DNA of 64,000 bases from Zhouia spongiae (GTDB taxonomy: Bacteria > Bacteroidota > Bacteroidia > Flavobacteriales > Flavobacteriaceae), in NCBI RefSeq assembly GCF_022760175.1, contig NZ_CP094326.1, positions 186,001 to 250,000 on the forward strand. The letters run 5' to 3'. This document shows, piece after piece, positions 1 through 64,000 of the stretch. Position 1 is the first letter of the stretch. Each line of letters begins with the position of its first letter. A program made the position numbers and the translations under genes. Under the pieces are notes generated by a model, which had not been told where the DNA came from, ran no database searches, and was given only the letters and a program-made list of their open reading frames with translations.

Positions 1-1269
1 CAACCCTACTCCAAAACCCTTTACCCCCCTAACGTTGGATGCCCTGAAAAAGGGTTCGAAAATATTTTTGAGTTCATCCGGGGGAATCCCAACCCCTTCA
101 TCTATAATGGTTACAACGACATTCTCGCCTCTGGCCGAAATTTTAATCACGACCCCTTTATTCATAGAGAATTTAGCGGCATTGTCTATAATATTATTAA
201 AAGCTACACTCAACAAGCTTTTATTGCCCTGCACTACCAGGTCGTCAGGATCTGAGGGAAGCTCCGAGAAGTCAAAATTTATTTTACTTTCCGGATGAAT
301 ATTATCAAAGTCCCTTTGTACCCCTATAACAAGTTCATCTATTCTGACAGCTTCAATGATCAACCCTTTATCGTCAAACTCGGTTTGTGCAAGTTTCAAC
401 AAACCATTCACCAGTATATCCAGACGAATAGCCTCCTTCTCAACCTTGATCAGGGAATTCTTATATTCCTCTCCCGACCTGTCGCGGTTAAGGGTGATCT
501 CTATTTCTCCCAGGATGGCCGTCAACGGGTTCTTAAACTCATGGGATGCACTGCTGATAAAATTACTTTGCAGATCGAAGGATGTTTCCAGCCGGTCGAG
601 CATATTGTTAAAGGTAGATGCCAACTGCCCCATTTCATCTTTACTGTCATTTTCCTCTAACCGCATGTGCAGGTTCGTTGCCGTAATCTTATTCACCTTA
701 CGGATCATTTCAGATATGGGATTAATGACTTTGGATGCATAGTACCTGCCAAACAAATAGGTAAGTAAAATACCTATCATGAAGCATATAGCCAGCGTTT
801 TACGCAAATTGGTCAGTTTCGCCTCTCCGTAAATATCCTTGGCGCTCAAGACGATCAAAAAATGTGCGCCCTTGTATTTCCTTAACAGGGCATAATAAAA
901 GACCTCATTGGGGTGATAATGATATTGTGCAAAACCTTTTTCAATAGCCCGCCTATAAAAAGAATCATCCAGATCGAATGTGTTCTTGTCGATTAACCGC
1001 TTGCCAATTACATCGACTTTTAATACCGTTTCTTTTTCTTCCGGCAATATTTGTAAATGTTTAAGTCTGATCTCGTTGTAAATGGTAGCGTTTAGTTCAT
1101 CTTCCTCAAACAAAAACTGCGAAGCTATGGTAGCTCGTTTACTCAATCGCAGATAAAATTCATTATGAGTATATTTTTGCGCAAAGAAGTATATCAGTAT
1201 AAACACACTAATAAGCAACAAGCTGGTAAGCATCGTAAAGTTTCGTGTTATTCTATCGCGAACCTTCAT
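1..1269 (-). CDS. Sensor histidine kinase (C-terminus cut by window edge)
   Basis: Inner-membrane sensor kinase, 423 residues visible, reading off the left end. Order: TM1 about 12-30, extracytoplasmic sensor about 31-158, TM2 about 159-174, HAMP about 175-228, HisKA with the phosphoacceptor H243 in SASHEFKNPLT, and HATPase with an N box (NNIIDNAAKF, about 358-367), G1 (DEGVGI, about 390) and the start of G2 (GFGVGL) at the window edge. The ATG at 1267-1269 lies inside the end of the regulator gene, a 17-base overlap that implies translational coupling. It should phosphorylate that regulator. The sensed signal is unknown. Only the last part of the ATPase domain is missing. Confidence 0.93.
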   Translation of the reverse strand, partial: MKVRDRITRNFTMLTSLLLISVFILIYFFAQKYTHNEFYLRLSKRATIASQFLFEEDELNATIYNEIRLKHLQILPEEKETVLKVDVIGKRLIDKNTFDLDDSFYRRAIEKGFAQYHYHPNEVFYYALLRKYKGAHFLIVLSAKDIYGEAKLTNLRKTLAICFMIGILLTYLFGRYYASKVINPISEMIRKVNKITATNLHMRLEENDSKDEMGQLASTFNNMLDRLETSFDLQSNFISSASHEFKNPLTAILGEIEITLNRDRSGEEYKNSLIKVEKEAIRLDILVNGLLKLAQTEFDDKGLIIEAVRIDELVIGVQRDFDNIHPESKINFDFSELPSDPDDLVVQGNKSLLSVAFNNIIDNAAKFSMNKGVVIKISARGENVVVTIIDEGVGIPPDELKNIFEPFFRASNVRGVKGFGVGL

Positions 1270-1951
1270 AATCTTCTTTCATTATATACCCCATACCAAT
1301 AACGGTATGTATCAGTTTAGACCTAAAGCCTTTTTCTATTTTATTACGCAAATAATTTACGTACACGTCCACCACATTGGTTCCCATATTAAAACCTATA
1401 TCCCAAACACTTTCCAGTATATCGATACGTGACAGCACCCGCCCTTTATTTGTCATAAAATATTCAAGCAAGCGATATTCGGTGGAGGTAAGTTTTATCT
1501 CCCTGTCTTCCCGTTTAACCGTTTTGGCATCCAGATCTAGCTCAAGGTCCGAAATAGTAAGTACCTGATCTGTTTCGGCCGAAAGATTTTTTCTTCTCGA
1601 TAAAGCCCTCAACCTCGCCAGCAATTCTTTAAACTTAAATGGCTTTACCAGATAATCATCAGCTCCGGCATCTAAACCGGTAACAATATTTTCGGTTGTT
1701 CCCAACGCCGTTAACATTACAACCGGAACTTCGACAAAACCCATTTTGCGGATTTCTTTAACCACCTCCAGGCCATTAACTCCAGGCAGGATAATATCGA
1801 GTACCGCCGCATCTATTTTCTTTTGTTTTAACAACGCCAAACCCGTAGTACCGTCATATGCCAGAAAAACGTTATAGCCTTCTTCCTCCAATCCTTTTTT
1901 TATAAAGGCAGCCACGTTTTGTTCGTCTTCAACTACTAAAATGTTTTTCAT
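1253..1951 (-). CDS. OmpR/PhoB-family response regulator
   Basis: 232-residue DNA-binding response regulator. The receiver domain (1-120) has the acidic pocket E8/D9, phosphoacceptor D52, T81 and K103. The C-terminal winged helix (about 130-228) includes the typical LTSTEYRLLEYF and GYIMKE segments. It is the first gene of a two-gene operon with the overlapping histidine kinase. A candidate -7 element (TATTTTTG, read on the minus strand at 2006-2013) lies about 55 bases upstream of the ATG, with no clear -33 element. The combination with a two-TM HAMP kinase resembles metal- or envelope-stress systems such as CusRS, but no target gene next to it decides this. Confidence 0.95.
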   Translation of the reverse strand: MKNILVVEDEQNVAAFIKKGLEEEGYNVFLAYDGTTGLALLKQKKIDAAVLDIILPGVNGLEVVKEIRKMGFVEVPVVMLTALGTTENIVTGLDAGADDYLVKPFKFKELLARLRALSRRKNLSAETDQVLTISDLELDLDAKTVKREDREIKLTSTEYRLLEYFMTNKGRVLSRIDILESVWDIGFNMGTNVVDVYVNYLRNKIEKGFRSKLIHTVIGMGYIMKEDYEGSR

Positions 1952-2049
1952 ATGCTACACGTCGGTTATTCTCAGGGCAATTTAATATTAAAATGCAGAA
2001 TTAGACAAAAATAGTTTTTATAGCTGTGTACTTTTCTGAAGATTTCTAA

Positions 2050-2057
2050 TATTTTTG
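2050..2057 (+). promoter_or_regulatory. Candidate -7 promoter element
   Basis: TATTTTTG matches the Bacteroidota -7 consensus TAnnTTTG and lies 64 bases before the ATG of the lipoprotein gene at 2122. No TTG is found at the usual distance upstream, so only half of the promoter is supported. Confidence 0.4.
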
Positions 2058-2121
2058 TCGCAAGACACCGAATTAAGAAATATTTAAGAACCTAACAACA
2101 GCTTGTTGAAACTATAAAACA

Positions 2122-2850
2122 ATGAAAAAGATATTCGCACCTGTTTTTGCAGCCATTCTACTGGGGGCATGCGGCAAAGAAAAGACCAACCTGCATATAA
2201 CCGGTAACATAGAAGGCCTGAAAAAAGGAACCCTGTATTTGCAGAAAATAGACAGCAGTACATTTGTAAAGATAGACTCCATGGTTATAGACGGCGATGC
2301 ACATTTTAAATTTAACACCTATATCGAAAGCCCTGAAATGATATATCTATCGCTTGAAAAAGCTGACGGGATTGCGAACAATGATTTGCTGGAGGTCTTC
2401 GCCGAACCGGGAGAAATGACGATCAATACCACCCGTAATTATTTTATTGCCGAAGCAAAAGTTGAAGGATCCGAATCGCATAACAAGTTGATTGAGTACA
2501 AAAAAATGATCTCCAAATTCACCGATCTAAACCTCAATTACTTAAAAGAAAGCCTCAATGCCAGTAAGAAAGGTGACTCCGTTACCTTTGACTCTCTGCA
2601 AGACCTTTCGGAAAAGAATGCCAAAAGAAGATATTTGTACACATTAAATTTTATTCTTAACAATAAAGACTCGTACCTGGCACCATATCTGGCGCTTACT
2701 GAGACATACAACGCCCGTTTAAAATATTTAGACTCTATCAACAACACCCTTACAGAAAGAGTGTCCAATTCTAAGTATGGGAAAGAGTTAGACGATTATA
2801 TTAAAACCATCCGAGAGCAGGAAAAACAAAACGATAGCATACAAGAGTAA
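2122..2850 (+). CDS. DUF4369 domain lipoprotein
   Basis: 242-residue predicted lipoprotein: basic start, hydrophobic core and lipobox LGAC with the lipidated C17. The segment after it (about 24-110: IxGNIEGLKKGTLYLQKI...) is a DUF4369 domain, usually found in front of a thioredoxin domain in Bacteroidota. Here no thioredoxin domain follows. The rest is charged and helical (about 115-242). Stand-alone DUF4369 lipoproteins are common in Flavobacteriia, so this need not be a truncation. It is transcribed away from the two-component operon. Copy A of the interspersed repeat begins about 45 bases after the stop. Function unknown. Confidence 0.85.
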   Translation: MKKIFAPVFAAILLGACGKEKTNLHITGNIEGLKKGTLYLQKIDSSTFVKIDSMVIDGDAHFKFNTYIESPEMIYLSLEKADGIANNDLLEVFAEPGEMTINTTRNYFIAEAKVEGSESHNKLIEYKKMISKFTDLNLNYLKESLNASKKGDSVTFDSLQDLSEKNAKRRYLYTLNFILNNKDSYLAPYLALTETYNARLKYLDSINNTLTERVSNSKYGKELDDYIKTIREQEKQNDSIQE

Positions 2851-2893
2851 AGACCTCAGAGTAAGCTCGCAAGGCATTAAAATGGGGAAATCG

Positions 2894-3023
2894 CAAAACG
2901 TTCCGACGCAAATCCAATAAAATTCCTGTAGGAACATTTTACAAGGGCAAGTCCAATGAAATTCCTGTAGGAACATTTCACAAGGATAAACGTCGGAGCA
3001 TTTAAATCTCGATGATCGAGTAA
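2894..3023 (+). repeat. Interspersed repeat, copy A
   Basis: One of four copies in this window. It starts near AACGTTCCGACG and ends with CGTCGG, a run of A/T and the perfect hairpin CTCGATGATCGAG followed by TAAA. Inside are two tandem units of about 38 bases, each containing the near palindrome TTCCTGTAGGAA. The 5' CGACG and 3' CGTCG can pair, closing the interior. It lies in the 450-bp gap between two lipoprotein genes. Nothing else was recognised in 3024-3300 apart from the upstream region of the next gene. Confidence 0.85.
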
Positions 3024-3300
3024 ATTTATTCAATACAAAGAAATTGGAAAAAGAAAAAACAGCAGTTTATAAACAGGTGACTCTCTTCCGCACACCGGAT
3101 TATACTGCGAAGCTACACATTCAATACGCTCTAAATTAATTTCTATTACATAGAAAATCTCCTGCTTATTTTTATAAATACATAAAAGGTTCGTATTATC
3201 CGCTTTTATGTATCGTTATAAATATCACAAGCATAAACATAAAAAGAACAAATCTTCCAAGCGCGAATATACTTTCTTTGCCCCATAAAAACATGTAATA

Positions 3301-3777
3301 ATGAAACACTTAAAAAAATTAACAACAGTCTTTTTCATGACATTAACCGGTGCGGTCCTTCTTAGTTGTAGCAATGATGATGACAGTACCACAGAAAAAT
3401 TAACTCCAAGTGAAAAATTAGCAAGTACCGCCTGGGAAACTACCGGGGCTGTAAACAATGAGGGAGAAAATATAGCACTGACAGATCCCAATGTTGCTAA
3501 CTTTGTAGGTTTTGCGTATTTCAAAACCGATGGTACCTTTACAATGTTTAATCTTGACGATTCACCAAAACTACAAGGCGATTGGTCTGTTTCTGCAGAC
3601 GGTTCCACCCGTACCATTATAGCAAAAAATGATGCCGGGGAAGAATTATTTACTCGTGTAGTTGATATAACAGTATTAACCATGGAAGAGTTTACATATA
3701 GAATTTTTCCTGATAGTGAGGATGAAGGTATCTATTTCGATATTATACATACACCTACCAATCATGTTGAACCATGA
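3301..3777 (+). CDS. DUF4822-like surface lipoprotein
   Basis: 158-residue lipoprotein with a hydrophobic signal and lipobox LLSC (C23), followed at once by SNDDD. Such an acidic patch just after the lipidated cysteine is the Bacteroidota lipoprotein export signal for the outer cell surface. The body (about 36-155: AxTAWETTGAV..., FKTDGTFTMFN, QGDWSVSADGSTRTI) reads as a single lipocalin-like domain matching what I recall of DUF4822. Molecular function unknown. The gene stands alone, has its own terminator, and is flanked on both sides by same-orientation copies (A and B) of the interspersed repeat. Confidence 0.8.
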   Translation: MKHLKKLTTVFFMTLTGAVLLSCSNDDDSTTEKLTPSEKLASTAWETTGAVNNEGENIALTDPNVANFVGFAYFKTDGTFTMFNLDDSPKLQGDWSVSADGSTRTIIAKNDAGEELFTRVVDITVLTMEEFTYRIFPDSEDEGIYFDIIHTPTNHVEP

Positions 3778-3811
3778 TGACTTCAGGTAAATAACCTATG
3801 GTTTTAAATTT

Positions 3812-3858
3812 AATATGGATTAAGCAGGATTCTTTCTGTTTAATCCATATTTTTTTTA
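3812..3858 (+). terminator. Intrinsic terminator after the DUF4822-like gene
   Basis: Twelve-base perfect inverted repeat, AATATGGATTAA (3812-3823) with TTAATCCATATT (3840-3851), extended inside by CAG/CTG and followed by a T run. It lies 35 bases after the stop codon at 3777. Confidence 0.85.
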
Positions 3859-4011
3859 TAAATTCCACAAGCATACCTCTCTCAGAGAAATCTTATGAGG
3901 CATTTATATAAAACATATTGGTTTCTAGGTAATCTCAAAGCCTCTAAACCCGGCTAGCTTTTTAAAGAGTAAACAACCTCGGACAAGCCCACGAGAGAGC
4001 CAAGCGTAAAG

Positions 4012-4032
4012 AAAAGGTCTGGTAGACCTTTT
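4012..4032. other. Short hairpin in intergenic region
   Basis: AAAAGGTCT and AGACCTTTT form a 9-bp perfect stem with a 3-base loop, followed by a 10-base palindrome GCCAGCTGGC (4043-4052) just before repeat copy B. It resembles a bidirectional terminator, but the nearest upstream gene already has one at 3812. The rest of 3859-4058 shows nothing recognisable. Confidence 0.45.
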
Positions 4033-4058
4033 TAGCTATGGAGCCAGCTGGCACATGG

Positions 4059-4190
4059 CAAAACATTTCGACGCAAGCCCTGTGAAACTCCATTAGGAAC
4101 ATTCCACAAGGGCAAGTCCAATGAAACTCCATTAGGAACATTCCACAAGGATAAACGTCGGAGCATTTAAATCTCGATGATCGAGTAAAA
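4059..4190 (+). repeat. Interspersed repeat, copy B
   Basis: Same family and orientation as copy A: start GCAAAACATTTCGACG, two tandem units of about 38 bases (here with ACTCCATTAGGAA instead of the palindromic core), CGTCGG, then the invariant 3' part with the hairpin CTCGATGATCGAG. It ends two bases before a TATGTTTG promoter-like element (4192-4199) of the AraC gene. Confidence 0.85.
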
Positions 4191-4240
4191 ATATGTTTGT
4201 TTTGTATTAAACACTACCCGCAACATTTAATTTCCGGCTT

Positions 4241-5098
4241 ATGCAAAATCATAAAGAAGGTTCGATACCTATCATAAATATCGAGGCGTTTCGAAAAGGA
4301 CAGTCAGCCGGAAGGGATGAAATTTTATTTAATGAACTGTACGGTGAAAGACATATAGAAAAACCTCATAAGCATGATTTCTTTATCATCATACTTTTTG
4401 AACAGGGTCAGGGCTTTCACAATATTGATTCTATAGATTATCCCATCGGCAACCACGAAGTACATGTATTATTTCCCGGACAGATGCATAAATGGTCGAT
4501 CAGAGCCGGAACAGTAGGCTATCAGCTCATGATAGAAAAATCCTTTTTCGAACACTTTGCACCTTACTTCAGGTTTTCATTTACCAACTATCAAAATCAT
4601 CCGGTAATACAACTAACCGATAACGCCTTTCAATTGCTGCTTTATGAGTTTCACGCAATTAAAAACGAACTGAAAAAGGAAAACTCCCTTGCACAACTCA
4701 TTAGTGCCCGTGCAGCAGTCATTGCTACAATAGTAAGCAGGGAGGCCGAAAACATCTTTACTGAATTCAAAGTTTACCAATCCAATCCCCGGCTTGCAAA
4801 GTTCAATATGCTGATTGATGAATTCTTCAAGGAACAAAAATATGTTAGCTTTTATGCCGAAAAACTACATATTTCTGCCAATTACCTAAATATTTTATGC
4901 AAAAAACACTTAAAAGTGTCTGCTACACACCTGATACAGATACGCTTGTGTACTGAAGCCAAAAGACTACTCCATAGCACCACACTCTCCGTTAAAGAAA
5001 TTTCCTTTCAACTTGGATTTGTAGACCATGCCTATTTTTCCAATTTTTTTAAAAGCAAAACCGGAATGTCGCCTACCTCATTTCGAAAAAAAAGATAA
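4241..5098 (+). CDS. AraC-family transcriptional regulator
   Basis: 285-residue regulator. The N-terminal half (about 20-150) is an AraC-type cupin sensor domain (HKHDFFIIILFEQGQG, then HVLFPGQMHKW). The C-terminal 100 residues carry two helix-turn-helix motifs, the second in the signature form VKEISFQLGFVDHAYFSNFFKSKTGMSPTSFRKKR. A -7-like element TATGTTTG (4192-4199) lies 42 bases before the start, directly behind repeat copy B. The adjacent amidohydrolase-ankyrin pair is the natural target, by position only. The inducer is unknown. Confidence 0.93.
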   Translation: MQNHKEGSIPIINIEAFRKGQSAGRDEILFNELYGERHIEKPHKHDFFIIILFEQGQGFHNIDSIDYPIGNHEVHVLFPGQMHKWSIRAGTVGYQLMIEKSFFEHFAPYFRFSFTNYQNHPVIQLTDNAFQLLLYEFHAIKNELKKENSLAQLISARAAVIATIVSREAENIFTEFKVYQSNPRLAKFNMLIDEFFKEQKYVSFYAEKLHISANYLNILCKKHLKVSATHLIQIRLCTEAKRLLHSTTLSVKEISFQLGFVDHAYFSNFFKSKTGMSPTSFRKKR

Positions 5099-5150
5099 AT
5101 TTTACAAGTATTGACAGGAATCTTTCATCAGTTCGGAGTGAATGTCTATG

Positions 5151-5158
5151 TATTTTTG
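5151..5158 (+). promoter_or_regulatory. Candidate -7 promoter element of the amidohydrolase operon
   Basis: TATTTTTG fits TAnnTTTG and stands 62 bases before the ATG at 5220. The expected -33 TTG is absent, which fits a promoter needing an activator such as the AraC protein encoded just upstream. Confidence 0.4.
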
Positions 5159-5219
5159 TACCAGGTAGTTTTCGATTCAAGACTGCCTTAGGGAAAAACA
5201 AATCAACCTAATAACAAAT

Positions 5220-6557
5220 ATGAAAGAGTACAATATAACACGGAAAGAATTCATCAGGAGTTCAGCATTGAGTTTTGCAGGATTAACCCTTACACCAACA
5301 CTAATGAATGCACAATCGGACAGTAGGAACCAAACGGCAAATAGCATAAAAACAAAAAAGCGTTATACCTTAAAAAATGTACGTTTAGAAACAGGTTTTG
5401 AGTATGAAGATGGTGAAGTGATTGCGACAAGAACCAGACTTTTTACCGTAGAAATAGAAGACGGTAAAATTAAAAAGATCAGTCCAAACAATAATGACAC
5501 GAATGCTATAGATGCCAAAGGAATGCTTATGCTCCCCTCTTTTAAGGACATGCATATCCATCTTGACAAAACTTTCTATGGAGATAAATGGCAAGCTGTA
5601 AAAAGAAGAAGAGGCGGTGTAAAAGGTATGATCGCATTAGAACAGCAGATGTTGCCTGAAATGCTAAAAAGCTCTACTTACAAGGCTGAAAAAATGATAG
5701 AACTGTTGCAATCTCAAGGTTCATCATTTGCCCGTAGTCATGTAAATATTGAGCCAACATCAAAACTGAAATCTCTCGAAAACTTACAAAAGGCTTTAGA
5801 GCATAAAAAGGACGTTTTCGGAGCTGAGTTGGTAGCTTTCCCACAACATGGCGTATTTTATACCGATTCTGTTTCTTATATGAAAGAAGCGGCCAAAACC
5901 AATATTGATTTCATAGGTGGTCTGGATCCATACAGTATTGACGGAGCCATCGAAAAGACAATGGATTTTACGGTACAACTGGCCCTGGACAACCAAAAAG
6001 GAATAGATATCCACTTACACGAAACCGGTGAATCTGGATTAAAAACTGTTGAATATCTGATCGATAAGGTTCAAGAGAATCCGGAACTGAAAGGAAAAAC
6101 CTACTTGAGCCACTGCTTTGTCCTGGGAAGATTGGATAAAGCTAAACAGGAAGAGATTTCTGAAAAACTAGCTAACGCACAAATAGGTATTATTTCTACC
6201 ATTCCTTTTGGTGGTTTGATTATGCCCATCCCTACCTTAACTAAACACGGGGTAAAGGTCATGACCGGAAATGACAGTATTGTAGATCATTGGAATACTT
6301 TTGGTACCGGTAGCGTTTTGTACAAAACTAATCTCGCAGCACAATTATACGGGCAGGTTACCGAATTCGGACTATCCAGAATGTTAAAACTGGCTACAGC
6401 CGGACCGACACCCTTAGACGACAAAGGCGTACAACAATGGCCCAAAGCAGGTGATGCCGCTGATGTGGTACTGGTAGAGGCCGGTTGCTCGGCTGAAGTG
6501 GTTTCACGGATGTCACCTGTCCGATCATTAATCTATAAGGGGAATATTGTTTTTTAA
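5220..6557 (+). CDS. Exported cytosine-deaminase-like amidohydrolase
   Basis: 445-residue metal-dependent hydrolase of the amidohydrolase superfamily, cytosine deaminase/AtzC branch. Metal and catalytic positions can be read: H112 and H114 in HIHLDKTF, H265/H267/E268 in IHLHETGE, H298 in SHCFVLG and D352 in TGNDSIVDHW. The N-terminus (TRKEFIRSSALSFAGLTLTP...NAQ) resembles a Tat signal with R-K in place of R-R, so export of the folded metalloenzyme is likely but not certain. Expected reaction: hydrolytic deamination or ring/amide hydrolysis of a heterocycle. The substrate cannot be read from sequence. It forms an operon with the ankyrin gene (20-base gap) next to an AraC regulator. Confidence 0.87.
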   Translation: MKEYNITRKEFIRSSALSFAGLTLTPTLMNAQSDSRNQTANSIKTKKRYTLKNVRLETGFEYEDGEVIATRTRLFTVEIEDGKIKKISPNNNDTNAIDAKGMLMLPSFKDMHIHLDKTFYGDKWQAVKRRRGGVKGMIALEQQMLPEMLKSSTYKAEKMIELLQSQGSSFARSHVNIEPTSKLKSLENLQKALEHKKDVFGAELVAFPQHGVFYTDSVSYMKEAAKTNIDFIGGLDPYSIDGAIEKTMDFTVQLALDNQKGIDIHLHETGESGLKTVEYLIDKVQENPELKGKTYLSHCFVLGRLDKAKQEEISEKLANAQIGIISTIPFGGLIMPIPTLTKHGVKVMTGNDSIVDHWNTFGTGSVLYKTNLAAQLYGQVTEFGLSRMLKLATAGPTPLDDKGVQQWPKAGDAADVVLVEAGCSAEVVSRMSPVRSLIYKGNIVF

Positions 6558-6577
6558 TTTTTTTAATAAGAAAATGT

Positions 6578-7246
6578 ATGAAGACTATCTTGTTCTTACT
6601 GATATTCACTGCTACAACTTTTTCGTATCATTCAACTACAAAAGAAAATGAAATGAGCATACAACAAGAAAAGAATATTATCAATCTGGTGATCAAAAAC
6701 GACGTGCAAAGTGTAAAAAAAATGTTGGAAAATGGCGCTGAAGTAAATACTGAAGATAATAATAAACGTTCTTTGTTATTGATAGCAACCAATAAAGGAT
6801 ATTATGCAATGGCCAGGCTACTTGTAAAACACGGCGCAGATGTTAATCAGCAGGCTGTCAATTTGGACAGCCCTTTTCTCTATGCCGGTGCCAGCGGACA
6901 AACCGAACTGGTTCGGTTATTTTTGGAGAATGGAGCAAAATTCGATGTCTTTAACCGCTATTACGGTTCGGCTTTGATACCTGCCTGTGAACGCGGTCAT
7001 GTGGAAACAGTCCGTTTATTGGCAAATACCAAAAACTACCCAATAGATCACATAAACCGTTTGGGCTGGACAGCATTGATGGAAGCCGTAATTTTGGGAG
7101 ACGGCAGTAAAAAATATCAACAAATCGTCCAAATATTGAAAGAAGCCGGAGCGAAACCGGATATTCCCGACCATGATGGCGTTACCCCTCTCCAACATGC
7201 CCAAAAAAGGGGCTTTAAAGAAATTGTGGATTTACTAAAACCATAG
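6578..7246 (+). CDS. Secreted ankyrin-repeat protein
   Basis: 222 residues: a hydrophobic signal (about 1-17), a short linker, then ankyrin repeats from about residue 30 to the end (for example VQSVKKMLENGAEVNTEDNNKRSLLLIATNKGYYAMARLLVKHGADVN, split here by function rather than quoted in full). The final repeat, DGVTPLQHAQKRGFKEIVDLL, closes the fold. The N-terminal signal suggests a periplasmic location. The gene follows the amidohydrolase by 20 bases, so the two are probably cotranscribed. Such small exported ankyrin proteins often sit beside a periplasmic enzyme, as AnkB does with catalase, which would suggest a partner or protective role. That is inference. Confidence 0.85.
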   Translation: MKTILFLLIFTATTFSYHSTTKENEMSIQQEKNIINLVIKNDVQSVKKMLENGAEVNTEDNNKRSLLLIATNKGYYAMARLLVKHGADVNQQAVNLDSPFLYAGASGQTELVRLFLENGAKFDVFNRYYGSALIPACERGHVETVRLLANTKNYPIDHINRLGWTALMEAVILGDGSKKYQQIVQILKEAGAKPDIPDHDGVTPLQHAQKRGFKEIVDLLKP

Positions 7247-7322
7247 GCTTATACGAAAACCGGAAACGGAGTCGATTAGTCTACCAGCTTAGAGCAGGAT
7301 CGCCTGGCTTTAAAAAGAAAAA

Positions 7323-7356
7323 GGATTAATGATCCGGATTAATCCCGATTGTCGGG
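7323..7356. other. Two adjoining small hairpins
   Basis: GGATTAAT (7323-7330) pairs with ATTAATCC (7338-7345), and CCCGA-TTG-TCGGG follows at 7344-7356. They sit between the ankyrin gene and the terminator at 7373, with no gene nearby in 7247-7420. Role unknown. They may be remnants of a palindromic repeat. Confidence 0.35.
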
Positions 7357-7372
7357 TAATTGGTTTGAAAAC

Positions 7373-7405
7373 AAAAAAGCTTCCCTGTTTTGGAGAAGCT
7401 TTTTT
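7373..7405. terminator. Bidirectional terminator
   Basis: AAAAAAGCTTC (7373-7383) pairs perfectly with GAAGCTTTTTT (7395-7405). It can stop the amidohydrolase-ankyrin transcript on the plus strand and the tRNA-Thr transcript on the minus strand. Confidence 0.85.
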
Positions 7406-7420
7406 AGTATTTAATGCTTG

Positions 7421-7494
7421 AGCCGATAGAGGGACTCGAACCCACGACCTGCTGATTACAAATCAGCTGCTCTAGCCAGCTGAGCTACATCGGC
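7421..7494 (-). tRNA. tRNA-Thr (anticodon TGT)
   Basis: 74-nt cloverleaf on the minus strand with acceptor GCCGATG/TATCGGC, T loop TTCGAGT and anticodon stem GCTGA/TCAGC around loop TTTGTAA, giving anticodon TGT. The CCA end is not encoded. It is nearly identical to the second tRNA-Thr(TGT) at 33819, differing only at the last acceptor pair (G-U here, G-C there). Confidence 0.96.
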
Positions 7495-7504
7495 ATTGCG
7501 GCTG

Positions 7505-7534
7505 CAAATATAAACCTGAATTCCATATTTGCAA
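7505..7534 (-). promoter_or_regulatory. Promoter of tRNA-Thr
   Basis: On the minus strand TTG, 19 bases, TATATTTG: a full Bacteroidota-type promoter whose -7 element ends 10 bases before the tRNA 5' end, as expected for a short-leader tRNA transcript. Confidence 0.7.
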
Positions 7535-7552
7535 ACGCTTTTTATATTTTTT

Positions 7553-7822
7553 TTAGCTCAGTTTATTGATTTTCTCAACCAGTGTATTGGCCTTTTCTTC
7601 CAACTCCTTGTTAACCTGCTTTAAATGAGCTTTTCTATTTTCTACCGACTTGTCATTCACCTTGGCAATTAACGCATCGAATCCTTCTATTGCTTCGTTA
7701 ATTATTTCATCCCCGGCTTCAGAGTTTGACTTATTAGCTGCTATTTCCCATATGTAAACAGCTTCAATAATATCTCCGAATACAAAATTGATATCCTTCT
7801 TTAAATTTTTAATACTCGCCAT
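7553..7822 (-). CDS. Conserved small helical protein, unknown function
   Basis: 89 residues, no signal peptide or membrane segment, almost entirely helical (KKDINFVFGDIIEAVYIWE..., then ...LKQVNKELEEKANTLVEKINKL, coiled-coil like). I recognise it as a type of small cytosolic protein commonly annotated as hypothetical in Flavobacteriaceae, but cannot name a domain. It lies just upstream of tRNA-Thr and 41 bases downstream of manA on the same strand, so it may share the manA transcript. Confidence 0.75.
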   Translation of the reverse strand: MASIKNLKKDINFVFGDIIEAVYIWEIAANKSNSEAGDEIINEAIEGFDALIAKVNDKSVENRKAHLKQVNKELEEKANTLVEKINKLS

Positions 7823-7863
7823 AACTACTTAATTTTATATTGGTTGCAAAAATACGCTAATTT

Positions 7864-8832
7864 CTAGATATATACCTCTAAAATTTTTGCGTTGTCTGCT
7901 TTTAGATTAACTTCAGCAATAGCAGCAGGAATTAAAACAGTTTGTCCTTTTTTAACGATTTCTTTAAAATCTCCCACGCTTATTTCCACCTCTCCGTCAA
8001 CACACATATATATAGTAAACGAATCTCTGTCTAGTTGATGCTCCAGTTCCCCTGACACATCTATATAACTGGTCGTAAAATACGGACAGCTAACCATATC
8101 GTTCGGAACGTTCTTCTCTTTGGTATAATGTACTTTAAAATCGGCCTTAGCTTCATAATCTATAGCATCTAAAGCCAACTCAGTATGCAATTCCCTGGTA
8201 TTTCCCTCTTTATCCCTACGGTTAAAATCATAAACCCGATATGTTACATCTGAAGTCTGTTGAATTTCGGCCAACAGGATTCCGGCTCCTATAGCATGTA
8301 TTTTACCTGTATTGATAAAGAATGTATCTCCTGTATCAACTTCCTCATAATTAAGCAATTCCAGCAAGGTGTTTTCTTCAAGATGTTTAACATACTCATC
8401 TTTTTCCACATCTTTATTAAACCCTACGATAAGTCTCGATCCGGGATCAGCCTGCATTACATGCCACATTTCGGTTTTTCCAAAAGAATTATGACGCTGT
8501 TGCGCCAATTTATCATTCGGGTGTAACTGAATTGACAGATCTTGTTTTGCATCTATGAATTTGATTAGTATCGGGAATTTTTTTCCGAAACGGTCCATCA
8601 CACTCCGCCCGAGTAAATCTGTTCCCATCATCTCAATAGCTTCCGTTAAGGTTTTACCTGCCATAGAACCATTACTGATTACAGACACATCTCCTTCTAC
8701 ATCGCTTAATTCCCAGCTTTCACCAATAAGATCACCTTCAGAATCTTTCTCTAAAACATCTTTTAACTTGGTCCCTCCCCATAGTCTTTCTTTAAAAATC
8801 GGGGTGAATTTTATAGGATATAACGTATTCAT
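7864..8832 (-). CDS. manA: Mannose-6-phosphate isomerase, class I
   Basis: 322-residue cupin-type phosphomannose isomerase, interconverting mannose-6-phosphate and fructose-6-phosphate in the cytosol. It starts with the family's LYPIKFTPIFKERLWGGTKL segment. The zinc site is indicated by QLHPND (about 101-106), the glutamate that follows (GKTEMWHV) and the distal IHAIGAG segment. The length fits the short form found in Bacteroidota and Firmicutes. It is the last gene of a minus-strand run idi-queD-peroxiredoxin-manA with gaps of a few bases or overlaps. Supplies mannose for surface polysaccharide or lets mannose enter glycolysis. Confidence 0.95.
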   Translation of the reverse strand: MNTLYPIKFTPIFKERLWGGTKLKDVLEKDSEGDLIGESWELSDVEGDVSVISNGSMAGKTLTEAIEMMGTDLLGRSVMDRFGKKFPILIKFIDAKQDLSIQLHPNDKLAQQRHNSFGKTEMWHVMQADPGSRLIVGFNKDVEKDEYVKHLEENTLLELLNYEEVDTGDTFFINTGKIHAIGAGILLAEIQQTSDVTYRVYDFNRRDKEGNTRELHTELALDAIDYEAKADFKVHYTKEKNVPNDMVSCPYFTTSYIDVSGELEHQLDRDSFTIYMCVDGEVEISVGDFKEIVKKGQTVLIPAAIAEVNLKADNAKILEVYI

Positions 8833-8839
8833 TATTAAA

Positions 8840-9292
8840 TCAATTACTTTTTATTGTTTTTAATACTTCTTTAATATGTCGTGAAGCCCTGTTGCTGACA
8901 AAACGGGTTAATAAAATCCCCTCTTTATCAAAAATAAATGTTTCCCTTCCCGGTATCAATCCAAACAAATGGTTCTTAACACCAAAAAGTCTGCTTACCT
9001 CTTTAGCAGGGTCTGATAATAATGTAAAAGGCAGCTGATACTTCCTGGCAAACCTTTCATGTTTGGCCACATTATCAGCGCTAATTCCGATTACTCGTAT
9101 ACCTGCATCTGTAAATTCTTCGTAATGGTCTCTAAAATAACAGGCCTGAGCAGTACAACCCGGCGTAAAATCTTTAGGATAAAAATATACAACAAATACC
9201 TTCTTACCCATGACCGAATTAATATCAAAATGATTCCCGTCCTGGTCTTCAAGGGTAAACAATGGTATTCTATCTCCAATATTAAGGCTCAT
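8840..9292 (-). CDS. Thiol peroxidase, PrxQ/BCP type
   Basis: 150-residue peroxiredoxin reducing hydroperoxides with thioredoxin as likely partner. The peroxidatic C46 in DFTPGCTAQAC is followed after four residues by the resolving C51, the signature of the PrxQ/BCP subfamily. Cytosolic, no signal. Its ATG overlaps the queD stop (TAATG, one base shared), and manA follows 7 bases after its own stop, so it is translated from an operon transcript. Confidence 0.94.
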   Translation of the reverse strand: MSLNIGDRIPLFTLEDQDGNHFDINSVMGKKVFVVYFYPKDFTPGCTAQACYFRDHYEEFTDAGIRVIGISADNVAKHERFARKYQLPFTLLSDPAKEVSRLFGVKNHLFGLIPGRETFIFDKEGILLTRFVSNRASRHIKEVLKTIKSN

Positions 9293-9702
9293 TATGCTCC
9301 TGTATAAGACACAAAATTTCGGGGTGTTTCGTATAAAACAACCTCCAGGTCCAATTCTGTTTTAATCCGCTTTCTCAGCTTATTCCAGATCACAACAACA
9401 ATATTTTCGGCGGTCGGGTTCAAGTCTTTAAACTCCGGACAATCCTTATTAAGGTTTTTATGATCGAACGCAGTAACGACCTCTTCTTCTATCAGGTCTT
9501 TCAGGTCCTTAATATCCATCACATATCCGGTTCTCTGATCTATTTCACCTGTAACACTCGTTATAAGTTCATAATTATGGCCATGAAAGTTCGGGTTGTT
9601 GCATTTTCCGAAAACACGTTCGTTTTTTTCAAAACTCCAGTCTTTCCTGTATAATCTGTGTGCGGCATTAAAATGGGCCCTCCTGCTTACTTTCACTCTC
9701 AT
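9292..9702 (-). CDS. queD: 6-carboxytetrahydropterin synthase (QueD/PTPS family)
   Basis: 136 residues of the 6-pyruvoyl-tetrahydropterin synthase family, acting early in 7-deazaguanine (queuosine) synthesis. Zinc ligands are H15 in FNAAHRL and the HGH pair at about 40-42. The cysteine of FGKCNNPNFHGHNY is the catalytic nucleophile position, and DHKNLN and the ETPRNF segment close the active site. It overlaps idi by four bases (ATGA) and the peroxiredoxin by one, so coupling is tight. A folate/biopterin role cannot be excluded from sequence alone. Confidence 0.9.
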   Translation of the reverse strand: MRVKVSRRAHFNAAHRLYRKDWSFEKNERVFGKCNNPNFHGHNYELITSVTGEIDQRTGYVMDIKDLKDLIEEEVVTAFDHKNLNKDCPEFKDLNPTAENIVVVIWNKLRKRIKTELDLEVVLYETPRNFVSYTGA

Positions 9703-10232
9703 TTTGAAGTGTTTTGCAATAAGTGTGTATAGAACTTATTAAAAATAATCTTAAACCATTCGGTATAAATTCCAGGATTCGCCAGGATATCATCTTTAAC
9801 ATCCTCCAGTGACATCCATTTCCAATCAGCAACTTCATCCGGAACAATACCAGGTTCTTCGTCATAATACCCGATCATTACATGGTCCAGTTCATGTTCT
9901 GTCAGCCCGTTGTCGAACGGAGCCTTGTATATAAATGAGAAGATTTCTTCAAGATTATCAACTTCAAACCCCATTTCTTCCATCAACCGTCTTTTACCGG
10001 CGGCGATATTACTTTCACCTTCTCGCTGGTGACTACAACAGGTATTTGTCCAAAGTCCGGGAGAATGATACTTGTGCAAGGCCCGTTGCTGCAACATGGT
10101 TTCTCCTTTCTTATTCATAATAAAAACGGAAAAAGCACGATGTAACAAAGCCTTTTTATGGGCCTCGATCTTCTCCATCGTACCTATCGGTTCATCATTC
10201 TCGTTTACTAAAATTACGTATTCCTTCTCCAT
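9699..10232 (-). CDS. idi: Isopentenyl-diphosphate delta-isomerase, type I
   Basis: 177-residue Nudix-fold isomerase, converting isopentenyl diphosphate to dimethylallyl diphosphate for isoprenoids such as menaquinone and carotenoids. The catalytic cysteine lies in WTNTCCSHQ (C65/C66) and the catalytic glutamate in LTEHELDHV (about E112-E114). The Nudix-like segment GKRRLMEEMGF is at about 79-89. First gene of the idi-queD-peroxiredoxin-manA run. CAAAGCTA at 10250-10257 is a minus-strand TAnnTTTG match upstream, without a -33 partner. Confidence 0.95.
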   Translation of the reverse strand: MEKEYVILVNENDEPIGTMEKIEAHKKALLHRAFSVFIMNKKGETMLQQRALHKYHSPGLWTNTCCSHQREGESNIAAGKRRLMEEMGFEVDNLEEIFSFIYKAPFDNGLTEHELDHVMIGYYDEEPGIVPDEVADWKWMSLEDVKDDILANPGIYTEWFKIIFNKFYTHLLQNTSK

Positions 10233-10337
10233 AGCTTAAAGATAGGAAACAAAGCTACAAAATAGCTTAATGCTTTCCTAAAACTGTTTGTACAGAGATT
10301 CGAAATGTATTTTAGGGCATAAGTCTGCTATAATTAT

Positions 10338-10345
10338 TAGTTTTG
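10338..10345 (+). promoter_or_regulatory. Candidate -7 promoter element of prfC
   Basis: TAGTTTTG fits TAnnTTTG, and transcription would start near 10352. This argues against translation from the upstream in-frame ATG at 10343 and for the ATG at 10463. Confidence 0.4.
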
Positions 10346-10462
10346 CAAACCAATCAAATACGACTCCCTTTTGAGGGGCTGTATTTTGAGCAGAAGCTAA
10401 AAAATAACTTTCGGTATTCCAGCCGAATATATAAAAGCTCACTTCATGAGCTCCATACAATT

Positions 10463-12052
10463 ATGAGTTTGATTAACGAGATTTCTAAAAGGCGGACCTT
10501 TGGGATCATTTCCCACCCGGATGCCGGTAAAACAACATTAACCGAAAAGCTTTTACTTTTTGGTGGTGCCATACAGGAAGCCGGAGCCGTAAAAAGTAAT
10601 AAAATAAAAAAAGGCGCTACAAGTGACTTTATGGAGATTGAACGTCAGCGCGGTATCTCTGTAGCTACTTCTGTATTGGCATTTAATTACAGGGATAAAA
10701 AAATAAATATCCTGGATACGCCGGGACACAAGGACTTTGCCGAAGATACTTTCCGTACGCTTACTGCAGTAGATAGTGTCATTGTAGTCATTGATGTAGC
10801 AAAAGGGGTCGAGGAACAAACCGAAAAACTTGTAGAAGTTTGTAGAATGCGAAACATCCCTATGATCGTTTTCATTAACAAACTTGACCGTGAAGGTAAA
10901 GATGCTTTCGACCTTCTGGATGAAGTAGAGCAAAGGCTGGGGCTTACTGTTACTCCTTTAAGCTTTCCTATTGGAATGGGATTCGATTTTAAAGGAATTT
11001 ATAATATCTGGGAAAAAAATATCAACCTCTTTACCGGAGAAAGCAAAACCAGTATAGAAGACACCATCGCTTTTGATAATGTTAACAATCCCGAATTAGA
11101 AGAACTTATTGGCGATAAAGCTGCAGAAACATTGAGGGAAGAACTGGAACTCGTTTATGAAGTATACCCTGAATTTGAAGCCGAGGCATATCAAAAAGGA
11201 GCAATACAACCTGTTTTCTTCGGTTCAGCCTTGAATAACTTCGGCGTTCGTGAATTATTAGATTGTTTTATCGATATCGCTCCTTCCCCGCGTCCGAAAA
11301 ATGCAGAAGAACGTGAAGTAAAACCCAACGAACCTGCATTTACCGGTTTTGTATTTAAGATTCATGCCAATATGGATCCGAAACACAGGGACAGGCTGGC
11401 ATTTATTAAAATAGTTTCGGGTACTTTCGAAAGGAACAAACCCTACCTCCATGTCAGGAACAATAAAAAACTAAAGTTTTCCAGTCCAAATGCTTTCTTT
11501 GCTGAGAAAAAAGAAATCGTGGATGTTTCTTATGCCGGAGATATTGTAGGCTTACACGATACGGGAAACTTTAAAATCGGAGACACCCTTACCGAAGGGG
11601 AAGTACTAAGCTTCAGAGGTATTCCAAGTTTCTCTCCTGAACACTTCAGGTATATCAATAATGCGGATCCCATGAAAGCAAAACAGCTCAATAAAGGGAT
11701 CGATCAGTTGATGGATGAAGGGGTTGCACAGCTATTTACTTTAGAATTGAATGGCCGAAAAGTAATCGGAACTGTAGGCGCTCTTCAATACGAGGTTATC
11801 CAGTATCGCCTGGAACATGAGTATGGGGCCAAATGTACTTACGAGAACTTTCCGGTACATAAAGCTTGCTGGGTAGAACCGGAAGATCCTAAAAATGAAG
11901 AGTTTTCTGAATTTAAAAGAGTTAAACAGAAGTTTTTAGCTAAAGACAAACAGGGGCAATTGGTATTCCTGGCAGACTCAGCTTTCTCAATCGAAATGAT
12001 GAAACAAAAATATCCTACGGTTAAACTACATTTCGTTTCTGAGTATAAATAA
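10463..12052 (+). CDS. prfC: Peptide chain release factor 3
   Basis: 529-residue translational GTPase that removes RF1/RF2 from the ribosome after peptide release. G1 SHPDAGKTTL, the switch region around RGISVATS, G3 DTPGHKDF and G4 NKLDRE are present, followed by domain II and the C-terminal RF3 domain. The frame is open upstream to 10343, but the start used here gives the canonical MSLINEISKRRTFGIISHPDAG N-terminus and the same length as Escherichia coli RF3. The 40 extra upstream residues have no family counterpart. Single-gene unit between convergent and divergent neighbours. Confidence 0.96.
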   Translation: MSLINEISKRRTFGIISHPDAGKTTLTEKLLLFGGAIQEAGAVKSNKIKKGATSDFMEIERQRGISVATSVLAFNYRDKKINILDTPGHKDFAEDTFRTLTAVDSVIVVIDVAKGVEEQTEKLVEVCRMRNIPMIVFINKLDREGKDAFDLLDEVEQRLGLTVTPLSFPIGMGFDFKGIYNIWEKNINLFTGESKTSIEDTIAFDNVNNPELEELIGDKAAETLREELELVYEVYPEFEAEAYQKGAIQPVFFGSALNNFGVRELLDCFIDIAPSPRPKNAEEREVKPNEPAFTGFVFKIHANMDPKHRDRLAFIKIVSGTFERNKPYLHVRNNKKLKFSSPNAFFAEKKEIVDVSYAGDIVGLHDTGNFKIGDTLTEGEVLSFRGIPSFSPEHFRYINNADPMKAKQLNKGIDQLMDEGVAQLFTLELNGRKVIGTVGALQYEVIQYRLEHEYGAKCTYENFPVHKACWVEPEDPKNEEFSEFKRVKQKFLAKDKQGQLVFLADSAFSIEMMKQKYPTVKLHFVSEYK

Positions 12053-12113
12053 ATGAGGGGTATTCTGCTTACCCAACCCCATGAACCATTCTTTATAGAG
12101 AAAACAATATAAA

Positions 12114-12146
12114 AAAGACATCCCGCCATTACAGCAGGATGTCTTT
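12114..12146. terminator. Terminator between prfC and the SusCD locus
   Basis: AAAGACATCC (12114-12123) pairs with GGATGTCTTT (12137-12146). On the minus strand a run of T follows, so it ends the SusC-SusD-thioredoxin transcript. On the plus strand it may also stop prfC, with a weaker T run. Confidence 0.8.
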
Positions 12147-12198
12147 AACTAACCCAAAACAATAATTAAAATTTACTTTTAGCCGATGCCCTCAAGGT

Positions 12199-13221
12199 TT
12201 ATATATTTAAATCGTTAAACAAGGCTATTAATTCATCGTCTGACGGTCTTGGGGCATTAGCAGACACAATGTTTCCGTCGGGATCAATTAAAATAAACCG
12301 GGGGATGCCCTTTACACCATAATTCTTTATAAAATCCAATCCATCTTTCTTATTATTAGCAAACAATTGTACACCGCTCAACTCTTTATCCTTTACCATC
12401 GTTTTCCATTTATCGTGATCTTCAACTTTGTCAACAGAGATACTTACAAATTCAATATTCTTCCCATGATATTTTTTCTCTATTGTTTTTAAGAAAGGGA
12501 TCTCTCTTTTACAAGGCCCACACCAGGTAGCCCAAATATCGAGATAAACGTACTTCCCTTTAAAATCAGCTAATGAAGTAGTCCCACCGTTAAAATTCTC
12601 ATAACCAATAAACTTTGGAGATGGGTTTCCTTTAACCAAGACATTCTTCATTAACAGCTTATGCTCATACCTGGAAGCCATGTACTTAATCATTTTTTCA
12701 ATATCAGCCGTTTGTTCCTTTATAAAGACGGAGTCAACGTTTTTAGTATCTAATAACAGTTCTTTAAAATCCTCGTATACATATATCATTTTCATATAGA
12801 AATCTTCCCGCTGTAGAGCAAAAAGCAAACTATCTTGCCCTACCCTTTCGCTTAACAAAAAACTTTGAGCCAGGTAATTATTCGGTTCTGCTCCGGTTCC
12901 TGAAAATTCAATAGATTCATCAAAGGTTTTTGTGTCTAATGTCAGTTTTAAATCGTACCCGTTTTTTAAATATATATTGGTGTTTTCCGTACCATCCAAT
13001 AAATAGTAAGTTCCGTCTTTAATTTTTACTGTATCTGAAAATGTGCCATCAGGGTTCACTGAAATTCTTTTTTTAAATCCTTTAGAACTAAAGATCTGCA
13101 AAGAATCAGAATTTTGGTTACTAATTACTCCCGAAAAGCTCATATAGTCTTTAGAAGATTCTTCCTTACATGAAATAAATGTCAGAAGGATAATGGCAAG
13201 CGTATAAATAAGATTTTTCAT
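12199..13221 (-). CDS. TlpA-like thiol-disulfide lipoprotein with DUF4369
   Basis: 340 residues from the ATG at 13219-13221, which starts directly on a lipoprotein signal (lipobox FISC, C18). The frame is open for 18 further codons upstream but those would bury the signal. Order: lipoprotein signal, DUF4369-like beta domain about 27-110, helical linker, thioredoxin/TlpA domain about 198-340 with WATWCGPCKRE (C234, C237) and the cis-proline segment GVKGIPRFILID. It should act in the periplasm as a disulfide reductase. It follows SusD by 66 bases on the same strand and takes the place where a degradative enzyme is usually found in a SusCD locus. Confidence 0.9.
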   Translation of the reverse strand: MKNLIYTLAIILLTFISCKEESSKDYMSFSGVISNQNSDSLQIFSSKGFKKRISVNPDGTFSDTVKIKDGTYYLLDGTENTNIYLKNGYDLKLTLDTKTFDESIEFSGTGAEPNNYLAQSFLLSERVGQDSLLFALQREDFYMKMIYVYEDFKELLLDTKNVDSVFIKEQTADIEKMIKYMASRYEHKLLMKNVLVKGNPSPKFIGYENFNGGTTSLADFKGKYVYLDIWATWCGPCKREIPFLKTIEKKYHGKNIEFVSISVDKVEDHDKWKTMVKDKELSGVQLFANNKKDGLDFIKNYGVKGIPRFILIDPDGNIVSANAPRPSDDELIALFNDLNI

Positions 13222-13287
13222 TGTTAAATTTTTATTTTTATTATTTAAGAAATTAAGGTGTTTGAATTTAATCACTTACAGCCCTGT

Positions 13288-14724
13288 CTATGGGTTTGGA
13301 ACTAAAAGTTCGTTTCCTAATAATGCTTCATTGGGAATTGGATAAATAAGCTTAGATGACGATGTTACCGATGGTTTTATACTAGATATATTAATATCTC
13401 CAAGCCTGTCATACCTTACCAAGTCAAACCATGTCTCTCCTGTTTCGTAATAAAGCTCCAACATTTTCTCATTTCTGATATCCTCTAACAAGGTTGCTTT
13501 ATCGGTCAATGATTTTGGAGCAATACCAGGCACCCTATTCCGGACCGTATTTAATGCATCCAATGCATCACTTAAAGATCCCCCATTTCGTCTTGCTTCA
13601 GCTTCCGCATAAATTAAATACACTTCAGGCATTCTCAAGATTTTTATCGCGTTGCCACTACCATCACTGGCATTTACAGCAAACGGATATTTCCGTATTA
13701 ATCCATTAGGGTTTGAATCATCGAGATAATACCCGAATGAAAACCTTGGATCATAACCAGAAGCATAATCATTACTTCCATTACCAACGATTCCGTCCTG
13801 TGCATCTGCCAGAGCGATGAATGAATCTGAAGGTGCCAAATCATTCAACGAAAATCTATGGGCCTGTGCTCCCTCACTTAGCATATTTACATAGGAAGCC
13901 AATAGCGTTTCTGGCCCCCAGCGATCGCTAAAAACAGTATTATAGGCAGATTCTAATACATAACCATCAGCATTATTGATAACAGCCATGGCATTAGTGG
14001 CTGCGTGATTATAATTCCCCATGTAAAGCTGTACTTTGGCTAAAAATGCCCTGGCCACTGTAGCTGTTACATAAAAATGTTCTCTTCCGCTTGACCCGTA
14101 TTCCGATGCAAACTGTAAGTCAGATAAAATTACGTCATAAGTCTCCGAAACGCTGTTTCTCGGATGTGCTGTATCGCTTTTTACAGGTTTTGTACTAATT
14201 ACAATACCTAAATCAGAATCCAGATCGTAAAATTCTCCAAATACTTTTAATAAATTAAAATGAGACAATGCCCTGAAAAAACGAGCTTCTGCCAGCAGTT
14301 CGTTTTTTCTGGCTTCACTAACATTGGCATCGCCTCTTCCCACCAATGCTATAAAGTAATTCGACAGGTTGATATTATAATACATGTCTGTATACAGCGA
14401 TTTAAGTATAGGTTCATCATTCAATACATTATTGGTACTAAAAGGGATGAAAGAAGAGTATCTGTCTGAAATCGGCTTTGCTTCAGTTCCCGCTAATGTT
14501 AATTCTACTACAATCCCAGCTCCCGACATACCACCAATTCCTTTACCATATGCCGCATTCCTTAAGCCGGAATTATAAATTCTATTCAAAACATTTTGAG
14601 CAGTTGTTTCATCTGTTATAACATTCTCTTCCAGCAAAATGTTGTTTGACTCTACATCTTCTATACTACAACTGCTTAAAACTAAAAAAGAAAAAACCGC
14701 TAATATTAATTTTATATTTTTCAT
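13288..14724 (-). CDS. SusD/RagB-family outer-membrane lipoprotein
   Basis: 478-residue surface lipoprotein (lipobox LSSC, C19) that would cap the adjacent SusC-like channel and bind the nutrient. SusD features: the TPR-like helical core (ELLAEARFFRALSHFNLLKVFGEFYDLD at about 140-165 in the typical form, quoted partly), a variable binding region about 200-340, and the C-terminal segment RMPEVYLIYAEAEAR...LNTVRNR...MLELYYETGETWFDLVRY. It follows the SusC gene by 11 bases. The ligand cannot be deduced from sequence. Confidence 0.94.
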   Translation of the reverse strand: MKNIKLILAVFSFLVLSSCSIEDVESNNILLEENVITDETTAQNVLNRIYNSGLRNAAYGKGIGGMSGAGIVVELTLAGTEAKPISDRYSSFIPFSTNNVLNDEPILKSLYTDMYYNINLSNYFIALVGRGDANVSEARKNELLAEARFFRALSHFNLLKVFGEFYDLDSDLGIVISTKPVKSDTAHPRNSVSETYDVILSDLQFASEYGSSGREHFYVTATVARAFLAKVQLYMGNYNHAATNAMAVINNADGYVLESAYNTVFSDRWGPETLLASYVNMLSEGAQAHRFSLNDLAPSDSFIALADAQDGIVGNGSNDYASGYDPRFSFGYYLDDSNPNGLIRKYPFAVNASDGSGNAIKILRMPEVYLIYAEAEARRNGGSLSDALDALNTVRNRVPGIAPKSLTDKATLLEDIRNEKMLELYYETGETWFDLVRYDRLGDINISSIKPSVTSSSKLIYPIPNEALLGNELLVPNP

Positions 14725-14735
14725 TTTCCTTCAAA

Positions 14736-17700
14736 TTAAAAGTTGAAATTAATTCCTAAAGACCACGCTTTTGAGTTTGGATATTGCAAACCGCTTAATT
14801 GATTTGGGCTTGCACTTCCGTTTCCATTCTCAGGATCCATTCCCATAAAATTTGTCCAGGTAAAAAGGTTAGAACCCGACACGAACACCGAAGCTCTTTT
14901 AATAAAAAGCATCCTGGCTATTTCCGGTGAGAGATTATAGGTAAGCTGAATATTTCTCAATCGGAGATAAGATCCGTCATACACGTTAGCCGTAGAAGTT
15001 TTCATATTTATATCAGATGATCCGCGATAGACCAATTGTGGTAATGTTGCTCCGGTATTTGTAGGCGACCATCTATGCTGAACATTATATCTTTGGATAG
15101 GATTGAAATTGGGGCTTCCATTAAGATATGTACCATCATTTACTCTTATTTCAGAACCATATGAAAAATTAAAATAGGCTGCCAGCTGAAAAGATTTATA
15201 ACTGATACTACTATTGAATCCTCCAAAAAAATCTGGTTGAGAACTCCCTATTATGCCATAGCTGTCTTCTATCGTTAACTCACCATCTCCATTCACATCC
15301 TTGTACCTGTAATCTCCCGGACCAACGGTTCCTATAGTGCTATATATACCTGTTGGAGAGTTTGTGTTTAGATCATCTATTTCATTTTGCGACTGATAAA
15401 TTCCTTCAACCACATATCCACGAATAAGATTGATTTCTTTACCCGTTTCATAAGGTGAGTTTACGTTTAAGCCAATTGCAGAAGTCAATCTGTCAATTTT
15501 ATTTATATTCTTCGAAATATTAACGCTTGCCCTCCACTGCAGGTTATCAAATTTCAGGATATCGCCTCCAAACTCTAATTCAAACCCTTTATTCGTAAGA
15601 TCTATAAAATTGCTGGTGAAGTTACTAAGCCCTGCTTCAAGAGGAATAGGTGTATTTACCAATGCCCCTGTAGTTTTTCTGTTGTACAAATCTATGCTTC
15701 CGCTAAACCGGTTTTTGAACAGTTTAAAATCTAAACCAATATTGACTTCATTAGTAGTTTCCCAACCAGCATTCTCATTAGCTAATTGATTCCCTAGTCC
15801 TATAGCTGTATTTCCATTATAAAATGCTTCTTCCCTGATACCGGCAGAAAAACCTTGCAGAAATACAAAATCGCCCAGGTTGGTGCTCCCTGTTTTTCCG
15901 ATACTTGCACGAAGACGTAATAAATTTATCGTTTCAGAATCTTCAAGAAATGTTTCTTTACTAATATTCCAGCTTGCCGCTAAGGAAGGGAAAAAAGCTT
16001 CTTTATTTCCGGGAGCAAACTTAGAAGACTTATCCATCCGCATGGTAGCTGTCATAAAATATTTGGAATCATAATTATATGACGCACGTGCTAAAAAAGA
16101 GTTCAGTCCTGATTCAACAGCAGTAGCATCAATACTCGTTAAATTCGCATTGGAAGCATTGGTCAGTACGTAGTCATCCGGAAAACCGGTTAAATCTGTA
16201 TAGCTTTTATCTATATTATTTCTCAACCACGAATACCCGATAAGTGCGTCTACCTGGTGTTTATCAAACTTGTTCGAATAATTGGCTGTAAGGTCAGTAG
16301 TTAGATTCGTGATAAGAGACTTGCTGTCAAATGCATAAGACTCAGAGGGTGTTAAGGTAAATCCATAGGCAGGCAACTCAATTCCTACCAGTGAATAAGG
16401 CGTATATTTATAGCTTTTAGTATACATATAAGACCCGTTAACACTGGCTTTAACACTAAAATTATCATTGATATTTGCTTTAAAATAATAGTTGCCGATA
16501 ACATTGTAAGCATTTGTAGTGTTGCTATGAAGAGTTGACTGCCCATAAGGATTAGCTGTTGTTCCTACGAGACCGGGGCCATATACCATAGGCATACGTG
16601 TAGGTTTTCCATTCTCATCAAAAACAGGAATATCTGGTCTGGCATGTAAAACAAAATCATAAAAATCATCATATGCCGTCCCTCTAAACCTATCAGAATA
16701 GCCTAAACTAATATTGATCCCCATGTCAAAAACCTTATTAAGTTTTGTGTCTAATCCAAATCTCAGACTATAATTATCAAATGTGTCATTTTTAACAATT
16801 CCCTCCTGGTCAGTATACCCTCCTGATACATAATAAGACGTTTTCTCACTCCCACCGGTTATAGAAAGATTGTAGTTTTTGCTGTAAGCAGGGTTTCTGT
16901 ATACCGCTTTATTCCAATCTGTATCGGCATTACCAAAAAAAGACTGTTTTAAACCGGCATATGTATTGTCGGGGTTTAAGTTGTACATATCCCTGTAATT
17001 ATTCAAAATTGTTGGTGACACCAATCCCTTATTAACTGCTTCAAAAGTATTTGCGAAATAAACATCCAGGTAATTTTTAAACTCATCAGTATTTAAATAG
17101 TCCTGAGTATTTATAGGTGTCGACAATGTAATTGAGGTCGATAAGTTGATATTAACCATATCATTCTTTTTGCCTTTTTTGGTATTCACTATGATAACAC
17201 CATTAGCCCCTCTGGATCCATAAATGGCTGTAGCCGCAGCATCCTTTAAAATGTCTATCGTTTCAATATCGTTCGGGTTTATTGACAACAAAGGATTTTG
17301 AACTTCTGTATAAACCGTTTTATCCGTATAGATTGTTGTAGGGTTTGTTTGTATAGGCACTCCGTCAATTACAAACAATGGATTATTGTCACTGCCTGAA
17401 AATGGTGAAGTATACCCCCTGATATTGATATCTACACCGGCACCCGGAGCGCCAGAAGTAGTTTTTATATTAACGCCCTTTGCCAATCCCGACAAAGACC
17501 GGTCAAAGCTGGTTACTCCAACAGTATTGTCCGCTAACTGCGTACTGTTTATTGTAGATACTGCGGAGGAAATCTCTTCTCTTTTTTTAGACCCATATCC
17601 AATAAGCACCACCTCGTCCAAAGAAGAAGTTCCGGGCTCCAGTTTAATATTAAACTTTGTATGGTCACCTACTTTTATTTCTACCGTTTTAAAACCTATG

Positions 17701-18272
17701 TATGAAATTTCAATAACTGAATTTTTATTAGCCACAGTAAAGCTGAAATTCCCGTCAAAATCTGTTAAAGTTCCCCGTGTAGTCCCTTTTTCAATAATAT
17801 TAGCTCCGGGTAAAGGCACATCATTTTGATCTACAACATGTCCGCTTATTTTAAAATTTTGCTCTATAGAAAGGAGTGACTCATTGTTTTGAAATGCTTT
17901 GGCAGTATCTTTTTTATTTTTTAATATGATCTGTTTATCCATCAGGGTATAACTGATGTTTGAATTAACAAACAACCTTTGTAACACAGACGGCAATGGT
18001 TCTTCTTCGGCATTAATAAAGACAATATTATTGTAATCCAATTCACTATCATTATACAGAAACTTGAATTCTGTTAAAGACTCTATTTTAGTCAGCACAT
18101 CTTCAATACTAACATTCGCCATATTTAAAGTGATTTTACTTTTTTGCCCAAAGGATTCAGAGGCTTGAAGCTGAAATAAAGAAACCATTAAGAAAAGTAA
18201 GGTCAGTTTCATTTTTAAATCAAATTTTAGGGAAAGTGAATTGATTCCCCTTAACTTAAACGCTTTTTTCAT
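14736..18272 (-). CDS. SusC/RagA TonB-dependent transporter with N-terminal STN domain
   Basis: 1178-residue outer-membrane active transporter. I chose the ATG at 18270-18272, giving the usual N-terminus ending in LKFDLKMKLTLLFL; a GTG 14 codons earlier is also in frame. Order: signal peptide to about 43, STN signalling domain about 47-118, carboxypeptidase-D-like beta-sandwich about 141-215, TonB box near DEVVLIGYG (219-227), plug about 230-350 and a 22-strand barrel with the SusC-type DVNGDGELTIEDS segment. STN domains contact a FecR anti-sigma, matching the fecR and sigma genes upstream. So ligand binding outside should induce the locus through an ECF sigma. Confidence 0.96.
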   Translation of the reverse strand: MKKAFKLRGINSLSLKFDLKMKLTLLFLMVSLFQLQASESFGQKSKITLNMANVSIEDVLTKIESLTEFKFLYNDSELDYNNIVFINAEEEPLPSVLQRLFVNSNISYTLMDKQIILKNKKDTAKAFQNNESLLSIEQNFKISGHVVDQNDVPLPGANIIEKGTTRGTLTDFDGNFSFTVANKNSVIEISYIGFKTVEIKVGDHTKFNIKLEPGTSSLDEVVLIGYGSKKREEISSAVSTINSTQLADNTVGVTSFDRSLSGLAKGVNIKTTSGAPGAGVDINIRGYTSPFSGSDNNPLFVIDGVPIQTNPTTIYTDKTVYTEVQNPLLSINPNDIETIDILKDAAATAIYGSRGANGVIIVNTKKGKKNDMVNINLSTSITLSTPINTQDYLNTDEFKNYLDVYFANTFEAVNKGLVSPTILNNYRDMYNLNPDNTYAGLKQSFFGNADTDWNKAVYRNPAYSKNYNLSITGGSEKTSYYVSGGYTDQEGIVKNDTFDNYSLRFGLDTKLNKVFDMGINISLGYSDRFRGTAYDDFYDFVLHARPDIPVFDENGKPTRMPMVYGPGLVGTTANPYGQSTLHSNTTNAYNVIGNYYFKANINDNFSVKASVNGSYMYTKSYKYTPYSLVGIELPAYGFTLTPSESYAFDSKSLITNLTTDLTANYSNKFDKHQVDALIGYSWLRNNIDKSYTDLTGFPDDYVLTNASNANLTSIDATAVESGLNSFLARASYNYDSKYFMTATMRMDKSSKFAPGNKEAFFPSLAASWNISKETFLEDSETINLLRLRASIGKTGSTNLGDFVFLQGFSAGIREEAFYNGNTAIGLGNQLANENAGWETTNEVNIGLDFKLFKNRFSGSIDLYNRKTTGALVNTPIPLEAGLSNFTSNFIDLTNKGFELEFGGDILKFDNLQWRASVNISKNINKIDRLTSAIGLNVNSPYETGKEINLIRGYVVEGIYQSQNEIDDLNTNSPTGIYSTIGTVGPGDYRYKDVNGDGELTIEDSYGIIGSSQPDFFGGFNSSISYKSFQLAAYFNFSYGSEIRVNDGTYLNGSPNFNPIQRYNVQHRWSPTNTGATLPQLVYRGSSDINMKTSTANVYDGSYLRLRNIQLTYNLSPEIARMLFIKRASVFVSGSNLFTWTNFMGMDPENGNGSASPNQLSGLQYPNSKAWSLGINFNF

Positions 18273-18324
18273 ATTTTTGAGTTGTATTAGGTGGTTAAAT
18301 AATGATTTAGTCACTGTTTATAGT

Positions 18325-18348
18325 CGGGGAATGTTGGAGCATTTCCCG
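18325..18348. other. Hairpin between fecR and the SusC-like gene
   Basis: CGGGGAATG (18325-18333) and CATTTCCCG (18340-18348) form an 8-of-9-bp stem with a 6-base loop. No T run follows on the minus strand, so it is not a standard terminator. It may protect or process the downstream transporter mRNA. Confidence 0.35.
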
Positions 18349-18432
18349 ATTCTTTCTTTTCCAGAAGAAAAAATATTCCCTGGTAAGTGACTTCACTTAA
18401 ACTCTATACCATAAGCAGGTGAATTATATGTG

Positions 18433-19584
18433 TTACTGAATTATTATTTTATTATTTTCAATTATAAAATCAATATTATAATTGACCTTAAATGAATTCA
18501 TTACTTCTTCTATGGTCTCGGTATCAAATCTTGCAGTAAATTTCTCTGAACCGATTTTTTGATTATTGTTTATAATTTCAACATTGTAATGACGCTCTAA
18601 TTTTTTTATAATAGACTCAAAAGGCATATGTCTGAAAACGAGTTCTCCATGCAGCCATGCCGTATACAACCCTGTATCGGCCTCGCTCAGATCAACTTGA
18701 TTGGTAGCTCTGTTCCATGTTGCCATCAATCCGGGACTTAAAACAGCTGATGACTCCGGATTATAAATAGAATCTTTATGATATATGCCTATAGAACCTT
18801 CTAACAACACTGTTTTAATATTTACATCTTCTTCATAAGATGACATATTAAACTGTGTGCCGAGCACTCTTACATCGACTTGACGGGCATTTACGATAAA
18901 TGGGTGTTTTTTATCTTTCGCAACATTAAAAAAACCTTCGCCCTGTAAATAAACTTCACGGTCCTGGCCTTCAATAAACTTCACCGGATATCTTAAAGTA
19001 CTCCCCGAATTCAGGTTTACAATACTTCCATCAGACAAAGTCACTTCAAACTTTTTACCATAAGGAACGCTGAGCGTATTAAACAGAAGTGACTCTTTAG
19101 CACGATCTGAATTATATACTAATTGATTTTTGTTCTGTACCCCTATAATGTTTCCCTGATTATCTACAAGTTGTTCTTCAAGATGAGTATTTAAAATTCT
19201 GATATCTCCATTATCCAGTTGTAAAGTAACTTGCTTCTCTTGCACTGTAAGTTTGGGTTCGCCAGGATGGTAAGTCTTTAGGGTAAAATAACCGATAGCC
19301 ATTATAATTGTAATTACGGCAGCATACTTATAAAACTTTTGAATTAAAGCTATTCTAGGGTTTTTCTTGGAGTTTATTTTGTTCATGGTTGTTTCATAAG
19401 CCTTTAGCGAATCAAAAACCGTGTTCTTCTTCAACGAATAATTAATACTCAAATAATCTTTAAATATTCTCTGATTGTCTTCATCTTCTAACCATGTTGC
19501 CAAGTCATTAATTTCTGAATAGGATGCTTCATTATTAATAAACTTGGTAATAATAATTTTCATTCCTTTTTTAGTCATCATCAC
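18433..19584 (-). CDS. FecR-family anti-sigma factor
   Basis: 383-residue inner-membrane anti-sigma. A cytosolic N-terminal part (about 1-85) binds the sigma factor, one TM follows at about 87-102, then a periplasmic FecR domain (about 165-265, VPYGKKFEVTLSDGSIVNLNSGS... and GEGFFNVAKDKKHPFIV) and the C-terminal DUF4974 (about 315-383) that would meet the STN domain of the transporter. Divergent from the sigma gene and upstream of the SusC gene on the same strand. MMM at the start leaves the exact ATG open by a few codons. Confidence 0.94.
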   Translation of the reverse strand: MMMTKKGMKIIITKFINNEASYSEINDLATWLEDEDNQRIFKDYLSINYSLKKNTVFDSLKAYETTMNKINSKKNPRIALIQKFYKYAAVITIIMAIGYFTLKTYHPGEPKLTVQEKQVTLQLDNGDIRILNTHLEEQLVDNQGNIIGVQNKNQLVYNSDRAKESLLFNTLSVPYGKKFEVTLSDGSIVNLNSGSTLRYPVKFIEGQDREVYLQGEGFFNVAKDKKHPFIVNARQVDVRVLGTQFNMSSYEEDVNIKTVLLEGSIGIYHKDSIYNPESSAVLSPGLMATWNRATNQVDLSEADTGLYTAWLHGELVFRHMPFESIIKKLERHYNVEIINNNQKIGSEKFTARFDTETIEEVMNSFKVNYNIDFIIENNKIIIQ

Positions 19585-19689
19585 TATAGTCTTTAATGAG
19601 TGTTATCATTAAGACGGATTCTTTTTAAAAAACCACTATTATATTAAATAATTTTATTTCATTTGTATTGATTCTTAAGAAAATCAATG

Positions 19690-19744
19690 TTTTTGATAAA
19701 AAATAAGCACTTAATCGTCATGTTTTATCATTATTTATCAAAAA
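19690..19744. promoter_or_regulatory. 11-bp inverted repeat in the sigma/fecR divergent region
   Basis: TTTTTGATAAA (19690-19700) and TTTATCAAAAA (19734-19744) are perfect inverted copies 33 bases apart, with a further TTTATCA at 19724-19730. They lie in the AT-rich 197-base divergent intergenic region. They could be a regulator site or simply reflect AT richness. Confidence 0.35.
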
Positions 19745-19781
19745 ACAAAACATTATTTAACATAAAAAAACTAAAGTTTCA

Positions 19782-20405
19782 TTGAAGGAATACTCATTAA
19801 AGCATAAATTGATAGCGGATTTTAAAAAAGGTAATGTAGAAGCGTATAAAGAAATTTATCTAACTTATTATCAGGATCTGTGTATTTATGCATGTAGCTA
19901 TACTAATGATCATTATGCCGCTGAAGATTTGGTGCAAAATGTTTTGTTGAAATTTTGGGAAAACAGGGCTAGTATCAATATCGATACAGCGCTTAAGAGT
20001 TATTTGTACAAGTCTGTCCATAATTCATTCATAGATGGATACAGAAAAGAAAAGAATCAAAAGGAAAATTTAGAAGATCTAAGATATAAACTTCTGATTG
20101 ACTCTATTGAAGAAAATACGGATATTCAAGATAGTCGTTTAGCAATATTGAGAGAAGGTATTGGGGAGCTCCCGCAACGATGCAGGGAAATTTTTATGAT
20201 GAGTAAATTTGAGGGTATGTCGTATAAACAAATTGCTGAGAACCTGAATATTTCGGTAAACACCGTTGAAAATCAAATTGGCAAGGCCTTTAAAATACTG
20301 AGAACTAAATTAAAGACCGGCAGGTATGTAAATCTATTTATTGATTTTTTTGTAAAAAAACTAGCCTGGCGTAAAACAACACAAAAAAACCTGGTTACAA
20401 AATAG
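19782..20405 (+). CDS. RNA polymerase ECF sigma factor (FecI-like)
   Basis: 207-residue sigma-70 family factor. Region 2 is at about 20-90 (YYQDLCIYACSYTNDHYAAEDLVQNVLLKFWENR), region 4 at about 128-180 (LPQRCREIFMMSKFEGMSYKQIAENLNISVNTVENQIGKAFKIL, HTH). Start: the only initiator between the preceding in-frame stop at 19758-19760 and region 2 is the TTG at 19782, giving LKEYSLKHKL with formyl-Met first. With the divergent FecR protein and the STN-bearing SusC it forms a surface-signalling system. It should drive transcription of the SusC operon. Confidence 0.93.
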   Translation: MKEYSLKHKLIADFKKGNVEAYKEIYLTYYQDLCIYACSYTNDHYAAEDLVQNVLLKFWENRASINIDTALKSYLYKSVHNSFIDGYRKEKNQKENLEDLRYKLLIDSIEENTDIQDSRLAILREGIGELPQRCREIFMMSKFEGMSYKQIAENLNISVNTVENQIGKAFKILRTKLKTGRYVNLFIDFFVKKLAWRKTTQKNLVTK

Positions 20406-20435
20406 TTTAAGCTTTTGTAATAACACCATTACAGG

Positions 20436-20474
20436 GCATAAAAAAGTCCTCATTTAATGAGGACTTTTTTATGC
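20436..20474. terminator. Bidirectional terminator, sigma gene / DUF3467 gene
   Basis: Near-perfect 19-bp inverted repeat, GCATAAAAAAGTCCTCATT and its complement around a single central T. It contains A and T runs on both sides, so it serves convergent transcripts. The stop codon of the DUF3467 gene (20469-20471) lies inside the stem. Confidence 0.9.
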
Positions 20475-20783
20475 TTCGCCGGTTGGTCCAAAATTCATTG
20501 GTATCGGCGGTTGTTCATATTCTTTAATTTCTCCATGAGCGTTCTCAAATCGGGTTACGTTATCCTGTAATGCTTTTAAGAATCTTTTCGCATGTTGCGG
20601 GGTTAATACAATTCTACTCCTCACTTTTGCTTTAGGCACTCCGGGCATTACACTAATAAAATCAACGACGAACTCAGATACCGAATGATTGATTATAGCC
20701 AGGTTAGAATATATTCCTTGAGCTACATTATCATCGAGCTCAATATTAATTTGTCCTTGTTTGTTTTTATCTTTTTCACTCAT
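20469..20783 (-). CDS. DUF3467 domain protein
   Basis: 104 residues, no signal. The central segment (about 14-95: INIELDDNVAQGIYSNLAIINHSVSEFVVDFISVMPG..., then VRSRIVLTPQHAKRFLKALQDN) is DUF3467. The gene lies directly downstream of rpoC in many Bacteroidota. A strong hairpin terminator separates it from rpoC here and leaves only about 30 bases for a promoter of its own, so readthrough from the rpoBC transcript is likely. Function unknown. Proximity to rpoC suggests a link to transcription, but that is guilt by association only. Confidence 0.9.
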   Translation of the reverse strand: MSEKDKNKQGQINIELDDNVAQGIYSNLAIINHSVSEFVVDFISVMPGVPKAKVRSRIVLTPQHAKRFLKALQDNVTRFENAHGEIKEYEQPPIPMNFGPTGEA

Positions 20784-20810
20784 ATTTTAAATATACTATA
20801 AAAAACAAAA

Positions 20811-20832
20811 CCCCGGGCTTTACACCCGGGGC
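20811..20832 (-). terminator. Terminator/attenuator after rpoC
   Basis: CCCCGGG and CCCGGGG form a GC-rich stem, followed on the minus strand by a T-rich tract (TTTTGTTTTT). It ends the rpoBC transcript 20 bases after the rpoC stop codon and lies just before the DUF3467 start, so partial readthrough would set the DUF3467 level. Confidence 0.85.
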
Positions 20833-20852
20833 TTTTTTTATTTAAACTGAAA

Positions 20853-23800
20853 TTATAGATTCACTTTAGCTTTGCTGGCCATAATTTCGTTGTACTCTTC
20901 TTTAGATCCTACAATTATATTATCATAATCTCTCATACCTGTACCGGCCGGAATTCTATGACCTACAATTACATTCTCTTTTAATCCTTCTAAACTATCC
21001 ACCTTACCGCTTACAGCTGCTTCATTCAGTACTTTAGTAGTTTCCTGGAATGATGCCGCAGAGATAAATGACTTCGTCTGGAGTGATGCCCTGGTAATAC
21101 CTTGTAAGATTGGTGTTGCCACTGCCGGCACCGCATCTCTGGCTATTACCAAGTCTTTATCGTTACGTCTCAGAATTGAATTCTCATCTCTTAACTCACG
21201 CGGTGTAATTATTTGTCCGGCACGTAGACTCTCTGAGTCACCGATTTCTTCAACAACTTTCATTCCGAAAATGCGATCGTTCTCTTCGATGAAATCGAAT
21301 TTATGGATCAATTCATTTTCAAGGAAGTTGGTATCACCCGGATCATTGATGATCACTTTTCGCATCATCTGACGTACAACAACTTCAAAGTGCTTATCAT
21401 TAATTTTCACACCCTGTAAACGATATACTTCCTGTACTTCGTTTACCAGGTATTGTTGAACTGCAGAAGGCCCTTTTATTTTAAGGATATCTTCAGGTGT
21501 AATTGCGCCATCAGATAATGGCATCCCTGCTCTTACGTAATCATTTTCCTGAACCAGAATCTGATTCGAAAGTTTAACCAGGTATTTCTTAATGTCACCT
21601 AATTTAGACTCGACGATAATCTCGCGGTTTCCACGCTTGATTTTACCAAATGATACAACACCATCAATTTCAGAAACAACGGCAGGATTAGAAGGGTTAC
21701 GCGCTTCGAATAATTCGGTTACACGTGGCAGACCTCCGGTAATATCACCCGCTTTAGATGACTTACGAGGAATTTTAACCAATACCTTACCCTCTTTAAT
21801 CTTATCGCCATCATCAACCATCAAGTGAGCTCCCACCGGCAAGTTGTATGAACGCAATGTAGTACCTTTAGCATCTTTGATCAATAAGGTCGGGATCAGT
21901 TTTCTGTTTCTTGATTCAGAAATTACCTTTTCCTGGAAACCTGTTTGCTCATCAATCTCTACCTGGTAAGTAACACCTTGTTCTATATTTTCATAAGCGA
22001 TTTTTCCGGAGAATTCAGAAATAATAACTGCGTTATACGGATCCCATTGACAGATCGCGTCTCCTTTGGCTACTGTCTGACCATCTTTAACAAAGATAGT
22101 TGAACCGTAAGGAATGTTATTAGTTGCTAAAGTAATTCCGGATTTTTCATCGATGAATTTAACTTCGGCAGTACGTGAGATCACAATCTCAGAAGCATTT
22201 CCTTCGGCATTTTCACCTGTAACTGTCTTAAGATCGTCTATTTCAACTCTACATTCATATTTAGAAAGAACTTTGTTCTCTTCAGAAATGTTACCGGCAA
22301 TACCACCAACGTGGAACGTACGCAGTGTTAACTGTGTACCCGGCTCACCGATCGACTGTGCAGCAACAACACCAACAGCCTCACCTCTTTGAACCATTTT
22401 GCCTGTAGCCAGGTTTCTACCATAACACTTGGCACAAATTCCATGCTTGGCTTCACAAGTCAATGGAGAACGTACTTCTACTTTTTCTACCGGAGAAGCA
22501 TCTATTCTTTTCACATGTGCTTCCGTTATTTCCTCTCCTGCGCCTACAAGCAATTCACCTGTAAGTGGATTATGTACGTCATTAAGTGAAACACGTCCTA
22601 AGATTCGTTCTCCAAGAGATTCTACGATCTCCTCATTCTTCTTCAACGGTTCTACTTCAAGCCCTCTAAGCGTACCACAATCTACAGAATTTACAATGAC
22701 ATCTTGAGATACATCGACAAGACGACGTGTTAAGTAACCTGCATCGGCCGTTTTAAGAGCCGTATCCGCAAGACCTTTACGGGCACCGTGAGTAGAGATA
22801 AAGTATTCAAGAATCGAAAGCCCTTCTTTAAAGTTCGAAAGGATCGGGTTTTCAATAATTTCTCCACCGCCCGCAGTCGATTTTTTAGGTTTCGCCATCA
22901 GACCACGCATACCTGTTAACTGACGGATTTGTTCTTTTGATCCCCTTGCTCCTGAATCTAACATCATAAATACCGAGTTAAATCCTTGCTGGTCTTCACG
23001 GATTCGCTTCATCGCCAATTCCGTTAACATGGCATTGGTAGATGTCCATACATCAATTACCTGGTTATAACGTTCGTTATTGGTAATAAGACCCATGTTA
23101 TAGTTCATTATGATCCCTTCCACCTGCTCATTTGCCTCTGCAATTAAGCTGGACTTTTTGTCCGGGATAATAATATCTCCTAAACTGAATGATAAACCTC
23201 CGCGGAATGCGAAGTTGTATCCCATATTCTTGATCTTATCCAGGAAATCTGAAGTTGTCGGAACATCTGTGGTTTTCAGGACATGACCGATGATATCACG
23301 AAGTGATTTCTTGGTCAGTACAGCATTGATATATCCTGCCTGCTCCGGAACCATTTCATTAAATAATACACGACCTACGGTAGTTTCGATAATCTTAGTA
23401 ACCAAGTCTCCGTTTTCGTCTAAGTCTTTTGTTCTGACTTTAATGTATGCATTCAAAGTAACTCTCTGCTCGTTGTAAGCGATATTCACCTCTTCAGGAG
23501 AATAGAATGTCATACCTTCACCCTTAACCCCATTCTCCGGAGTAGCTTCTCTACCTTTGGTCATATAATAAAGACCCAGTACCATATCCTGAGATGGTAC
23601 GGTAATCGGAGATCCGTTAGCAGGGTTCAAAATGTTATGAGACCCTAACATCAACAATTGAGCTTCCAAAATGGCCTCAGGTCCTAACGGAACGTGAACC
23701 GCCATCTGGTCACCATCGAAATCCGCATTAAATGCCGTACATGTTAATGGGTGCAACTGAATAGCCTTCCCTTCAATAAGTTTAGGCTGGAAAGCCTGAA

Positions 23801-25151
23801 TCCCCAGACGGTGAAGGGTCGGAGCACGGTTAAGTAATACCGGGTGCCCTTTAATTACGTTATCAAGGATGTCCCATACTACCGGCTCTCTTCTATCTAT
23901 AATTTTCTTAGCAGATTTAACTGTTTTTACAATTCCTCTTTCAATCAGTTTACGGATAACAAAAGGCTTGTAAAGCTCTGCCGCCATGTCTTTCGGAAGA
24001 CCACACTCGTATAATTTAAGTTCTGGTCCAACAACGATTACTGAACGTGCTGAATAATCTACACGTTTACCTAACAAGTTTTGACGGAAACGTCCTTGCT
24101 TACCTTTTAGTGAATCAGATAATGATTTTAAAGGCCTGTTGGATTCAGTTTTTACCGCAGATGATTTTCTCGTGTTATCGAATAATGAATCTACTGCTTC
24201 CTGAAGCATCCGTTTTTCGTTACGTAATATTACCTCAGGTGCTTTGATCTCAATCAGACGTTTTAAGCGGTTATTTCTGATAATTACACGTCTGTAAAGA
24301 TCGTTCAAATCTGAAGTAGCAAAACGACCACCGTCTAAAGGAACTAACGGACGTAATTCTGGCGGTATAACCGGAATTACCTTCATGATCATCCACTCAG
24401 GTTTGTTCTCTCTGTTCTTCTGGGCCTCACGGAAAGCTTCTACAACCTGTAAACGCTTTAAAGCTTCAGTTTTACGTTGCTTAGAAGTTTCTGTGTTAGC
24501 TTTATGACGAAGTTCGTATGATAATTCGTTTAAGTCTAATCTGTTTAAAATATCGATTAAACATTCCGCCCCCATTTTAGCGATAAACTTGTTAGGATCA
24601 GAATCATCAAGATATAGGTTTTCCTGCGGAAGGGTATCTAAAATATTCAGATATTCTTCTTCCGTTAAGAAATCCATTTTATTTAGCTCTTCTCCTTCCG
24701 GTCCTTTTGCGATACCTGGCTGAATTACTACATAACGCTCGTAGTAAATAATCATGTCCAGTTTTTTAGAAGGCAAACCAAGAAGGTATCCAATTTTGTT
24801 TGGCAACGAACGGAAATACCAAATATGTGCAATCGGCACAACCAAATTGATATGTCCAACTCTGTCTCTACGTACTTTTTTCTCGGTAACCTCTACACCA
24901 CATCGGTCACAAACAATTCCTTTATATCGGATTCTTTTATATTTTCCACAAGCACATTCGTAATCTTTTACAGGTCCAAAAATACGCTCACAGAAAAGAC
25001 CATCGCGCTCTGGTTTGTGAGTACGATAGTTGATGGTTTCTGGCTTCAGAACTTCACCATGCGATTCTGCTAAAATTGACTCTGGAGAAGCCAAACCGAT
25101 TGAGATCTTATTAAATCTCTGTACAGTATTCCTATCTTTTGTCTTTGCCAT
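20853..25151 (-). CDS. rpoC: RNA polymerase subunit beta'
   Basis: 1432-residue largest RNA polymerase subunit. The N-terminal zinc-binding motif is [20 protein letters not shown]. The catalytic [12 protein letters not shown] triad binds the two active-site magnesium ions. The bridge helix/trigger-loop region follows ([19 protein letters not shown]), then the second zinc site ([16 protein letters not shown]) and the Bacteroidota-sized C-terminal part. Its ATG lies 64 bases after rpoB. No truncation or insertion beyond family norm was noticed. Confidence 0.98.
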
Positions 25152-25215
25152 GATATAAATGGTGATAATGTAATTTAATGTAAAAAAATGGTAGTGGGCA
25201 AAACACCCACTACGT

Positions 25216-28200
25216 TTATTCCTCTAATCTGATATCTAATCCAAGTCCTTTAAGTTCATGCATTAATACATTGAACGATTCAGGTAATCCTGGTTCCGGC
25301 ATAGCCTCTCCCTTAACAATAGTTTCGTATGTCTTGGCTCTACCTATAACATCATCAGATTTAACTGTTAAGATTTCTCTTAAGGTACTGGATGCTCCAT
25401 ATGCCTCAAGTGCCCAAACCTCCATCTCACCAAAACGCTGACCACCGAATTGTGCTTTACCACCTAGTGGTTGCTGCGTGATAAGCGAGTAAGGTCCGAT
25501 AGAACGTGCGTGCATCTTATCATCAACCATGTGACCTAGTTTCAACATATAGATAACTCCAACTGTTGCAGCTTGGTCAAAGCGTTGTCCTGTTCCTCCA
25601 TCATAAAGGTGTGTGTGACCAAATCTCGGCACCCCTGCTTCATCGGTATATTTATTGATCTCATCAAGTGAAGCCCCGTCAAAAATAGGAGTAGCAAACT
25701 TTCTGCCAAGCTTTAACCCTGCCCATCCCAGTACAGTTTCATAGATCTGACCAATGTTCATACGAGAAGGTACCCCTAGTGGATTCAATACGATATCTAC
25801 AGGTGTACCATCTTCTAAGAATGGCATATCTTCCTGTCTTACGATACGTGCAACGATACCTTTGTTACCGTGACGACCTGCCATCTTATCCCCTACTTTA
25901 AGTTTACGCTTTTTAGCAATATAAACTTTAGCCAGCTTCATAATACCTGATGGTAGCTCATCACCAACTGAGATCGTAAACTTATCTCTACGTAACGCTC
26001 CCTGAAGGTCGTTTAATTTAATTTTATAATTATGCAGAAGATCATTGATAAGCTCATTTGTCTGATCATCGGTGGTCCAGACTCCGCTTACCAGGTGAGC
26101 AAAATCATCAACAGAGTTTAACATCTTAAGGGTATACTTTTTACCTTTAGGCAGGACTTCTTCTCCTAAATCATTATATACTCCCTGGCATGTTTTTCCG
26201 TTAACCAAGGTGAATAGTTTTTCGATCAGCCTGTCTTTCAGACCATCGAATTTAAATCCGTAATCTGCCTCCAACCTTGCTATATCTTCCTTGTCTTTCG
26301 CTCTCTTACGTTTATCTTTTACTGCACGTGAGAACAATTTCTTATCTATTACAACTCCGCTTAGCGATGGAGAAGCTTTAAGAGAAGCATCTTTTACATC
26401 ACCTGCTTTGTCACCAAAGATAGCACGTAATAATTTTTCTTCAGGAGTAGGGTCAGACTCACCTTTCGGAGTAATCTTTCCGATCAAGATATCTCCCGGC
26501 TTAACTTCAGCACCCACTCTGATCATACCATTTTCATCAAGGTCTTTTGTTGCCTCTTCAGAAACGTTCGGAATATCATTAGTCAGTTCTTCAGCGCCTA
26601 ATTTGGTATCACGAACCTCCAGTGAATATTCATCGATATGAATGGATGTAAAGATATCTTCCCTAACAACCTTCTCAGATATTACAATTGCATCCTCGAA
26701 GTTATATCCTTTCCAGGGCATAAAGGCTACCTGTAGGTTTCTACCCAAAGCAAGTTCTCCTTGCTGCGTGGCATAACCTTCACATAAAACCTGATTTCTG
26801 ATAACTTTATCACCTTTTTTAACGATCGGTTTCAAGTTAATAGAAGTACCCTGGTTCGTTTTTCTGAATTTTACCAAGTCGTAAGTCTTGTAATCATCAT
26901 CAAAGCTTACCAACTGTTCGTTTTCAGTTCTGTCATATTTGATAACGATCTTGGTCGCATCAACATAATCTACCTCACCTGCACCTTCAGCATTGATCAA
27001 CACTCTTGAATCAGAAGCTACCTGACGCTCCAAACCAGTACCGACAATTGGCGACTGAGGGCGTAATAAAGGTACTGCCTGACGCATCATGTTTGATCCC
27101 ATCAATGCACGGTTTGCATCATCGTGCTCTAAGAATGGAATTAAAGATGCTGAAATAGACGCTATCTGGTTTGGAGCAACATCTGTATAATCTATAGCTG
27201 TTGGCTCAACAACAGGGAAGTCGCCTTCTTCACGTGCAATAACACGATCTTTATCAATAGTTCCGTCGTCTTTAAGCGGTATATTTGCTTGTGCTATTTT
27301 CTTTTCTTCTTCCTCTTCTGCACTTAAATAAAGAATTCCACTTAAATCTACTTTTCCTTCTTCTACCTTACGGTAAGGTGTTTCGATGAATCCCATTGAA
27401 TTCACCTTTGCAAAAACCCCTAATGATGAAATAAGTCCAATGTTTGGTCCTTCCGGTGTTTCGATCGGACACAAACGACCATAGTGTGTATAGTGAACAT
27501 CACGAACCTCGAAACCTGCTCTTTCTCTTGAAAGACCACCTGGTCCAAGAGCTGAAAGACGACGTTTGTGAGTGATCTCTGCTAATGGATTCGTTTGATC
27601 CATAAACTGAGATAACTGGTTGGTTCCGAAGAATGAGTTAATAACAGACGAAAGTGTCTTGGCATTAATCAAATCGATCGGCGTAAACACCTCATTATCA
27701 CGAACGTTCATACGCTCGCGAATAGTACGTGCCATACGTGCCAGACCTACACCGAACTGAGTAGATAATTGTTCCCCTACAGTTCTTACACGACGGTTAG
27801 ACAAGTGGTCGATATCATCAACTTCAGCTTTTGAATTGATAAGCTCAATCAGATACTTAACAATTGTGATAATATCTTCTTTCGTTAATACCTGCTTATC
27901 CATAGGGATATCAAGTCCTAACTTTTTATTCATTCTATAACGACCCACACCACCCAGGTTATAACGCTGATCAGAGAAGAATAACTTATCGATAATACCA
28001 CGGGCAGTTTCTTCATCTGGTGGTTCTGCATTACGTAACTGACGGTAAATGTGTTCTACAGCTTCTTTTTCAGAGTTTGTAGGGTCTTTTTGTAATGTAT
28101 TGTGAATGATCGCATAATCAGCTGTCAAGCTTTCCTCTTTATGAAGAAGGATAGACTTAACATTAGCATCCAGTATAAGATCAACATGTTCTTTTTCTAA

Positions 28201-29028
28201 TACAGTATCCCTGTCTAATACGATTTCGTTACGTTCTATCGAAACTACTTCTCCTGTATCCTCATCTACGAAATCTTCATGCCATGTATTTAATACACGT
28301 GCGGCTAATTTTCTTCCTAAGTATTTTTTAAGTCCTGTTTTAGAAACCTTAACTTCTTCAGCCAGATCGAAAATCTCTAAGATATCCTTATCCCTCTCAA
28401 ATCCGATTGCTCTGAACAAGGTTGTCACAGGAAGCTTTTTCTTTCTATCAATATAAGCGTACATAACGCTATTGATATCTGTAGCAAATTCAATCCAAGA
28501 TCCTTTAAAAGGAATTACCCTTGCAGAGTAAAGCTTGGTTCCGTTTGCGTGGAATGATTGCCCAAAGAATACCCCTGGAGAACGGTGTAATTGAGATACA
28601 ACAACCCTTTCTGCTCCGTTTATAACAAAAGTTCCACTTGGAGTCATGTAAGGAATCGTACCTAAATATACATCTTGAACTATAGTTTCAAAATCTTCGT
28701 GCTCCGGATCTGTACAATACAGTTTTAAACGTGCCTTCAGGGGCACACTGTAAGTAAGACCTCTCTCAATACATTCTTGGATACTATAGCGGGGCGGATC
28801 AATGAAATAATCCAAAAATTCAAGTACAAATTGATTGCGGGTATCAGTTATGGGAAAGTTCTCCATGAAGGTATTGTATAAACCTTCATCGGTTCTCGCT
28901 TCCGATTTAGTTTCAAGTTGAAAGAAATCTTGAAACGATTTAATCTGGATATCTAAGAAATCCGGGTATTCCGGGGTATTCTTAGCAGAAGCGAAATTAA
29001 TTCTATCAGTCTGATTTGTGAACATCAA
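25216..29028 (-). CDS. rpoB: RNA polymerase subunit beta
   Basis: 1270-residue beta subunit. The rifampicin pocket reads [20 protein letters not shown], then [20 protein letters not shown]. The usual resistance positions (D516, H526 and S531 in E. coli numbering) carry the wild-type D, H and S, so no rifampicin-resistance change is visible. GNKGIVARI and the C-terminal [17 protein letters not shown] are canonical. The start has two adjacent Met codons, and either could be used. It follows rplL after a 122-base gap holding a large hairpin. Confidence 0.98.
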
Positions 29029-29089
29029 TGGACAAAATTTTGATTAAAGTACCTTATGTAATATACGCATATATTTATATACGCAAAAG

Positions 29090-29128
29090 GGTTTAGGTCT
29101 TGAGGACATTTCTCCTAAGACCTAAACC
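29090..29128 (-). promoter_or_regulatory. Large hairpin between rplL and rpoB
   Basis: GGTTTAGGTCTT (29090-29101) and AAGACCTAAACC (29117-29128) pair over 12 bp, with an inner AGGA/TCCT extension. On the minus strand only four T residues follow the stem, so it should act as a partial terminator or RNase processing site. E. coli has an attenuator and an RNase III site at the same place, which lowers rpoBC expression relative to L7/L12. Confidence 0.7.
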
Positions 29129-29150
29129 GTTAGTTTTTCGCCTGGTGAGC

Positions 29151-29528
29151 TTACTTAAGCTCTACTTCAGCACCGGCTTCTTCTAAAGACTTCTTAAGAC
29201 CTTCAGCCTCATCTTTAGCAATACCTTCTTTGATAGCTTTAGGAGCGCTATCTACGATCTCTTTAGCTTCTTTAAGACCTAAACCAGTTAATTCTTTAAC
29301 CAGCTTAACAACTGCTAATTTAGAAGCTCCTGCCGACTTAAGAATTACGTCAAATTCCGATTTCTCTTCAGCAGCACCAGCATCACCACCGGCAGCACCA
29401 CCAGCAACAGCAACAGCTGCAGCAGCAGGCTCTATACCATATTCTTCTTTTAAGATATCAGCTAACTCATTTACTTCTTTAACTGTTAAGTTAACCAATT
29501 GTTCTGCAAAATCCTTTAAATCTGCCAT
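29151..29528 (-). CDS. rplL: 50S ribosomal protein L7/L12
   Basis: 125-residue stalk protein: N-terminal dimerisation helices (1-35), an Ala/Gly-rich hinge (about 36-53) and the C-terminal factor-binding domain with [22 protein letters not shown]. It binds translational GTPases to the large subunit as dimers on L10. Located between rplJ (51-base gap) and rpoB, the conserved order. Confidence 0.98.
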
Positions 29529-29578
29529 TTTTTCTATCGTTTTAAAATTTTAAAATATAAATATTATTAAGTGCGTAC

Positions 29579-30097
29579 TTATTCTTTTTCTGATAAAGTT
29601 TTAAGGATCCCGGCCAACTTACCACCACCAGACTTAAGACCGCTGATAACGTTCTTAGCAGGCGACTGAAGTAATCCGATGATATCTCCAATAACTTCTT
29701 CTTTAGATTTAATACTCACAAGAGCATCTAACTGATCATCCCCAAGATATACCGCTTCCTCTATAAAAGCACCTTTCAACAAAGGCTTATCAGACTTCTT
29801 TCTAAACTCTTTGATAAGTTTAGCCGGAGCATTTCCGGTTTCAGAAATCATTAAAGAAGTGTTACCTTTCAATACAGAAGGAAGATCTCCAAAATCTTTA
29901 TCAGAACTTTCCATTGCTTTAGAAAGCAATGTATTCTTTACAACTGCAAGCTGTATATTAGCCTTGAAACAAGCTCTTCTTAAATTAGAAGTCGTTTGTG
30001 CATCTAATCCAGAAATATCTGCTAGATAGATAATCGAGTTCTCAGCTAACTGTGCAGTTAAATCTTCTATTACTGTTAATTTTTCTTCTCTTGTCAT
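29579..30097 (-). CDS. rplJ: 50S ribosomal protein L10
   Basis: 172 residues, N-terminal rRNA-binding domain (MTREEKLTVIEDLTAQLAENSIIYLADISGL...) and C-terminal helix that carries L7/L12 dimers. The gap to rplA is only 26 bases, too short for the long structured L10 leader known from E. coli, so a different autoregulation would be needed here. Confidence 0.97.
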   Translation of the reverse strand: MTREEKLTVIEDLTAQLAENSIIYLADISGLDAQTTSNLRRACFKANIQLAVVKNTLLSKAMESSDKDFGDLPSVLKGNTSLMISETGNAPAKLIKEFRKKSDKPLLKGAFIEEAVYLGDDQLDALVSIKSKEEVIGDIIGLLQSPAKNVISGLKSGGGKLAGILKTLSEKE

Positions 30098-30123
30098 GAT
30101 TGAAAAAAATTTCTAACTACCAA

Positions 30124-30813
30124 TTAAACTGCTTTCGGATCTACCGGTACACTAGGACTCATAGTACTAGAGATATTAATACTCTTAATATAAGTACCTT
30201 TAGCTGCAGTTGGCTTCAATTTGATTAATGTTGAAATTAATTCGTTCGCGTTACCAGCTATTTGCTCTGGAGTAAATGAAGCTTTACCGATAGCTACATG
30301 AACGATCCCAGTTTTATCAACTTTAAAATCAATCTTACCAGCCTTTACTTCCTTAACTGCCTTTGCTACATCCATAGTAACGGTCCCTGTCTTTGGGTTA
30401 GGCATTAAACCACGAGGCCCTAAAATACGACCTAGAGGACCTAATTTCCCCATTACGCTTGGCATAGTGATAATCACATCAACATCTGTCCAACCGTCTT
30501 TTATCTTTTGTAGATACTCATCTAAACCTACATAATCCGCTCCTGCCGCTTTAGCCTCTTCTTCTTTATCGGGAGTTACCAACGCAAGCACCTTAACATC
30601 TTTACCTGTACCGTGTGGAAGTGTAACAACACCTCTTACCATCTGATTGGCTTTACGAGGGTCTACTCCTAACCTTACAGCTAAATCTACCGATGCATCG
30701 AATTTAACATTAGTGATTTCCTTAACTAAAGCTGAAGCTTCTTGTACAGAATACAATTTGTTTCTGTCTACTTTCGCTAAAGCCTCTTTATGCTTTTTTG
30801 TCAATTTTGCCAT
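30124..30813 (-). CDS. rplA: 50S ribosomal protein L1
   Basis: 229-residue L1 stalk protein. The signature segment [20 protein letters not shown] is at about 127-146, and the two-domain fold is complete. It forms the mobile L1 stalk at the ribosomal E site. 18 bases downstream of rplK. Confidence 0.98.
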
Positions 30814-30831
30814 TTCTAGATTCTTTTAAGA

Positions 30832-31269
30832 TTAAAAAGGCTTATCACCTGTTACCGTTATACCCATAGATCTTGCAGTACCCGCAACCATACTCATCGC
30901 AGATTCAACTGTAAACGCATTTAAATCCTGCATTTTGTCTTCTGCAATAGTTTTCACCTGATCCCAAGTGATCTTAGCTACTTTTTTACGATTAGGCTCT
31001 CCCGAACCACTTTTAATCTTAGCCGCTTCCAATAGCTGAACTGCCGCTGGCGGTGTCTTTACGACAAAGTCGAACGACTTGTCACTATAAACCGTGATAA
31101 CAACAGGTAATACTTTACCCTGTTTGTCCTGCGTACGAGCATTGAACTGCTTACAGAACTCCATGATGTTAACTCCGGCAGCACCTAAAGCGGGTCCAAC
31201 CGGCGGCGATGGGTTCGCTGCGCCTCCCCTAACTTGTAGTTTAACTACTTTACTTACTTCTTTTGCCAT
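30832..31269 (-). CDS. rplK: 50S ribosomal protein L11
   Basis: 145 residues: the proline-rich N-terminal domain ([27 protein letters not shown]) that contacts factors and thiostrepton-type drugs, and the C-terminal rRNA-binding domain ending in [14 protein letters not shown]. It follows nusG by 73 bases. Confidence 0.98.
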
Positions 31270-31342
31270 TGTTATAGTTCAATTTAAAACAATTATGATC
31301 GCCTAATAAGGAAGCTAGGCGAATCTATATTTGCGTAACAAA

Positions 31343-31894
31343 TTAAATTTTCTCCACTTGCATATAACTCAACTCCAATGGCGTCTTCCTTCCAAAGATC
31401 TTTACCATCACCTCGAGCTTACGCTTCTCTTCATTAACCTTCTCTACCGTTCCGTTGAACCCGTTAAAAGGACCATCGATCACTTTAACAGTCTCTCCAA
31501 CCGTATACGGTATTGCCACATTATCAGTCTTAACAGAAAGCTCATCAACTTTTCCTAGCATCCTATTTACCTCAGACCTCCTTAAAGGAACCGGATCTCC
31601 TCCTTTAACTTCCCCCAAGAAACCGATTACCCCTGTAATCGACTTAATAACGTGCGCGACTTCACCTCCCAGGTTGGCCTTCACCATAACATAACCTGGA
31701 AAATAAACCCGTTCTTTATTTATTTTTTTTCCATTTCGTATCTGCACCACTTTTTCCGTTGGCACCAACACTTCTTCCACATAATCTTCGAAACCAAGGC
31801 GCGCCACTTCATTTTCAATGTAGTTTTTAACCTTGTTTTCCTGACCACTTACAGCCCTAACCACATACCATTGTTTCTTCAACCCTTCTGCCAT
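31343..31894 (-). CDS. nusG: Transcription elongation/antitermination factor NusG
   Basis: 183 residues: N-terminal NGN domain (KKQWYVVRAVSGQENKVKNYIENEV..., VKANLGGEVAHVIKSITGVIGFLG) that binds RNA polymerase, and a C-terminal KOW domain (about 125-180, VGETVKVIDGPFNGFNGTVEKVNEEKRKLEV) that contacts Rho or ribosomal S10. 13 bases after secE. Confidence 0.97.
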   Translation of the reverse strand: MAEGLKKQWYVVRAVSGQENKVKNYIENEVARLGFEDYVEEVLVPTEKVVQIRNGKKINKERVYFPGYVMVKANLGGEVAHVIKSITGVIGFLGEVKGGDPVPLRRSEVNRMLGKVDELSVKTDNVAIPYTVGETVKVIDGPFNGFNGTVEKVNEEKRKLEVMVKIFGRKTPLELSYMQVEKI

Positions 31895-31907
31895 CTCTCT
31901 TTATGGT

Positions 31908-32099
31908 TTAACCGATTAAATCAAAATAAAAACCAATCAACCTGGTAAATACAGTATCAACACCCCAGGTTGCTAAAGAAAACAAAATAGAAAAAACAGC
32001 AACAGTAACCATTAATTTCTGAGCATCCGCCCATGTAGGCCATGTCACGTTTGTTTTTAATTCCTCAAAAGATTCCTTTATGTAGTTTATTACTGTCAT
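31908..32099 (-). CDS. secE: Preprotein translocase subunit SecE
   Basis: 63-residue single-span form: amphipathic helix (YIKESFEELKTNVTWPTWADAQK) followed by one TM (about 30-55). Stabilises SecY in the translocon. It stands between tRNA-Trp and nusG, the widely conserved order. Confidence 0.95.
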   Translation of the reverse strand: MTVINYIKESFEELKTNVTWPTWADAQKLMVTVAVFSILFSLATWGVDTVFTRLIGFYFDLIG

Positions 32100-32116
32100 A
32101 GCTTAAGTCTTTCTAG

Positions 32117-32187
32117 CACGGGTGGAGAGATTCGAACTCCCATCAACGGTTTTGGAGACCGCTATTCTGCCATTGAACTACACCCGT
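32117..32187 (-). tRNA. tRNA-Trp (anticodon CCA)
   Basis: 71-nt cloverleaf, acceptor ACGGGTG/CACCCGT, anticodon stem GCGGT/ACCGT around loop CTCCAAA, T loop TTCGAAT, CCA not encoded. Lies between tuf and secE on the same strand. Confidence 0.96.
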
Positions 32188-32204
32188 ATTCAAGTCTTAA
32201 GGCA

Positions 32205-32220
32205 TCCCGATGCTTCGGGA
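32205..32220. other. TCCCGA hairpin between tuf and tRNA-Trp
   Basis: TCCCGA-TGCT-TCGGGA, a 6-bp stem with a 4-base loop. This short palindrome is one I know as frequent between flavobacterial genes. There is no T run, so it is more likely a processing or stability element than a terminator. Confidence 0.5.
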
Positions 32221-32247
32221 CACCTCAAAACCATATATATTGTGAAA

Positions 32248-33435
32248 TTAGTCTAAAATTTCAGTTACCTGACCAGCACCTACTGTTCTACCACCTTCAC
32301 GGATAGCGAAACGTAAACCTACGCTACAAGCAACAGGGCTTAATAGATCTACAGTGATTGTCAAGTTATCACCCGGCATAACCATCTCAACACCATCAGG
32401 AAGTGAAATAGTACCGGTTACGTCTGTTGTTCTCAAGTAGAACTGAGGACGGTAGTTGTTATGGAACGGAGTATGACGACCACCTTCTTCTTTCTTAAGG
32501 ATATACACCTCTGCTTTAAATTTAGCATGCGGCTTAACAGAACCTGGCTTACAGATTACCATACCTCTCTTAATATCGGTTTTCTCGATACCTCTTAAAA
32601 GTAAACCTACGTTATCACCAGCTTCACCTCTATCAAGTATTTTACGGAACATCTCAACCCCTGTAATCGTAGAAGTCAATTTCTCAGCTCCCATACCGAT
32701 GATCTCAACAGGATCTCCTGTATTTGCGATACCAGTCTCGATACGACCAGTTGCAACTGTACCACGACCTGTAATTGTAAATACATCTTCGATCGGCATT
32801 AAGAAATCCTTATCTACGTCACGCTTAGGAAGTTCGATCCAGTTATCAACAGCATCCATAAGCGCCAATACAGTATCAACCCACTTTTGCTCACCATTAA
32901 GAGCACCAAGAGCAGAACCAGAAACTACAGGACCATTATCTCCATCATAGTCATAGAAAGAAAGCAATTCTCTAACTTCCATCTCTACCAACTCTAAAAG
33001 CTCCTCATCATCAACCATATCAACCTTGTTCAAGAAAACAACGATTCTTGGAACACCTACCTGACGACCTAAAAGGATATGCTCACGAGTTTGCGGCATA
33101 GGACCATCAGTAGCAGCTACCACCAAAATAGCACCATCCATCTGAGCAGCACCGGTTACCATGTTTTTAACGTAATCGGCGTGACCTGGACAGTCAACGT
33201 GTGCATAGTGACGATTAGCAGTTTGATATTCAACGTGTGAAGTATTAATTGTAATACCTCTTTCTTTCTCTTCCGGAGCGTTATCGATTGAATCGAAAGA
33301 ACGCGCATCAGAAAGTCCAGCATCTGCCAACACTTTAGTAATAGCAGCAGTTAGGGTAGTTTTACCGTGATCTACGTGTCCAATAGTACCAATATTTAAG
33401 TGCGGTTTGGAACGATCAAAAGTTTCCTTTGCCAT
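32248..33435 (-). CDS. tuf: Elongation factor Tu
   Basis: 395-residue EF-Tu that carries aminoacyl-tRNA to the ribosome. P loop GHVDHGKT (about 19-26), switch region RGITIN, G3 DCPGHADY, G4 NKVD and the domain II/III segments ([17 protein letters not shown]) are intact. It sits between tRNA-Thr(GGT) and tRNA-Trp, as in many Bacteroidota. A lone TATTTTTG on the minus strand at 33473-33480 may add a weak promoter behind the tRNA cluster. Confidence 0.98.
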
Positions 33436-33491
33436 GATTTAATAATTTTAATCTTAGTTATATATTAGTGTTCAAAAATAAACAACATATG

Positions 33492-33563
33492 AGCCAACGA
33501 CGGGATTTGAACCCGTGACCTCTTCCTTACCAAGGAAGCACTCTACCCCTGAGCTACGTCGGC
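33492..33563 (-). tRNA. tRNA-Thr (anticodon GGT)
   Basis: 72-nt cloverleaf, acceptor GCCGACG/CGTTGGC with one G-U pair, anticodon stem CTTCC/GGAAG around loop TTGGTAA. Fourth tRNA of a minus-strand Thr-Tyr-Gly-Thr cluster that leads into tuf. Confidence 0.96.
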
Positions 33564-33578
33564 TTGAAAATTTAAAAG

Positions 33579-33651
33579 AGCGGGAGACGAGGGTCGAACT
33601 CGCGACATTCAGCTTGGAAGGCTGACGCTCTACCAACTGAGCTACTCCCGC
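33579..33651 (-). tRNA. tRNA-Gly (anticodon TCC)
   Basis: 73-nt cloverleaf, acceptor GCGGGAG/CTCCCGC, anticodon stem TCAGC/GCTGA around loop CTTCCAA. Third tRNA of the cluster. Confidence 0.96.
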
Positions 33652-33695
33652 TTATTAAACAAACAACTCAACAATAGAGTCGTTAACAGTACTCG

Positions 33696-33778
33696 TGGGG
33701 AGAGCAGGATTCGAACCTGCGAAGGTAAAAACCAACAGATTTACAGTCTGTCCTCGTTGGCCGCTTGAGTATCTCCCC
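33696..33778 (-). tRNA. tRNA-Tyr (anticodon GTA)
   Basis: 83-nt class II tRNA with a long variable arm, acceptor GGGGAGA/TCTCCCC, anticodon stem CAGAC-type around GTA (CAGACTGTAAATCTG). Second tRNA of the cluster. Confidence 0.95.
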
Positions 33779-33818
33779 AAACCATTAATTATATGAACTT
33801 TTACTTTATTTCCTATTG

Positions 33819-33892
33819 AGCCGATGGAGGGACTCGAACCCACGACCTGCTGATTACAAATCAGCTGCTCTAGCCAGCTGAGCTACATCGGC
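33819..33892 (-). tRNA. tRNA-Thr (anticodon TGT), second copy
   Basis: 74-nt, identical to the tRNA-Thr at 7421 except for one base in the acceptor stem, which turns a G-U pair into G-C. First tRNA of the cluster that precedes tuf. Confidence 0.96.
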
Positions 33893-33901
33893 AAACACAA
33901 T

Positions 33902-33925
33902 AAAAAAGCCCGCTATTTCTAACGG
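33902..33925 (-). terminator. Candidate terminator after hpf
   Basis: CCGTTA-GAAA-TAGCGG hairpin on the minus strand (33910-33925), followed by GC and a run of T (33902-33907). It would end the recombinase-hpf transcript. It overlaps the predicted start of the tRNA-cluster transcript. Confidence 0.6.
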
Positions 33926-33929
33926 ACTG

Positions 33930-33958
33930 CAAATGTATATATTTTATTTTTTTTTCAA
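33930..33958 (-). promoter_or_regulatory. Promoter of the tRNA-tuf block
   Basis: On the minus strand TTG, 18 bases, TACATTTG. Transcription would start near 33923, about 30 bases before tRNA-Thr(TGT), and could run through the tRNAs, tuf and on toward secE-nusG. Confidence 0.6.
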
Positions 33959-33982
33959 AACAAAATATCTAAAATTTTTATT

Positions 33983-34285
33983 CTAGATATGTGTCCTTAA
34001 CTTTTCTTTGCGTTTTACCAATACACGCTCCAACGAACTGGCGGCACTGTCAACAGCCTCTTCAAATGTCTTACATTGCTTTTTCACTATAAATTCATCT
34101 CCCGGGACATGCACCTTAACCTCCACAACTTTATTTTCCTTTTGACTCGTTTTCTGCACTTTCAAGTATACATCGGAATGTATTACCCTGTCATAAAAAA
34201 CCTCTAGCTTATCCATTCTCCTCTGAATGAAATCGATCAACTTTTGGTCTGCTGCAAAATTCACAGATTGAGTGTGTACTTTCAT
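33983..34285 (-). CDS. hpf: Ribosome hibernation factor (HPF/RaiA, short form)
   Basis: 100-residue S30AE-domain protein (MKVHTQSVNFAADQKLIDFIQRRMDKLEVFYDRVI..., VVEVKVHVPGDEFIVKKQCKTFEEAVDSA). It binds the small subunit to inactivate ribosomes in stationary phase. No C-terminal dimerisation domain, so it is the short form. Adjacent to a tyrosine recombinase and rpsU, an arrangement I recall from other Flavobacteriia. Confidence 0.93.
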   Translation of the reverse strand: MKVHTQSVNFAADQKLIDFIQRRMDKLEVFYDRVIHSDVYLKVQKTSQKENKVVEVKVHVPGDEFIVKKQCKTFEEAVDSAASSLERVLVKRKEKLRTHI

Positions 34286-34332
34286 TACGCTTATTTTTTA
34301 AGGTTAAACAATTAAAACGGCAAGAATGAGGA

Positions 34333-35217
34333 TTAATTGTTTCTAGGATGGTTCCCGTAGGCTTTTTTCAATTCCTCCATACTATTATGAGTATACACCT
34401 GAGTAGAAGCTAAACTAGAATGACCCAACAATTCTTTTACCGCATTTAAATCTGCACCATTGTTCAGTAAATGAGTAGCAAATGTATGTCTGAGTATATG
34501 CGGACTCTTCTTTACCTTAGTGGATGCTCTACTAAAATAATTATTTATTACTCTATAAACAAACGTTTCATAAATTTTATGACCCGACTTTAACAAAAAC
34601 AAGAAGCCCTCCGGATTCTTATTTTCAAGCTCCTTCCTATACCTCAAATACTTATGCAAAGAATCTTCTACAAAAGGCAATAAAGGAGCTAGTCGCTCTT
34701 TATTTCTCTTACCAAGGATCCTGATCGTTTTATTGAAAAAGTCCACATCCCTTTCTTTCAGCCCGATCAATTCTGCCCTCCTCATCCCTGTTGCGTAAAA
34801 CATTTCCACCAACAACCTGTCCCTGCTCGACTCAAACGTATCTTCTGCAGACATTAAAGCAAACACACTTTTCATTTCATCTTCAGAAAAAGGCACTTCA
34901 AGCTTCTTAACCGTTTTTAAAGCCTTGTGTTTAGACAGGGGATTAACGGCAACGACACCTATTTTCAACAAAAACCTATAATACGCCTTAAGAGAAGAAA
35001 CCTTTCTGTTCACCGACCTGTTACTTATTCCACTTTCTACAAGGCTAATGATCCACGATCTGATCTGCGCATAGTTCACATCATCGATCACACCGTCATC
35101 ATACTCCGCTTCACAATAAGATGAAAACTCCGTTAAGTCATTAATATAAGCTGTAATCGTATGCGAAGAATAATTCTTTTCCAACAAAAGATACTCCTGA
35201 AACTTCTGAAAAGACAT
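34333..35217 (-). CDS. Tyrosine recombinase (XerC/D-like)
   Basis: 294 residues from the ATG at 35215-35217 (MSFQKFQEYLLLEKNYS); a TTG seven codons earlier is less likely. The N-terminal SAM-like DNA-binding domain spans about 3-85, the catalytic domain about 105-290. Catalytic residues: R in ATGMRRAELIGL, K in the GKRNKERLAPL beta-hairpin, H and R in HILRHTFATHLL, H in LGHSSL and Y in STQVYTH. Chromosomal context with rpsU and hpf, conserved in the family, points to the host dimer-resolution enzyme rather than a mobile-element integrase. XerC versus XerD cannot be told from this alone. Confidence 0.93.
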   Translation of the reverse strand: MSFQKFQEYLLLEKNYSSHTITAYINDLTEFSSYCEAEYDDGVIDDVNYAQIRSWIISLVESGISNRSVNRKVSSLKAYYRFLLKIGVVAVNPLSKHKALKTVKKLEVPFSEDEMKSVFALMSAEDTFESSRDRLLVEMFYATGMRRAELIGLKERDVDFFNKTIRILGKRNKERLAPLLPFVEDSLHKYLRYRKELENKNPEGFLFLLKSGHKIYETFVYRVINNYFSRASTKVKKSPHILRHTFATHLLNNGADLNAVKELLGHSSLASTQVYTHNSMEELKKAYGNHPRNN

Positions 35218-35289
35218 AAAAAAACCGTTATTAAACAAAGTTATAAAACTTTATCCAATAACGGCTTTAAAATTATTTACATCCCGGAA

Positions 35290-35484
35290 CTATATCTCTT
35301 CCTGATCTCTTAATCCCTGAATGTATTGTGCTTTCTGAATTTCAGCTCTTCTTTGAACAGAAGGTTTCGTAAACTGCTGTCTGCCTCTCAGCTGACGCAT
35401 AGTCCCTGTTCTGTCAAACTTACGCTTGTAACGCTTTAGCGCTCTATCTATATTTTCTCCTTCTTTTATTGGTATAATTAGCAT
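35290..35484 (-). CDS. rpsU: 30S ribosomal protein S21
   Basis: 64-residue bS21 (MLIIPIKEGENIDRALKRYKRKFDRTG...). In Flavobacteriia bS21, together with bS6 and bS18, helps hold the 3' end of 16S rRNA so that its anti-Shine-Dalgarno sequence is hidden. This gene is the one in the window with a strong Shine-Dalgarno sequence (35493-35502), matching the known autoregulation by bS21-deficient ribosomes. It has a full promoter and an untranslated leader of only about 23 bases. Confidence 0.97.
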   Translation of the reverse strand: MLIIPIKEGENIDRALKRYKRKFDRTGTMRQLRGRQQFTKPSVQRRAEIQKAQYIQGLRDQEEI

Positions 35485-35492
35485 GCTCTACA

Positions 35493-35502
35493 CACCTCCT
35501 TT
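35493..35502 (-). promoter_or_regulatory. Strong Shine-Dalgarno sequence of rpsU
   Basis: AAAGGAGGTG on the minus strand, 8 bases before the ATG, is fully complementary to the 16S rRNA 3' end. Other genes here show no such site. It supports feedback control: ribosomes lacking bS21 have a free anti-Shine-Dalgarno sequence and would favour this mRNA. Confidence 0.92.
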
Positions 35503-35513
35503 CATTTGGACGG

Positions 35514-35543
35514 CAAATATACTAATTAATAAAAACCGAACAA
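35514..35543 (-). promoter_or_regulatory. Promoter of rpsU
   Basis: On the minus strand TTG, 19 bases, TATATTTG: full match to the Bacteroidota consensus. The predicted start near 35507 gives a leader that is little more than the Shine-Dalgarno site. Confidence 0.75.
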
Positions 35544-35568
35544 CTAAAAATCACAAAAAATCACTTTC

Positions 35569-36732
35569 TTATTTTAGTATATGCCGAGAGATCACTAATT
35601 TTTGGATCTCAGTAGTTCCTTCTCCTATGGTACAAAGCTTAGAATCCCTGTAAAATTTCTCTACCGGGAAATCCTTGGTATAACCATACCCTCCATGAAT
35701 CTGAACAGCCTCATTGGCTACCTTCACACAAACTTCTGAAGCATACATCTTGGCCATCGCCCCGATTTTGGTCATCCTCCTTCCCGCATTCTTTTCAAAA
35801 GCAGCCTTGTGCAACAATAATTCTGAAGCCTCTATTTCGGTTGCCATATCCGCCAACTTAAAAGAAATCCCCTGAAACTCAGAAATCGGCTTTCCAAACT
35901 GAACGCGTTCTTTCGAGTATTTTAAAGCTGCCTCATAAGCCCCCCTAGCAATACCGAGAGAAAGAGCTCCTATCGAAATCCTCCCCCCGTCCAACACCTT
36001 CATTGCCTGGACAAACCCGTCTCCAACCTCTCCCAACCTGTTGGTATCGGGAATTCTGCAATCCTGAAAGATCAGCTCTGCGGTTTCACTGGCTCTCATT
36101 CCCAGTTTATTCTCCTTCTTACCGCTGGAAAACCCCGGAGTTCCCTTTTCTACAACAAAAGCCGTCATTCCATGCGAATCGCCTTTTTCTCCGGTTCTTA
36201 CGATCACTACGGCCATATCTCCCGAAATACCGTGCGTAATAAAGTTCTTCGCCCCGTTAAGCACCCACTCACTTCCTTCTTTAACCGCTGTAGTGTTCAT
36301 CCCTCCGGCATCAGAGCCTGTATTATGCTCCGTCAGACCCCAGGCACCAATCCATGCTCCGGAGGCTAATTTAGGAAGCCATTTTGCCTTTTGTTCCTCA
36401 CTACCGAATTCTAAAACATGATTCGTACACAACGAATTGTGTGCAGCAACCGAAAGCCCGATTGCCGGATCAACTTTAGAGATCTCTTCTATAATAGCTA
36501 TGTACTCATGGTACGACAGTCCAGACCCACCATACTGTTCAGGCACCAGAACCCCCATAAAGCCCATTTCACCGGCTTTCTTAAAAACCTCAACGGGAAA
36601 CAGCTGTTCTTCATCCCATTCCAATACATTAGGAGCTATATATTGTTTTGCAAAATCTCGTGCCGAATTTGCAACCATTTCCTGCATTTCAGAATAATCA
36701 AAATTCATTTTTGTCACCAATTCTGTATTCAT
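35569..36732 (-). CDS. Acyl-CoA dehydrogenase
   Basis: 387-residue FAD enzyme of fatty- or branched-chain acyl-CoA oxidation, cytosolic. Signature 1 (GAWGLTEHNTGSDAG, about 130-144) and signature 2 (QIHGGYGYTKDFPVEKFYRDSK) are intact. The catalytic glutamate is in IGEGTTEIQKL near the C-terminus, the position used by short/medium-chain enzymes. Either Met1 or Met9 could be the start. It overlaps nothing and follows the helix-hairpin-helix gene by 13 bases, so they may be cotranscribed. Chain-length preference is not readable. Confidence 0.95.
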   Translation of the reverse strand: MNTELVTKMNFDYSEMQEMVANSARDFAKQYIAPNVLEWDEEQLFPVEVFKKAGEMGFMGVLVPEQYGGSGLSYHEYIAIIEEISKVDPAIGLSVAAHNSLCTNHVLEFGSEEQKAKWLPKLASGAWIGAWGLTEHNTGSDAGGMNTTAVKEGSEWVLNGAKNFITHGISGDMAVVIVRTGEKGDSHGMTAFVVEKGTPGFSSGKKENKLGMRASETAELIFQDCRIPDTNRLGEVGDGFVQAMKVLDGGRISIGALSLGIARGAYEAALKYSKERVQFGKPISEFQGISFKLADMATEIEASELLLHKAAFEKNAGRRMTKIGAMAKMYASEVCVKVANEAVQIHGGYGYTKDFPVEKFYRDSKLCTIGEGTTEIQKLVISRHILK

Positions 36733-36745
36733 TATTCAATAACTT

Positions 36746-37600
36746 TTAATCAACCGTCAAATATACTTGAATTAGATTTATTTTATCTGAAGGAAATCCC
36801 TGAATTTTTGTTAATTCTGCCAAATCCTTTATTTCCCCTTTCTTCGTTCTGTACATTACAATTGCTGTCGCAAAATCTTTATCTATGTACACATGCGATG
36901 TCAATTGTTTTACACTCGCTTCATTTACATTCATTTTTCTGATTGCAGACAGATCATCTACTTTAAATTTACGAAATATCCGGCGAACAACCAGGCTGTC
37001 TAATCCATATACCTCGTATAGCTGGTTCATCTCTATATACCCGCCGAGCAGGCCCCTGTATTTCAAAATCCTGTTTGAAAATACTTTTCCTACTCCTTTG
37101 ATTTTCATTAATTCGCGAGATTCCGCTTTATTTATATCCAACTTGCCCTCTACACCGCTTTCTTCACCGTTTAAATGTTGATGTGTAATCTGCGGGGATA
37201 CTCTTTTTAGCTCCGGAAACCGGAAGTAAGGACTTATAATCTTCAATAAAGAATCGGAGAGCTCCGTCACCTCTTTAAATTCCTTAACCGAATTCACATA
37301 CATTCCCTTTTTCCTATACTCATAGAGTCTGTCCAGTTCTGCCGGAGCCATCCCCAGCGAATACCCTTTAAAATCATCTATATAATTCGGATTAAACCTG
37401 TATACCTCATAAGCCCTTTCCTGTTTCAGGTCGTTCAGGGAATCCAGACCGTTTTCGGCTTCCAAAAGACTCCAGAATCTGGATTCGTATGACCGGTCCG
37501 TAAAAAAAGAGAACAACCGGACCGTTAAAATAATTACCACCAAAAAAAACATCCCATTTCTCTGGCTTCTGTTAAACCTGAAATGGGATGTAGCTTTCAT
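36746..37600 (-). CDS. ComEA-like helix-hairpin-helix protein
   Basis: 284 residues with an N-terminal membrane anchor (about 14-33, GMFFLVVIILTVRLFSFF) and three to four HhH repeats: about 68-120, about 150-210 (LDINKAESRELMKIKGVGKVFSNRILKYR) and about 222-282 (MNVNEASVKQLTSHVYIDKDFATAIVMYRTKKG). HhH repeats of this kind bind DNA without sequence preference and are found in ComEA, the periplasmic DNA receptor of natural transformation. No other competence gene is nearby, so a DNA-uptake role is possible but unproven. Confidence 0.88.
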   Translation of the reverse strand: MKATSHFRFNRSQRNGMFFLVVIILTVRLFSFFTDRSYESRFWSLLEAENGLDSLNDLKQERAYEVYRFNPNYIDDFKGYSLGMAPAELDRLYEYRKKGMYVNSVKEFKEVTELSDSLLKIISPYFRFPELKRVSPQITHQHLNGEESGVEGKLDINKAESRELMKIKGVGKVFSNRILKYRGLLGGYIEMNQLYEVYGLDSLVVRRIFRKFKVDDLSAIRKMNVNEASVKQLTSHVYIDKDFATAIVMYRTKKGEIKDLAELTKIQGFPSDKINLIQVYLTVD

Positions 37601-37615
37601 TGTTTTTTGATCCGG

Positions 37616-39718
37616 TTAACTTGTCGCTTGCTGCGTGTCTGTAGTTGCAGCTCCCTGACGTTCTTTTTTAAAGAGCTTATTGTTTTTTAATTTACTCCAG
37701 TATTCATTAAGATCTTTACGGACTTCTCCACTCATCATATAGAGACCTATAATATTAGGGAACGACATTGCAAGAATCATCATATCAGAAAAATCCAATA
37801 CCGCCCCAAGGCTTACAGAAGCTCCTATTACTACAAATACCAAAAACAACATTTTATATACAAACTCCGTACGCTTGCTCTTTCCGAAAAGATAAGTCCA
37901 GGCTCTCATCCCGTAATAAGACCATGATATCATCGTTGAAAATGCAAAAAGAAAAACAGCTACGGCAAGCACATAAGGGAACCAGCTGATAACACTTTCA
38001 AAGGCATCAGAGGTTAATTGCGCTCCTCCTAATCCCTGCACTTCGTGCATTCCTGTAAAGATCAGCACCAAAGCAGTTAAGGTACATACGACAACAGTAT
38101 CGATAAACGGCTCCAATAAGGCTACAAAACCTTCTGAGGGCGGATGATTGGTTTTAGCCGTACTATGCGCAATCGCAGCCGAACCAACCCCAGCCTCATT
38201 CGAAAATGCCGCACGTTGAAAACCGACTATCAATACACCTATAACACCTCCTTTTAATGCACTTGGAGTAAAAGCCCCATCTATAATTGCTGAAAAAGCA
38301 GGGATAATATTTTCAATATTCATAAAGATAACGACCAATGCCGCCAATACATATATGGAAGCCATTACAGGTACCACCTTACCTGTTACCCTTGCTATAC
38401 TGTTAATTCCACCAATAATTACAACCCCTACCAATACAGCAGTAATAACACCGAACAAAGGTCCGTTACCCTGTAGCATCGGGAACTGGCTCGACAACTG
38501 TTCAAAAGACTGGTTAGCCTGAAACATATTACCGCCACCAAAAGAAGCACCGACAGCCAAAACCGCAAATAATCCTGCCAGCACCTTACCCAGTCCTTTT
38601 AAATTTCTTTTTTCCAAACCATACCTCAAATAATTCATCGGCCCTCCGAATACCCTTCCATCAGGAAGTATATCCCTGTACTTAACACCCAGAGTACACT
38701 CAACGAATTTTGAAGACATCCCCAGCAATCCGGCTACAATCATCCATAAGGTAGCTCCTGCTCCTCCCAATGAAATTGCAACTGCCACTCCTGCTATATT
38801 CCCCAAACCGACTGTTCCGGAAACAGCTGTGGCCAATGCCTGAAAGTGAGTTACCTGCCCCGGTGCATCAGGGTCGTCATACTTCCCTTTTGCCAGGTCT
38901 ACCGAATGCCTGAATCCTCTTATATTGATAAAGCCCATTCTGAGAGTGAAGAATGTGGCTCCAAGTAAAAGCCATACCACTATAAAAGGAATATTCTTTG
39001 TTTGGGGGTCTCCGTTAGGGTGCAACAAGACAATCTGCTCGTCATATTCAATTTCTGCCAGATAATGAGCACCTTGCTCAATCACATGTTTAGGATTATC
39101 TGAATTATATATTACTCCTCCTTCTTTTACAAGGTAATTAAGCGTACCGCTTACCGATGACACAACCTCTTCTTCTGCCCCTGAGGCTCTTGACACAATA
39201 GCTATGGGCTCTCCTTTTTTAACTTTAGCCCCTTCCGGTTTCAACCATTTTTTCAACACAAACTTATCGTCTATTTCAGACGACCAACCCGGAGCACCCA
39301 CAAGTTTTACATCGGCATAAACCACCGGATCGTACAATCCGGTCGCCGCAAAAGGGTCCCAGAACAAAACTGACCCGATAGCTGCCACTGCCGGGGTCAT
39401 CGTACCATTAAAAATTTCAGCAATCGCCCTGGCAGGAACTTCGTACTCTTTAGTTACAGTCAGTCCGTTTGCATCGGTAACAGTTACCGTATACGGAATA
39501 CCTTCAACCAATCCCGATGCTATATTCGAATTTAGCGGCGTAGATTGATTACTCCACTTATATGTATAAGGTTCTTGCCCGCCTTCAACTTTAATCGATA
39601 TTTGTCCGTCATTAATTACCCTGGAAGGATTATCTATCGTCTCCTTTACTACGAGTTCTTGCGAATAGGCAACAACAGATATAGCCATCATTAATAGCAA
39701 GAGAAAAGGTTTCTTCAT
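37616..39718 (-). CDS. Alanine:cation symporter (AGCS) with exported N-terminal modules
   Basis: 700 residues. About 245-690 is a sodium:alanine/glycine symporter of about 11 TMs ([43 protein letters not shown]). In front are a signal peptide (1-19), an SprB/PKD-like beta domain (about 21-95, [15 protein letters not shown]), a first hydrophobic helix (about 104-122) and a biotinyl-lipoyl-like sandwich (about 150-205: [22 protein letters not shown]..., [15 protein letters not shown]) without the MKM lysine motif, so it is not biotinylated. Ordinary AGCS proteins are about 450-550 residues. Role of the extra modules is unknown. Confidence 0.92.
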
Positions 39719-39988
39719 AATATACTTTTTCGTTAATTTTAGGTTAGGTTATGTTTATCAGGACGCCAATATCTTAAAAATTATCAATCAAGACAAATTT
39801 TATGTATTATATGTAACGTCACTTGGTATTGAAAATCAATCAGTATAGCTGTTATTATTCCAGACAAGAAGCATCTGTTTATATTTTGTCTGAAGCTGAC
39901 TCATACTTCAGAGGAGGGACAGGTATTTTGTTCTTCTCATTCTTTTGGTTTTGGTTCATTAACTGTTTGATTGCAGAAAAATGTTTAG

Positions 39989-41011
39989 TTATGCATAACT
40001 TTCTTTTATATGAAACATTTCATTCAATCTTTTAATTTGTTCGGGTCTTCCCAATACTACCAACTTGCAGCTTGGAAGTAACCTGGTATCGCCTTCGGGA
40101 TTTATAATAAAATCTCCGGAAGCCTCTTTATACCCAATAACGGTACACCCGGTTACACTACGCAAATTAAGGTCTATCAGTGATTTATACTGGTATTTTT
40201 CAGGAAGATCCTCCATAGACACCTCTTCAAGGGTAATCGTATCTCTCCCTTCAATAGCGAGTTGCCTGACGAATTCAACCAAATCCGGGAGCACTACCAA
40301 TGAAGCCATATGATCTCCTCCTATCTTATCCGGCATAATTGTTTTATCAGCACCTGCAAGCTCCAGTTTCCTTTGAGAAGATTCTTCCGAGGCCCTGCTG
40401 ATGATATTCAGGTTCGAATTTAGCTGTCTTGCAGACAAGACAACAAAAAGGTTATCTGCATCATTTGGCAATGCCGATATTAACACCTGAGCGTTTATTA
40501 TTCCGGCATCGAGCAGTATTTCATCTTCATTCGCATTTCCGTGAATAAACAGGATATTTTCGTCCATCTCCTTTTCGATCACCTCCTCGTTACTTTCTAT
40601 CACCACAAAAGGCTTTTTATAACGCAATAACTTAAGCGCTGCTTGTTTTCCGTTTCTTCCGTAACCACATATAATAACATGATTATCGAGCTGATTAATT
40701 TTTCGCTTCATCCTTCTCAATTTTATTTGCTGAACCGTGCTTCTGACCAATAAATATTCCGTTATAATCGATATTGCAAATGCAAATATGAAAACACTCG
40801 ATATGATTAAAAAGATCGTAAATATTTTCGCATCACTATCTAAAGGTCTCACTTCACTAAAACCAACAGTGGTTACCGTGATAACGGTCATATAAGTAGC
40901 ATCGATCCAATCGTATTCACCGAAGTACCTGTATCCAAAAACCCCAAATAGAAAAACAAACACCAGAAGTGCTATGGCAATATAGAATTTTGACCTGAAG
41001 AGTTTAAACAT
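39989..41011 (-). CDS. Potassium channel with RCK/TrkA-N domain
   Basis: 340-residue two-TM channel subunit. TM1 about 10-27, pore helix and filter TTVGFSEV (48-54), TM2 about 62-86, then an RCK domain (NHVIICGYGRNGKQAALKLLRYKKP, Rossmann GxGxxG) and a TrkA-C domain (about 255-335). The filter has G-F-S in place of the usual G-Y-G, a form I recall from several Bacteroidota. It lies upstream of a small PspC gene on the same strand. The 270-base gap 39719-39988 shows nothing recognisable. Confidence 0.9.
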   Translation of the reverse strand: MFKLFRSKFYIAIALLVFVFLFGVFGYRYFGEYDWIDATYMTVITVTTVGFSEVRPLDSDAKIFTIFLIISSVFIFAFAISIITEYLLVRSTVQQIKLRRMKRKINQLDNHVIICGYGRNGKQAALKLLRYKKPFVVIESNEEVIEKEMDENILFIHGNANEDEILLDAGIINAQVLISALPNDADNLFVVLSARQLNSNLNIISRASEESSQRKLELAGADKTIMPDKIGGDHMASLVVLPDLVEFVRQLAIEGRDTITLEEVSMEDLPEKYQYKSLIDLNLRSVTGCTVIGYKEASGDFIINPEGDTRLLPSCKLVVLGRPEQIKRLNEMFHIKESYA

Positions 41012-41016
41012 AAATT

Positions 41017-41244
41017 CTATAAATCAAAGACAGACGTTCGCTTCGTGTAAACAAGATCTTTTAACTTTAACCAGAATGCAAGATTTAAATACACTATAAA
41101 CCAAACTCCCAGGGTAGCAAAAGATGCATAGATAAAGAAGAGGCGGACATTTTTTGCCTTTACCCCCATCTTTTCAGCTAAACGGGATGACACTTCAAAA
41201 CCGTGCTTTTCAAAAAAGTAACGTAAGTTGCTAATTTTATTCAT
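41017..41244 (-). CDS. PspC-domain small membrane protein
   Basis: 75 residues: RYFFEKHGFEVSSRLAEKMGVKAKNVRLFFIYASFATLG followed by a hydrophobic segment (about 36-62). This is a PspC-type domain with one or two TM passes. PspC proteins are associated with envelope stress in Gammaproteobacteria, but the flavobacterial forms are uncharacterised. It sits 5 bases before the potassium channel gene and 17 bases after DUF2851, probably in one operon. Confidence 0.85.
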   Translation of the reverse strand: MNKISNLRYFFEKHGFEVSSRLAEKMGVKAKNVRLFFIYASFATLGVWFIVYLNLAFWLKLKDLVYTKRTSVFDL

Positions 41245-41261
41245 CGTTGTAAATATAATAA

Positions 41262-42536
41262 CTATTCATTAATTAACTTGTTTCCAATTTCACATTGAAG
41301 ACATTTATTTTTTGAACAATAGTTATTATACAAATGCAATAATGATTGACTGCCAAATGCAGAGGAGACATCAATTCCTGATTGTCTAAACCCTGTAATA
41401 ATGGAATTATCCTCAGGTTTCAATGCCCCGATCATGCTAATAATTTCTTCATCAAAAGACGCTCCTGTATACTGGGCATATTTAAACTTAACGGGAATTA
41501 CTGTATTAATGACTATAAGGTCGATAAAAGATCTGGTTGTTTTCTTTTTCCTTTTCAGGGCAGACTTTTTACCGAATGTATAATGAGAATCCCAATACGA
41601 GGATGCCACAGCATGAAAAAGTTTATAACACGCCTCCATCGAGTTTAATTCAATAACTTTTGAGAACAAATGCTCTTCATTACTGTATAGGCTGCAAAAT
41701 TGTGATAACCTGATGGTCGGGAAATTGTTCGGCCGCAGTCTGAAGAAAGAAGGGGCTACAACTGATTCATTGCTCAGATTGAACTTATTTTTCAGAAAAG
41801 CGTATTGATCCCGCAACGCTATAAAATAAGCATCCGGAAGACCGGCATCTAACAATCCTGCCATACCGAACAATAAAGCCTCAAACGATTGCCGGCTCGC
41901 CTTCACCTTCCTTATTACCCCGTATGGTATAGCTCCGGCTATACTTGCAAATGAATCTGCATTTATTTTAAACCCGAAATTGCGGATTAAAGAACTGAAT
42001 ACAATGTCATCCCAGTCATTATTATTTAACTGCAACTCCTTTTCTATTTTCTTGGTTTTATGCTGTAAGCGTTCAAAATACAAACGCTCTGACCAACGAT
42101 GCCTCAACAAAGGATTTATATCCGATATACTGTCTTCACAATTGATAAATTGTTTTTTAGCCGACATCAGCTTCTTATAATTTGTCAATGCACTACAAGA
42201 AACATATTTTCTGATCTCAAAGGCAGGGATCAGCCGATTATTAGCAGAGAACACTTCCACATCATCTTCCCATACCACATGCAGAATAACATTCTGGTAA
42301 TTTTTATCTTTCTCATGTCCGTGCAGATACCAGTCTGATGCTTTTATATGTATCTCCACATTACCGGCCCACAACTGCCCTCCTATTTCAATCCTCGCAT
42401 TAAAAAAATCCGGTCCGGCATTACCATTATGAATTCCTGTCGATACCACCCTGATCAACTCACCATTAGTACTATACAGTTCATTAAAGCCGAACTTTCT
42501 GAATTTCCATAAAAAATGCATCAACTGTTCATTCAT
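41262..42536 (-). CDS. DUF2851 family protein
   Basis: 424 residues, cytosolic, DUF2851 over the full length (LMHFLWKFRKFGFNELYSTNGELIRVVSTG, GNAGPDFFNARIEIGGQLWAGNVEIHIKASDW). The GxxNxGPDF...W.G.VE.H motif resembles nuclease-like folds, but no biochemical role is known to me. C-terminal CSKNKCLQCEIGNKL could bind a metal. Conserved in Bacteroidota. First gene of the run DUF2851-pspC-channel, bounded upstream by a terminator. Confidence 0.9.
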   Translation of the reverse strand: MNEQLMHFLWKFRKFGFNELYSTNGELIRVVSTGIHNGNAGPDFFNARIEIGGQLWAGNVEIHIKASDWYLHGHEKDKNYQNVILHVVWEDDVEVFSANNRLIPAFEIRKYVSCSALTNYKKLMSAKKQFINCEDSISDINPLLRHRWSERLYFERLQHKTKKIEKELQLNNNDWDDIVFSSLIRNFGFKINADSFASIAGAIPYGVIRKVKASRQSFEALLFGMAGLLDAGLPDAYFIALRDQYAFLKNKFNLSNESVVAPSFFRLRPNNFPTIRLSQFCSLYSNEEHLFSKVIELNSMEACYKLFHAVASSYWDSHYTFGKKSALKRKKKTTRSFIDLIVINTVIPVKFKYAQYTGASFDEEIISMIGALKPEDNSIITGFRQSGIDVSSAFGSQSLLHLYNNYCSKNKCLQCEIGNKLINE

Positions 42537-42547
42537 GCATTGAAAAT

Positions 42548-42578
42548 AAAAAATCCCGCTTAAAAAACGGGATTTTTT
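42548..42578 (-). terminator. Terminator after rhodanese gene
   Basis: AAAAAATCCCG (42548-42558) with CGGGATTTTTT (42568-42578), 11-bp stem, 9-base loop, T run on both strands. It ends the rhodanese transcript just before the DUF2851 gene. Confidence 0.85.
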
Positions 42579-42604
42579 GTAAGATATTTTTTTATTTTTT
42601 TGTC

Positions 42605-42916
42605 TTATTCCATAACGTCACCTTCCCAGTCATTAAATCCTCCGAGCAGGTTATAAATGTTTTCAAAACCAAGTTGCCCCATTAAAGCACAAGCCTGACC
42701 ACTTCTGTTTCCGGAACGACAATAGACATAATAATTTTTAGACTTATCAAGTTTTTCAACCTCGTCCAAAAAGCCCTGTCCCAAATAAATATCAATATGA
42801 ACAGCATTAGGAATATAACCTTCTTCAACTTCTTCATCAGTTCTCACATCTAAGATTACTGCATTGTCGTCATTTTCCAATTGTTCTGTCCACTCGTGTT
42901 GTGTTAAATCTGCCAT
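42605..42916 (-). CDS. Rhodanese-like sulfurtransferase
   Basis: 103-residue single-domain rhodanese, cytosolic. Active-site loop CRSGNRSG with catalytic cysteine at about 68 in YYVYCRSGNRS, N-terminal ILDVRTDEEVEEGYIPNAVHID. Transfers sulfane sulfur, partner unknown. Separated from the next upstream gene by a terminator, so it has its own transcript. Confidence 0.93.
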   Translation of the reverse strand: MADLTQHEWTEQLENDDNAVILDVRTDEEVEEGYIPNAVHIDIYLGQGFLDEVEKLDKSKNYYVYCRSGNRSGQACALMGQLGFENIYNLLGGFNDWEGDVME

Positions 42917-42949
42917 TTTTATTTTTTTTCAAATGTATTATTTCTCTAT

Positions 42950-42975
42950 AAAAAAACCGAGATATAACACCTCGG
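42950..42975 (-). terminator. Terminator after the redoxin gene
   Basis: CCGAG and CTCGG form a 5-bp stem with a 9-base loop, followed on the minus strand by seven T residues. It lies 27 bases after the stop at 43002. Confidence 0.75.
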
Positions 42976-43001
42976 ATCTTTCTCAAATTATATTTTTACA
43001 A

Positions 43002-43610
43002 CTATACCTTAATAGAGCAGCCGATCGCTTTGGTTGTGGTGATCTTGATTTTTTCACCTGCCAGCATAGCATCTACCGCCTCTTCAACATACTTTGTTTC
43101 CACTAACGATGCATCCTGATAATTGTCATCAATAGCACCTATATATTTTACCTGATAGCCTTTTGCCGTATGCTCCAATAAAAACACATGCGGGGTCCTG
43201 GTGGCTCCGTACTGTGGAAAAATATCCTGATCCTCGTCCAACAAGTATGGAAAAGAAAAACCCTTTTCCCTGGCTCTCTGCTTCATCTGTTCGAAACTGT
43301 CTTCAGGCTGAAGATCGGGATTGTTAGGATTAATAGCTATAACCGGCACCCCCAATGCCTTATACTTTTTATCCAGATCTATAATCCGGTCTTCATAAGC
43401 CACAGCATAAGGGCAGCTGTTACAAGTAAAAATCACCATAAAGCCTTTTGCATCTTTGTAATCTTTCAAAGACACTTTTTTACCATCTATATTCTTCAGT
43501 TCAAAATCGGTAGCATAATCTCCAATATCATAGCCTTTGTCCGGATCAACAAAAGCACTGGAAATCAAAGCTACAAAAATAAGTACCAAGGTTTTTAATG
43601 AAGTTTTCAT
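43002..43610 (-). CDS. Exported thioredoxin-fold protein (redoxin)
   Basis: 202 residues with signal peptide (1-20). A redoxin/AhpC-TSA type domain (about 30-160) carries TCNSCPYAVAYEDR, a CxxC variant (C-N-S-C) in place of WCGPC, and TPHVFLLE holds the cis-proline. Periplasmic oxidoreductase of unknown target. Twelve bases after a second TlpA-type gene, so the two form a redox operon. Confidence 0.88.
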   Translation of the reverse strand: MKTSLKTLVLIFVALISSAFVDPDKGYDIGDYATDFELKNIDGKKVSLKDYKDAKGFMVIFTCNSCPYAVAYEDRIIDLDKKYKALGVPVIAINPNNPDLQPEDSFEQMKQRAREKGFSFPYLLDEDQDIFPQYGATRTPHVFLLEHTAKGYQVKYIGAIDDNYQDASLVETKYVEEAVDAMLAGEKIKITTTKAIGCSIKV

Positions 43611-43622
43611 AATTGTATCTGT

Positions 43623-44162
43623 TTACTCTGTAATAAGTTGGTCTATATTTTGTTTGAGCTCGTCATAAGTCATACTGTTTTCAAAAAACAACCGTTGATC
43701 TTTGGTGTAAATCACTGTCGCTGGTATTGCACCGCTCCACTCCTCACTCACTTTCGGAATCCATTTATTTTGCTTCGGATCATCCAGCAGTACAACTTTA
43801 GATTTCAAATCGTGTTCCTTTACAAAAGGTATAAGATGAGTCTTCAACATTTGTGGAAAATCCAGACTAACCAAAACAACTTCTACACCTTTATCTGTAT
43901 ACTCTTTTAAAACCTTTTCAAACCCGGGTAATTCCTCCACACAAGGTTTGCACCAGGTAGCCCAGAAATTTATAACGTAAATTTTATCGTCTTTAATATG
44001 TAAATAAGGCTCTAATTCATCAAAATTATACGATTTTACGGCAAGACTGCTTCCATCTGCGTCTAAATCTGCAATGGCAACATCCTTATTTTGATATTGT
44101 CCAAACCCATTGTAACCTATTAAAATTACAAAAAATATAAAAGCTACAGCATTTTTCATCAA
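43623..44162 (-). CDS. TlpA-family periplasmic thioredoxin
   Basis: 179 residues: signal peptide (1-21), then a thioredoxin fold with WATWCKPCVEEL (CKPC active site, about 68-79) and IPATVIYTKD. Likely a periplasmic disulfide reductase. It is the first gene of the pair with the redoxin. No promoter consensus was found directly upstream. The 251-base gap 44163-44413 contains the marR control region and otherwise nothing recognisable. Confidence 0.9.
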   Translation of the reverse strand: MMKNAVAFIFFVILIGYNGFGQYQNKDVAIADLDADGSSLAVKSYNFDELEPYLHIKDDKIYVINFWATWCKPCVEELPGFEKVLKEYTDKGVEVVLVSLDFPQMLKTHLIPFVKEHDLKSKVVLLDDPKQNKWIPKVSEEWSGAIPATVIYTKDQRLFFENSMTYDELKQNIDQLITE

Positions 44163-44359
44163 TCCTCAGTTTTTGTATGTGTAATCGGAACCTGTAAATC
44201 AATCCGCACCGACCGGCATCCCGCAAGGCCTTTTGAGAGCCTTAAATATCGGAAGATAGGTCAATTACAAATCCCTGCGATTATTAAAATTCATATACAA
44301 AATAAAGATATAGGACACCAACCCCCAGTCCCTTTAACAAAAATTTATCACCCGGACTC

Positions 44360-44389
44360 TTGTATCTACAAATATTTAAATTACATTTG
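44360..44389 (+). promoter_or_regulatory. Promoter of marR operon
   Basis: TTG, 19 bases, TACATTTG: full Bacteroidota promoter. The -7 element overlaps the candidate operator TTGTACCAACAA at 44387-44398, so a protein bound there would block initiation. Confidence 0.7.
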
Positions 44390-44413
44390 TACCAACAAAT
44401 ATTGTAAACACAA
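44387..44413 (+). promoter_or_regulatory. Candidate MarR operator, site 1
   Basis: TTGT-N4-ACAA dyad followed one base later by TA-N2-GTAAACACAA. The same 27-base arrangement with the same spacing occurs before the nitroreductase gene (44881-44907). Two copies in front of two adjacent genes suggest a site for the encoded MarR protein. Confidence 0.5.
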
Positions 44414-44863
44414 TTGAAAATAGAAGACATCATAAAAACGAAAGCAATGACCGATCATAAAAAAGCGGTCATAAATTTGGTATATACTGCCAATATCATT
44501 AGTGAGAAGATTACCGATGCACTAAAACCATTTGATGTTTCTACCCCTCAATTTAATGTGTTACGTATACTCAGGGGACAAAAGAACAAACCGGCAAATC
44601 TTTGCACCATCCAGGAACGTATGATCCATAAAATGAGTAATACGACCCGTTTGGTCGATAAACTGATCGACAAGGGTTTCGTAAAACGCAATACTTGCGA
44701 ACAAAACAGACGAAAAGTCGAGATTTTTATCACTCAAAAAGGACTGGATGTTTTGGTCGAAATGGATGAAGCCGTATGTAATGCCGAACAACAAGTCATA
44801 AATGAACTAAGCAGGGAAGAACTGATCCGGCTTAATGTTCTGCTTGACAAACTAAGGAAATAA
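44414..44863 (+). CDS. MarR-family transcriptional regulator
   Basis: 149-residue winged-helix repressor. The start is a TTG, giving the family's usual N-terminus KIEDIIKTK; the next ATG (44447) would cut 11 conserved residues. The helix-turn-helix and wing are at about 50-110 (ANLCTIQERMIHKMSNTTRLVDKLIDKGFVKRNTCEQNRRKVEIFITQKG). Probably senses a small phenolic or electrophile and controls the downstream nitroreductase and YceI genes and itself, judged by the repeated motif before both. Confidence 0.92.
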   Translation: MKIEDIIKTKAMTDHKKAVINLVYTANIISEKITDALKPFDVSTPQFNVLRILRGQKNKPANLCTIQERMIHKMSNTTRLVDKLIDKGFVKRNTCEQNRRKVEIFITQKGLDVLVEMDEAVCNAEQQVINELSREELIRLNVLLDKLRK

Positions 44864-44880
44864 TTTTTTTGAACAAATAC

Positions 44881-44907
44881 TTGTATATACAACTATAGTA
44901 AACACAA
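44881..44907 (+). promoter_or_regulatory. Candidate MarR operator, site 2
   Basis: Starts with the perfect palindrome TTGTATATACAA, then after one base TA-N2-GTAAACACAA, matching site 1 in order and spacing. It ends five bases before the nitroreductase ATG at 44913. Confidence 0.5.
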
Positions 44908-44912
44908 ATAAA

Positions 44913-45545
44913 ATGAGCACTATTATTGAAAACCTGAAATGGAGATACGCAACTAAAAAGTTCGATCCTTCAAAAAAGATAAGTGAGCAGGACCTCGAAA
45001 CGCTGAAGGAGGCCATTCAATTATCGGCATCTTCCTATGGCCTGCAACCTTATCAGGTACTTATTATCGAAAACCGCGAAATCAGGGAAAAATTAAAACC
45101 GGTAGCGTGGAACCAGTCACAGGTGACAGATGCCTCTCACCTTGTCATTTTTGCCAATAACATAAACTTAGGTCCAAAAGACACAGAAGCCTACATGAAC
45201 AACATAAGTAGCACCCGCAACATCCCTTCGGAAAGTCTTAACGGCTTTAGCGAAATGATTAACGGCACGATCAATAACCTGTCAGAAGACGCATTAGCTG
45301 TATGGACCTCAAAACAAACATACATAGCTTTAGGCAATCTGTTGGCTGCTGCCGCCGAACTTAAAATAGACACCTGTCCGATGGAAGGCTTCGATGCTGC
45401 TAAGTTCAATGAAATACTGGGACTTAATGAAAAAGGGCTTAACACTTCATTAATTGCCCCTATCGGCTACCGAAGTGAAGAGGACGATACTCAGAACCAT
45501 ATCAAAGTCAGAAAACCAAAAACAGAATTATTCACAACCATATAA
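44913..45545 (+). CDS. NAD(P)H-dependent nitroreductase family protein
   Basis: 210-residue FMN enzyme of the NfsB/nitroreductase family (WRYATKKFDPSKKISEQDLETLKEAIQLSASSYGLQPYQVLII...). LQPYQVLIIENREIREKL and TCPMEGFDAAKFNEILGL are typical. It reduces nitro- or quinone compounds with NAD(P)H. Cytosolic. Second gene of marR-nitroreductase-yceI, with 49 bases to marR and 17 to yceI. Confidence 0.93.
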   Translation: MSTIIENLKWRYATKKFDPSKKISEQDLETLKEAIQLSASSYGLQPYQVLIIENREIREKLKPVAWNQSQVTDASHLVIFANNINLGPKDTEAYMNNISSTRNIPSESLNGFSEMINGTINNLSEDALAVWTSKQTYIALGNLLAAAAELKIDTCPMEGFDAAKFNEILGLNEKGLNTSLIAPIGYRSEEDDTQNHIKVRKPKTELFTTI

Positions 45546-45562
45546 CAATTAAAACAAAAACA

Positions 45563-46132
45563 ATGAGAAACTTATTTGTAGTCGCTTTAGCTTTAGTCGT
45601 GGGGACAGCTTCGGCCAATAACGTTGAAACAGAAAAAAAGGAAGTAAAGACCGAAAAGAGTACAGTTACCTGGAAAGGATACAAAGTAACCGGATCGCAT
45701 GAAGGTACCGTAGCACTCAAATCGGGATATCTGGAATTTAAAGGAGATAAATTAACCGGTGGAGAGTTTGTAGTGAATATGACAACTATCGGGTCTACAG
45801 ACCTCGAAGGTGAGTGGAAAACAAAATTAGACGGACACTTAAAGTCTGATGATTTCTTTGGTGTTGAAAAACATCCTGCCGCTACCCTGGTATTCAAAAA
45901 AGTGAAGGCTACCGGAAAAAACGCTTACGAAGTAACCGGTGAACTGACTATTAAAGGAATTACAAACCCCCTAACCTTTAATATTTCTGTTTATGGAAGC
46001 AAGGCTACGGCCTCGCTAAAAATAGACAGGAGCAAATACAATGTCAAATATGGCTCAGGAAGTTTCTTTGACAATTTAGGAGACAAAACCATATACGACG
46101 AGTTCGATCTGGTTGTTGATCTGCAATTCTAA
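45563..46132 (+). CDS. YceI-family periplasmic protein
   Basis: 189 residues with signal peptide (1-18). The lipocalin-like YceI domain covers 25-187 (STVTWKGYKVTGSHEGTVALKSGYLEF, then HLKSDDFFGVEKHPAATLVFKKV). Such proteins bind isoprenoid or other amphiphiles in the periplasm. Third gene of the operon, with a terminator following. Confidence 0.93.
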   Translation: MRNLFVVALALVVGTASANNVETEKKEVKTEKSTVTWKGYKVTGSHEGTVALKSGYLEFKGDKLTGGEFVVNMTTIGSTDLEGEWKTKLDGHLKSDDFFGVEKHPAATLVFKKVKATGKNAYEVTGELTIKGITNPLTFNISVYGSKATASLKIDRSKYNVKYGSGSFFDNLGDKTIYDEFDLVVDLQF

Positions 46133-46153
46133 TCAATTAAAGGTGATTGGTTT

Positions 46154-46194
46154 GAAAGCTCCACCAATTCAACATAGTGGAGCTTTCTCTTTTC
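46154..46194 (+). terminator. Terminator of marR-nitroreductase-yceI operon
   Basis: GAAAGCTCCAC (46154-46164) with GTGGAGCTTTC (46177-46187), 11-bp stem, followed by TCTTTTCT. Confidence 0.85.
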
Positions 46195-46235
46195 TAACAC
46201 ATTCACATTTGATTTGTTATTTTTTTTAAAACACG

Positions 46236-46266
46236 TTTGAAAATTAAAATTTCATTTCTATATTTG
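46236..46266 (+). promoter_or_regulatory. Promoter of the trp operon
   Basis: TTTG (46236-46239), 19 bases, TATATTTG (46259-46266): full match to the Bacteroidota consensus. Transcription would start near 46273, about 15 bases before the leader-peptide ATG. Confidence 0.75.
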
Positions 46267-46287
46267 GCATCATATTCAAAAACAAGA

Positions 46288-46344
46288 ATGAAAAATATAA
46301 TAAACAATACTTGGTGGTGGATCAGCTTACGTCAGAAGTCGTGA
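46288..46344 (+). CDS. trpL: trp leader peptide
   Basis: 18 codons, MKNIINNTWWWISLRQKS, with three consecutive Trp codons (46312-46320). Three tandem TGG in a short ORF between the promoter and a strong terminator, 100 bases before trpE, is the signature of ribosome-mediated attenuation. The stop codon overlaps the sequence GTCGTG (46338-46343) that can pair with CACGAC (46396-46401) in the terminator. Confidence 0.87.
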   Translation: MKNIINNTWWWISLRQKS

Positions 46345-46411
46345 GGGGCACCGCTATAGTATTATTTAAATCAAAATACGAAAAGGCTTGTCGGACACGA
46401 CAAGCCTTTTT
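46306..46411 (+). promoter_or_regulatory. trp attenuator (alternative RNA structures)
   Basis: Segment 1 with the Trp codons (AATACT at 46306-46311 and GGTG at 46313-46316 or 46316-46319) can pair with segment 2 (CACC at 46349-46352 and AGTATT at 46358-46363). The terminator is AAAAGGCTTGTCG-GACA-CGACAAGCCTTTT (46381-46410) plus T. GTCGTG next to the leader stop can instead bind CACGAC and break the terminator's 3' arm. A ribosome stalled at TGG leaves GTCGTG free, while one at the stop codon covers it. The terminator is certain; the antiterminator is only 6 bp. Confidence 0.7.
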
Positions 46412-46445
46412 TCATTTTAAAAACTTTTGAAATTCATCATAAGAA

Positions 46446-47846
46446 ATGACAACATACCAATTAAAAACGCATTACAAACAAATATTAGCCGACACCATTA
46501 CTCCGGTAAGTGTCTATCTAAAAATCAGGGATCGCTACCCTAATAGCATCTTACTGGAAAGTAGCGATTATCATGCAAACGACAATAGCTTTTCATACAT
46601 CTGCTTTAACCCCATAGCATCTATTAAAGTTGAAGCTGATACGATTACCAGACAATACCCTGACGGTACTTTAAAAAGAATTCCAACAGAAAGCAAGGTA
46701 AACGTTCCCCTGGCCATAGAAGAATTTGCACAACAGTTCAAAGCAGACAAAAATGGGTTTAAATTTATCAATAACGGCCTGTTTGGATATATTGCCCATG
46801 ATGCGGTGAGATACTTCGAACAGGTAGAGGTAACAAAAAAAGAGGGGCACCTTGATATCCCCGACATATACTATGCCGTCTATCAGAATATCGTAGCTAT
46901 CAATCATTTTAAAAATGAGGCCTATATCTTTGCTCATTGTTACGATTCAGAAAATAATATTTCTCAAATAGAGCAGCTGTTAAGTTCTAAAAATTTCGCT
47001 ACTTATAACTTCCATAAAGAAGGGGAACCTGTTTCGAACCTTACCGACAATGAATATAAAGAACATGTAGCCCTGGCGAAAAAGCACTGTGCGCGCGGCG
47101 ATGTATTTCAATTGGTATTGAGCAAGCGTTTCTCACAAAAGTTTAAAGGAGACGAATTTAACGTATACAGGGCCCTAAGGAGTATCAATCCTTCTCCTTA
47201 CTTATTCTATTTTGATTACGGGAACTTTAAAATATTCGGAAGTTCTCCCGAAGCGCAACTGATCGTTAAAGAAAACAAAGCAGAGATCCACCCTATAGCC
47301 GGCACCTTCAAACGTACCGGTAATGACGAAAAAGATTCCGAACTGGCAAAAAAACTGGCAAAAGACGAAAAAGAAAACAGCGAACATGTAATGCTGGTAG
47401 ACCTCGCCAGAAACGACCTGAGCCGCCACGGAAATCATGTCAGTGTAGACACCTACCGGGAAGTTCAGTTCTTTTCACACGTAATTCACCTGGTGTCGAA
47501 AGTAACCGCCCGGAAAAAAGCTGAAACACCGACCATGCAGGTGGTAGCCGATACATTCCCTGCAGGTACCTTAAGTGGCGCTCCCAAGCATATGGCACTA
47601 CAATTAATAGACAAATACGAAACCGTGAACAGGAACTTTTATGGAGGAGCTATCGGTTTTATGGACTTTCACGGAAACTTCAATCATGCTATCATGATCA
47701 GAACATTCTTGAGTAAAAATCATGAACTGCACTATCAGGCAGGAGCCGGACTAGTCTCTGCTTCCAATCCTGAAAGTGAATTACAAGAAGTATACAATAA
47801 ACTGGGAGCCCTTAACAAAGCGCTCGATATGGCCGAAAGCATTTAA
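46446..47846 (+). CDS. trpE: Anthranilate synthase component I
   Basis: 466-residue chorismate-utilising enzyme making anthranilate with TrpG-supplied ammonia. The Trp feedback-site motif LLES is at 36-39, and the active-site segments FGSSPEAQLIVKENKAEIHPIAGTFKRT, GHAELAN-type VMLVDLARNDLSRHG and AGAGLVSASNPESELQEVYNKLGAL are present. First structural gene of a complete trpEGDCFBA operon behind an attenuator. Confidence 0.97.
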   Translation: MTTYQLKTHYKQILADTITPVSVYLKIRDRYPNSILLESSDYHANDNSFSYICFNPIASIKVEADTITRQYPDGTLKRIPTESKVNVPLAIEEFAQQFKADKNGFKFINNGLFGYIAHDAVRYFEQVEVTKKEGHLDIPDIYYAVYQNIVAINHFKNEAYIFAHCYDSENNISQIEQLLSSKNFATYNFHKEGEPVSNLTDNEYKEHVALAKKHCARGDVFQLVLSKRFSQKFKGDEFNVYRALRSINPSPYLFYFDYGNFKIFGSSPEAQLIVKENKAEIHPIAGTFKRTGNDEKDSELAKKLAKDEKENSEHVMLVDLARNDLSRHGNHVSVDTYREVQFFSHVIHLVSKVTARKKAETPTMQVVADTFPAGTLSGAPKHMALQLIDKYETVNRNFYGGAIGFMDFHGNFNHAIMIRTFLSKNHELHYQAGAGLVSASNPESELQEVYNKLGALNKALDMAESI

Positions 47847-47869
47847 CAAACTACTGAACATTCATAGAA

Positions 47870-48433
47870 ATGAAAAAAATATTAGTTATAGACAACTACG
47901 ACAGCTTTACCTACAATCTGGTTCATTACCTCGAAGACCTCAATTGTGAGGTGGCCGTAATACGTAACGATCAACTTACACTGGATGAAGTTGAGCCATT
48001 TGATAAAATAGTATTGTCGCCTGGACCGGGGATACCGGATGAAGCCGGGCTGTTAAAGCCTATCATCGAAAAGTATGCTCCTACCAAAAGTATATTCGGG
48101 GTGTGCCTGGGTATGCAGGCTATCGGTGAAGTTTTCGGAGGAAAATTAATTAACCTCGATAAGGTATATCATGGCGTAGCAACAAAAGTAACAGTCACCG
48201 AAGAAGATGTTTTGTTTAAAGACCTCCCTGAAAAGTTTGAGGTTGGTCGCTACCACAGCTGGGTAGTAGACACCAACCTACCCGAAGTCTTAAAGGCAAC
48301 CTCTTATGATGAGAACGGACAACTCATGTCCCTCCGTCATATCGTATATGATGTCTCGGGAGTACAATACCATCCCGAATCGGTTTTAACACCTTATGGA
48401 AAAAAAATATTGGAAAACTGGTTGAATAATTAG
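47870..48433 (+). CDS. trpG: Anthranilate synthase component II (glutamine amidotransferase)
   Basis: 187-residue class I glutamine amidotransferase, delivering ammonia to TrpE. Catalytic triad: C79 in FGVCLGMQ, H168 and E170 in YHPES. 23 bases after trpE, unfused to it. Confidence 0.96.
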   Translation: MKKILVIDNYDSFTYNLVHYLEDLNCEVAVIRNDQLTLDEVEPFDKIVLSPGPGIPDEAGLLKPIIEKYAPTKSIFGVCLGMQAIGEVFGGKLINLDKVYHGVATKVTVTEEDVLFKDLPEKFEVGRYHSWVVDTNLPEVLKATSYDENGQLMSLRHIVYDVSGVQYHPESVLTPYGKKILENWLNN

Positions 48434-48519
48434 CCTTTGGTACTGAGCACTTAGAATACTACCTGATTCTATTGCAACGTACTCAATACTTATTACTCAC
48501 ATCTCAATACTGGAATAAA

Positions 48520-49515
48520 ATGAAACAAATATTAAACAGACTCATAAACCACGAAACCATCTCGAAAGAAGAAGCTAAAAATGTGCTTGTGAATATTTCT
48601 AAAGGCGAATACAACAACAGCCAGATAGCGGCTTTCCTCACCGTTTATATGATGCGAAGTATTACCATAGAAGAACTGGAAGGATTTCGTGATGCTTTAC
48701 TCGAACTATGTGTCCCGGTAGACCTGAGCGATTTTAATACGATCGACATCGTTGGCACCGGTGGCGATGGCAAAGATACGTTTAACATCTCAACGCTATC
48801 GTCTTTTGTTACTGCCGGGGCAGGGATCAAAGTAGCCAAACATGGTAACTACGGGGTATCGTCTAAATGTGGATCGAGTAACGTAATGGAATACCTCGGT
48901 ATTAAATTCTCAAACGACGGAGATTTTATTAAAAGATCGGCCGACCGGGCCGGCATTACCATACTACATGCACCGCTCTTCCACCCGGCCATGAAAAATG
49001 TGGCCCCTATCCGAAGAGAACTTGCCGTTAAAACCTTCTTCAACATGCTTGGCCCAATGGTAAATCCTTCTTTTCCTAAAAATCAGCTACTGGGAGTTTT
49101 TAATTTAGAATTGGCCCGGATGTATAGCTATCTATACCAGAATACCGACAAGAATTACAACATCATCCATGCACTCGACGGCTATGATGAAATTTCGCTT
49201 ACAGGCGCCACGAAAGCAATAGGGAATAAATCAGAACAAATGTTGCTGCCCGAAGATTTCAAGGTTACTACCGTTGCCCCATCTGATATATACGGAGGCG
49301 GAAGCATTGAAGAGTCGGCTAAGATTTTTGTAAACATCCTGAACGGAAATGGAACAGAAGCACAAAATAATGTTGTATGTGCCAATGCAGGAATGGCTAT
49401 TGCTACGGTAAACGATATAACTCCTGTTGAAGGTTTTAACATGGCCAAAGAAAGTTTGCTCTCAGGAAAAGGATTACTCGCATTAAAAAAGCTTCAGGAA
49501 CTTAGTAAAAATTAA
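48520..49515 (+). CDS. trpD: Anthranilate phosphoribosyltransferase
   Basis: 331 residues. The start is the ATG at 48520 (MKQILNRLINHETISKEEA); the frame is open to a TTG at 48472, but those residues have no family counterpart. GTGGDGKDTFNIST binds the phosphoribosyl pyrophosphate and KHGNYGVSS the anthranilate/PRPP. Transfers phosphoribose to anthranilate. Not fused to trpG. Confidence 0.96.
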   Translation: MKQILNRLINHETISKEEAKNVLVNISKGEYNNSQIAAFLTVYMMRSITIEELEGFRDALLELCVPVDLSDFNTIDIVGTGGDGKDTFNISTLSSFVTAGAGIKVAKHGNYGVSSKCGSSNVMEYLGIKFSNDGDFIKRSADRAGITILHAPLFHPAMKNVAPIRRELAVKTFFNMLGPMVNPSFPKNQLLGVFNLELARMYSYLYQNTDKNYNIIHALDGYDEISLTGATKAIGNKSEQMLLPEDFKVTTVAPSDIYGGGSIEESAKIFVNILNGNGTEAQNNVVCANAGMAIATVNDITPVEGFNMAKESLLSGKGLLALKKLQELSKN

Positions 49516-49529
49516 TTTAAAAACAACTG

Positions 49530-50315
49530 ATGAATATTCTAGATCAAATAGTAAATGATAAAAGGAAGGAAGTAACCTTAAAAAAGAGCCTGATTCCAAT
49601 TAATCAACTGGAAGCTTCTGTGTTGTTTGAAAGAGAAACAATTTCCCTGGCAGAAAAACTGCGAAACAGTAATACCGGCATCATTGCCGAACATAAAAGA
49701 CGCTCCCCGTCGAAATCGGTTATTAACCAAAAAGTAAGTGTTTCTGAGGTAGCCAGAGGCTACGAAGCAGCAGGAGTATGCGGGATGTCTGTACTAACCG
49801 ACGGCAAGTATTTTGGCGGGTCATTGGACGATTTACTGTTGGCCAGAGCTTCAGTGAACATCCCTTTACTACGGAAAGAGTTTATTATTGATGAGTATCA
49901 ACTCATAGAAGCCAAAGCCTATGGGGCGGATGTAATACTGCTTATTGCCGCCATTTTAGACAGGAAAGAGATTGAATCATTATCAAAATGTGCAAAAAGT
50001 TTAGGCCTGGATGTACTTTTGGAAGTACATGATGAAGAGGAACTACATAAGTCTATTATGCCTGGTCTGGACATGCTGGGGGTTAATAACAGAAACCTGA
50101 AAACCTTTGAGGTAAGTATCGAAACCAGTAAAGAACTATCAACGTTGATTCCTGATGAATTTATAAAAGTCTCAGAAAGCGGTATCAGCGCCGTGAACCC
50201 TATTAAAGATTTACAATCCTACGGATATAAAGGATTTTTAATTGGAGAAAATTTTATGAAAACTGAAAATCCGGGACAAAGTGCCATCGATTTTATTAAA
50301 GAATTAGAAAAATGA
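49530..50315 (+). CDS. trpC: Indole-3-glycerol phosphate synthase
   Basis: 261-residue TIM barrel. Conserved AEHKRRSPSK with the catalytic lysine, the EVHDEEEL segment and GVNNRNLKTFEV are present. Closes the indole ring from CdRP. Its stop overlaps trpF by four bases (ATGA). Confidence 0.97.
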   Translation: MNILDQIVNDKRKEVTLKKSLIPINQLEASVLFERETISLAEKLRNSNTGIIAEHKRRSPSKSVINQKVSVSEVARGYEAAGVCGMSVLTDGKYFGGSLDDLLLARASVNIPLLRKEFIIDEYQLIEAKAYGADVILLIAAILDRKEIESLSKCAKSLGLDVLLEVHDEEELHKSIMPGLDMLGVNNRNLKTFEVSIETSKELSTLIPDEFIKVSESGISAVNPIKDLQSYGYKGFLIGENFMKTENPGQSAIDFIKELEK

Positions 50316-50965
50316 AACTGAAAATATGTGGAATGAAATATCCGGAAAACATGATAGCTGTTGCAGACTTGCAACCAAACTATCTTGGATTCATTTTTCA
50401 CGAGAAGTCGCCCAGGTTTTTAAATGACAAAATACCAACACTTCCGGACGATATTATAAAAACAGGAGTCTTTGTAAATGTATCTGAAGAATTTATCGTA
50501 AAGAAAGTTGAAGAATATAAACTAGCTGCGATCCAATTACACGGCGAAGAATCACCTGGGTTTTGTAGTGCTTTGAAAAGCAAATTGTCATCTCGGGCAC
50601 AGTCGGGAGATCTCACACTTATCAAGGTATTTTCTATAAAAGATGATTTCAATTTCGATGTTTTAAAACCCTACGAGAAAATTGCTGACTATTTTTTGTT
50701 TGACACAAAAGGACAATTACCTGGTGGAAACGGATATACTTTTGATTGGTCGATATTAAAAGGCTATCCTTCCAAGACTCCTTTCTTTTTAAGTGGCGGT
50801 ATCGGGATAGATGAAGTAGAAAAAATAGTTGAAATATCTAACACAGACCTGCCTGTTTATGCCATTGATGTAAACAGCAGGTTTGAAATAGCCCCGGGTC
50901 AAAAAAACATAGAACAACTAAAAGAATTCAAAAATAAATTAAGCGGTCTGCTAAAGCATCGCTAA
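50312..50965 (+). CDS. trpF: Phosphoribosylanthranilate isomerase with in-frame repeat-derived insert
   Basis: 217-residue TIM barrel, Amadori rearrangement of phosphoribosyl-anthranilate. Catalytic C6 in LKICGMK and D131 in FDTKGQLPGGNG are present. Residues about 92-102 (SSRAQSGDLTL) sit where homologues I recall go directly from KEKL to IKVFS. The coding DNA there (50586-50617) matches a palindromic repeat common in Flavobacteriia that often yields the peptide SSRAQSRDL. The insert lies in a surface loop between a helix and strand, so function may be kept. trpC overlaps the start. Confidence 0.93.
   Translation: MKLKICGMKYPENMIAVADLQPNYLGFIFHEKSPRFLNDKIPTLPDDIIKTGVFVNVSEEFIVKKVEEYKLAAIQLHGEESPGFCSALKSKLSSRAQSGDLTLIKVFSIKDDFNFDVLKPYEKIADYFLFDTKGQLPGGNGYTFDWSILKGYPSKTPFFLSGGIGIDEVEKIVEISNTDLPVYAIDVNSRFEIAPGQKNIEQLKEFKNKLSGLLKHR
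50586..50617 (+). repeat. Palindromic repeat inside trpF
   Basis: About 32 bases read as TGTCATCTCGGGCACAGTCG and GGAGATCTCACA, an imperfect palindrome (ATCTC...GAGAT). It resembles the flavobacterial repeat with CTCGAGCGCAGTCGAGAG, with the stem partly decayed. No second copy was noticed in this window. Identification of the family is from memory. Confidence 0.55.
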
Positions 50966-50982
50966 ATTGAAAACACAACGCA

Positions 50983-52164
50983 ATGAGTTATCACGTAAAC
51001 GAAAAAGGATATTACGGAGAGTTTGGAGGAGCTTTTATTCCGGAAATGTTATATCCAAATGTTGAAGAACTACGTCAACAATACTTGAAAGTAATGGAGG
51101 AGCCTTCATTTAAGAAAGAGTTCAATCAACTTTTAAAAGATTATGTAGGCAGGCCATCCCCTCTCTATTACGCAAAGAGAATGTCTGAAAAGTACGGTAC
51201 AAAAATCTACTTAAAAAGAGAAGACCTCAACCATACAGGCGCACATAAAGTCAATAATACCATCGGACAAATATTGATGGCAAAACGCCTCGGTAAAACA
51301 AGGATTATTGCTGAAACAGGGGCGGGTCAACATGGTGTGGCAACTGCCACAGTGTGTGCGCTTATGGGAATCGAATGCATTGTTTATATGGGAGCGATTG
51401 ATATTGCCCGTCAGGCTCCTAACGTAGCCCGTATGAAAATGCTAGGTGCCGAAGTACGACCTGCTCTTTCCGGCAGCCGCACACTGAAAGACGCTACCAA
51501 CGAAGCCATTCGCGACTGGATCAATAATCCGGTAGACACACACTATATTATCGGTTCTGCCATAGGTCCACATCCATATCCGGATATGGTAACCCGTTTT
51601 CAAAGTGTAATTTCAGCAGAAATCAAAACACAACTCAAAGAAAAGGAGGATAAAGAAAACCCGGATTATGTGGTGGCATGCATTGGTGGAGGAAGTAATG
51701 CTGCGGGTACATTCTACCATTTCTTAGATGAAAAAGAAGTAGGTATTATTGCTGTTGAAGCTGCCGGTAAGGGTGTAAACTCCGGTGAAAGTGCCGCAAC
51801 TTCAGTTTTGGGACACAAAGGAATCATACACGGATGTAAAACCTTATTAATGCAGACAGATGACGGACAGATCACAGAACCATACTCTATTTCAGCAGGA
51901 TTGGATTACCCTGGGGTAGGACCGATGCATTCACATTTACATACAACCGGCAGAGCCGATTTTATGGCAATTACAGACGATGACGCCATGAAAGCCGGAC
52001 TGGAACTATGCAAGCTGGAAGGTATTATCCCTGCCATTGAAACCAGTCATGCACTGGCCATTTTTGAACAAAGAAGATTTGAACCAAACGATATCATAGT
52101 TGTAGCACTTTCAGGAAGGGGCGATAAAGATTTAAACACGTATATTAATTATTTTGGTTTATAG
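50983..52164 (+). CDS. trpB: Tryptophan synthase beta chain
   Basis: 393-residue PLP enzyme joining indole and serine. PLP lysine is K89 in HTGAHKVNNTIGQ. GAGQHGVATAT, the phosphate-binding GGGSNAAGTF and the sodium-site region VGPMHSHLH are intact. Pairs with TrpA, whose gene follows by 23 bases. Confidence 0.98.
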   Translation: MSYHVNEKGYYGEFGGAFIPEMLYPNVEELRQQYLKVMEEPSFKKEFNQLLKDYVGRPSPLYYAKRMSEKYGTKIYLKREDLNHTGAHKVNNTIGQILMAKRLGKTRIIAETGAGQHGVATATVCALMGIECIVYMGAIDIARQAPNVARMKMLGAEVRPALSGSRTLKDATNEAIRDWINNPVDTHYIIGSAIGPHPYPDMVTRFQSVISAEIKTQLKEKEDKENPDYVVACIGGGSNAAGTFYHFLDEKEVGIIAVEAAGKGVNSGESAATSVLGHKGIIHGCKTLLMQTDDGQITEPYSISAGLDYPGVGPMHSHLHTTGRADFMAITDDDAMKAGLELCKLEGIIPAIETSHALAIFEQRRFEPNDIIVVALSGRGDKDLNTYINYFGL

Positions 52165-52187
52165 TTGTTAATATTAATGATTTGGAA

Positions 52188-52946
52188 ATGAATAGAATTC
52201 ATAAAAAACTACAAGAAGAAAAAAAATTACTTTCTATATATTTTACGGCTGGATATCCTAAGCTCGAAGATACCGTACCCATTATTGAAAAACTTCAGGA
52301 AAACGGAGTCGACATGATCGAAATAGGGCTGCCTTTCAGCGACCCTCTGGCAGACGGTCCTACCATTCAGGAGAGCTCGACCGAAGCGCTGAAGAATGGA
52401 ATGACAACCAAAAAACTTTTTGAACAGTTAAAGGACATCCGTAAAACAGTTCATATACCACTAATCATTATGGGTTACTTTAATCCGATGATGCAATACG
52501 GAATAGATGCATTTTGTGCCAAATGCGCCGAAATAGGTATCGACGGACTAATTATTCCGGATCTGCCGGTAGATGTTTATGAAGAAGAATACAAAGAACA
52601 GTTTGAAAAATACGGGCTTTCCAATGTTTTCTTAATAACGCCTCAAACCTCAGATGAGCGTATTCGCTTTATTGATTCTGTATCAAATGGTTTTATCTAC
52701 ATGGTGAGTTCTGCCAGTGTTACAGGAGCAAAAAACACATTCGGAGATGTTCAGGCTCAATACTTTGAGCGGATTCATCAATTAAATTTAAAAAATCCAC
52801 AAATTGTAGGATTTGGCATCAGCAATAAAGACACGTTCGAAGCTGCCACAAAGCTTGCCAAAGGAGCAATCATAGGTTCTGCCTTCATAAAAATGCTCAA
52901 TAAAAAAGGAATTGAAGGGATCCCTGATTTTGTAAAGTCTATATGA
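52188..52946 (+). CDS. trpA: Tryptophan synthase alpha chain
   Basis: 252 residues from the ATG at 52188; a TTG two codons upstream is also in frame. Catalytic glutamate E45 in MIEIGLPFSDP and aspartate D56 in LADGPT are present, and GFGISNKD binds phosphate. Cleaves indole-3-glycerol phosphate to indole. Last trp gene of the operon. Confidence 0.97.
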   Translation: MNRIHKKLQEEKKLLSIYFTAGYPKLEDTVPIIEKLQENGVDMIEIGLPFSDPLADGPTIQESSTEALKNGMTTKKLFEQLKDIRKTVHIPLIIMGYFNPMMQYGIDAFCAKCAEIGIDGLIIPDLPVDVYEEEYKEQFEKYGLSNVFLITPQTSDERIRFIDSVSNGFIYMVSSASVTGAKNTFGDVQAQYFERIHQLNLKNPQIVGFGISNKDTFEAATKLAKGAIIGSAFIKMLNKKGIEGIPDFVKSI

Positions 52947-53004
52947 TAAACTTGACATTTATGGCTTATTTCATTACATTATGCTGAATCATAAAAAGAT
53001 AGTC

Positions 53005-53139
53005 ATGGGCAAAGGAGATAAAAAAACCAAACGGGGCAAGATCAATATCGGATCTTATGGAAAATTACGCCCCAAAAGAAACAAGTTTAAAATTAAATCA
53101 GATCCTGTAAAAGCTGAAAAAGTAAATCAGAAAGCTTAA
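53005..53139 (+). CDS. 30S ribosomal protein bTHX
   Basis: 44 residues, MGKGDKKTKRGKINIGSYGK followed by LRPKRNKFKIKS. This is the short basic bTHX ribosomal protein found in Thermus and Bacteroidota. Like its relatives it is rich in lysine and has the G-S-Y-G-K-x-R-P core. It lies 58 bases after trpA on the same strand, possibly at the end of the trp transcript or under a promoter of its own. A small gene, easy to miss. Confidence 0.88.
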   Translation: MGKGDKKTKRGKINIGSYGKLRPKRNKFKIKSDPVKAEKVNQKA

Positions 53140-53230
53140 TTTTATTTAAAATATTTAAACCTCAAACACCCTGAAAAAATCAGGAATCCCTCCAATTCCA
53201 ATTAGAATTGATTACGAAAAACAAGGATTC

Positions 53231-53884
53231 TTAAAAGAATTTTGAATATTGAATAACCCTGAAGTCAAGTGTATTGGTTTCAGGGTTTTCTTTTTTCATT
53301 TGTTTATATTCCGGTAAAGCCCCTACTGCCCTGTTTGCAGCTCCGGAAGGCGATGTTAAGGATACAGTCTTAATAAGCCTTCCCATAAGTTCAAACTCAT
53401 AAACACGCGGAACCTTACTCGACACCTCTTTCAATAACAGCCCTGTTTTTTTAAGGTGTTTCCTGAAAAAGTACTCCGGACCATTCTTACTGTTCCCTCC
53501 CATAAAGAGCAAGGTATCTATAGTAGTATAATCTGTTAGAATAGCAAGCATATTCCGAAGTTCGATTTGCTGCATTCCGAGATCAGAGGCATCAATACGT
53601 TCTCGATGAGCCTTCTCAACGATATCACAAATACCTATGTTGTATTTACAAAGAAATTCTTTACGTTGTTCTATGGCCTCCTGAGTTGTTTCAAACTTCA
53701 ACCTTAAGTCAAAAATCCGATCCAGTATTGGCCATAAATAACCATTCCGGCTACCATAGCAAAAATCAACATCCCCTTCTTTGAACTCACCAATCGTAAA
53801 TCTGGGAGGTGGCAATGTTCCGATTATTAGCTTTGTTGCCCCTTTTGGGATAAATGGCTGGTATGGATGCTGATGGATAAACAA
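53231..53884 (-). CDS. Uracil-DNA glycosylase superfamily protein
   Basis: 217 residues, cytosolic. Motif-1-like GTLPPPR (about 22-28), YGSRNGYLWPIL (about 43-54) and motif-2-like LTSPSGAANRAVG (about 178-190) are those of the UDG superfamily branch that includes family-6-type glycosylases and stand-alone proteins in Bacteroidota. Expected to remove a deaminated base from DNA, but the residues that define uracil versus hypoxanthine specificity are not clear to me. Convergent with bTHX; the gap 53140-53230 holds a weak nested hairpin (CAATTC/GAATTG inside GAATCC/GGATTC). Confidence 0.82.
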   Translation of the reverse strand: MFIHQHPYQPFIPKGATKLIIGTLPPPRFTIGEFKEGDVDFCYGSRNGYLWPILDRIFDLRLKFETTQEAIEQRKEFLCKYNIGICDIVEKAHRERIDASDLGMQQIELRNMLAILTDYTTIDTLLFMGGNSKNGPEYFFRKHLKKTGLLLKEVSSKVPRVYEFELMGRLIKTVSLTSPSGAANRAVGALPEYKQMKKENPETNTLDFRVIQYSKFF

Positions 53885-53893
53885 ATCTCTTTA

Positions 53894-54406
53894 TTACGCT
53901 TTGCAAACAGTTTTAGATTCCGATATCTTTTCTGCAAAATCCTTTATCGCTTTCTCATCAACATCAGCAGATATGGTATGCAAGCCTCCCAGGTACCCCA
54001 TTCCTAAATATTCAGCTGTCTTTGCAAAAGGCAACCAAAAATCATCATCTAAATTATCTCCATTCGAAGAACTTATAACAGCCATTTGTTTCCCCTTTAA
54101 TTGACGCCCCAGATCCTTTTCTATTTTTATCAAATCTGTCATCCTGTCAAAAAACATCTTCATAATGCCGCTCATAGAATACCAATAAACGGGGGTCGCA
54201 AATATCAACATATCGTAATTTGCTGTTATCTCCCGCATCAAGGGAATAAATTCGTCATTCCTGTTTTGGTGTTCGTAATCAAAATGACTGAAAGTATAAT
54301 CATTTAAATTGAGCACATCACTGTTTGTGTACCCAGCTAGTCTGGCAGCAACTTCATTAGTGTTTCCATTATTTCTGGCACTCCCTACTATGATCAATTT
54401 CTTCAT
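53894..54406 (-). CDS. NADPH-dependent FMN reductase/flavodoxin-fold protein
   Basis: 170 residues. N-terminal phosphate-binding GSARNNGNTNEVAARL and the FATPVYWYSMSGIMKMFFDRM segment place it in the flavodoxin-like NAD(P)H oxidoreductase family (quinone or chromate reductase type). Cytosolic, FMN-binding. It precedes the UDG gene by 9 bases and may be cotranscribed. Confidence 0.92.
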   Translation of the reverse strand: MKKLIIVGSARNNGNTNEVAARLAGYTNSDVLNLNDYTFSHFDYEHQNRNDEFIPLMREITANYDMLIFATPVYWYSMSGIMKMFFDRMTDLIKIEKDLGRQLKGKQMAVISSSNGDNLDDDFWLPFAKTAEYLGMGYLGGLHTISADVDEKAIKDFAEKISESKTVCKA

Positions 54407-54522
54407 ATTAATGTTGCTTTGTTATTTTCTACTGTCAGGTTTTAAAGCCTGAAAGTCCTGCATGATGAACCTCCGTTTATCCTTCCTGCCTCACACTGCC
54501 GGCTTCGTACTTTTTTAATAAG

Positions 54523-55281
54523 CTACCTGATGAAAACCAATTCTTTGTCTGTTGACATTTCTTCACTAAACCCATAGCCTTCATAATTAAAACCTTTTAC
54601 CTCATCTATGGTATTTACATTATGATCTACAATATAGCGTGTCATATAACCACGAGCCAGCTTGGCAAAGGTCATTATGGTTTTATATTCGCCATTTTTG
54701 AAGTCTTTAAAGCTGGCAGTGAGTACAGGCACTTTTAAGGCTTTTGTATCAATTGCTTTAAAGTATTCATTACTCGCAAGATTCAGAAACAGTTCGCCTT
54801 CCTCCAATTCATTATTCAGTGCCTGAGTCACTTTTTTCTTCCAGAATTCGTACAGGTTCTTATTTTTTCCCACCGGAAATTTAGTTCCCATTTCTAATCG
54901 GTATGGCTGAATAAGATCTAAAGGTTTTAGCATGCCGTAAAGCCCCGATATAATACGAACCGTGTTCTGTAACTTACCCATTTTTTCCTCAGGGATATTA
55001 TACGCATCAAGCCCTCTATATACATCTCCGCTAAAAGCGTATACAGCCTGGCGTGCATTTTCCGGTGAAAAGGGTAAACTCCACTCCTGATTCCGTTCAT
55101 AATTCAGTTGTCCCAGGTTATCCGAAATACTCATGAGCCTGGATAAACTCTTAGCCGATTTCTTTTTCAATAGTTTATTGATACGTTCCGCTTCCGTTAA
55201 AAAACAAGCTTCTGTATTAAGCGTAGTAGGTAATTTAGACTCAAAATCTAAAGATTTAGCAGGTGATATAACTAGTTTCAT
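54523..55281 (-). CDS. yaaA: Peroxide-stress protein YaaA
   Basis: 252 residues, full-length YaaA (DUF328) family: MKLVISPAKSLDFES at the start, YAFSGDVYRGLDA, VRIISGLYGMLKPLDLIQPYRLEMG. In E. coli YaaA lowers free iron and limits DNA damage under peroxide; a role in DNA binding has been described. Six bases after a VOC-domain gene. Confidence 0.95.
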   Translation of the reverse strand: MKLVISPAKSLDFESKLPTTLNTEACFLTEAERINKLLKKKSAKSLSRLMSISDNLGQLNYERNQEWSLPFSPENARQAVYAFSGDVYRGLDAYNIPEEKMGKLQNTVRIISGLYGMLKPLDLIQPYRLEMGTKFPVGKNKNLYEFWKKKVTQALNNELEEGELFLNLASNEYFKAIDTKALKVPVLTASFKDFKNGEYKTIMTFAKLARGYMTRYIVDHNVNTIDEVKGFNYEGYGFSEEMSTDKELVFIR

Positions 55282-55287
55282 ACGATA

Positions 55288-55941
55288 TTATTTCTGTATT
55301 ATTATTTTTCCGTTTTTATATATAAAATTATAGTCGCCCCTTACTTCCAGGTCAGTGAATAATACTTCATCTCCCGTCGGAAACCATTTTTTTTCATTCT
55401 TATTGACTAATATAAACAATCCTTCTTCATTACCTGCTGCACAAAATCTGGCAAAACTCCCATCATACACCGGCAGCTTTTTTGTCAGGTTTAAAGCATT
55501 GTAAACCCTCTCAATGTCTGTTGTTGCTATGCCGACCTCACTGATATTAATGACGCTCTCTATAGAAAACCCTGTTTCTTCTTTAATCTCCAGGTTCCTC
55601 CTGGCTATAAATTCAACTATATTCTTATCTGCATCATAAAAATACAGAGCCCTTGCATTCCAACCTGAAAAATCAATAATGTCATTATTCTCAAAAGGCA
55701 ATAACTCAACACGCTGCTTAAGCCACTCCAGGGCATACTGTTCTGTATATGGAGGTATGTTAAAAGCAAAATGCCCGGGTACGGCAGTATTCCTTTTCAA
55801 AAAACTGAGGGTACTTTCTCCTGTCTGAAACGAAATTTTTTCATTAGAGTTAACGAGAAGAGGGAATCCCAGCGTCTTATGATAAAAAGTCCGCTGCTCT
55901 TCCATATTCGGTGTATATAATATGAGTTCTTTTACCTTCAT
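55288..55941 (-). CDS. VOC-family (glyoxalase-like) protein
   Basis: 217 residues with two tandem betaalphabetabetabeta modules: 1-115 (KVKELILYTPNMEEQRTFYHKTLGF) and about 128-215 (NISEVGIATTDIERVYNAL). Metal-ligand positions are unclear. Possible dioxygenase, glyoxalase or antibiotic-resistance fold; the substrate cannot be assigned. Probably cotranscribed with yaaA. Confidence 0.85.
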   Translation of the reverse strand: MKVKELILYTPNMEEQRTFYHKTLGFPLLVNSNEKISFQTGESTLSFLKRNTAVPGHFAFNIPPYTEQYALEWLKQRVELLPFENNDIIDFSGWNARALYFYDADKNIVEFIARRNLEIKEETGFSIESVINISEVGIATTDIERVYNALNLTKKLPVYDGSFARFCAAGNEEGLFILVNKNEKKWFPTGDEVLFTDLEVRGDYNFIYKNGKIIIQK

Positions 55942-56026
55942 TTTTACTTGAAGATAAAATTAACACTCATACATGGTATCCGGAAGTATTTTATGAACTA
56001 TTATCCTATACGATAATAATCATTTT

Positions 56027-57064
56027 CTATTCAAGATCTTTATGTCTGGCATAATTACGCCATTTGTCCAGGCATTCGACCATATCGGCCGGGAGTTCTG
56101 AATCAAACCTTAAAAACGCTCCCGTTTCAGGGTGTTCAAAACCGAGTGTTTTGGCATGTAGCGCTTGTCGGGGAAGTACCTTAAAACAATTTTCAACAAA
56201 CTGCTTGTATTTGGTAAAGGAAGTCCCTTTCAATATCTTATCCCCTCCATAACGTGCATCGTTAAACAAGGTATGCCCTATATGTTTCATATGTACGCGG
56301 ATCTGGTGGGTACGGCCGGTTTCCAATTTACAGGACACCAATGTAACATAACCCAGTCGCTCCGTAACTTTATAATGGGTAACCGCTTCTTTACCATGGC
56401 TGCCGTCTGTAAAAACGTCCATCTGTAAACGGTTCTTATGATGACGTCCGATATGCCCTTCTACAGTACCTTCCTCTTCTTCTATATTCCCCCAAACGAG
56501 GGCTGCATATTCCCGTTCACTTGTCTTTTCAGCAAATTGGTTCGATAAATGGTTCAAGGCATGTTCGGTTTTAGCAATAACCAGTAAGCCCGTAGTATCC
56601 TTATCGATCCGGTGTACTAGCCCCGGACGGTTATCGCTGTTATTGGGCAGGTTGTCAAAATGGTATACCAATGCATTAATCAGGGTTCCTGAATAATTAC
56701 CATGACCAGGATGTACCACCATTCCTGCCGGCTTATTAATAACCAGTAAAGTATCGTCTTCATATACGATATCAAGAGGAATATTCTCAGGTGTCAGTAA
56801 ATGCTCATAAGGCGGATACTCAAACAACACCTTTACCACGTCGTTGGCTTTCACTTTGTAGTTCTGCTTTACCGGTTTGCCATTTACATGAATGTTACCG
56901 TTCTTGGCCGCTTGCTGAATTTTATTTCTTGTAGCATTCTCAATAAAATTCATTAAAAATTTATCGACCCTTAAAGGATTTGAAAGTTTCCCCGCATCAA
57001 AGCTATAATGCTCGTATAACTCATCGTCCTGACTGTCTATTTCATTTTGATCTTCAGCGCTCAT
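56027..57064 (-). CDS. RluD-family 23S rRNA pseudouridine synthase
   Basis: 345 residues. N-terminal S4 RNA-binding domain (about 31-80), catalytic domain with GLVHRIDKDTTGLLVIAK (catalytic D154) and the C-terminal GRTHQIRVHMKHIGH. RluD makes pseudouridines in helix 69 of 23S rRNA. It is 6 bases after the PASTA gene, an arrangement I recall from Flavobacteriia (PASTA, rluD, ddl, coaD). Confidence 0.94.
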   Translation of the reverse strand: MSAEDQNEIDSQDDELYEHYSFDAGKLSNPLRVDKFLMNFIENATRNKIQQAAKNGNIHVNGKPVKQNYKVKANDVVKVLFEYPPYEHLLTPENIPLDIVYEDDTLLVINKPAGMVVHPGHGNYSGTLINALVYHFDNLPNNSDNRPGLVHRIDKDTTGLLVIAKTEHALNHLSNQFAEKTSEREYAALVWGNIEEEEGTVEGHIGRHHKNRLQMDVFTDGSHGKEAVTHYKVTERLGYVTLVSCKLETGRTHQIRVHMKHIGHTLFNDARYGGDKILKGTSFTKYKQFVENCFKVLPRQALHAKTLGFEHPETGAFLRFDSELPADMVECLDKWRNYARHKDLE

Positions 57065-57070
57065 CTAAAT

Positions 57071-57622
57071 TTATTTATTACCGTTACCGCAGATCAAGTC
57101 TATCTTCGATGTCTTGGGAAGCAATGTTCCCGGCTCAATCTCTTTCCCCTCAAATTTAATTCCAAGTACCATATCCTTACCTATATTATCGACATAAGTT
57201 ACCTCTCCGACTTCCAGGCCGACAGCTTTTATAATTGAGGTAGCAGTACGAAGGGTTTCCTGAACTACTTTCGGCACACTTACCTTTCGATATCCGGATG
57301 GGTTTATAGTCAGGTAGATCTTTCTGCCTTCTTTTACCTTATTGCCTGCCGGCGGATTCTGCTCAATTACAGACTTGGTCGGAAACGAAGGATTGTAATT
57401 TGTAGAATCTAAAACAAGATAATTAAGCTTTACTTTTTCTAATGTCATTTGCACCTCATTGATGGTTTTCTTAGAAAGATCAGGAACCTCAATATACTCG
57501 CCATGATTCGTCGATATTTTTAACCATTGCATTATTCCAAAAACTACCACCACCAGAACTATCAAGGCTAACAGTAATTGTTTTAAAAACGTTTTACTGA
57601 CAACAAACTTTATTAAACCCAT
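57071..57622 (-). CDS. PASTA-domain membrane protein
   Basis: 183 residues: a TM near the N-terminus (about 14-33) and two PASTA domains (about 42-109 and 113-180; EVPDLSKKTINEVQMTLEKVKL, VSVPKVVQETLRTATSIIKAVGLEVG) facing the periplasm. PASTA domains bind peptidoglycan stem peptides. Divergent from ddl, which makes the D-Ala-D-Ala precursor, so a link to cell-wall synthesis is plausible. It has no kinase or penicillin-binding domain. Confidence 0.93.
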   Translation of the reverse strand: MGLIKFVVSKTFLKQLLLALIVLVVVVFGIMQWLKISTNHGEYIEVPDLSKKTINEVQMTLEKVKLNYLVLDSTNYNPSFPTKSVIEQNPPAGNKVKEGRKIYLTINPSGYRKVSVPKVVQETLRTATSIIKAVGLEVGEVTYVDNIGKDMVLGIKFEGKEIEPGTLLPKTSKIDLICGNGNK

Positions 57623-57776
57623 ACTATTAATTTAAAAGGCACACGAAGATAAACTTTTTTATTCGGCACTTCTTGTTACAGAATGCAAATTTGTAAAATT
57701 TAGTCTACATATCTTAACTTTCATATAGGAAATATAGAAAACTATATCCCATTGAACAGTTACAACAATAAATTGA

Positions 57777-57784
57777 TATTTTTG
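57777..57784 (+). promoter_or_regulatory. Candidate -7 element of the ddl-coaD operon
   Basis: TATTTTTG fits TAnnTTTG. The nearest upstream TTG (57752-57754) is 22 bases away, longer than the 18-19 seen at other promoters here. Confidence 0.45.
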
Positions 57785-57812
57785 TTTAACGTATTTTTAA
57801 TTGTTTTGGTAC

Positions 57813-58796
57813 ATGCAAAAGAATATAGCCATCATCATGGGCGGTTACTCAAGCGAGTATATCATATCACTTCAAAGCGGCGAAGTAGTTCACAACTATT
57901 TGAATAAAGAGAAATACAAGCCCTACAAAATACACATCTTTAAAGAAAAGTGGGTTTATGTAGATGCGGATAATAATGAAACTCCTGTCGACAGAAATGA
58001 CTTTTCCATCACGTTAAATGAACACAAAATCTATTTTGACTGTGTTTTCAATGCCATACATGGCTCTCCGGGAGAAGATGGGTATATGCAGGCCTATTTT
58101 GAATTATTGAAAATTCCGATTACCGGTTGCGGATTCTACCAGTCGGCACTGACATTCAACAAACGCGACCTGCTATCGGTTCTAAAACCATACGGGATTA
58201 AATCTGCCACTTCTTATTATTTAAATCAGGGAGATGAAGTCCGGGAAAATGAGATCATAACAAAAGTGGGGCTTCCATGCTTTGTCAAAGCCAATAAGGC
58301 GGGAAGCAGTTTTGGAGTATCCAAAGTAACAACCCGGGAAGAATTGATTCCGGCAATTGAAACAGCCTACAACGAAGACGATGAAATCATTATCGAATCC
58401 TTTTTAGATGGTACCGAAGTTTCTGTGGGGGTTATTACCTATAAAGGAAATGTTAAAGTACTCCCCATTACTGAAATCGTTTCTGAAAACGAGTTTTTTG
58501 ATTATGAAGCCAAATATCTGGGGAAATCCCAGGAGATTACACCCGCCGGAATTCCGGATGAATGGACACAAAAAGTGAGTGAGGTTGCTGAAAAAGTATA
58601 CCGGATACTTAAAATGAAAGGTTTTAGCAGAAGTGAGTATATTTTTGTTGATGGTGAGCCTCATTTACTGGAGGTTAACACCACCCCCGGTTTAACAGAA
58701 GCCAGCATCCTGCCACAACAGGCACAACAGGCAGGAATAAGCCTATCGATGCTTTTTGAAAATGCTATTGAAGAAGCTTTAAATCAAAAATTGTAA
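57813..58796 (+). CDS. ddl: D-alanine--D-alanine ligase
   Basis: 327-residue ATP-grasp enzyme, from the ATG at 57813 (MQKNIAIIMGGYSSEYIISL); the frame is open to a TTG four codons earlier. HGSPGEDG, the ATP-grasp lysines (VKANKAGSSFGVSKV) and EVNTTPGLTEASILPQQ are intact. Makes the D-Ala-D-Ala dipeptide of peptidoglycan. Cotranscribed with coaD, 9 bases downstream. Confidence 0.97.
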   Translation: MQKNIAIIMGGYSSEYIISLQSGEVVHNYLNKEKYKPYKIHIFKEKWVYVDADNNETPVDRNDFSITLNEHKIYFDCVFNAIHGSPGEDGYMQAYFELLKIPITGCGFYQSALTFNKRDLLSVLKPYGIKSATSYYLNQGDEVRENEIITKVGLPCFVKANKAGSSFGVSKVTTREELIPAIETAYNEDDEIIIESFLDGTEVSVGVITYKGNVKVLPITEIVSENEFFDYEAKYLGKSQEITPAGIPDEWTQKVSEVAEKVYRILKMKGFSRSEYIFVDGEPHLLEVNTTPGLTEASILPQQAQQAGISLSMLFENAIEEALNQKL

Positions 58797-58805
58797 ATTT
58801 ACCTG

Positions 58806-59267
58806 ATGAGAAGAGCTGTTTTCCCAGGATCTTTCGATCCCATTACCCTAGGGCATTATGATATTATCATGAGAGGTGTTTCTCTTTTTGATGAACTCGT
58901 TATTGCCGTAGGAATAAATGCCGACAAAAAATATATGTTTTCTCTTGAAAAAAGAAAACAATTCATAGCAGAAGCTTTTAAGAATGAGCCTAAAATAAAA
59001 GTAATGACCTACGAAGGGTTAACGGTAGATTTCTGTAAAAAGATCAACGCCCAATTTATTTTAAGGGGATTACGAAATCCGGCAGATTTTGAATTTGAAA
59101 AAGCCATCGCTCATACAAATCGTAAACTCTCTGAAATTGAGACCGTGTTCTTATTGACTTCTTCCGGGAAATCTTATATCAGCTCATCGATCGTTCGAGA
59201 TGTTATCCGCAACGGAGGTGATTATACTGGACTCGTTCCCGATACCGTTCACTTAAAAAACGAATAA
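58806..59267 (+). CDS. coaD: Phosphopantetheine adenylyltransferase
   Basis: 153-residue nucleotidyltransferase of coenzyme A synthesis. TxGH nucleotide motif in FPGSFDPITLGH, and ISSSIVRD (family ISSTxxR) near the C-terminus. Complete and of normal length. Its last 43 codons (stop included) plus the downstream region are repeated, in the same orientation, at 61426-61737; see the direct repeat. Confidence 0.97.
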   Translation: MRRAVFPGSFDPITLGHYDIIMRGVSLFDELVIAVGINADKKYMFSLEKRKQFIAEAFKNEPKIKVMTYEGLTVDFCKKINAQFILRGLRNPADFEFEKAIAHTNRKLSEIETVFLLTSSGKSYISSSIVRDVIRNGGDYTGLVPDTVHLKNE

Positions 59268-59288
59268 CACACATAAGTAAAACCTAAA

Positions 59289-59402
59289 AAACATTTCGAC
59301 GCAAGTCCCATGAAATTCCGTCAGGACTATTTCACAAGGACAAGTCCGCCTGAATGGACACGGGCAGGCGTAGGAGCATTTAAATCTCGATGATCGAGTA
59401 AA
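59289..59402 (+). repeat. Interspersed repeat, copy C
   Basis: Same family as A and B: AAACATTTCGACGCAAGTCC, one central unit instead of two, a CGCCTG...CAGGCG inverted pair, GGAGCATTT and the invariant hairpin CTCGATGATCGAG with TAAA. It lies 21 bases after the coaD stop. Confidence 0.85.
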
Positions 59403-59406
59403 AAAC

Positions 59407-59440
59407 AAAGGCAGTCGGTGAAGAGCACTGCCTTTACTTT
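59407..59440. terminator. Terminator between coaD and GH110 gene
   Basis: AAAGGCAGT (59407-59415) with ACTGCCTTT (59427-59435), 9-bp stem, 11-base loop and T-rich tract. Serves convergent coaD and GH110 transcripts. An identical structure is at 61694. Confidence 0.85.
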
Positions 59441-59442
59441 TT

Positions 59443-61269
59443 TTACTTTACGATCAAATCTTCTTCTTCATTATAACCGCCTTCAAATTCGTTATTATCT
59501 ATAGTGAAGTCGACAACGCTCTCAAATAAGAACTTTGCCTTATTCCAGTGAAATGGATGGTAAGCAGTGTTCATATCTATTACATTGTTCCTAAAAGTCA
59601 GTCCTTTAACTGACTTTGCATAAAGAATCGGGCTATCAAAAGTTTCAAAATAATTGTCTTCAATAATTATCTCATCCCCATGAAAATAATTCTCCTGCTC
59701 ATTTAAATTTGGAATCTCCGGATAAATGGAAATTACAGCATTAGTGAATTGATAATAACTGGTAAGTGCATTGATAAACTTATTATTCCTGATGATAACA
59801 TTGGTACAAGACCCGGTTTCATACCAACCATTACAATCACCACACAACAATATCGCAGTACCCGATGTATGGTCGAAAGTGTTATTTTCAGCTATGGTTT
59901 TTAAAGGCGTACTAAATAATGCACCCCGGGCCCTGTTATTGCGAACAATGTTATCCGAAAACACAACCTCTGGTGTCCATTCGAGGTTCTCAATACCAAA
60001 CGCTTCTGTTTCGGTAATTTCCTGAGGGATTGGCTCTTTAAATTCAATTCGAAATTCTTTCGCCCCCAGATTCGTCTTGCTGTCTACAGGCTTTATGGTT
60101 GCGATGGTAGCCTTTTTACTCAACAAATCCATCGTATTTGCTTTTACAAACTGTACCTGGTCTCCCGGATATCCCCAATCAAAACCCCAGGCTTGCGAAT
60201 GCATATAACGGGCATGTACCACCTTTTCAGAGACTCTTTTAGTCACCTTCAAATAAGTTCCGTGTACATTAATGGCATCATCCATCATATTTTCATACAA
60301 CCCGTTTTTAGATCTGATTACACCTTTGCATCCGGAAAAATGTGTAGCATCTGCCTGGGTCGTAAAATACCTCGGATCATCAGCCCCTTTTAAAGCCACA
60401 TTAAAATTATTGAGACTGATATGCGCTGTCATTTGAGCTAACAATCCCATTCCCTCTGCGTAATGTACCGTCACTCCTTCTAAAGCCACATTTTGGCTAT
60501 ATTGCACAAAAATTCCCGGCGCAGGGCGATTCCATGTCCGCATAACCACCACAGTTCCCGGAACTAACCGCTTATCATCCCAGGGAGCCTTGATTATATG
60601 TGGTGCAACTTCAGCAACACCCTTCACTCCTAGCCGGATATCGCCTGTTTGATAAACAATTCTACGTGTATCTTTTTCAAAAGCAATCCCGGATGTAGGA
60701 GTATGCTCCCATCCCCTTCCTTTGGTTATTAACACACTATCTTTTACATCATAAGATACCCAGGGCGCTAGTTCGTATGTAATGGTTTTATTGATGGAGT
60801 CGTTTTTTACTATAGTTGCCTGTGCAATGTGTGGATTTTCAAAATCTATAGAAAAATTTCTTAAGGTAATACTATCACATTCCGAGATAGCCATTGGTAA
60901 CATTCTTCCATGAAATATAAATGTTGAATTTCCTCCGTCGAAGGTTACATTCTTCAAACCATCAAAATTAAAACCAGTACTTCTCGTCTTTACCTGGTCG
61001 TGATTCGAAATAAAATACAGGGTCGTATCAGCTTCTTCAGGAAAAAACTCATAACGTCCTTTATCAAAATTTACTACCACTTCCTTTCCGGATGCAGAGG
61101 CCTGTGCTATTTCTTTCAAGGCATTCGCCAAAGGAAGTGAATTATCAAAACCGGGTTCGGGCTTCAGACCGAAATCACTCATATTGAACACTTGCATTTT
61201 ACTGCATGAAATAAAGAGGAATACCGGCAACAGTAGTGTCGAAACCAATGAAGTTTTTACTAGGCGCAT
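59443..61269 (-). CDS. GH110-type alpha-galactosidase lipoprotein
   Basis: 608 residues: lipoprotein signal (FISC, C22), then a right-handed beta-helix with many N-x-F/I repeats. QADATHFSGCKG (D307) and MMDDAINVHG (D330, D331) match the spacing of the catalytic Asp residues of GH110 alpha-1,3-galactosidases, inverting enzymes acting on blood-group B antigens or marine galactans. Lone gene with no SusCD partner, on the minus strand between two 312-bp direct repeats; the last codon and stop lie inside copy 1. A TAGGTTTG -7 element is at 61307-61314. Likely acquired; the substrate is probably an algal or animal galactan (inference). Confidence 0.85.
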   Translation of the reverse strand: MRLVKTSLVSTLLLPVFLFISCSKMQVFNMSDFGLKPEPGFDNSLPLANALKEIAQASASGKEVVVNFDKGRYEFFPEEADTTLYFISNHDQVKTRSTGFNFDGLKNVTFDGGNSTFIFHGRMLPMAISECDSITLRNFSIDFENPHIAQATIVKNDSINKTITYELAPWVSYDVKDSVLITKGRGWEHTPTSGIAFEKDTRRIVYQTGDIRLGVKGVAEVAPHIIKAPWDDKRLVPGTVVVMRTWNRPAPGIFVQYSQNVALEGVTVHYAEGMGLLAQMTAHISLNNFNVALKGADDPRYFTTQADATHFSGCKGVIRSKNGLYENMMDDAINVHGTYLKVTKRVSEKVVHARYMHSQAWGFDWGYPGDQVQFVKANTMDLLSKKATIATIKPVDSKTNLGAKEFRIEFKEPIPQEITETEAFGIENLEWTPEVVFSDNIVRNNRARGALFSTPLKTIAENNTFDHTSGTAILLCGDCNGWYETGSCTNVIIRNNKFINALTSYYQFTNAVISIYPEIPNLNEQENYFHGDEIIIEDNYFETFDSPILYAKSVKGLTFRNNVIDMNTAYHPFHWNKAKFLFESVVDFTIDNNEFEGGYNEEEDLIVK

Positions 61270-61425
61270 AATATACGGATTACTTATAATTGATCTTTAG
61301 CACTTACAAACCTAAGGAATTACAAAAGCATCACGGAACATAGCAGACTAGTTTTTTTTAAGAAAAGAAACATTCAAATGAAAATTTCCCGCTCAATAAA
61401 CCTTAAGTACCTCCCGATAACAAAA

Positions 61426-61554
61426 GAGACCGTATTTTTATTGACTTCTTCCGGGAAATCTTATATCAGCTCATCGATCGTTCGAGATGTTATCCGCAAC
61501 GGAGGTGATTATACGGGACTCGTTCCTGATACCGTTCACTTAAAAAACGAATAA
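61426..61554 (+). pseudogene. coaD: coaD 3' fragment
   Basis: Last 42 codons and stop of coaD without promoter or start: ETVFLLTSSGKSYISSSIVR and so on. It translates to the same peptide as the C-terminus of the intact coaD at 58806. Cannot make a working enzyme. It marks the position where the intact coaD and its downstream region once met sulP directly. Confidence 0.9.
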
Positions 61555-61575
61555 CACACATAAGTAAAACCTAAA

Positions 61576-61689
61576 AAACATTTCGACGCAAGTCCCATGA
61601 AATTCCGTCAGGACTATTTCACAAGGACAAGTCCGCCTGAATGGATACGGGCAGGCGTGGGAGCATTTAAATCTCGATGATCGAGTAAA
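61576..61689 (+). repeat. Interspersed repeat, copy D
   Basis: Partner of copy C within the larger direct repeat. Differs from C at two positions (GACAC/GATAC and GTAGG/GTGGG). Same invariant 3' hairpin. Confidence 0.85.
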
Positions 61690-61693
61690 AAAC

Positions 61694-61727
61694 AAAGGCA
61701 GTCGGTGAAGAGCACTGCCTTTACTTT
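61694..61727. terminator. Terminator downstream of sulP
   Basis: Same hairpin as at 59407 (AAAGGCAGT/ACTGCCTTT). Ends the sulP transcript coming from the right. Confidence 0.85.
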
Positions 61728-61744
61728 TTTTACTTTAAGCTCTT

Positions 61745-63640
61745 TTACAAAAGTTTATATTCCGAAAGCGACTTAGGAAATTCTTCCGGATTAGCTGCCA
61801 AATGATAACGCGGGTCGTCTATGGCCTCTATTACCACCTCCCTGAATTTAGGGCTTGCTTTATAAAGTAGTGCCTTACAGTCTTTACTTAAATGCTTTAA
61901 TTTTATCGATTTCCCGGCTGCCTCGTATTTTTCTACCAATGTAAAGATAGCCTCCAGAGCCGAATGATCACTGACTCTCGATTCAACAAAATCAATTTCA
62001 ACATGATCAGGATCGTTTTTCACATCAAACTTGCTGTTAAAAGCCTGGATACTCCCGAAGAATAAAGGCCCCCATATTTCGTATATTTTTGTACCGTCTT
62101 CTTTAAAGCGTTTTCTGGCTCTGATTTTCTTTGCATTCTCCCATGCAAAAACCAATGCCGAAATAATAACCCCAACAAATACGGCAATGGCCAAATCGAA
62201 AATCACAGTCACCGCAGATACTATAATCAATACAATCGCATCTGATTTCGGAATCTTATTCATAATTCTAAAACTAGACCATGCAAATGTGTCAATCACC
62301 ATCATGAACATTACTCCTACCAAAGCAGCTATAGGCACCTGTTCAATATATTTGTCAGCAAATAAAATAAAGATCAATAAAGTAACTGCCATCATAACTC
62401 CTGATAAACGACCTCTACCGCCGGCATTAATGTTAATTACAGTTTGACCAATCATTCCGCAACCACCGGTACCTCCGAATAATCCACTCAACATGTTTCC
62501 TGCTCCCTGTGCCACACATTCCTTATTTCCATTCCCCCTGGTTTCTGTCAATTCATCTACCAGGTTCATTGTCATTAAAGTTTCGATCAATCCCACCGAA
62601 GCCGCTAAAAAAGCATAAGGTGCTATAAATTTTAAAGTATCCAGGTTGAAAGGCAGATTGCTCCAAAGTTCGGCCAGGTTCATCTTTTTAGAAATCTCAT
62701 CAAATCCGTTCAAACCGGCTCCACCACCATCTCTGATAAAATCTCCTACATTAATGGATTCCATGCCTCCGAAAATTGACACAAATGTTACTATTAAAAT
62801 AGCTGTTAATGCTGCAGGTACTTTGGTTGTTAATTTAGGCAGCAACCATATGATCAGCATCGTTAATAATACAAGTCCGACCATCGTGTATAACTTTGTT
62901 CCTTGCAGGGCAGATTTTACGACGCCACTATCTTTTACCGAATAAAATCCGCCATTCTCTATATTATAAACTACCTTTTTTGTTTTGGCATCAAAAACTT
63001 GCGTATCAGACTTTACAAAAACCTCCTGATTAGTTTTATTGTTGATAATTGAATTTCCCTTGACTGAAAACAATGCAGCCCCTGAAACGATATCTTGCAC
63101 CTCGTTATCTGCTATTTTATACACCAACTCTTTAGATTCGGTTTTACGCATATTCTGTCCGAAAATATCCTTCTTATTTTCTTTGAACATTCCTAACTGC
63201 GCTATAAAAATAACTACTGCCAAACCATTTACGAACCCCATCATTACCGGATGTGGAATTAACCTTACCAACTTTCCCAGCTTTAATATCCCTGCCAGTA
63301 CTTGAATCCCCCCCATCAGAACCACGGCGGCCAATAAATAGAAGTACCCCATATTTTCAACAGGCGTATCAAACAACAGCCCTTTTGCATGCCCTTCTTG
63401 TATCATGTTTACAAAAATTACAGCTACGGCTCCTGCTGCTCCTGAAATCAACCCGGGCCTGCCGCCAAAAATTGCTGAAACAATACCTACTACAAAAGCT
63501 CCAAACAATGCTACAATAGGACTAATTTGAGCCACAAAAGCAAAAGCTACTACTTCTGGTATCATTGCCAGTGACACAGTTATACCTGCTAACGAATCGT
63601 CTTTTGCATTTGGCATTATTTTCCTAATAAACTCAGTCAT
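61745..63640 (-). CDS. SulP-family anion permease with enlarged loop
   Basis: 631 residues. N-terminal AGITVSLAMIPEVVAFAF and GGRPGLISGAAGA..., about 11-12 TMs, and a C-terminal STAS-like domain (about 520-620, EIDFVESRVSDHSALEAIFTLVEKYEAAGKSIKLKHL). Transports sulfate, bicarbonate or a similar anion. Residues about 152-247 form a hydrophilic stretch of about 95 residues between TMs (KKDIFGQNMRKTESKELVYK and on), longer than usual. It has a full promoter of its own. Substrate not determinable. Confidence 0.93.
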   Translation of the reverse strand: MTEFIRKIMPNAKDDSLAGITVSLAMIPEVVAFAFVAQISPIVALFGAFVVGIVSAIFGGRPGLISGAAGAVAVIFVNMIQEGHAKGLLFDTPVENMGYFYLLAAVVLMGGIQVLAGILKLGKLVRLIPHPVMMGFVNGLAVVIFIAQLGMFKENKKDIFGQNMRKTESKELVYKIADNEVQDIVSGAALFSVKGNSIINNKTNQEVFVKSDTQVFDAKTKKVVYNIENGGFYSVKDSGVVKSALQGTKLYTMVGLVLLTMLIIWLLPKLTTKVPAALTAILIVTFVSIFGGMESINVGDFIRDGGGAGLNGFDEISKKMNLAELWSNLPFNLDTLKFIAPYAFLAASVGLIETLMTMNLVDELTETRGNGNKECVAQGAGNMLSGLFGGTGGCGMIGQTVININAGGRGRLSGVMMAVTLLIFILFADKYIEQVPIAALVGVMFMMVIDTFAWSSFRIMNKIPKSDAIVLIIVSAVTVIFDLAIAVFVGVIISALVFAWENAKKIRARKRFKEDGTKIYEIWGPLFFGSIQAFNSKFDVKNDPDHVEIDFVESRVSDHSALEAIFTLVEKYEAAGKSIKLKHLSKDCKALLYKASPKFREVVIEAIDDPRYHLAANPEEFPKSLSEYKLL

Positions 63641-63662
63641 AACGGGTTATTTTTAAAGGGGG

Positions 63663-63692
63663 CAAAAATACTATTTATAGAACTCCCGACAA
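63663..63692 (-). promoter_or_regulatory. Promoter of sulP
   Basis: On the minus strand TTG, 19 bases, TATTTTTG: full Bacteroidota promoter, with the -7 element ending 22 bases before the ATG. Confidence 0.7.
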
Positions 63693-63762
63693 AATAATAC
63701 CTTTATCAAAAAGTTATCATTGAAAATTGTGAAACAAACATACACTACCCTTCAAAACCGGT

Positions 63763-64000
63763 TCAGTCAACAGACATTATCAGCTTTTTCCCTTTTGTCT
63801 GATTATTTTCCATTAACCGGTGAGCCTTCTGTACCGTTTCCACCCCCAGGCTACCAACCACATTGATAGCTGTCGGACTAATGATATGGTTCTTCACTTT
63901 ATCAAAAAGCTCCCCCAGTGCATTTCCATAGTATTCAAGTGGCTCAGAACCCGCCTTTAAGGTAGGTGCATAATTAGCAATGTTTACAACGGTTGTCGCC
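63763..64000 (-). CDS. Quinone oxidoreductase/zinc-type alcohol dehydrogenase family (C-terminal part)
   Basis: 78 residues plus stop visible; the N-terminus lies beyond the window. ALGELFDKVKNHIISPTAIN..., then GLGVETVQKAHRLMENNQTKGKKLIMSVD-type C-terminus, is the end of the medium-chain dehydrogenase/reductase fold, NADPH:quinone oxidoreductase branch. Exact substrate unknown. Convergence with nothing: it is upstream of sulP on the same strand, and sulP has its own promoter. Confidence 0.8.
   Translation of the reverse strand, partial: ATTVVNIANYAPTLKAGSEPLEYYGNALGELFDKVKNHIISPTAINVVGSLGVETVQKAHRLMENNQTKGKKLIMSVD

Follow-up and report, generated by a model that had tools for sequence, protein, structure and literature searches.

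The leader of the tryptophan biosynthesis operon in Zhouia spongiae is a further member of an already known RNA family, Bacteroid-trp (RF01692). It probably (about 0.75 in our estimate) acts as a ribosome-mediated transcription attenuator of that family, with an antiterminator that pairs with the terminator loop and 3' arm; this reading rests on sequence comparison and folding models. The pairing at its centre, termed 2:4, joins a segment at the leader stop codon (segment 2) to the loop of the terminator and the first part of the 3' arm (segment 4'), and it is conserved and covarying in relatives. The window, that is, the whole stretch analysed, comprises 64,000 nt of NZ_CP094326.1 (positions 186,001–250,000; Z. 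spongiae, GCF_022760175.1). Coordinates are window-based and features lie on the forward (+) strand unless stated otherwise, and about 250 relatives served as the comparison set.

In the window, the complete trp leader is located between a YceI-family gene (NCBIfam) and an equally complete trpEGDCFBA operon, in which trpE (46446–47846) is the first gene and is followed by trpG, trpD, trpC, trpF, trpB, and trpA (47870–52946). Reading of the sequence downstream of the YceI-family gene gives a terminator-like hairpin, GAAAGCTCCAC...GTGGAGCTTTC, followed by a T-rich run (46153–46190), which would shield the leader from transcription of that gene. The leader has its own promoter, matching the Bacteroidota-type consensus both in its sequence and in relatives and consisting of TTTG (46236–46239) and TATATTTG (46259–46266) with 19 nt in between; the element TAnnTTTG precedes 136 of 141 leaders of the organism's own family as against about 8% of shuffles. 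The leader peptide reading frame, MKNIINNTWWWISLRQKS, has 18 codons and a TGA stop (46288–46344), and three tandem Trp codons occupy 46312–46320. The promoter, the 18-codon peptide with its tandem Trp codons, and the strong terminator before trpE that were described in the initial annotation are all present, with the functional unit ending at the U-tract (about 46412) rather than at 46445 as given there. A tRNA-Trp (CCA) gene lies on the opposite strand (32116–32187, -) about 14 kb from the operon, and this closeness is probably a coincidence.

Membership in Bacteroid-trp is supported by a full-length match (model positions 1–131 of 131) at 46268–46392 with a cmscan score of 65.3 bits against a gathering score of 49 bits. 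Furthermore, the element stands 5' of tryptophan biosynthesis genes in a member of the Bacteroidota whose closest named TrpE relatives are Flavobacteriaceae (e.g., Eudoraea and Joostella, 80% identity), and its short reading frame carries WWW at codons 9–11. The motif was put forward as a Bacteroidetes cis-regulatory candidate by Weinberg et al. in 2010 (PMC2864571), and in Flavobacterium psychrophilum it has been noted upstream of the trp operon and compared to the E. coli leader (PMC6414381). Ribosome-stall attenuation as proposed in the initial annotation is still the best reading, and the pairing on which it was based is conserved, but the leader is not a flavobacterial case that had gone undescribed. 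The genome holds a single copy; the only other candidates, a 25-bit match and a match on the opposite strand of the terminator, were judged to be chance. The same was concluded for Atu_C9, GibS, and other Rfam matches over the element, which fell under their cut-offs. When GTCGTG followed by GGCTTGTC was used as a search pattern, this leader was likewise the sole match. The RF01692 model stops within the 5' arm of the terminator, and so covers neither the loop and 3' arm nor the 2:4 pairing; if prolonged through the loop and 3' arm, it would gain its most conserved part.

The Trp codons are kept in the relatives, and the loss of their conservation, which the initial annotation would have taken as a refutation, was thus not seen. 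In a first set of leaders, WWW was found in 144 of 152 and WW in the remaining 8. A second set was obtained via the TrpE protein alone and is therefore unbiased by the RNA model; here, a reading frame with tandem Trp codons was found within 400 nt 5' of trpE for 73 of 80 trpE genes. The other seven loci seemed to have no leader, but TGGTGG and the beginning of the terminator lie 410–570 nt upstream. In two leaders (L275 and L343, at about 1140–1456), a small gene with a GIY-YIG nuclease domain is located between the trp leader and trpE, and the same arrangement is suspected in L290, L294, L301, L315, and L333. The GIY-YIG-bearing relatives examined are Flagellimonas and an uncultured Flavobacteriaceae bacterium, and in such loci the attenuator would control the GIY-YIG gene too. 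Of 199 genomes sampled from the organism's own taxonomic family, 154 carry Bacteroid-trp, which is patchier across the phylum (47 of 395 genomes). One f11 genome (G756, contig C6) has two Bacteroid-trp leaders in a single trp cluster (L352 and L353, at 31626 and 36574), one 5' of trpB-trpE and the other 5' of trpD, both with WWW and the 2:4 pairing.

Two hairpins dominate the structure of the leader, which folds far more stably than its own dinucleotide shuffles (z -8.3). In the minimum-energy fold (-23.3 kcal/mol), a protector hairpin termed 1:2 (46301–46368) pairs the Trp-codon segment with the segment past the stop codon and encloses segment 2, in agreement with the RF01692 structure and with the pairing that the initial annotation had expected of the Trp codons. 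The intrinsic terminator (46381–46410) follows with a 13-pair stem, the loop GACA (46394–46397), a U-tract reaching to about 46412, and a stability of -20.0 kcal/mol. All nine core pairs of the terminator are kept in 73 of 73 relatives, with compensatory changes at five of them. RNAalifold applied to the 73-sequence alignment A1 returned the terminator alone, probably because the register of 1:2 varies, and the inner 1:2 helix counted on the same alignment was not clearly superior to slid versions of itself.

The core of segment 2, GTCGTG (46338–46343), overlaps the leader stop codon and is the proposed antiterminator strand. Its partner, segment 4' (CACGAC, 46396–46401), combines the final two loop bases of the terminator (CA) with the first four bases of the 3' arm (CGAC). 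The initial annotation had placed CACGAC in the terminator arm; the pairing that it named is the conserved one, and the geometry that it called the leader's own is more distinctive than it stated, with the partner lying in the loop and 3' arm and not in the 5' arm. Taken from the window sequence alone, the match is equalled by 30 of 2000 shuffles (about 0.015), and it is conservation in relatives that makes it decisive at the level of sequence. A 2:4 pairing of at least 5 bp occurs in 183 of 190 leaders from the organism's own family and two related groups, and in 127 of 134 own-family leaders segment 2 forms an uninterrupted run of at least six pairs with the loop and 3' arm. The independent TrpE-derived set gives at least five such pairs in all 73 leaders analysed. 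Of the six core pairs, all but one are present in at least 97% of the sequences of alignment A1, and the remaining pair is present in 92%; two core pairs show changes on both strands within the own family.

Covariation also extends to other clades. In f11 together with the f12 order, the helix is lengthened to GTCGTRAG:CTYACGAC with 94% of cells paired. An exchange between A-U and G-C at one position affects 11 of 32 sequences and gives a covariation score that no shuffle reached. An f2 clade has kept the pairing in unrelated sequence, GTTGGTTC:GAACCGAC, together with a further compensated change, GTTGATTC:GAATCGAC. Additionally, the pairing of each leader with its cognate terminator exceeded all 2000 permutations in f1, in f11 combined with the f12 order, and in f2. 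These permutations and shuffles are uncorrected for shared ancestry, for which the recurrence in separate clades with differing sequences does part of the work. For f11, the shuffle test on single leaders gave a weak result (20% at p ≤ 0.05), and permutation and covariation were therefore used.

The spacing of these elements fits a ribosome that would either expose or cover segment 2. In 124 of 130 own-family leaders, the distance from the first Trp base to the start of the 2:4 helix is 25–28 nt, and the stop codon moves by about 16 nt, mostly from about 10 nt after to 6 nt before that start. The start of 2:4 is thus fixed relative to the Trp codons; a ribosome stalled there would end upstream of segment 2, and a ribosome at any of these stops would cover it. 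The growing transcript was also folded with an assumed ribosome footprint masked. With the ribosome stalled at the third Trp codon, 127 of 130 own-family leaders gave 2:4 a probability above 0.5, and with the ribosome at the stop only 1 of 130 did so; the corresponding values for the window were 0.99 and 0.00. As all 130 folded leaders possess the helix, these folds test its exposure and not its presence. Thus, an intrinsic terminator separates a Trp-rich leader reading frame from the structural genes, and computationally a pairing that competes with the terminator is exposed by the stall and masked at the stop, which are among the hallmarks of the attenuator class.

Based on these features, a working scheme can be proposed in which the leader would be translated. 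With ample charged tRNA-Trp, the ribosome would reach the leader stop and cover segment 2, allowing the terminator to form. Without a ribosome, hairpin 1:2 would sequester segment 2 with the same outcome; in the model, the 1:2 fold holds segment 2 in the window, yet 2:4 would also form without a ribosome in 57 of 130 relatives, so this protection is not general. A ribosome stalled on the Trp codons would open 1:2 and leave segment 2 free just past its leading edge, where it could pair with the loop and the beginning of the 3' arm as they emerge from RNA polymerase. The apex would be captured before the hairpin nucleates and while the polymerase crosses the U-tract, and readthrough into trpE would follow. 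At equilibrium, the terminator beats the 2:4 helix (-9.8 kcal/mol), and in the masked folds it displaces 2:4 about 4–5 nt past the end of the stem; 2:4 must therefore act kinetically if it prevents termination, and this is most likely how it works.

The most familiar alternative is textbook attenuation, in which a leader segment pairs with the 5' arm of the terminator (2:3) and 2:4 is a coincidental match. The E. coli trpL attenuator works in this way, with segment 2 pairing with the terminator 5' arm. The Z. spongiae leader shares with it the tandem-Trp leader peptide, the protector hairpin, the terminator, and the expected stall logic. In own-family leaders, however, complementarity to the 5' arm was no greater than chance predicts (mean z +0.28; 1% of leaders at p ≤ 0.05), and 2:4 was stronger than 5'-arm pairing in 131 of 134. 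Moreover, an incidental match would not covary, as 2:4 does, and for this leader the textbook design is therefore improbable. Such pairings do exist in sister groups. In f3, the permutation test for 2:4 was negative, and 81% of cells are paired between the leader segment GGCAACC and the 5'-arm sequence GGTTGCC (L123–L127 and L159–L188); in part of f2, CAAAGTCTT stands opposite AAGACTTTG of the 5' arm (L120, L249, L252, L255, and L259). By their sequences, these leaders look like the 2:3 design, with covariation backing in f3 that is weaker than that for 2:4.

A less remote alternative, though still an unlikely one, accepts attenuation and assigns 2:4 another role. It would form a pseudoknot on the terminator and adjust termination, pausing, or the stability of the RNA, while something else would be the main cause of antitermination. 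Own-family helices mostly use four or five loop bases and two to four of the roughly eight core bases of the 3' arm, and since so few arm bases are taken, a shortened terminator stem could coexist with 2:4 as a pseudoknot; the equilibrium advantage of the terminator points the same way. Against this, the predicted exposure of segment 2 only under Trp starvation and its covering at the stop fit antitermination, and a pro-termination effect would run counter to the logic expected of a biosynthetic operon. It is very improbable that the peptide is irrelevant and that the operon is either controlled through its leader by other means (a T-box, a TRAP-like protein, or a riboswitch) or not regulated at all. 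Such systems are known for trp genes in Firmicutes, but the window contains no Rfam covariance-model match to a T-box or riboswitch, and every leader of the first set has tandem Trp codons. Capture of the terminator loop and 3' arm by segment 2 is thus the preferred reading.

Comparison with known systems places this geometry more precisely. RF01692 itself has in common with the leader the position before trp genes, the hairpin enclosing the Trp codons, and the conserved start of the terminator, and differs in that its model stops short of the loop and 3' arm and so does not include 2:4. The difference from E. coli trpL lies in the antiterminator, which is 2:3 there and is placed here on the loop and 3' arm, the 5' arm being without a complement. 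To our knowledge, the ribosome-mediated attenuators described so far use the 5' arm. Actinobacterial trp attenuators similarly have double or triple UGG codons and a terminator with poly-U, and they are described as classical, with complementary triples gGCC-rGCy-GGCC common to antiterminator and terminator (PMC1262725). In the ilvBNC attenuator of Corynebacterium glutamicum, antiterminator and terminator hairpins overlap, as they do here, and transitions are reported to be possible without complete hairpin disruption, although that system concerns branched-chain amino acids and is unrelated in sequence (PMC11857589). The main text of PMC2864571 gives no antiterminator for Bacteroid-trp. The full-text literature searched yielded no description of an antiterminator on the loop and 3' arm, a provisional result as most subscription papers and the 2010 supplement lie outside that search.

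Since 2010, Bacteroid-trp has stood as a predicted cis-regulatory RNA for which no switch is stated in the literature searched, and the 2:4 pairing offers a concrete mechanism for it. Testing this model should be exceptionally simple, since some of the antiterminator bases lie in the loop, contribute nothing to the stem, and can be changed without weakening the terminator. We would give even odds to the broader proposition that in most Bacteroidota trp attenuators the antiterminator captures the terminator loop and 3' arm kinetically, a geometry undescribed for ribosome-mediated attenuators, and that the family switched between it and the classical 5'-arm geometry during evolution. If this is true, antitermination can block hairpin nucleation at the apex, so that the early-made 5' arm need not be occupied, and two antiterminator geometries would exist inside one homologous leader family.
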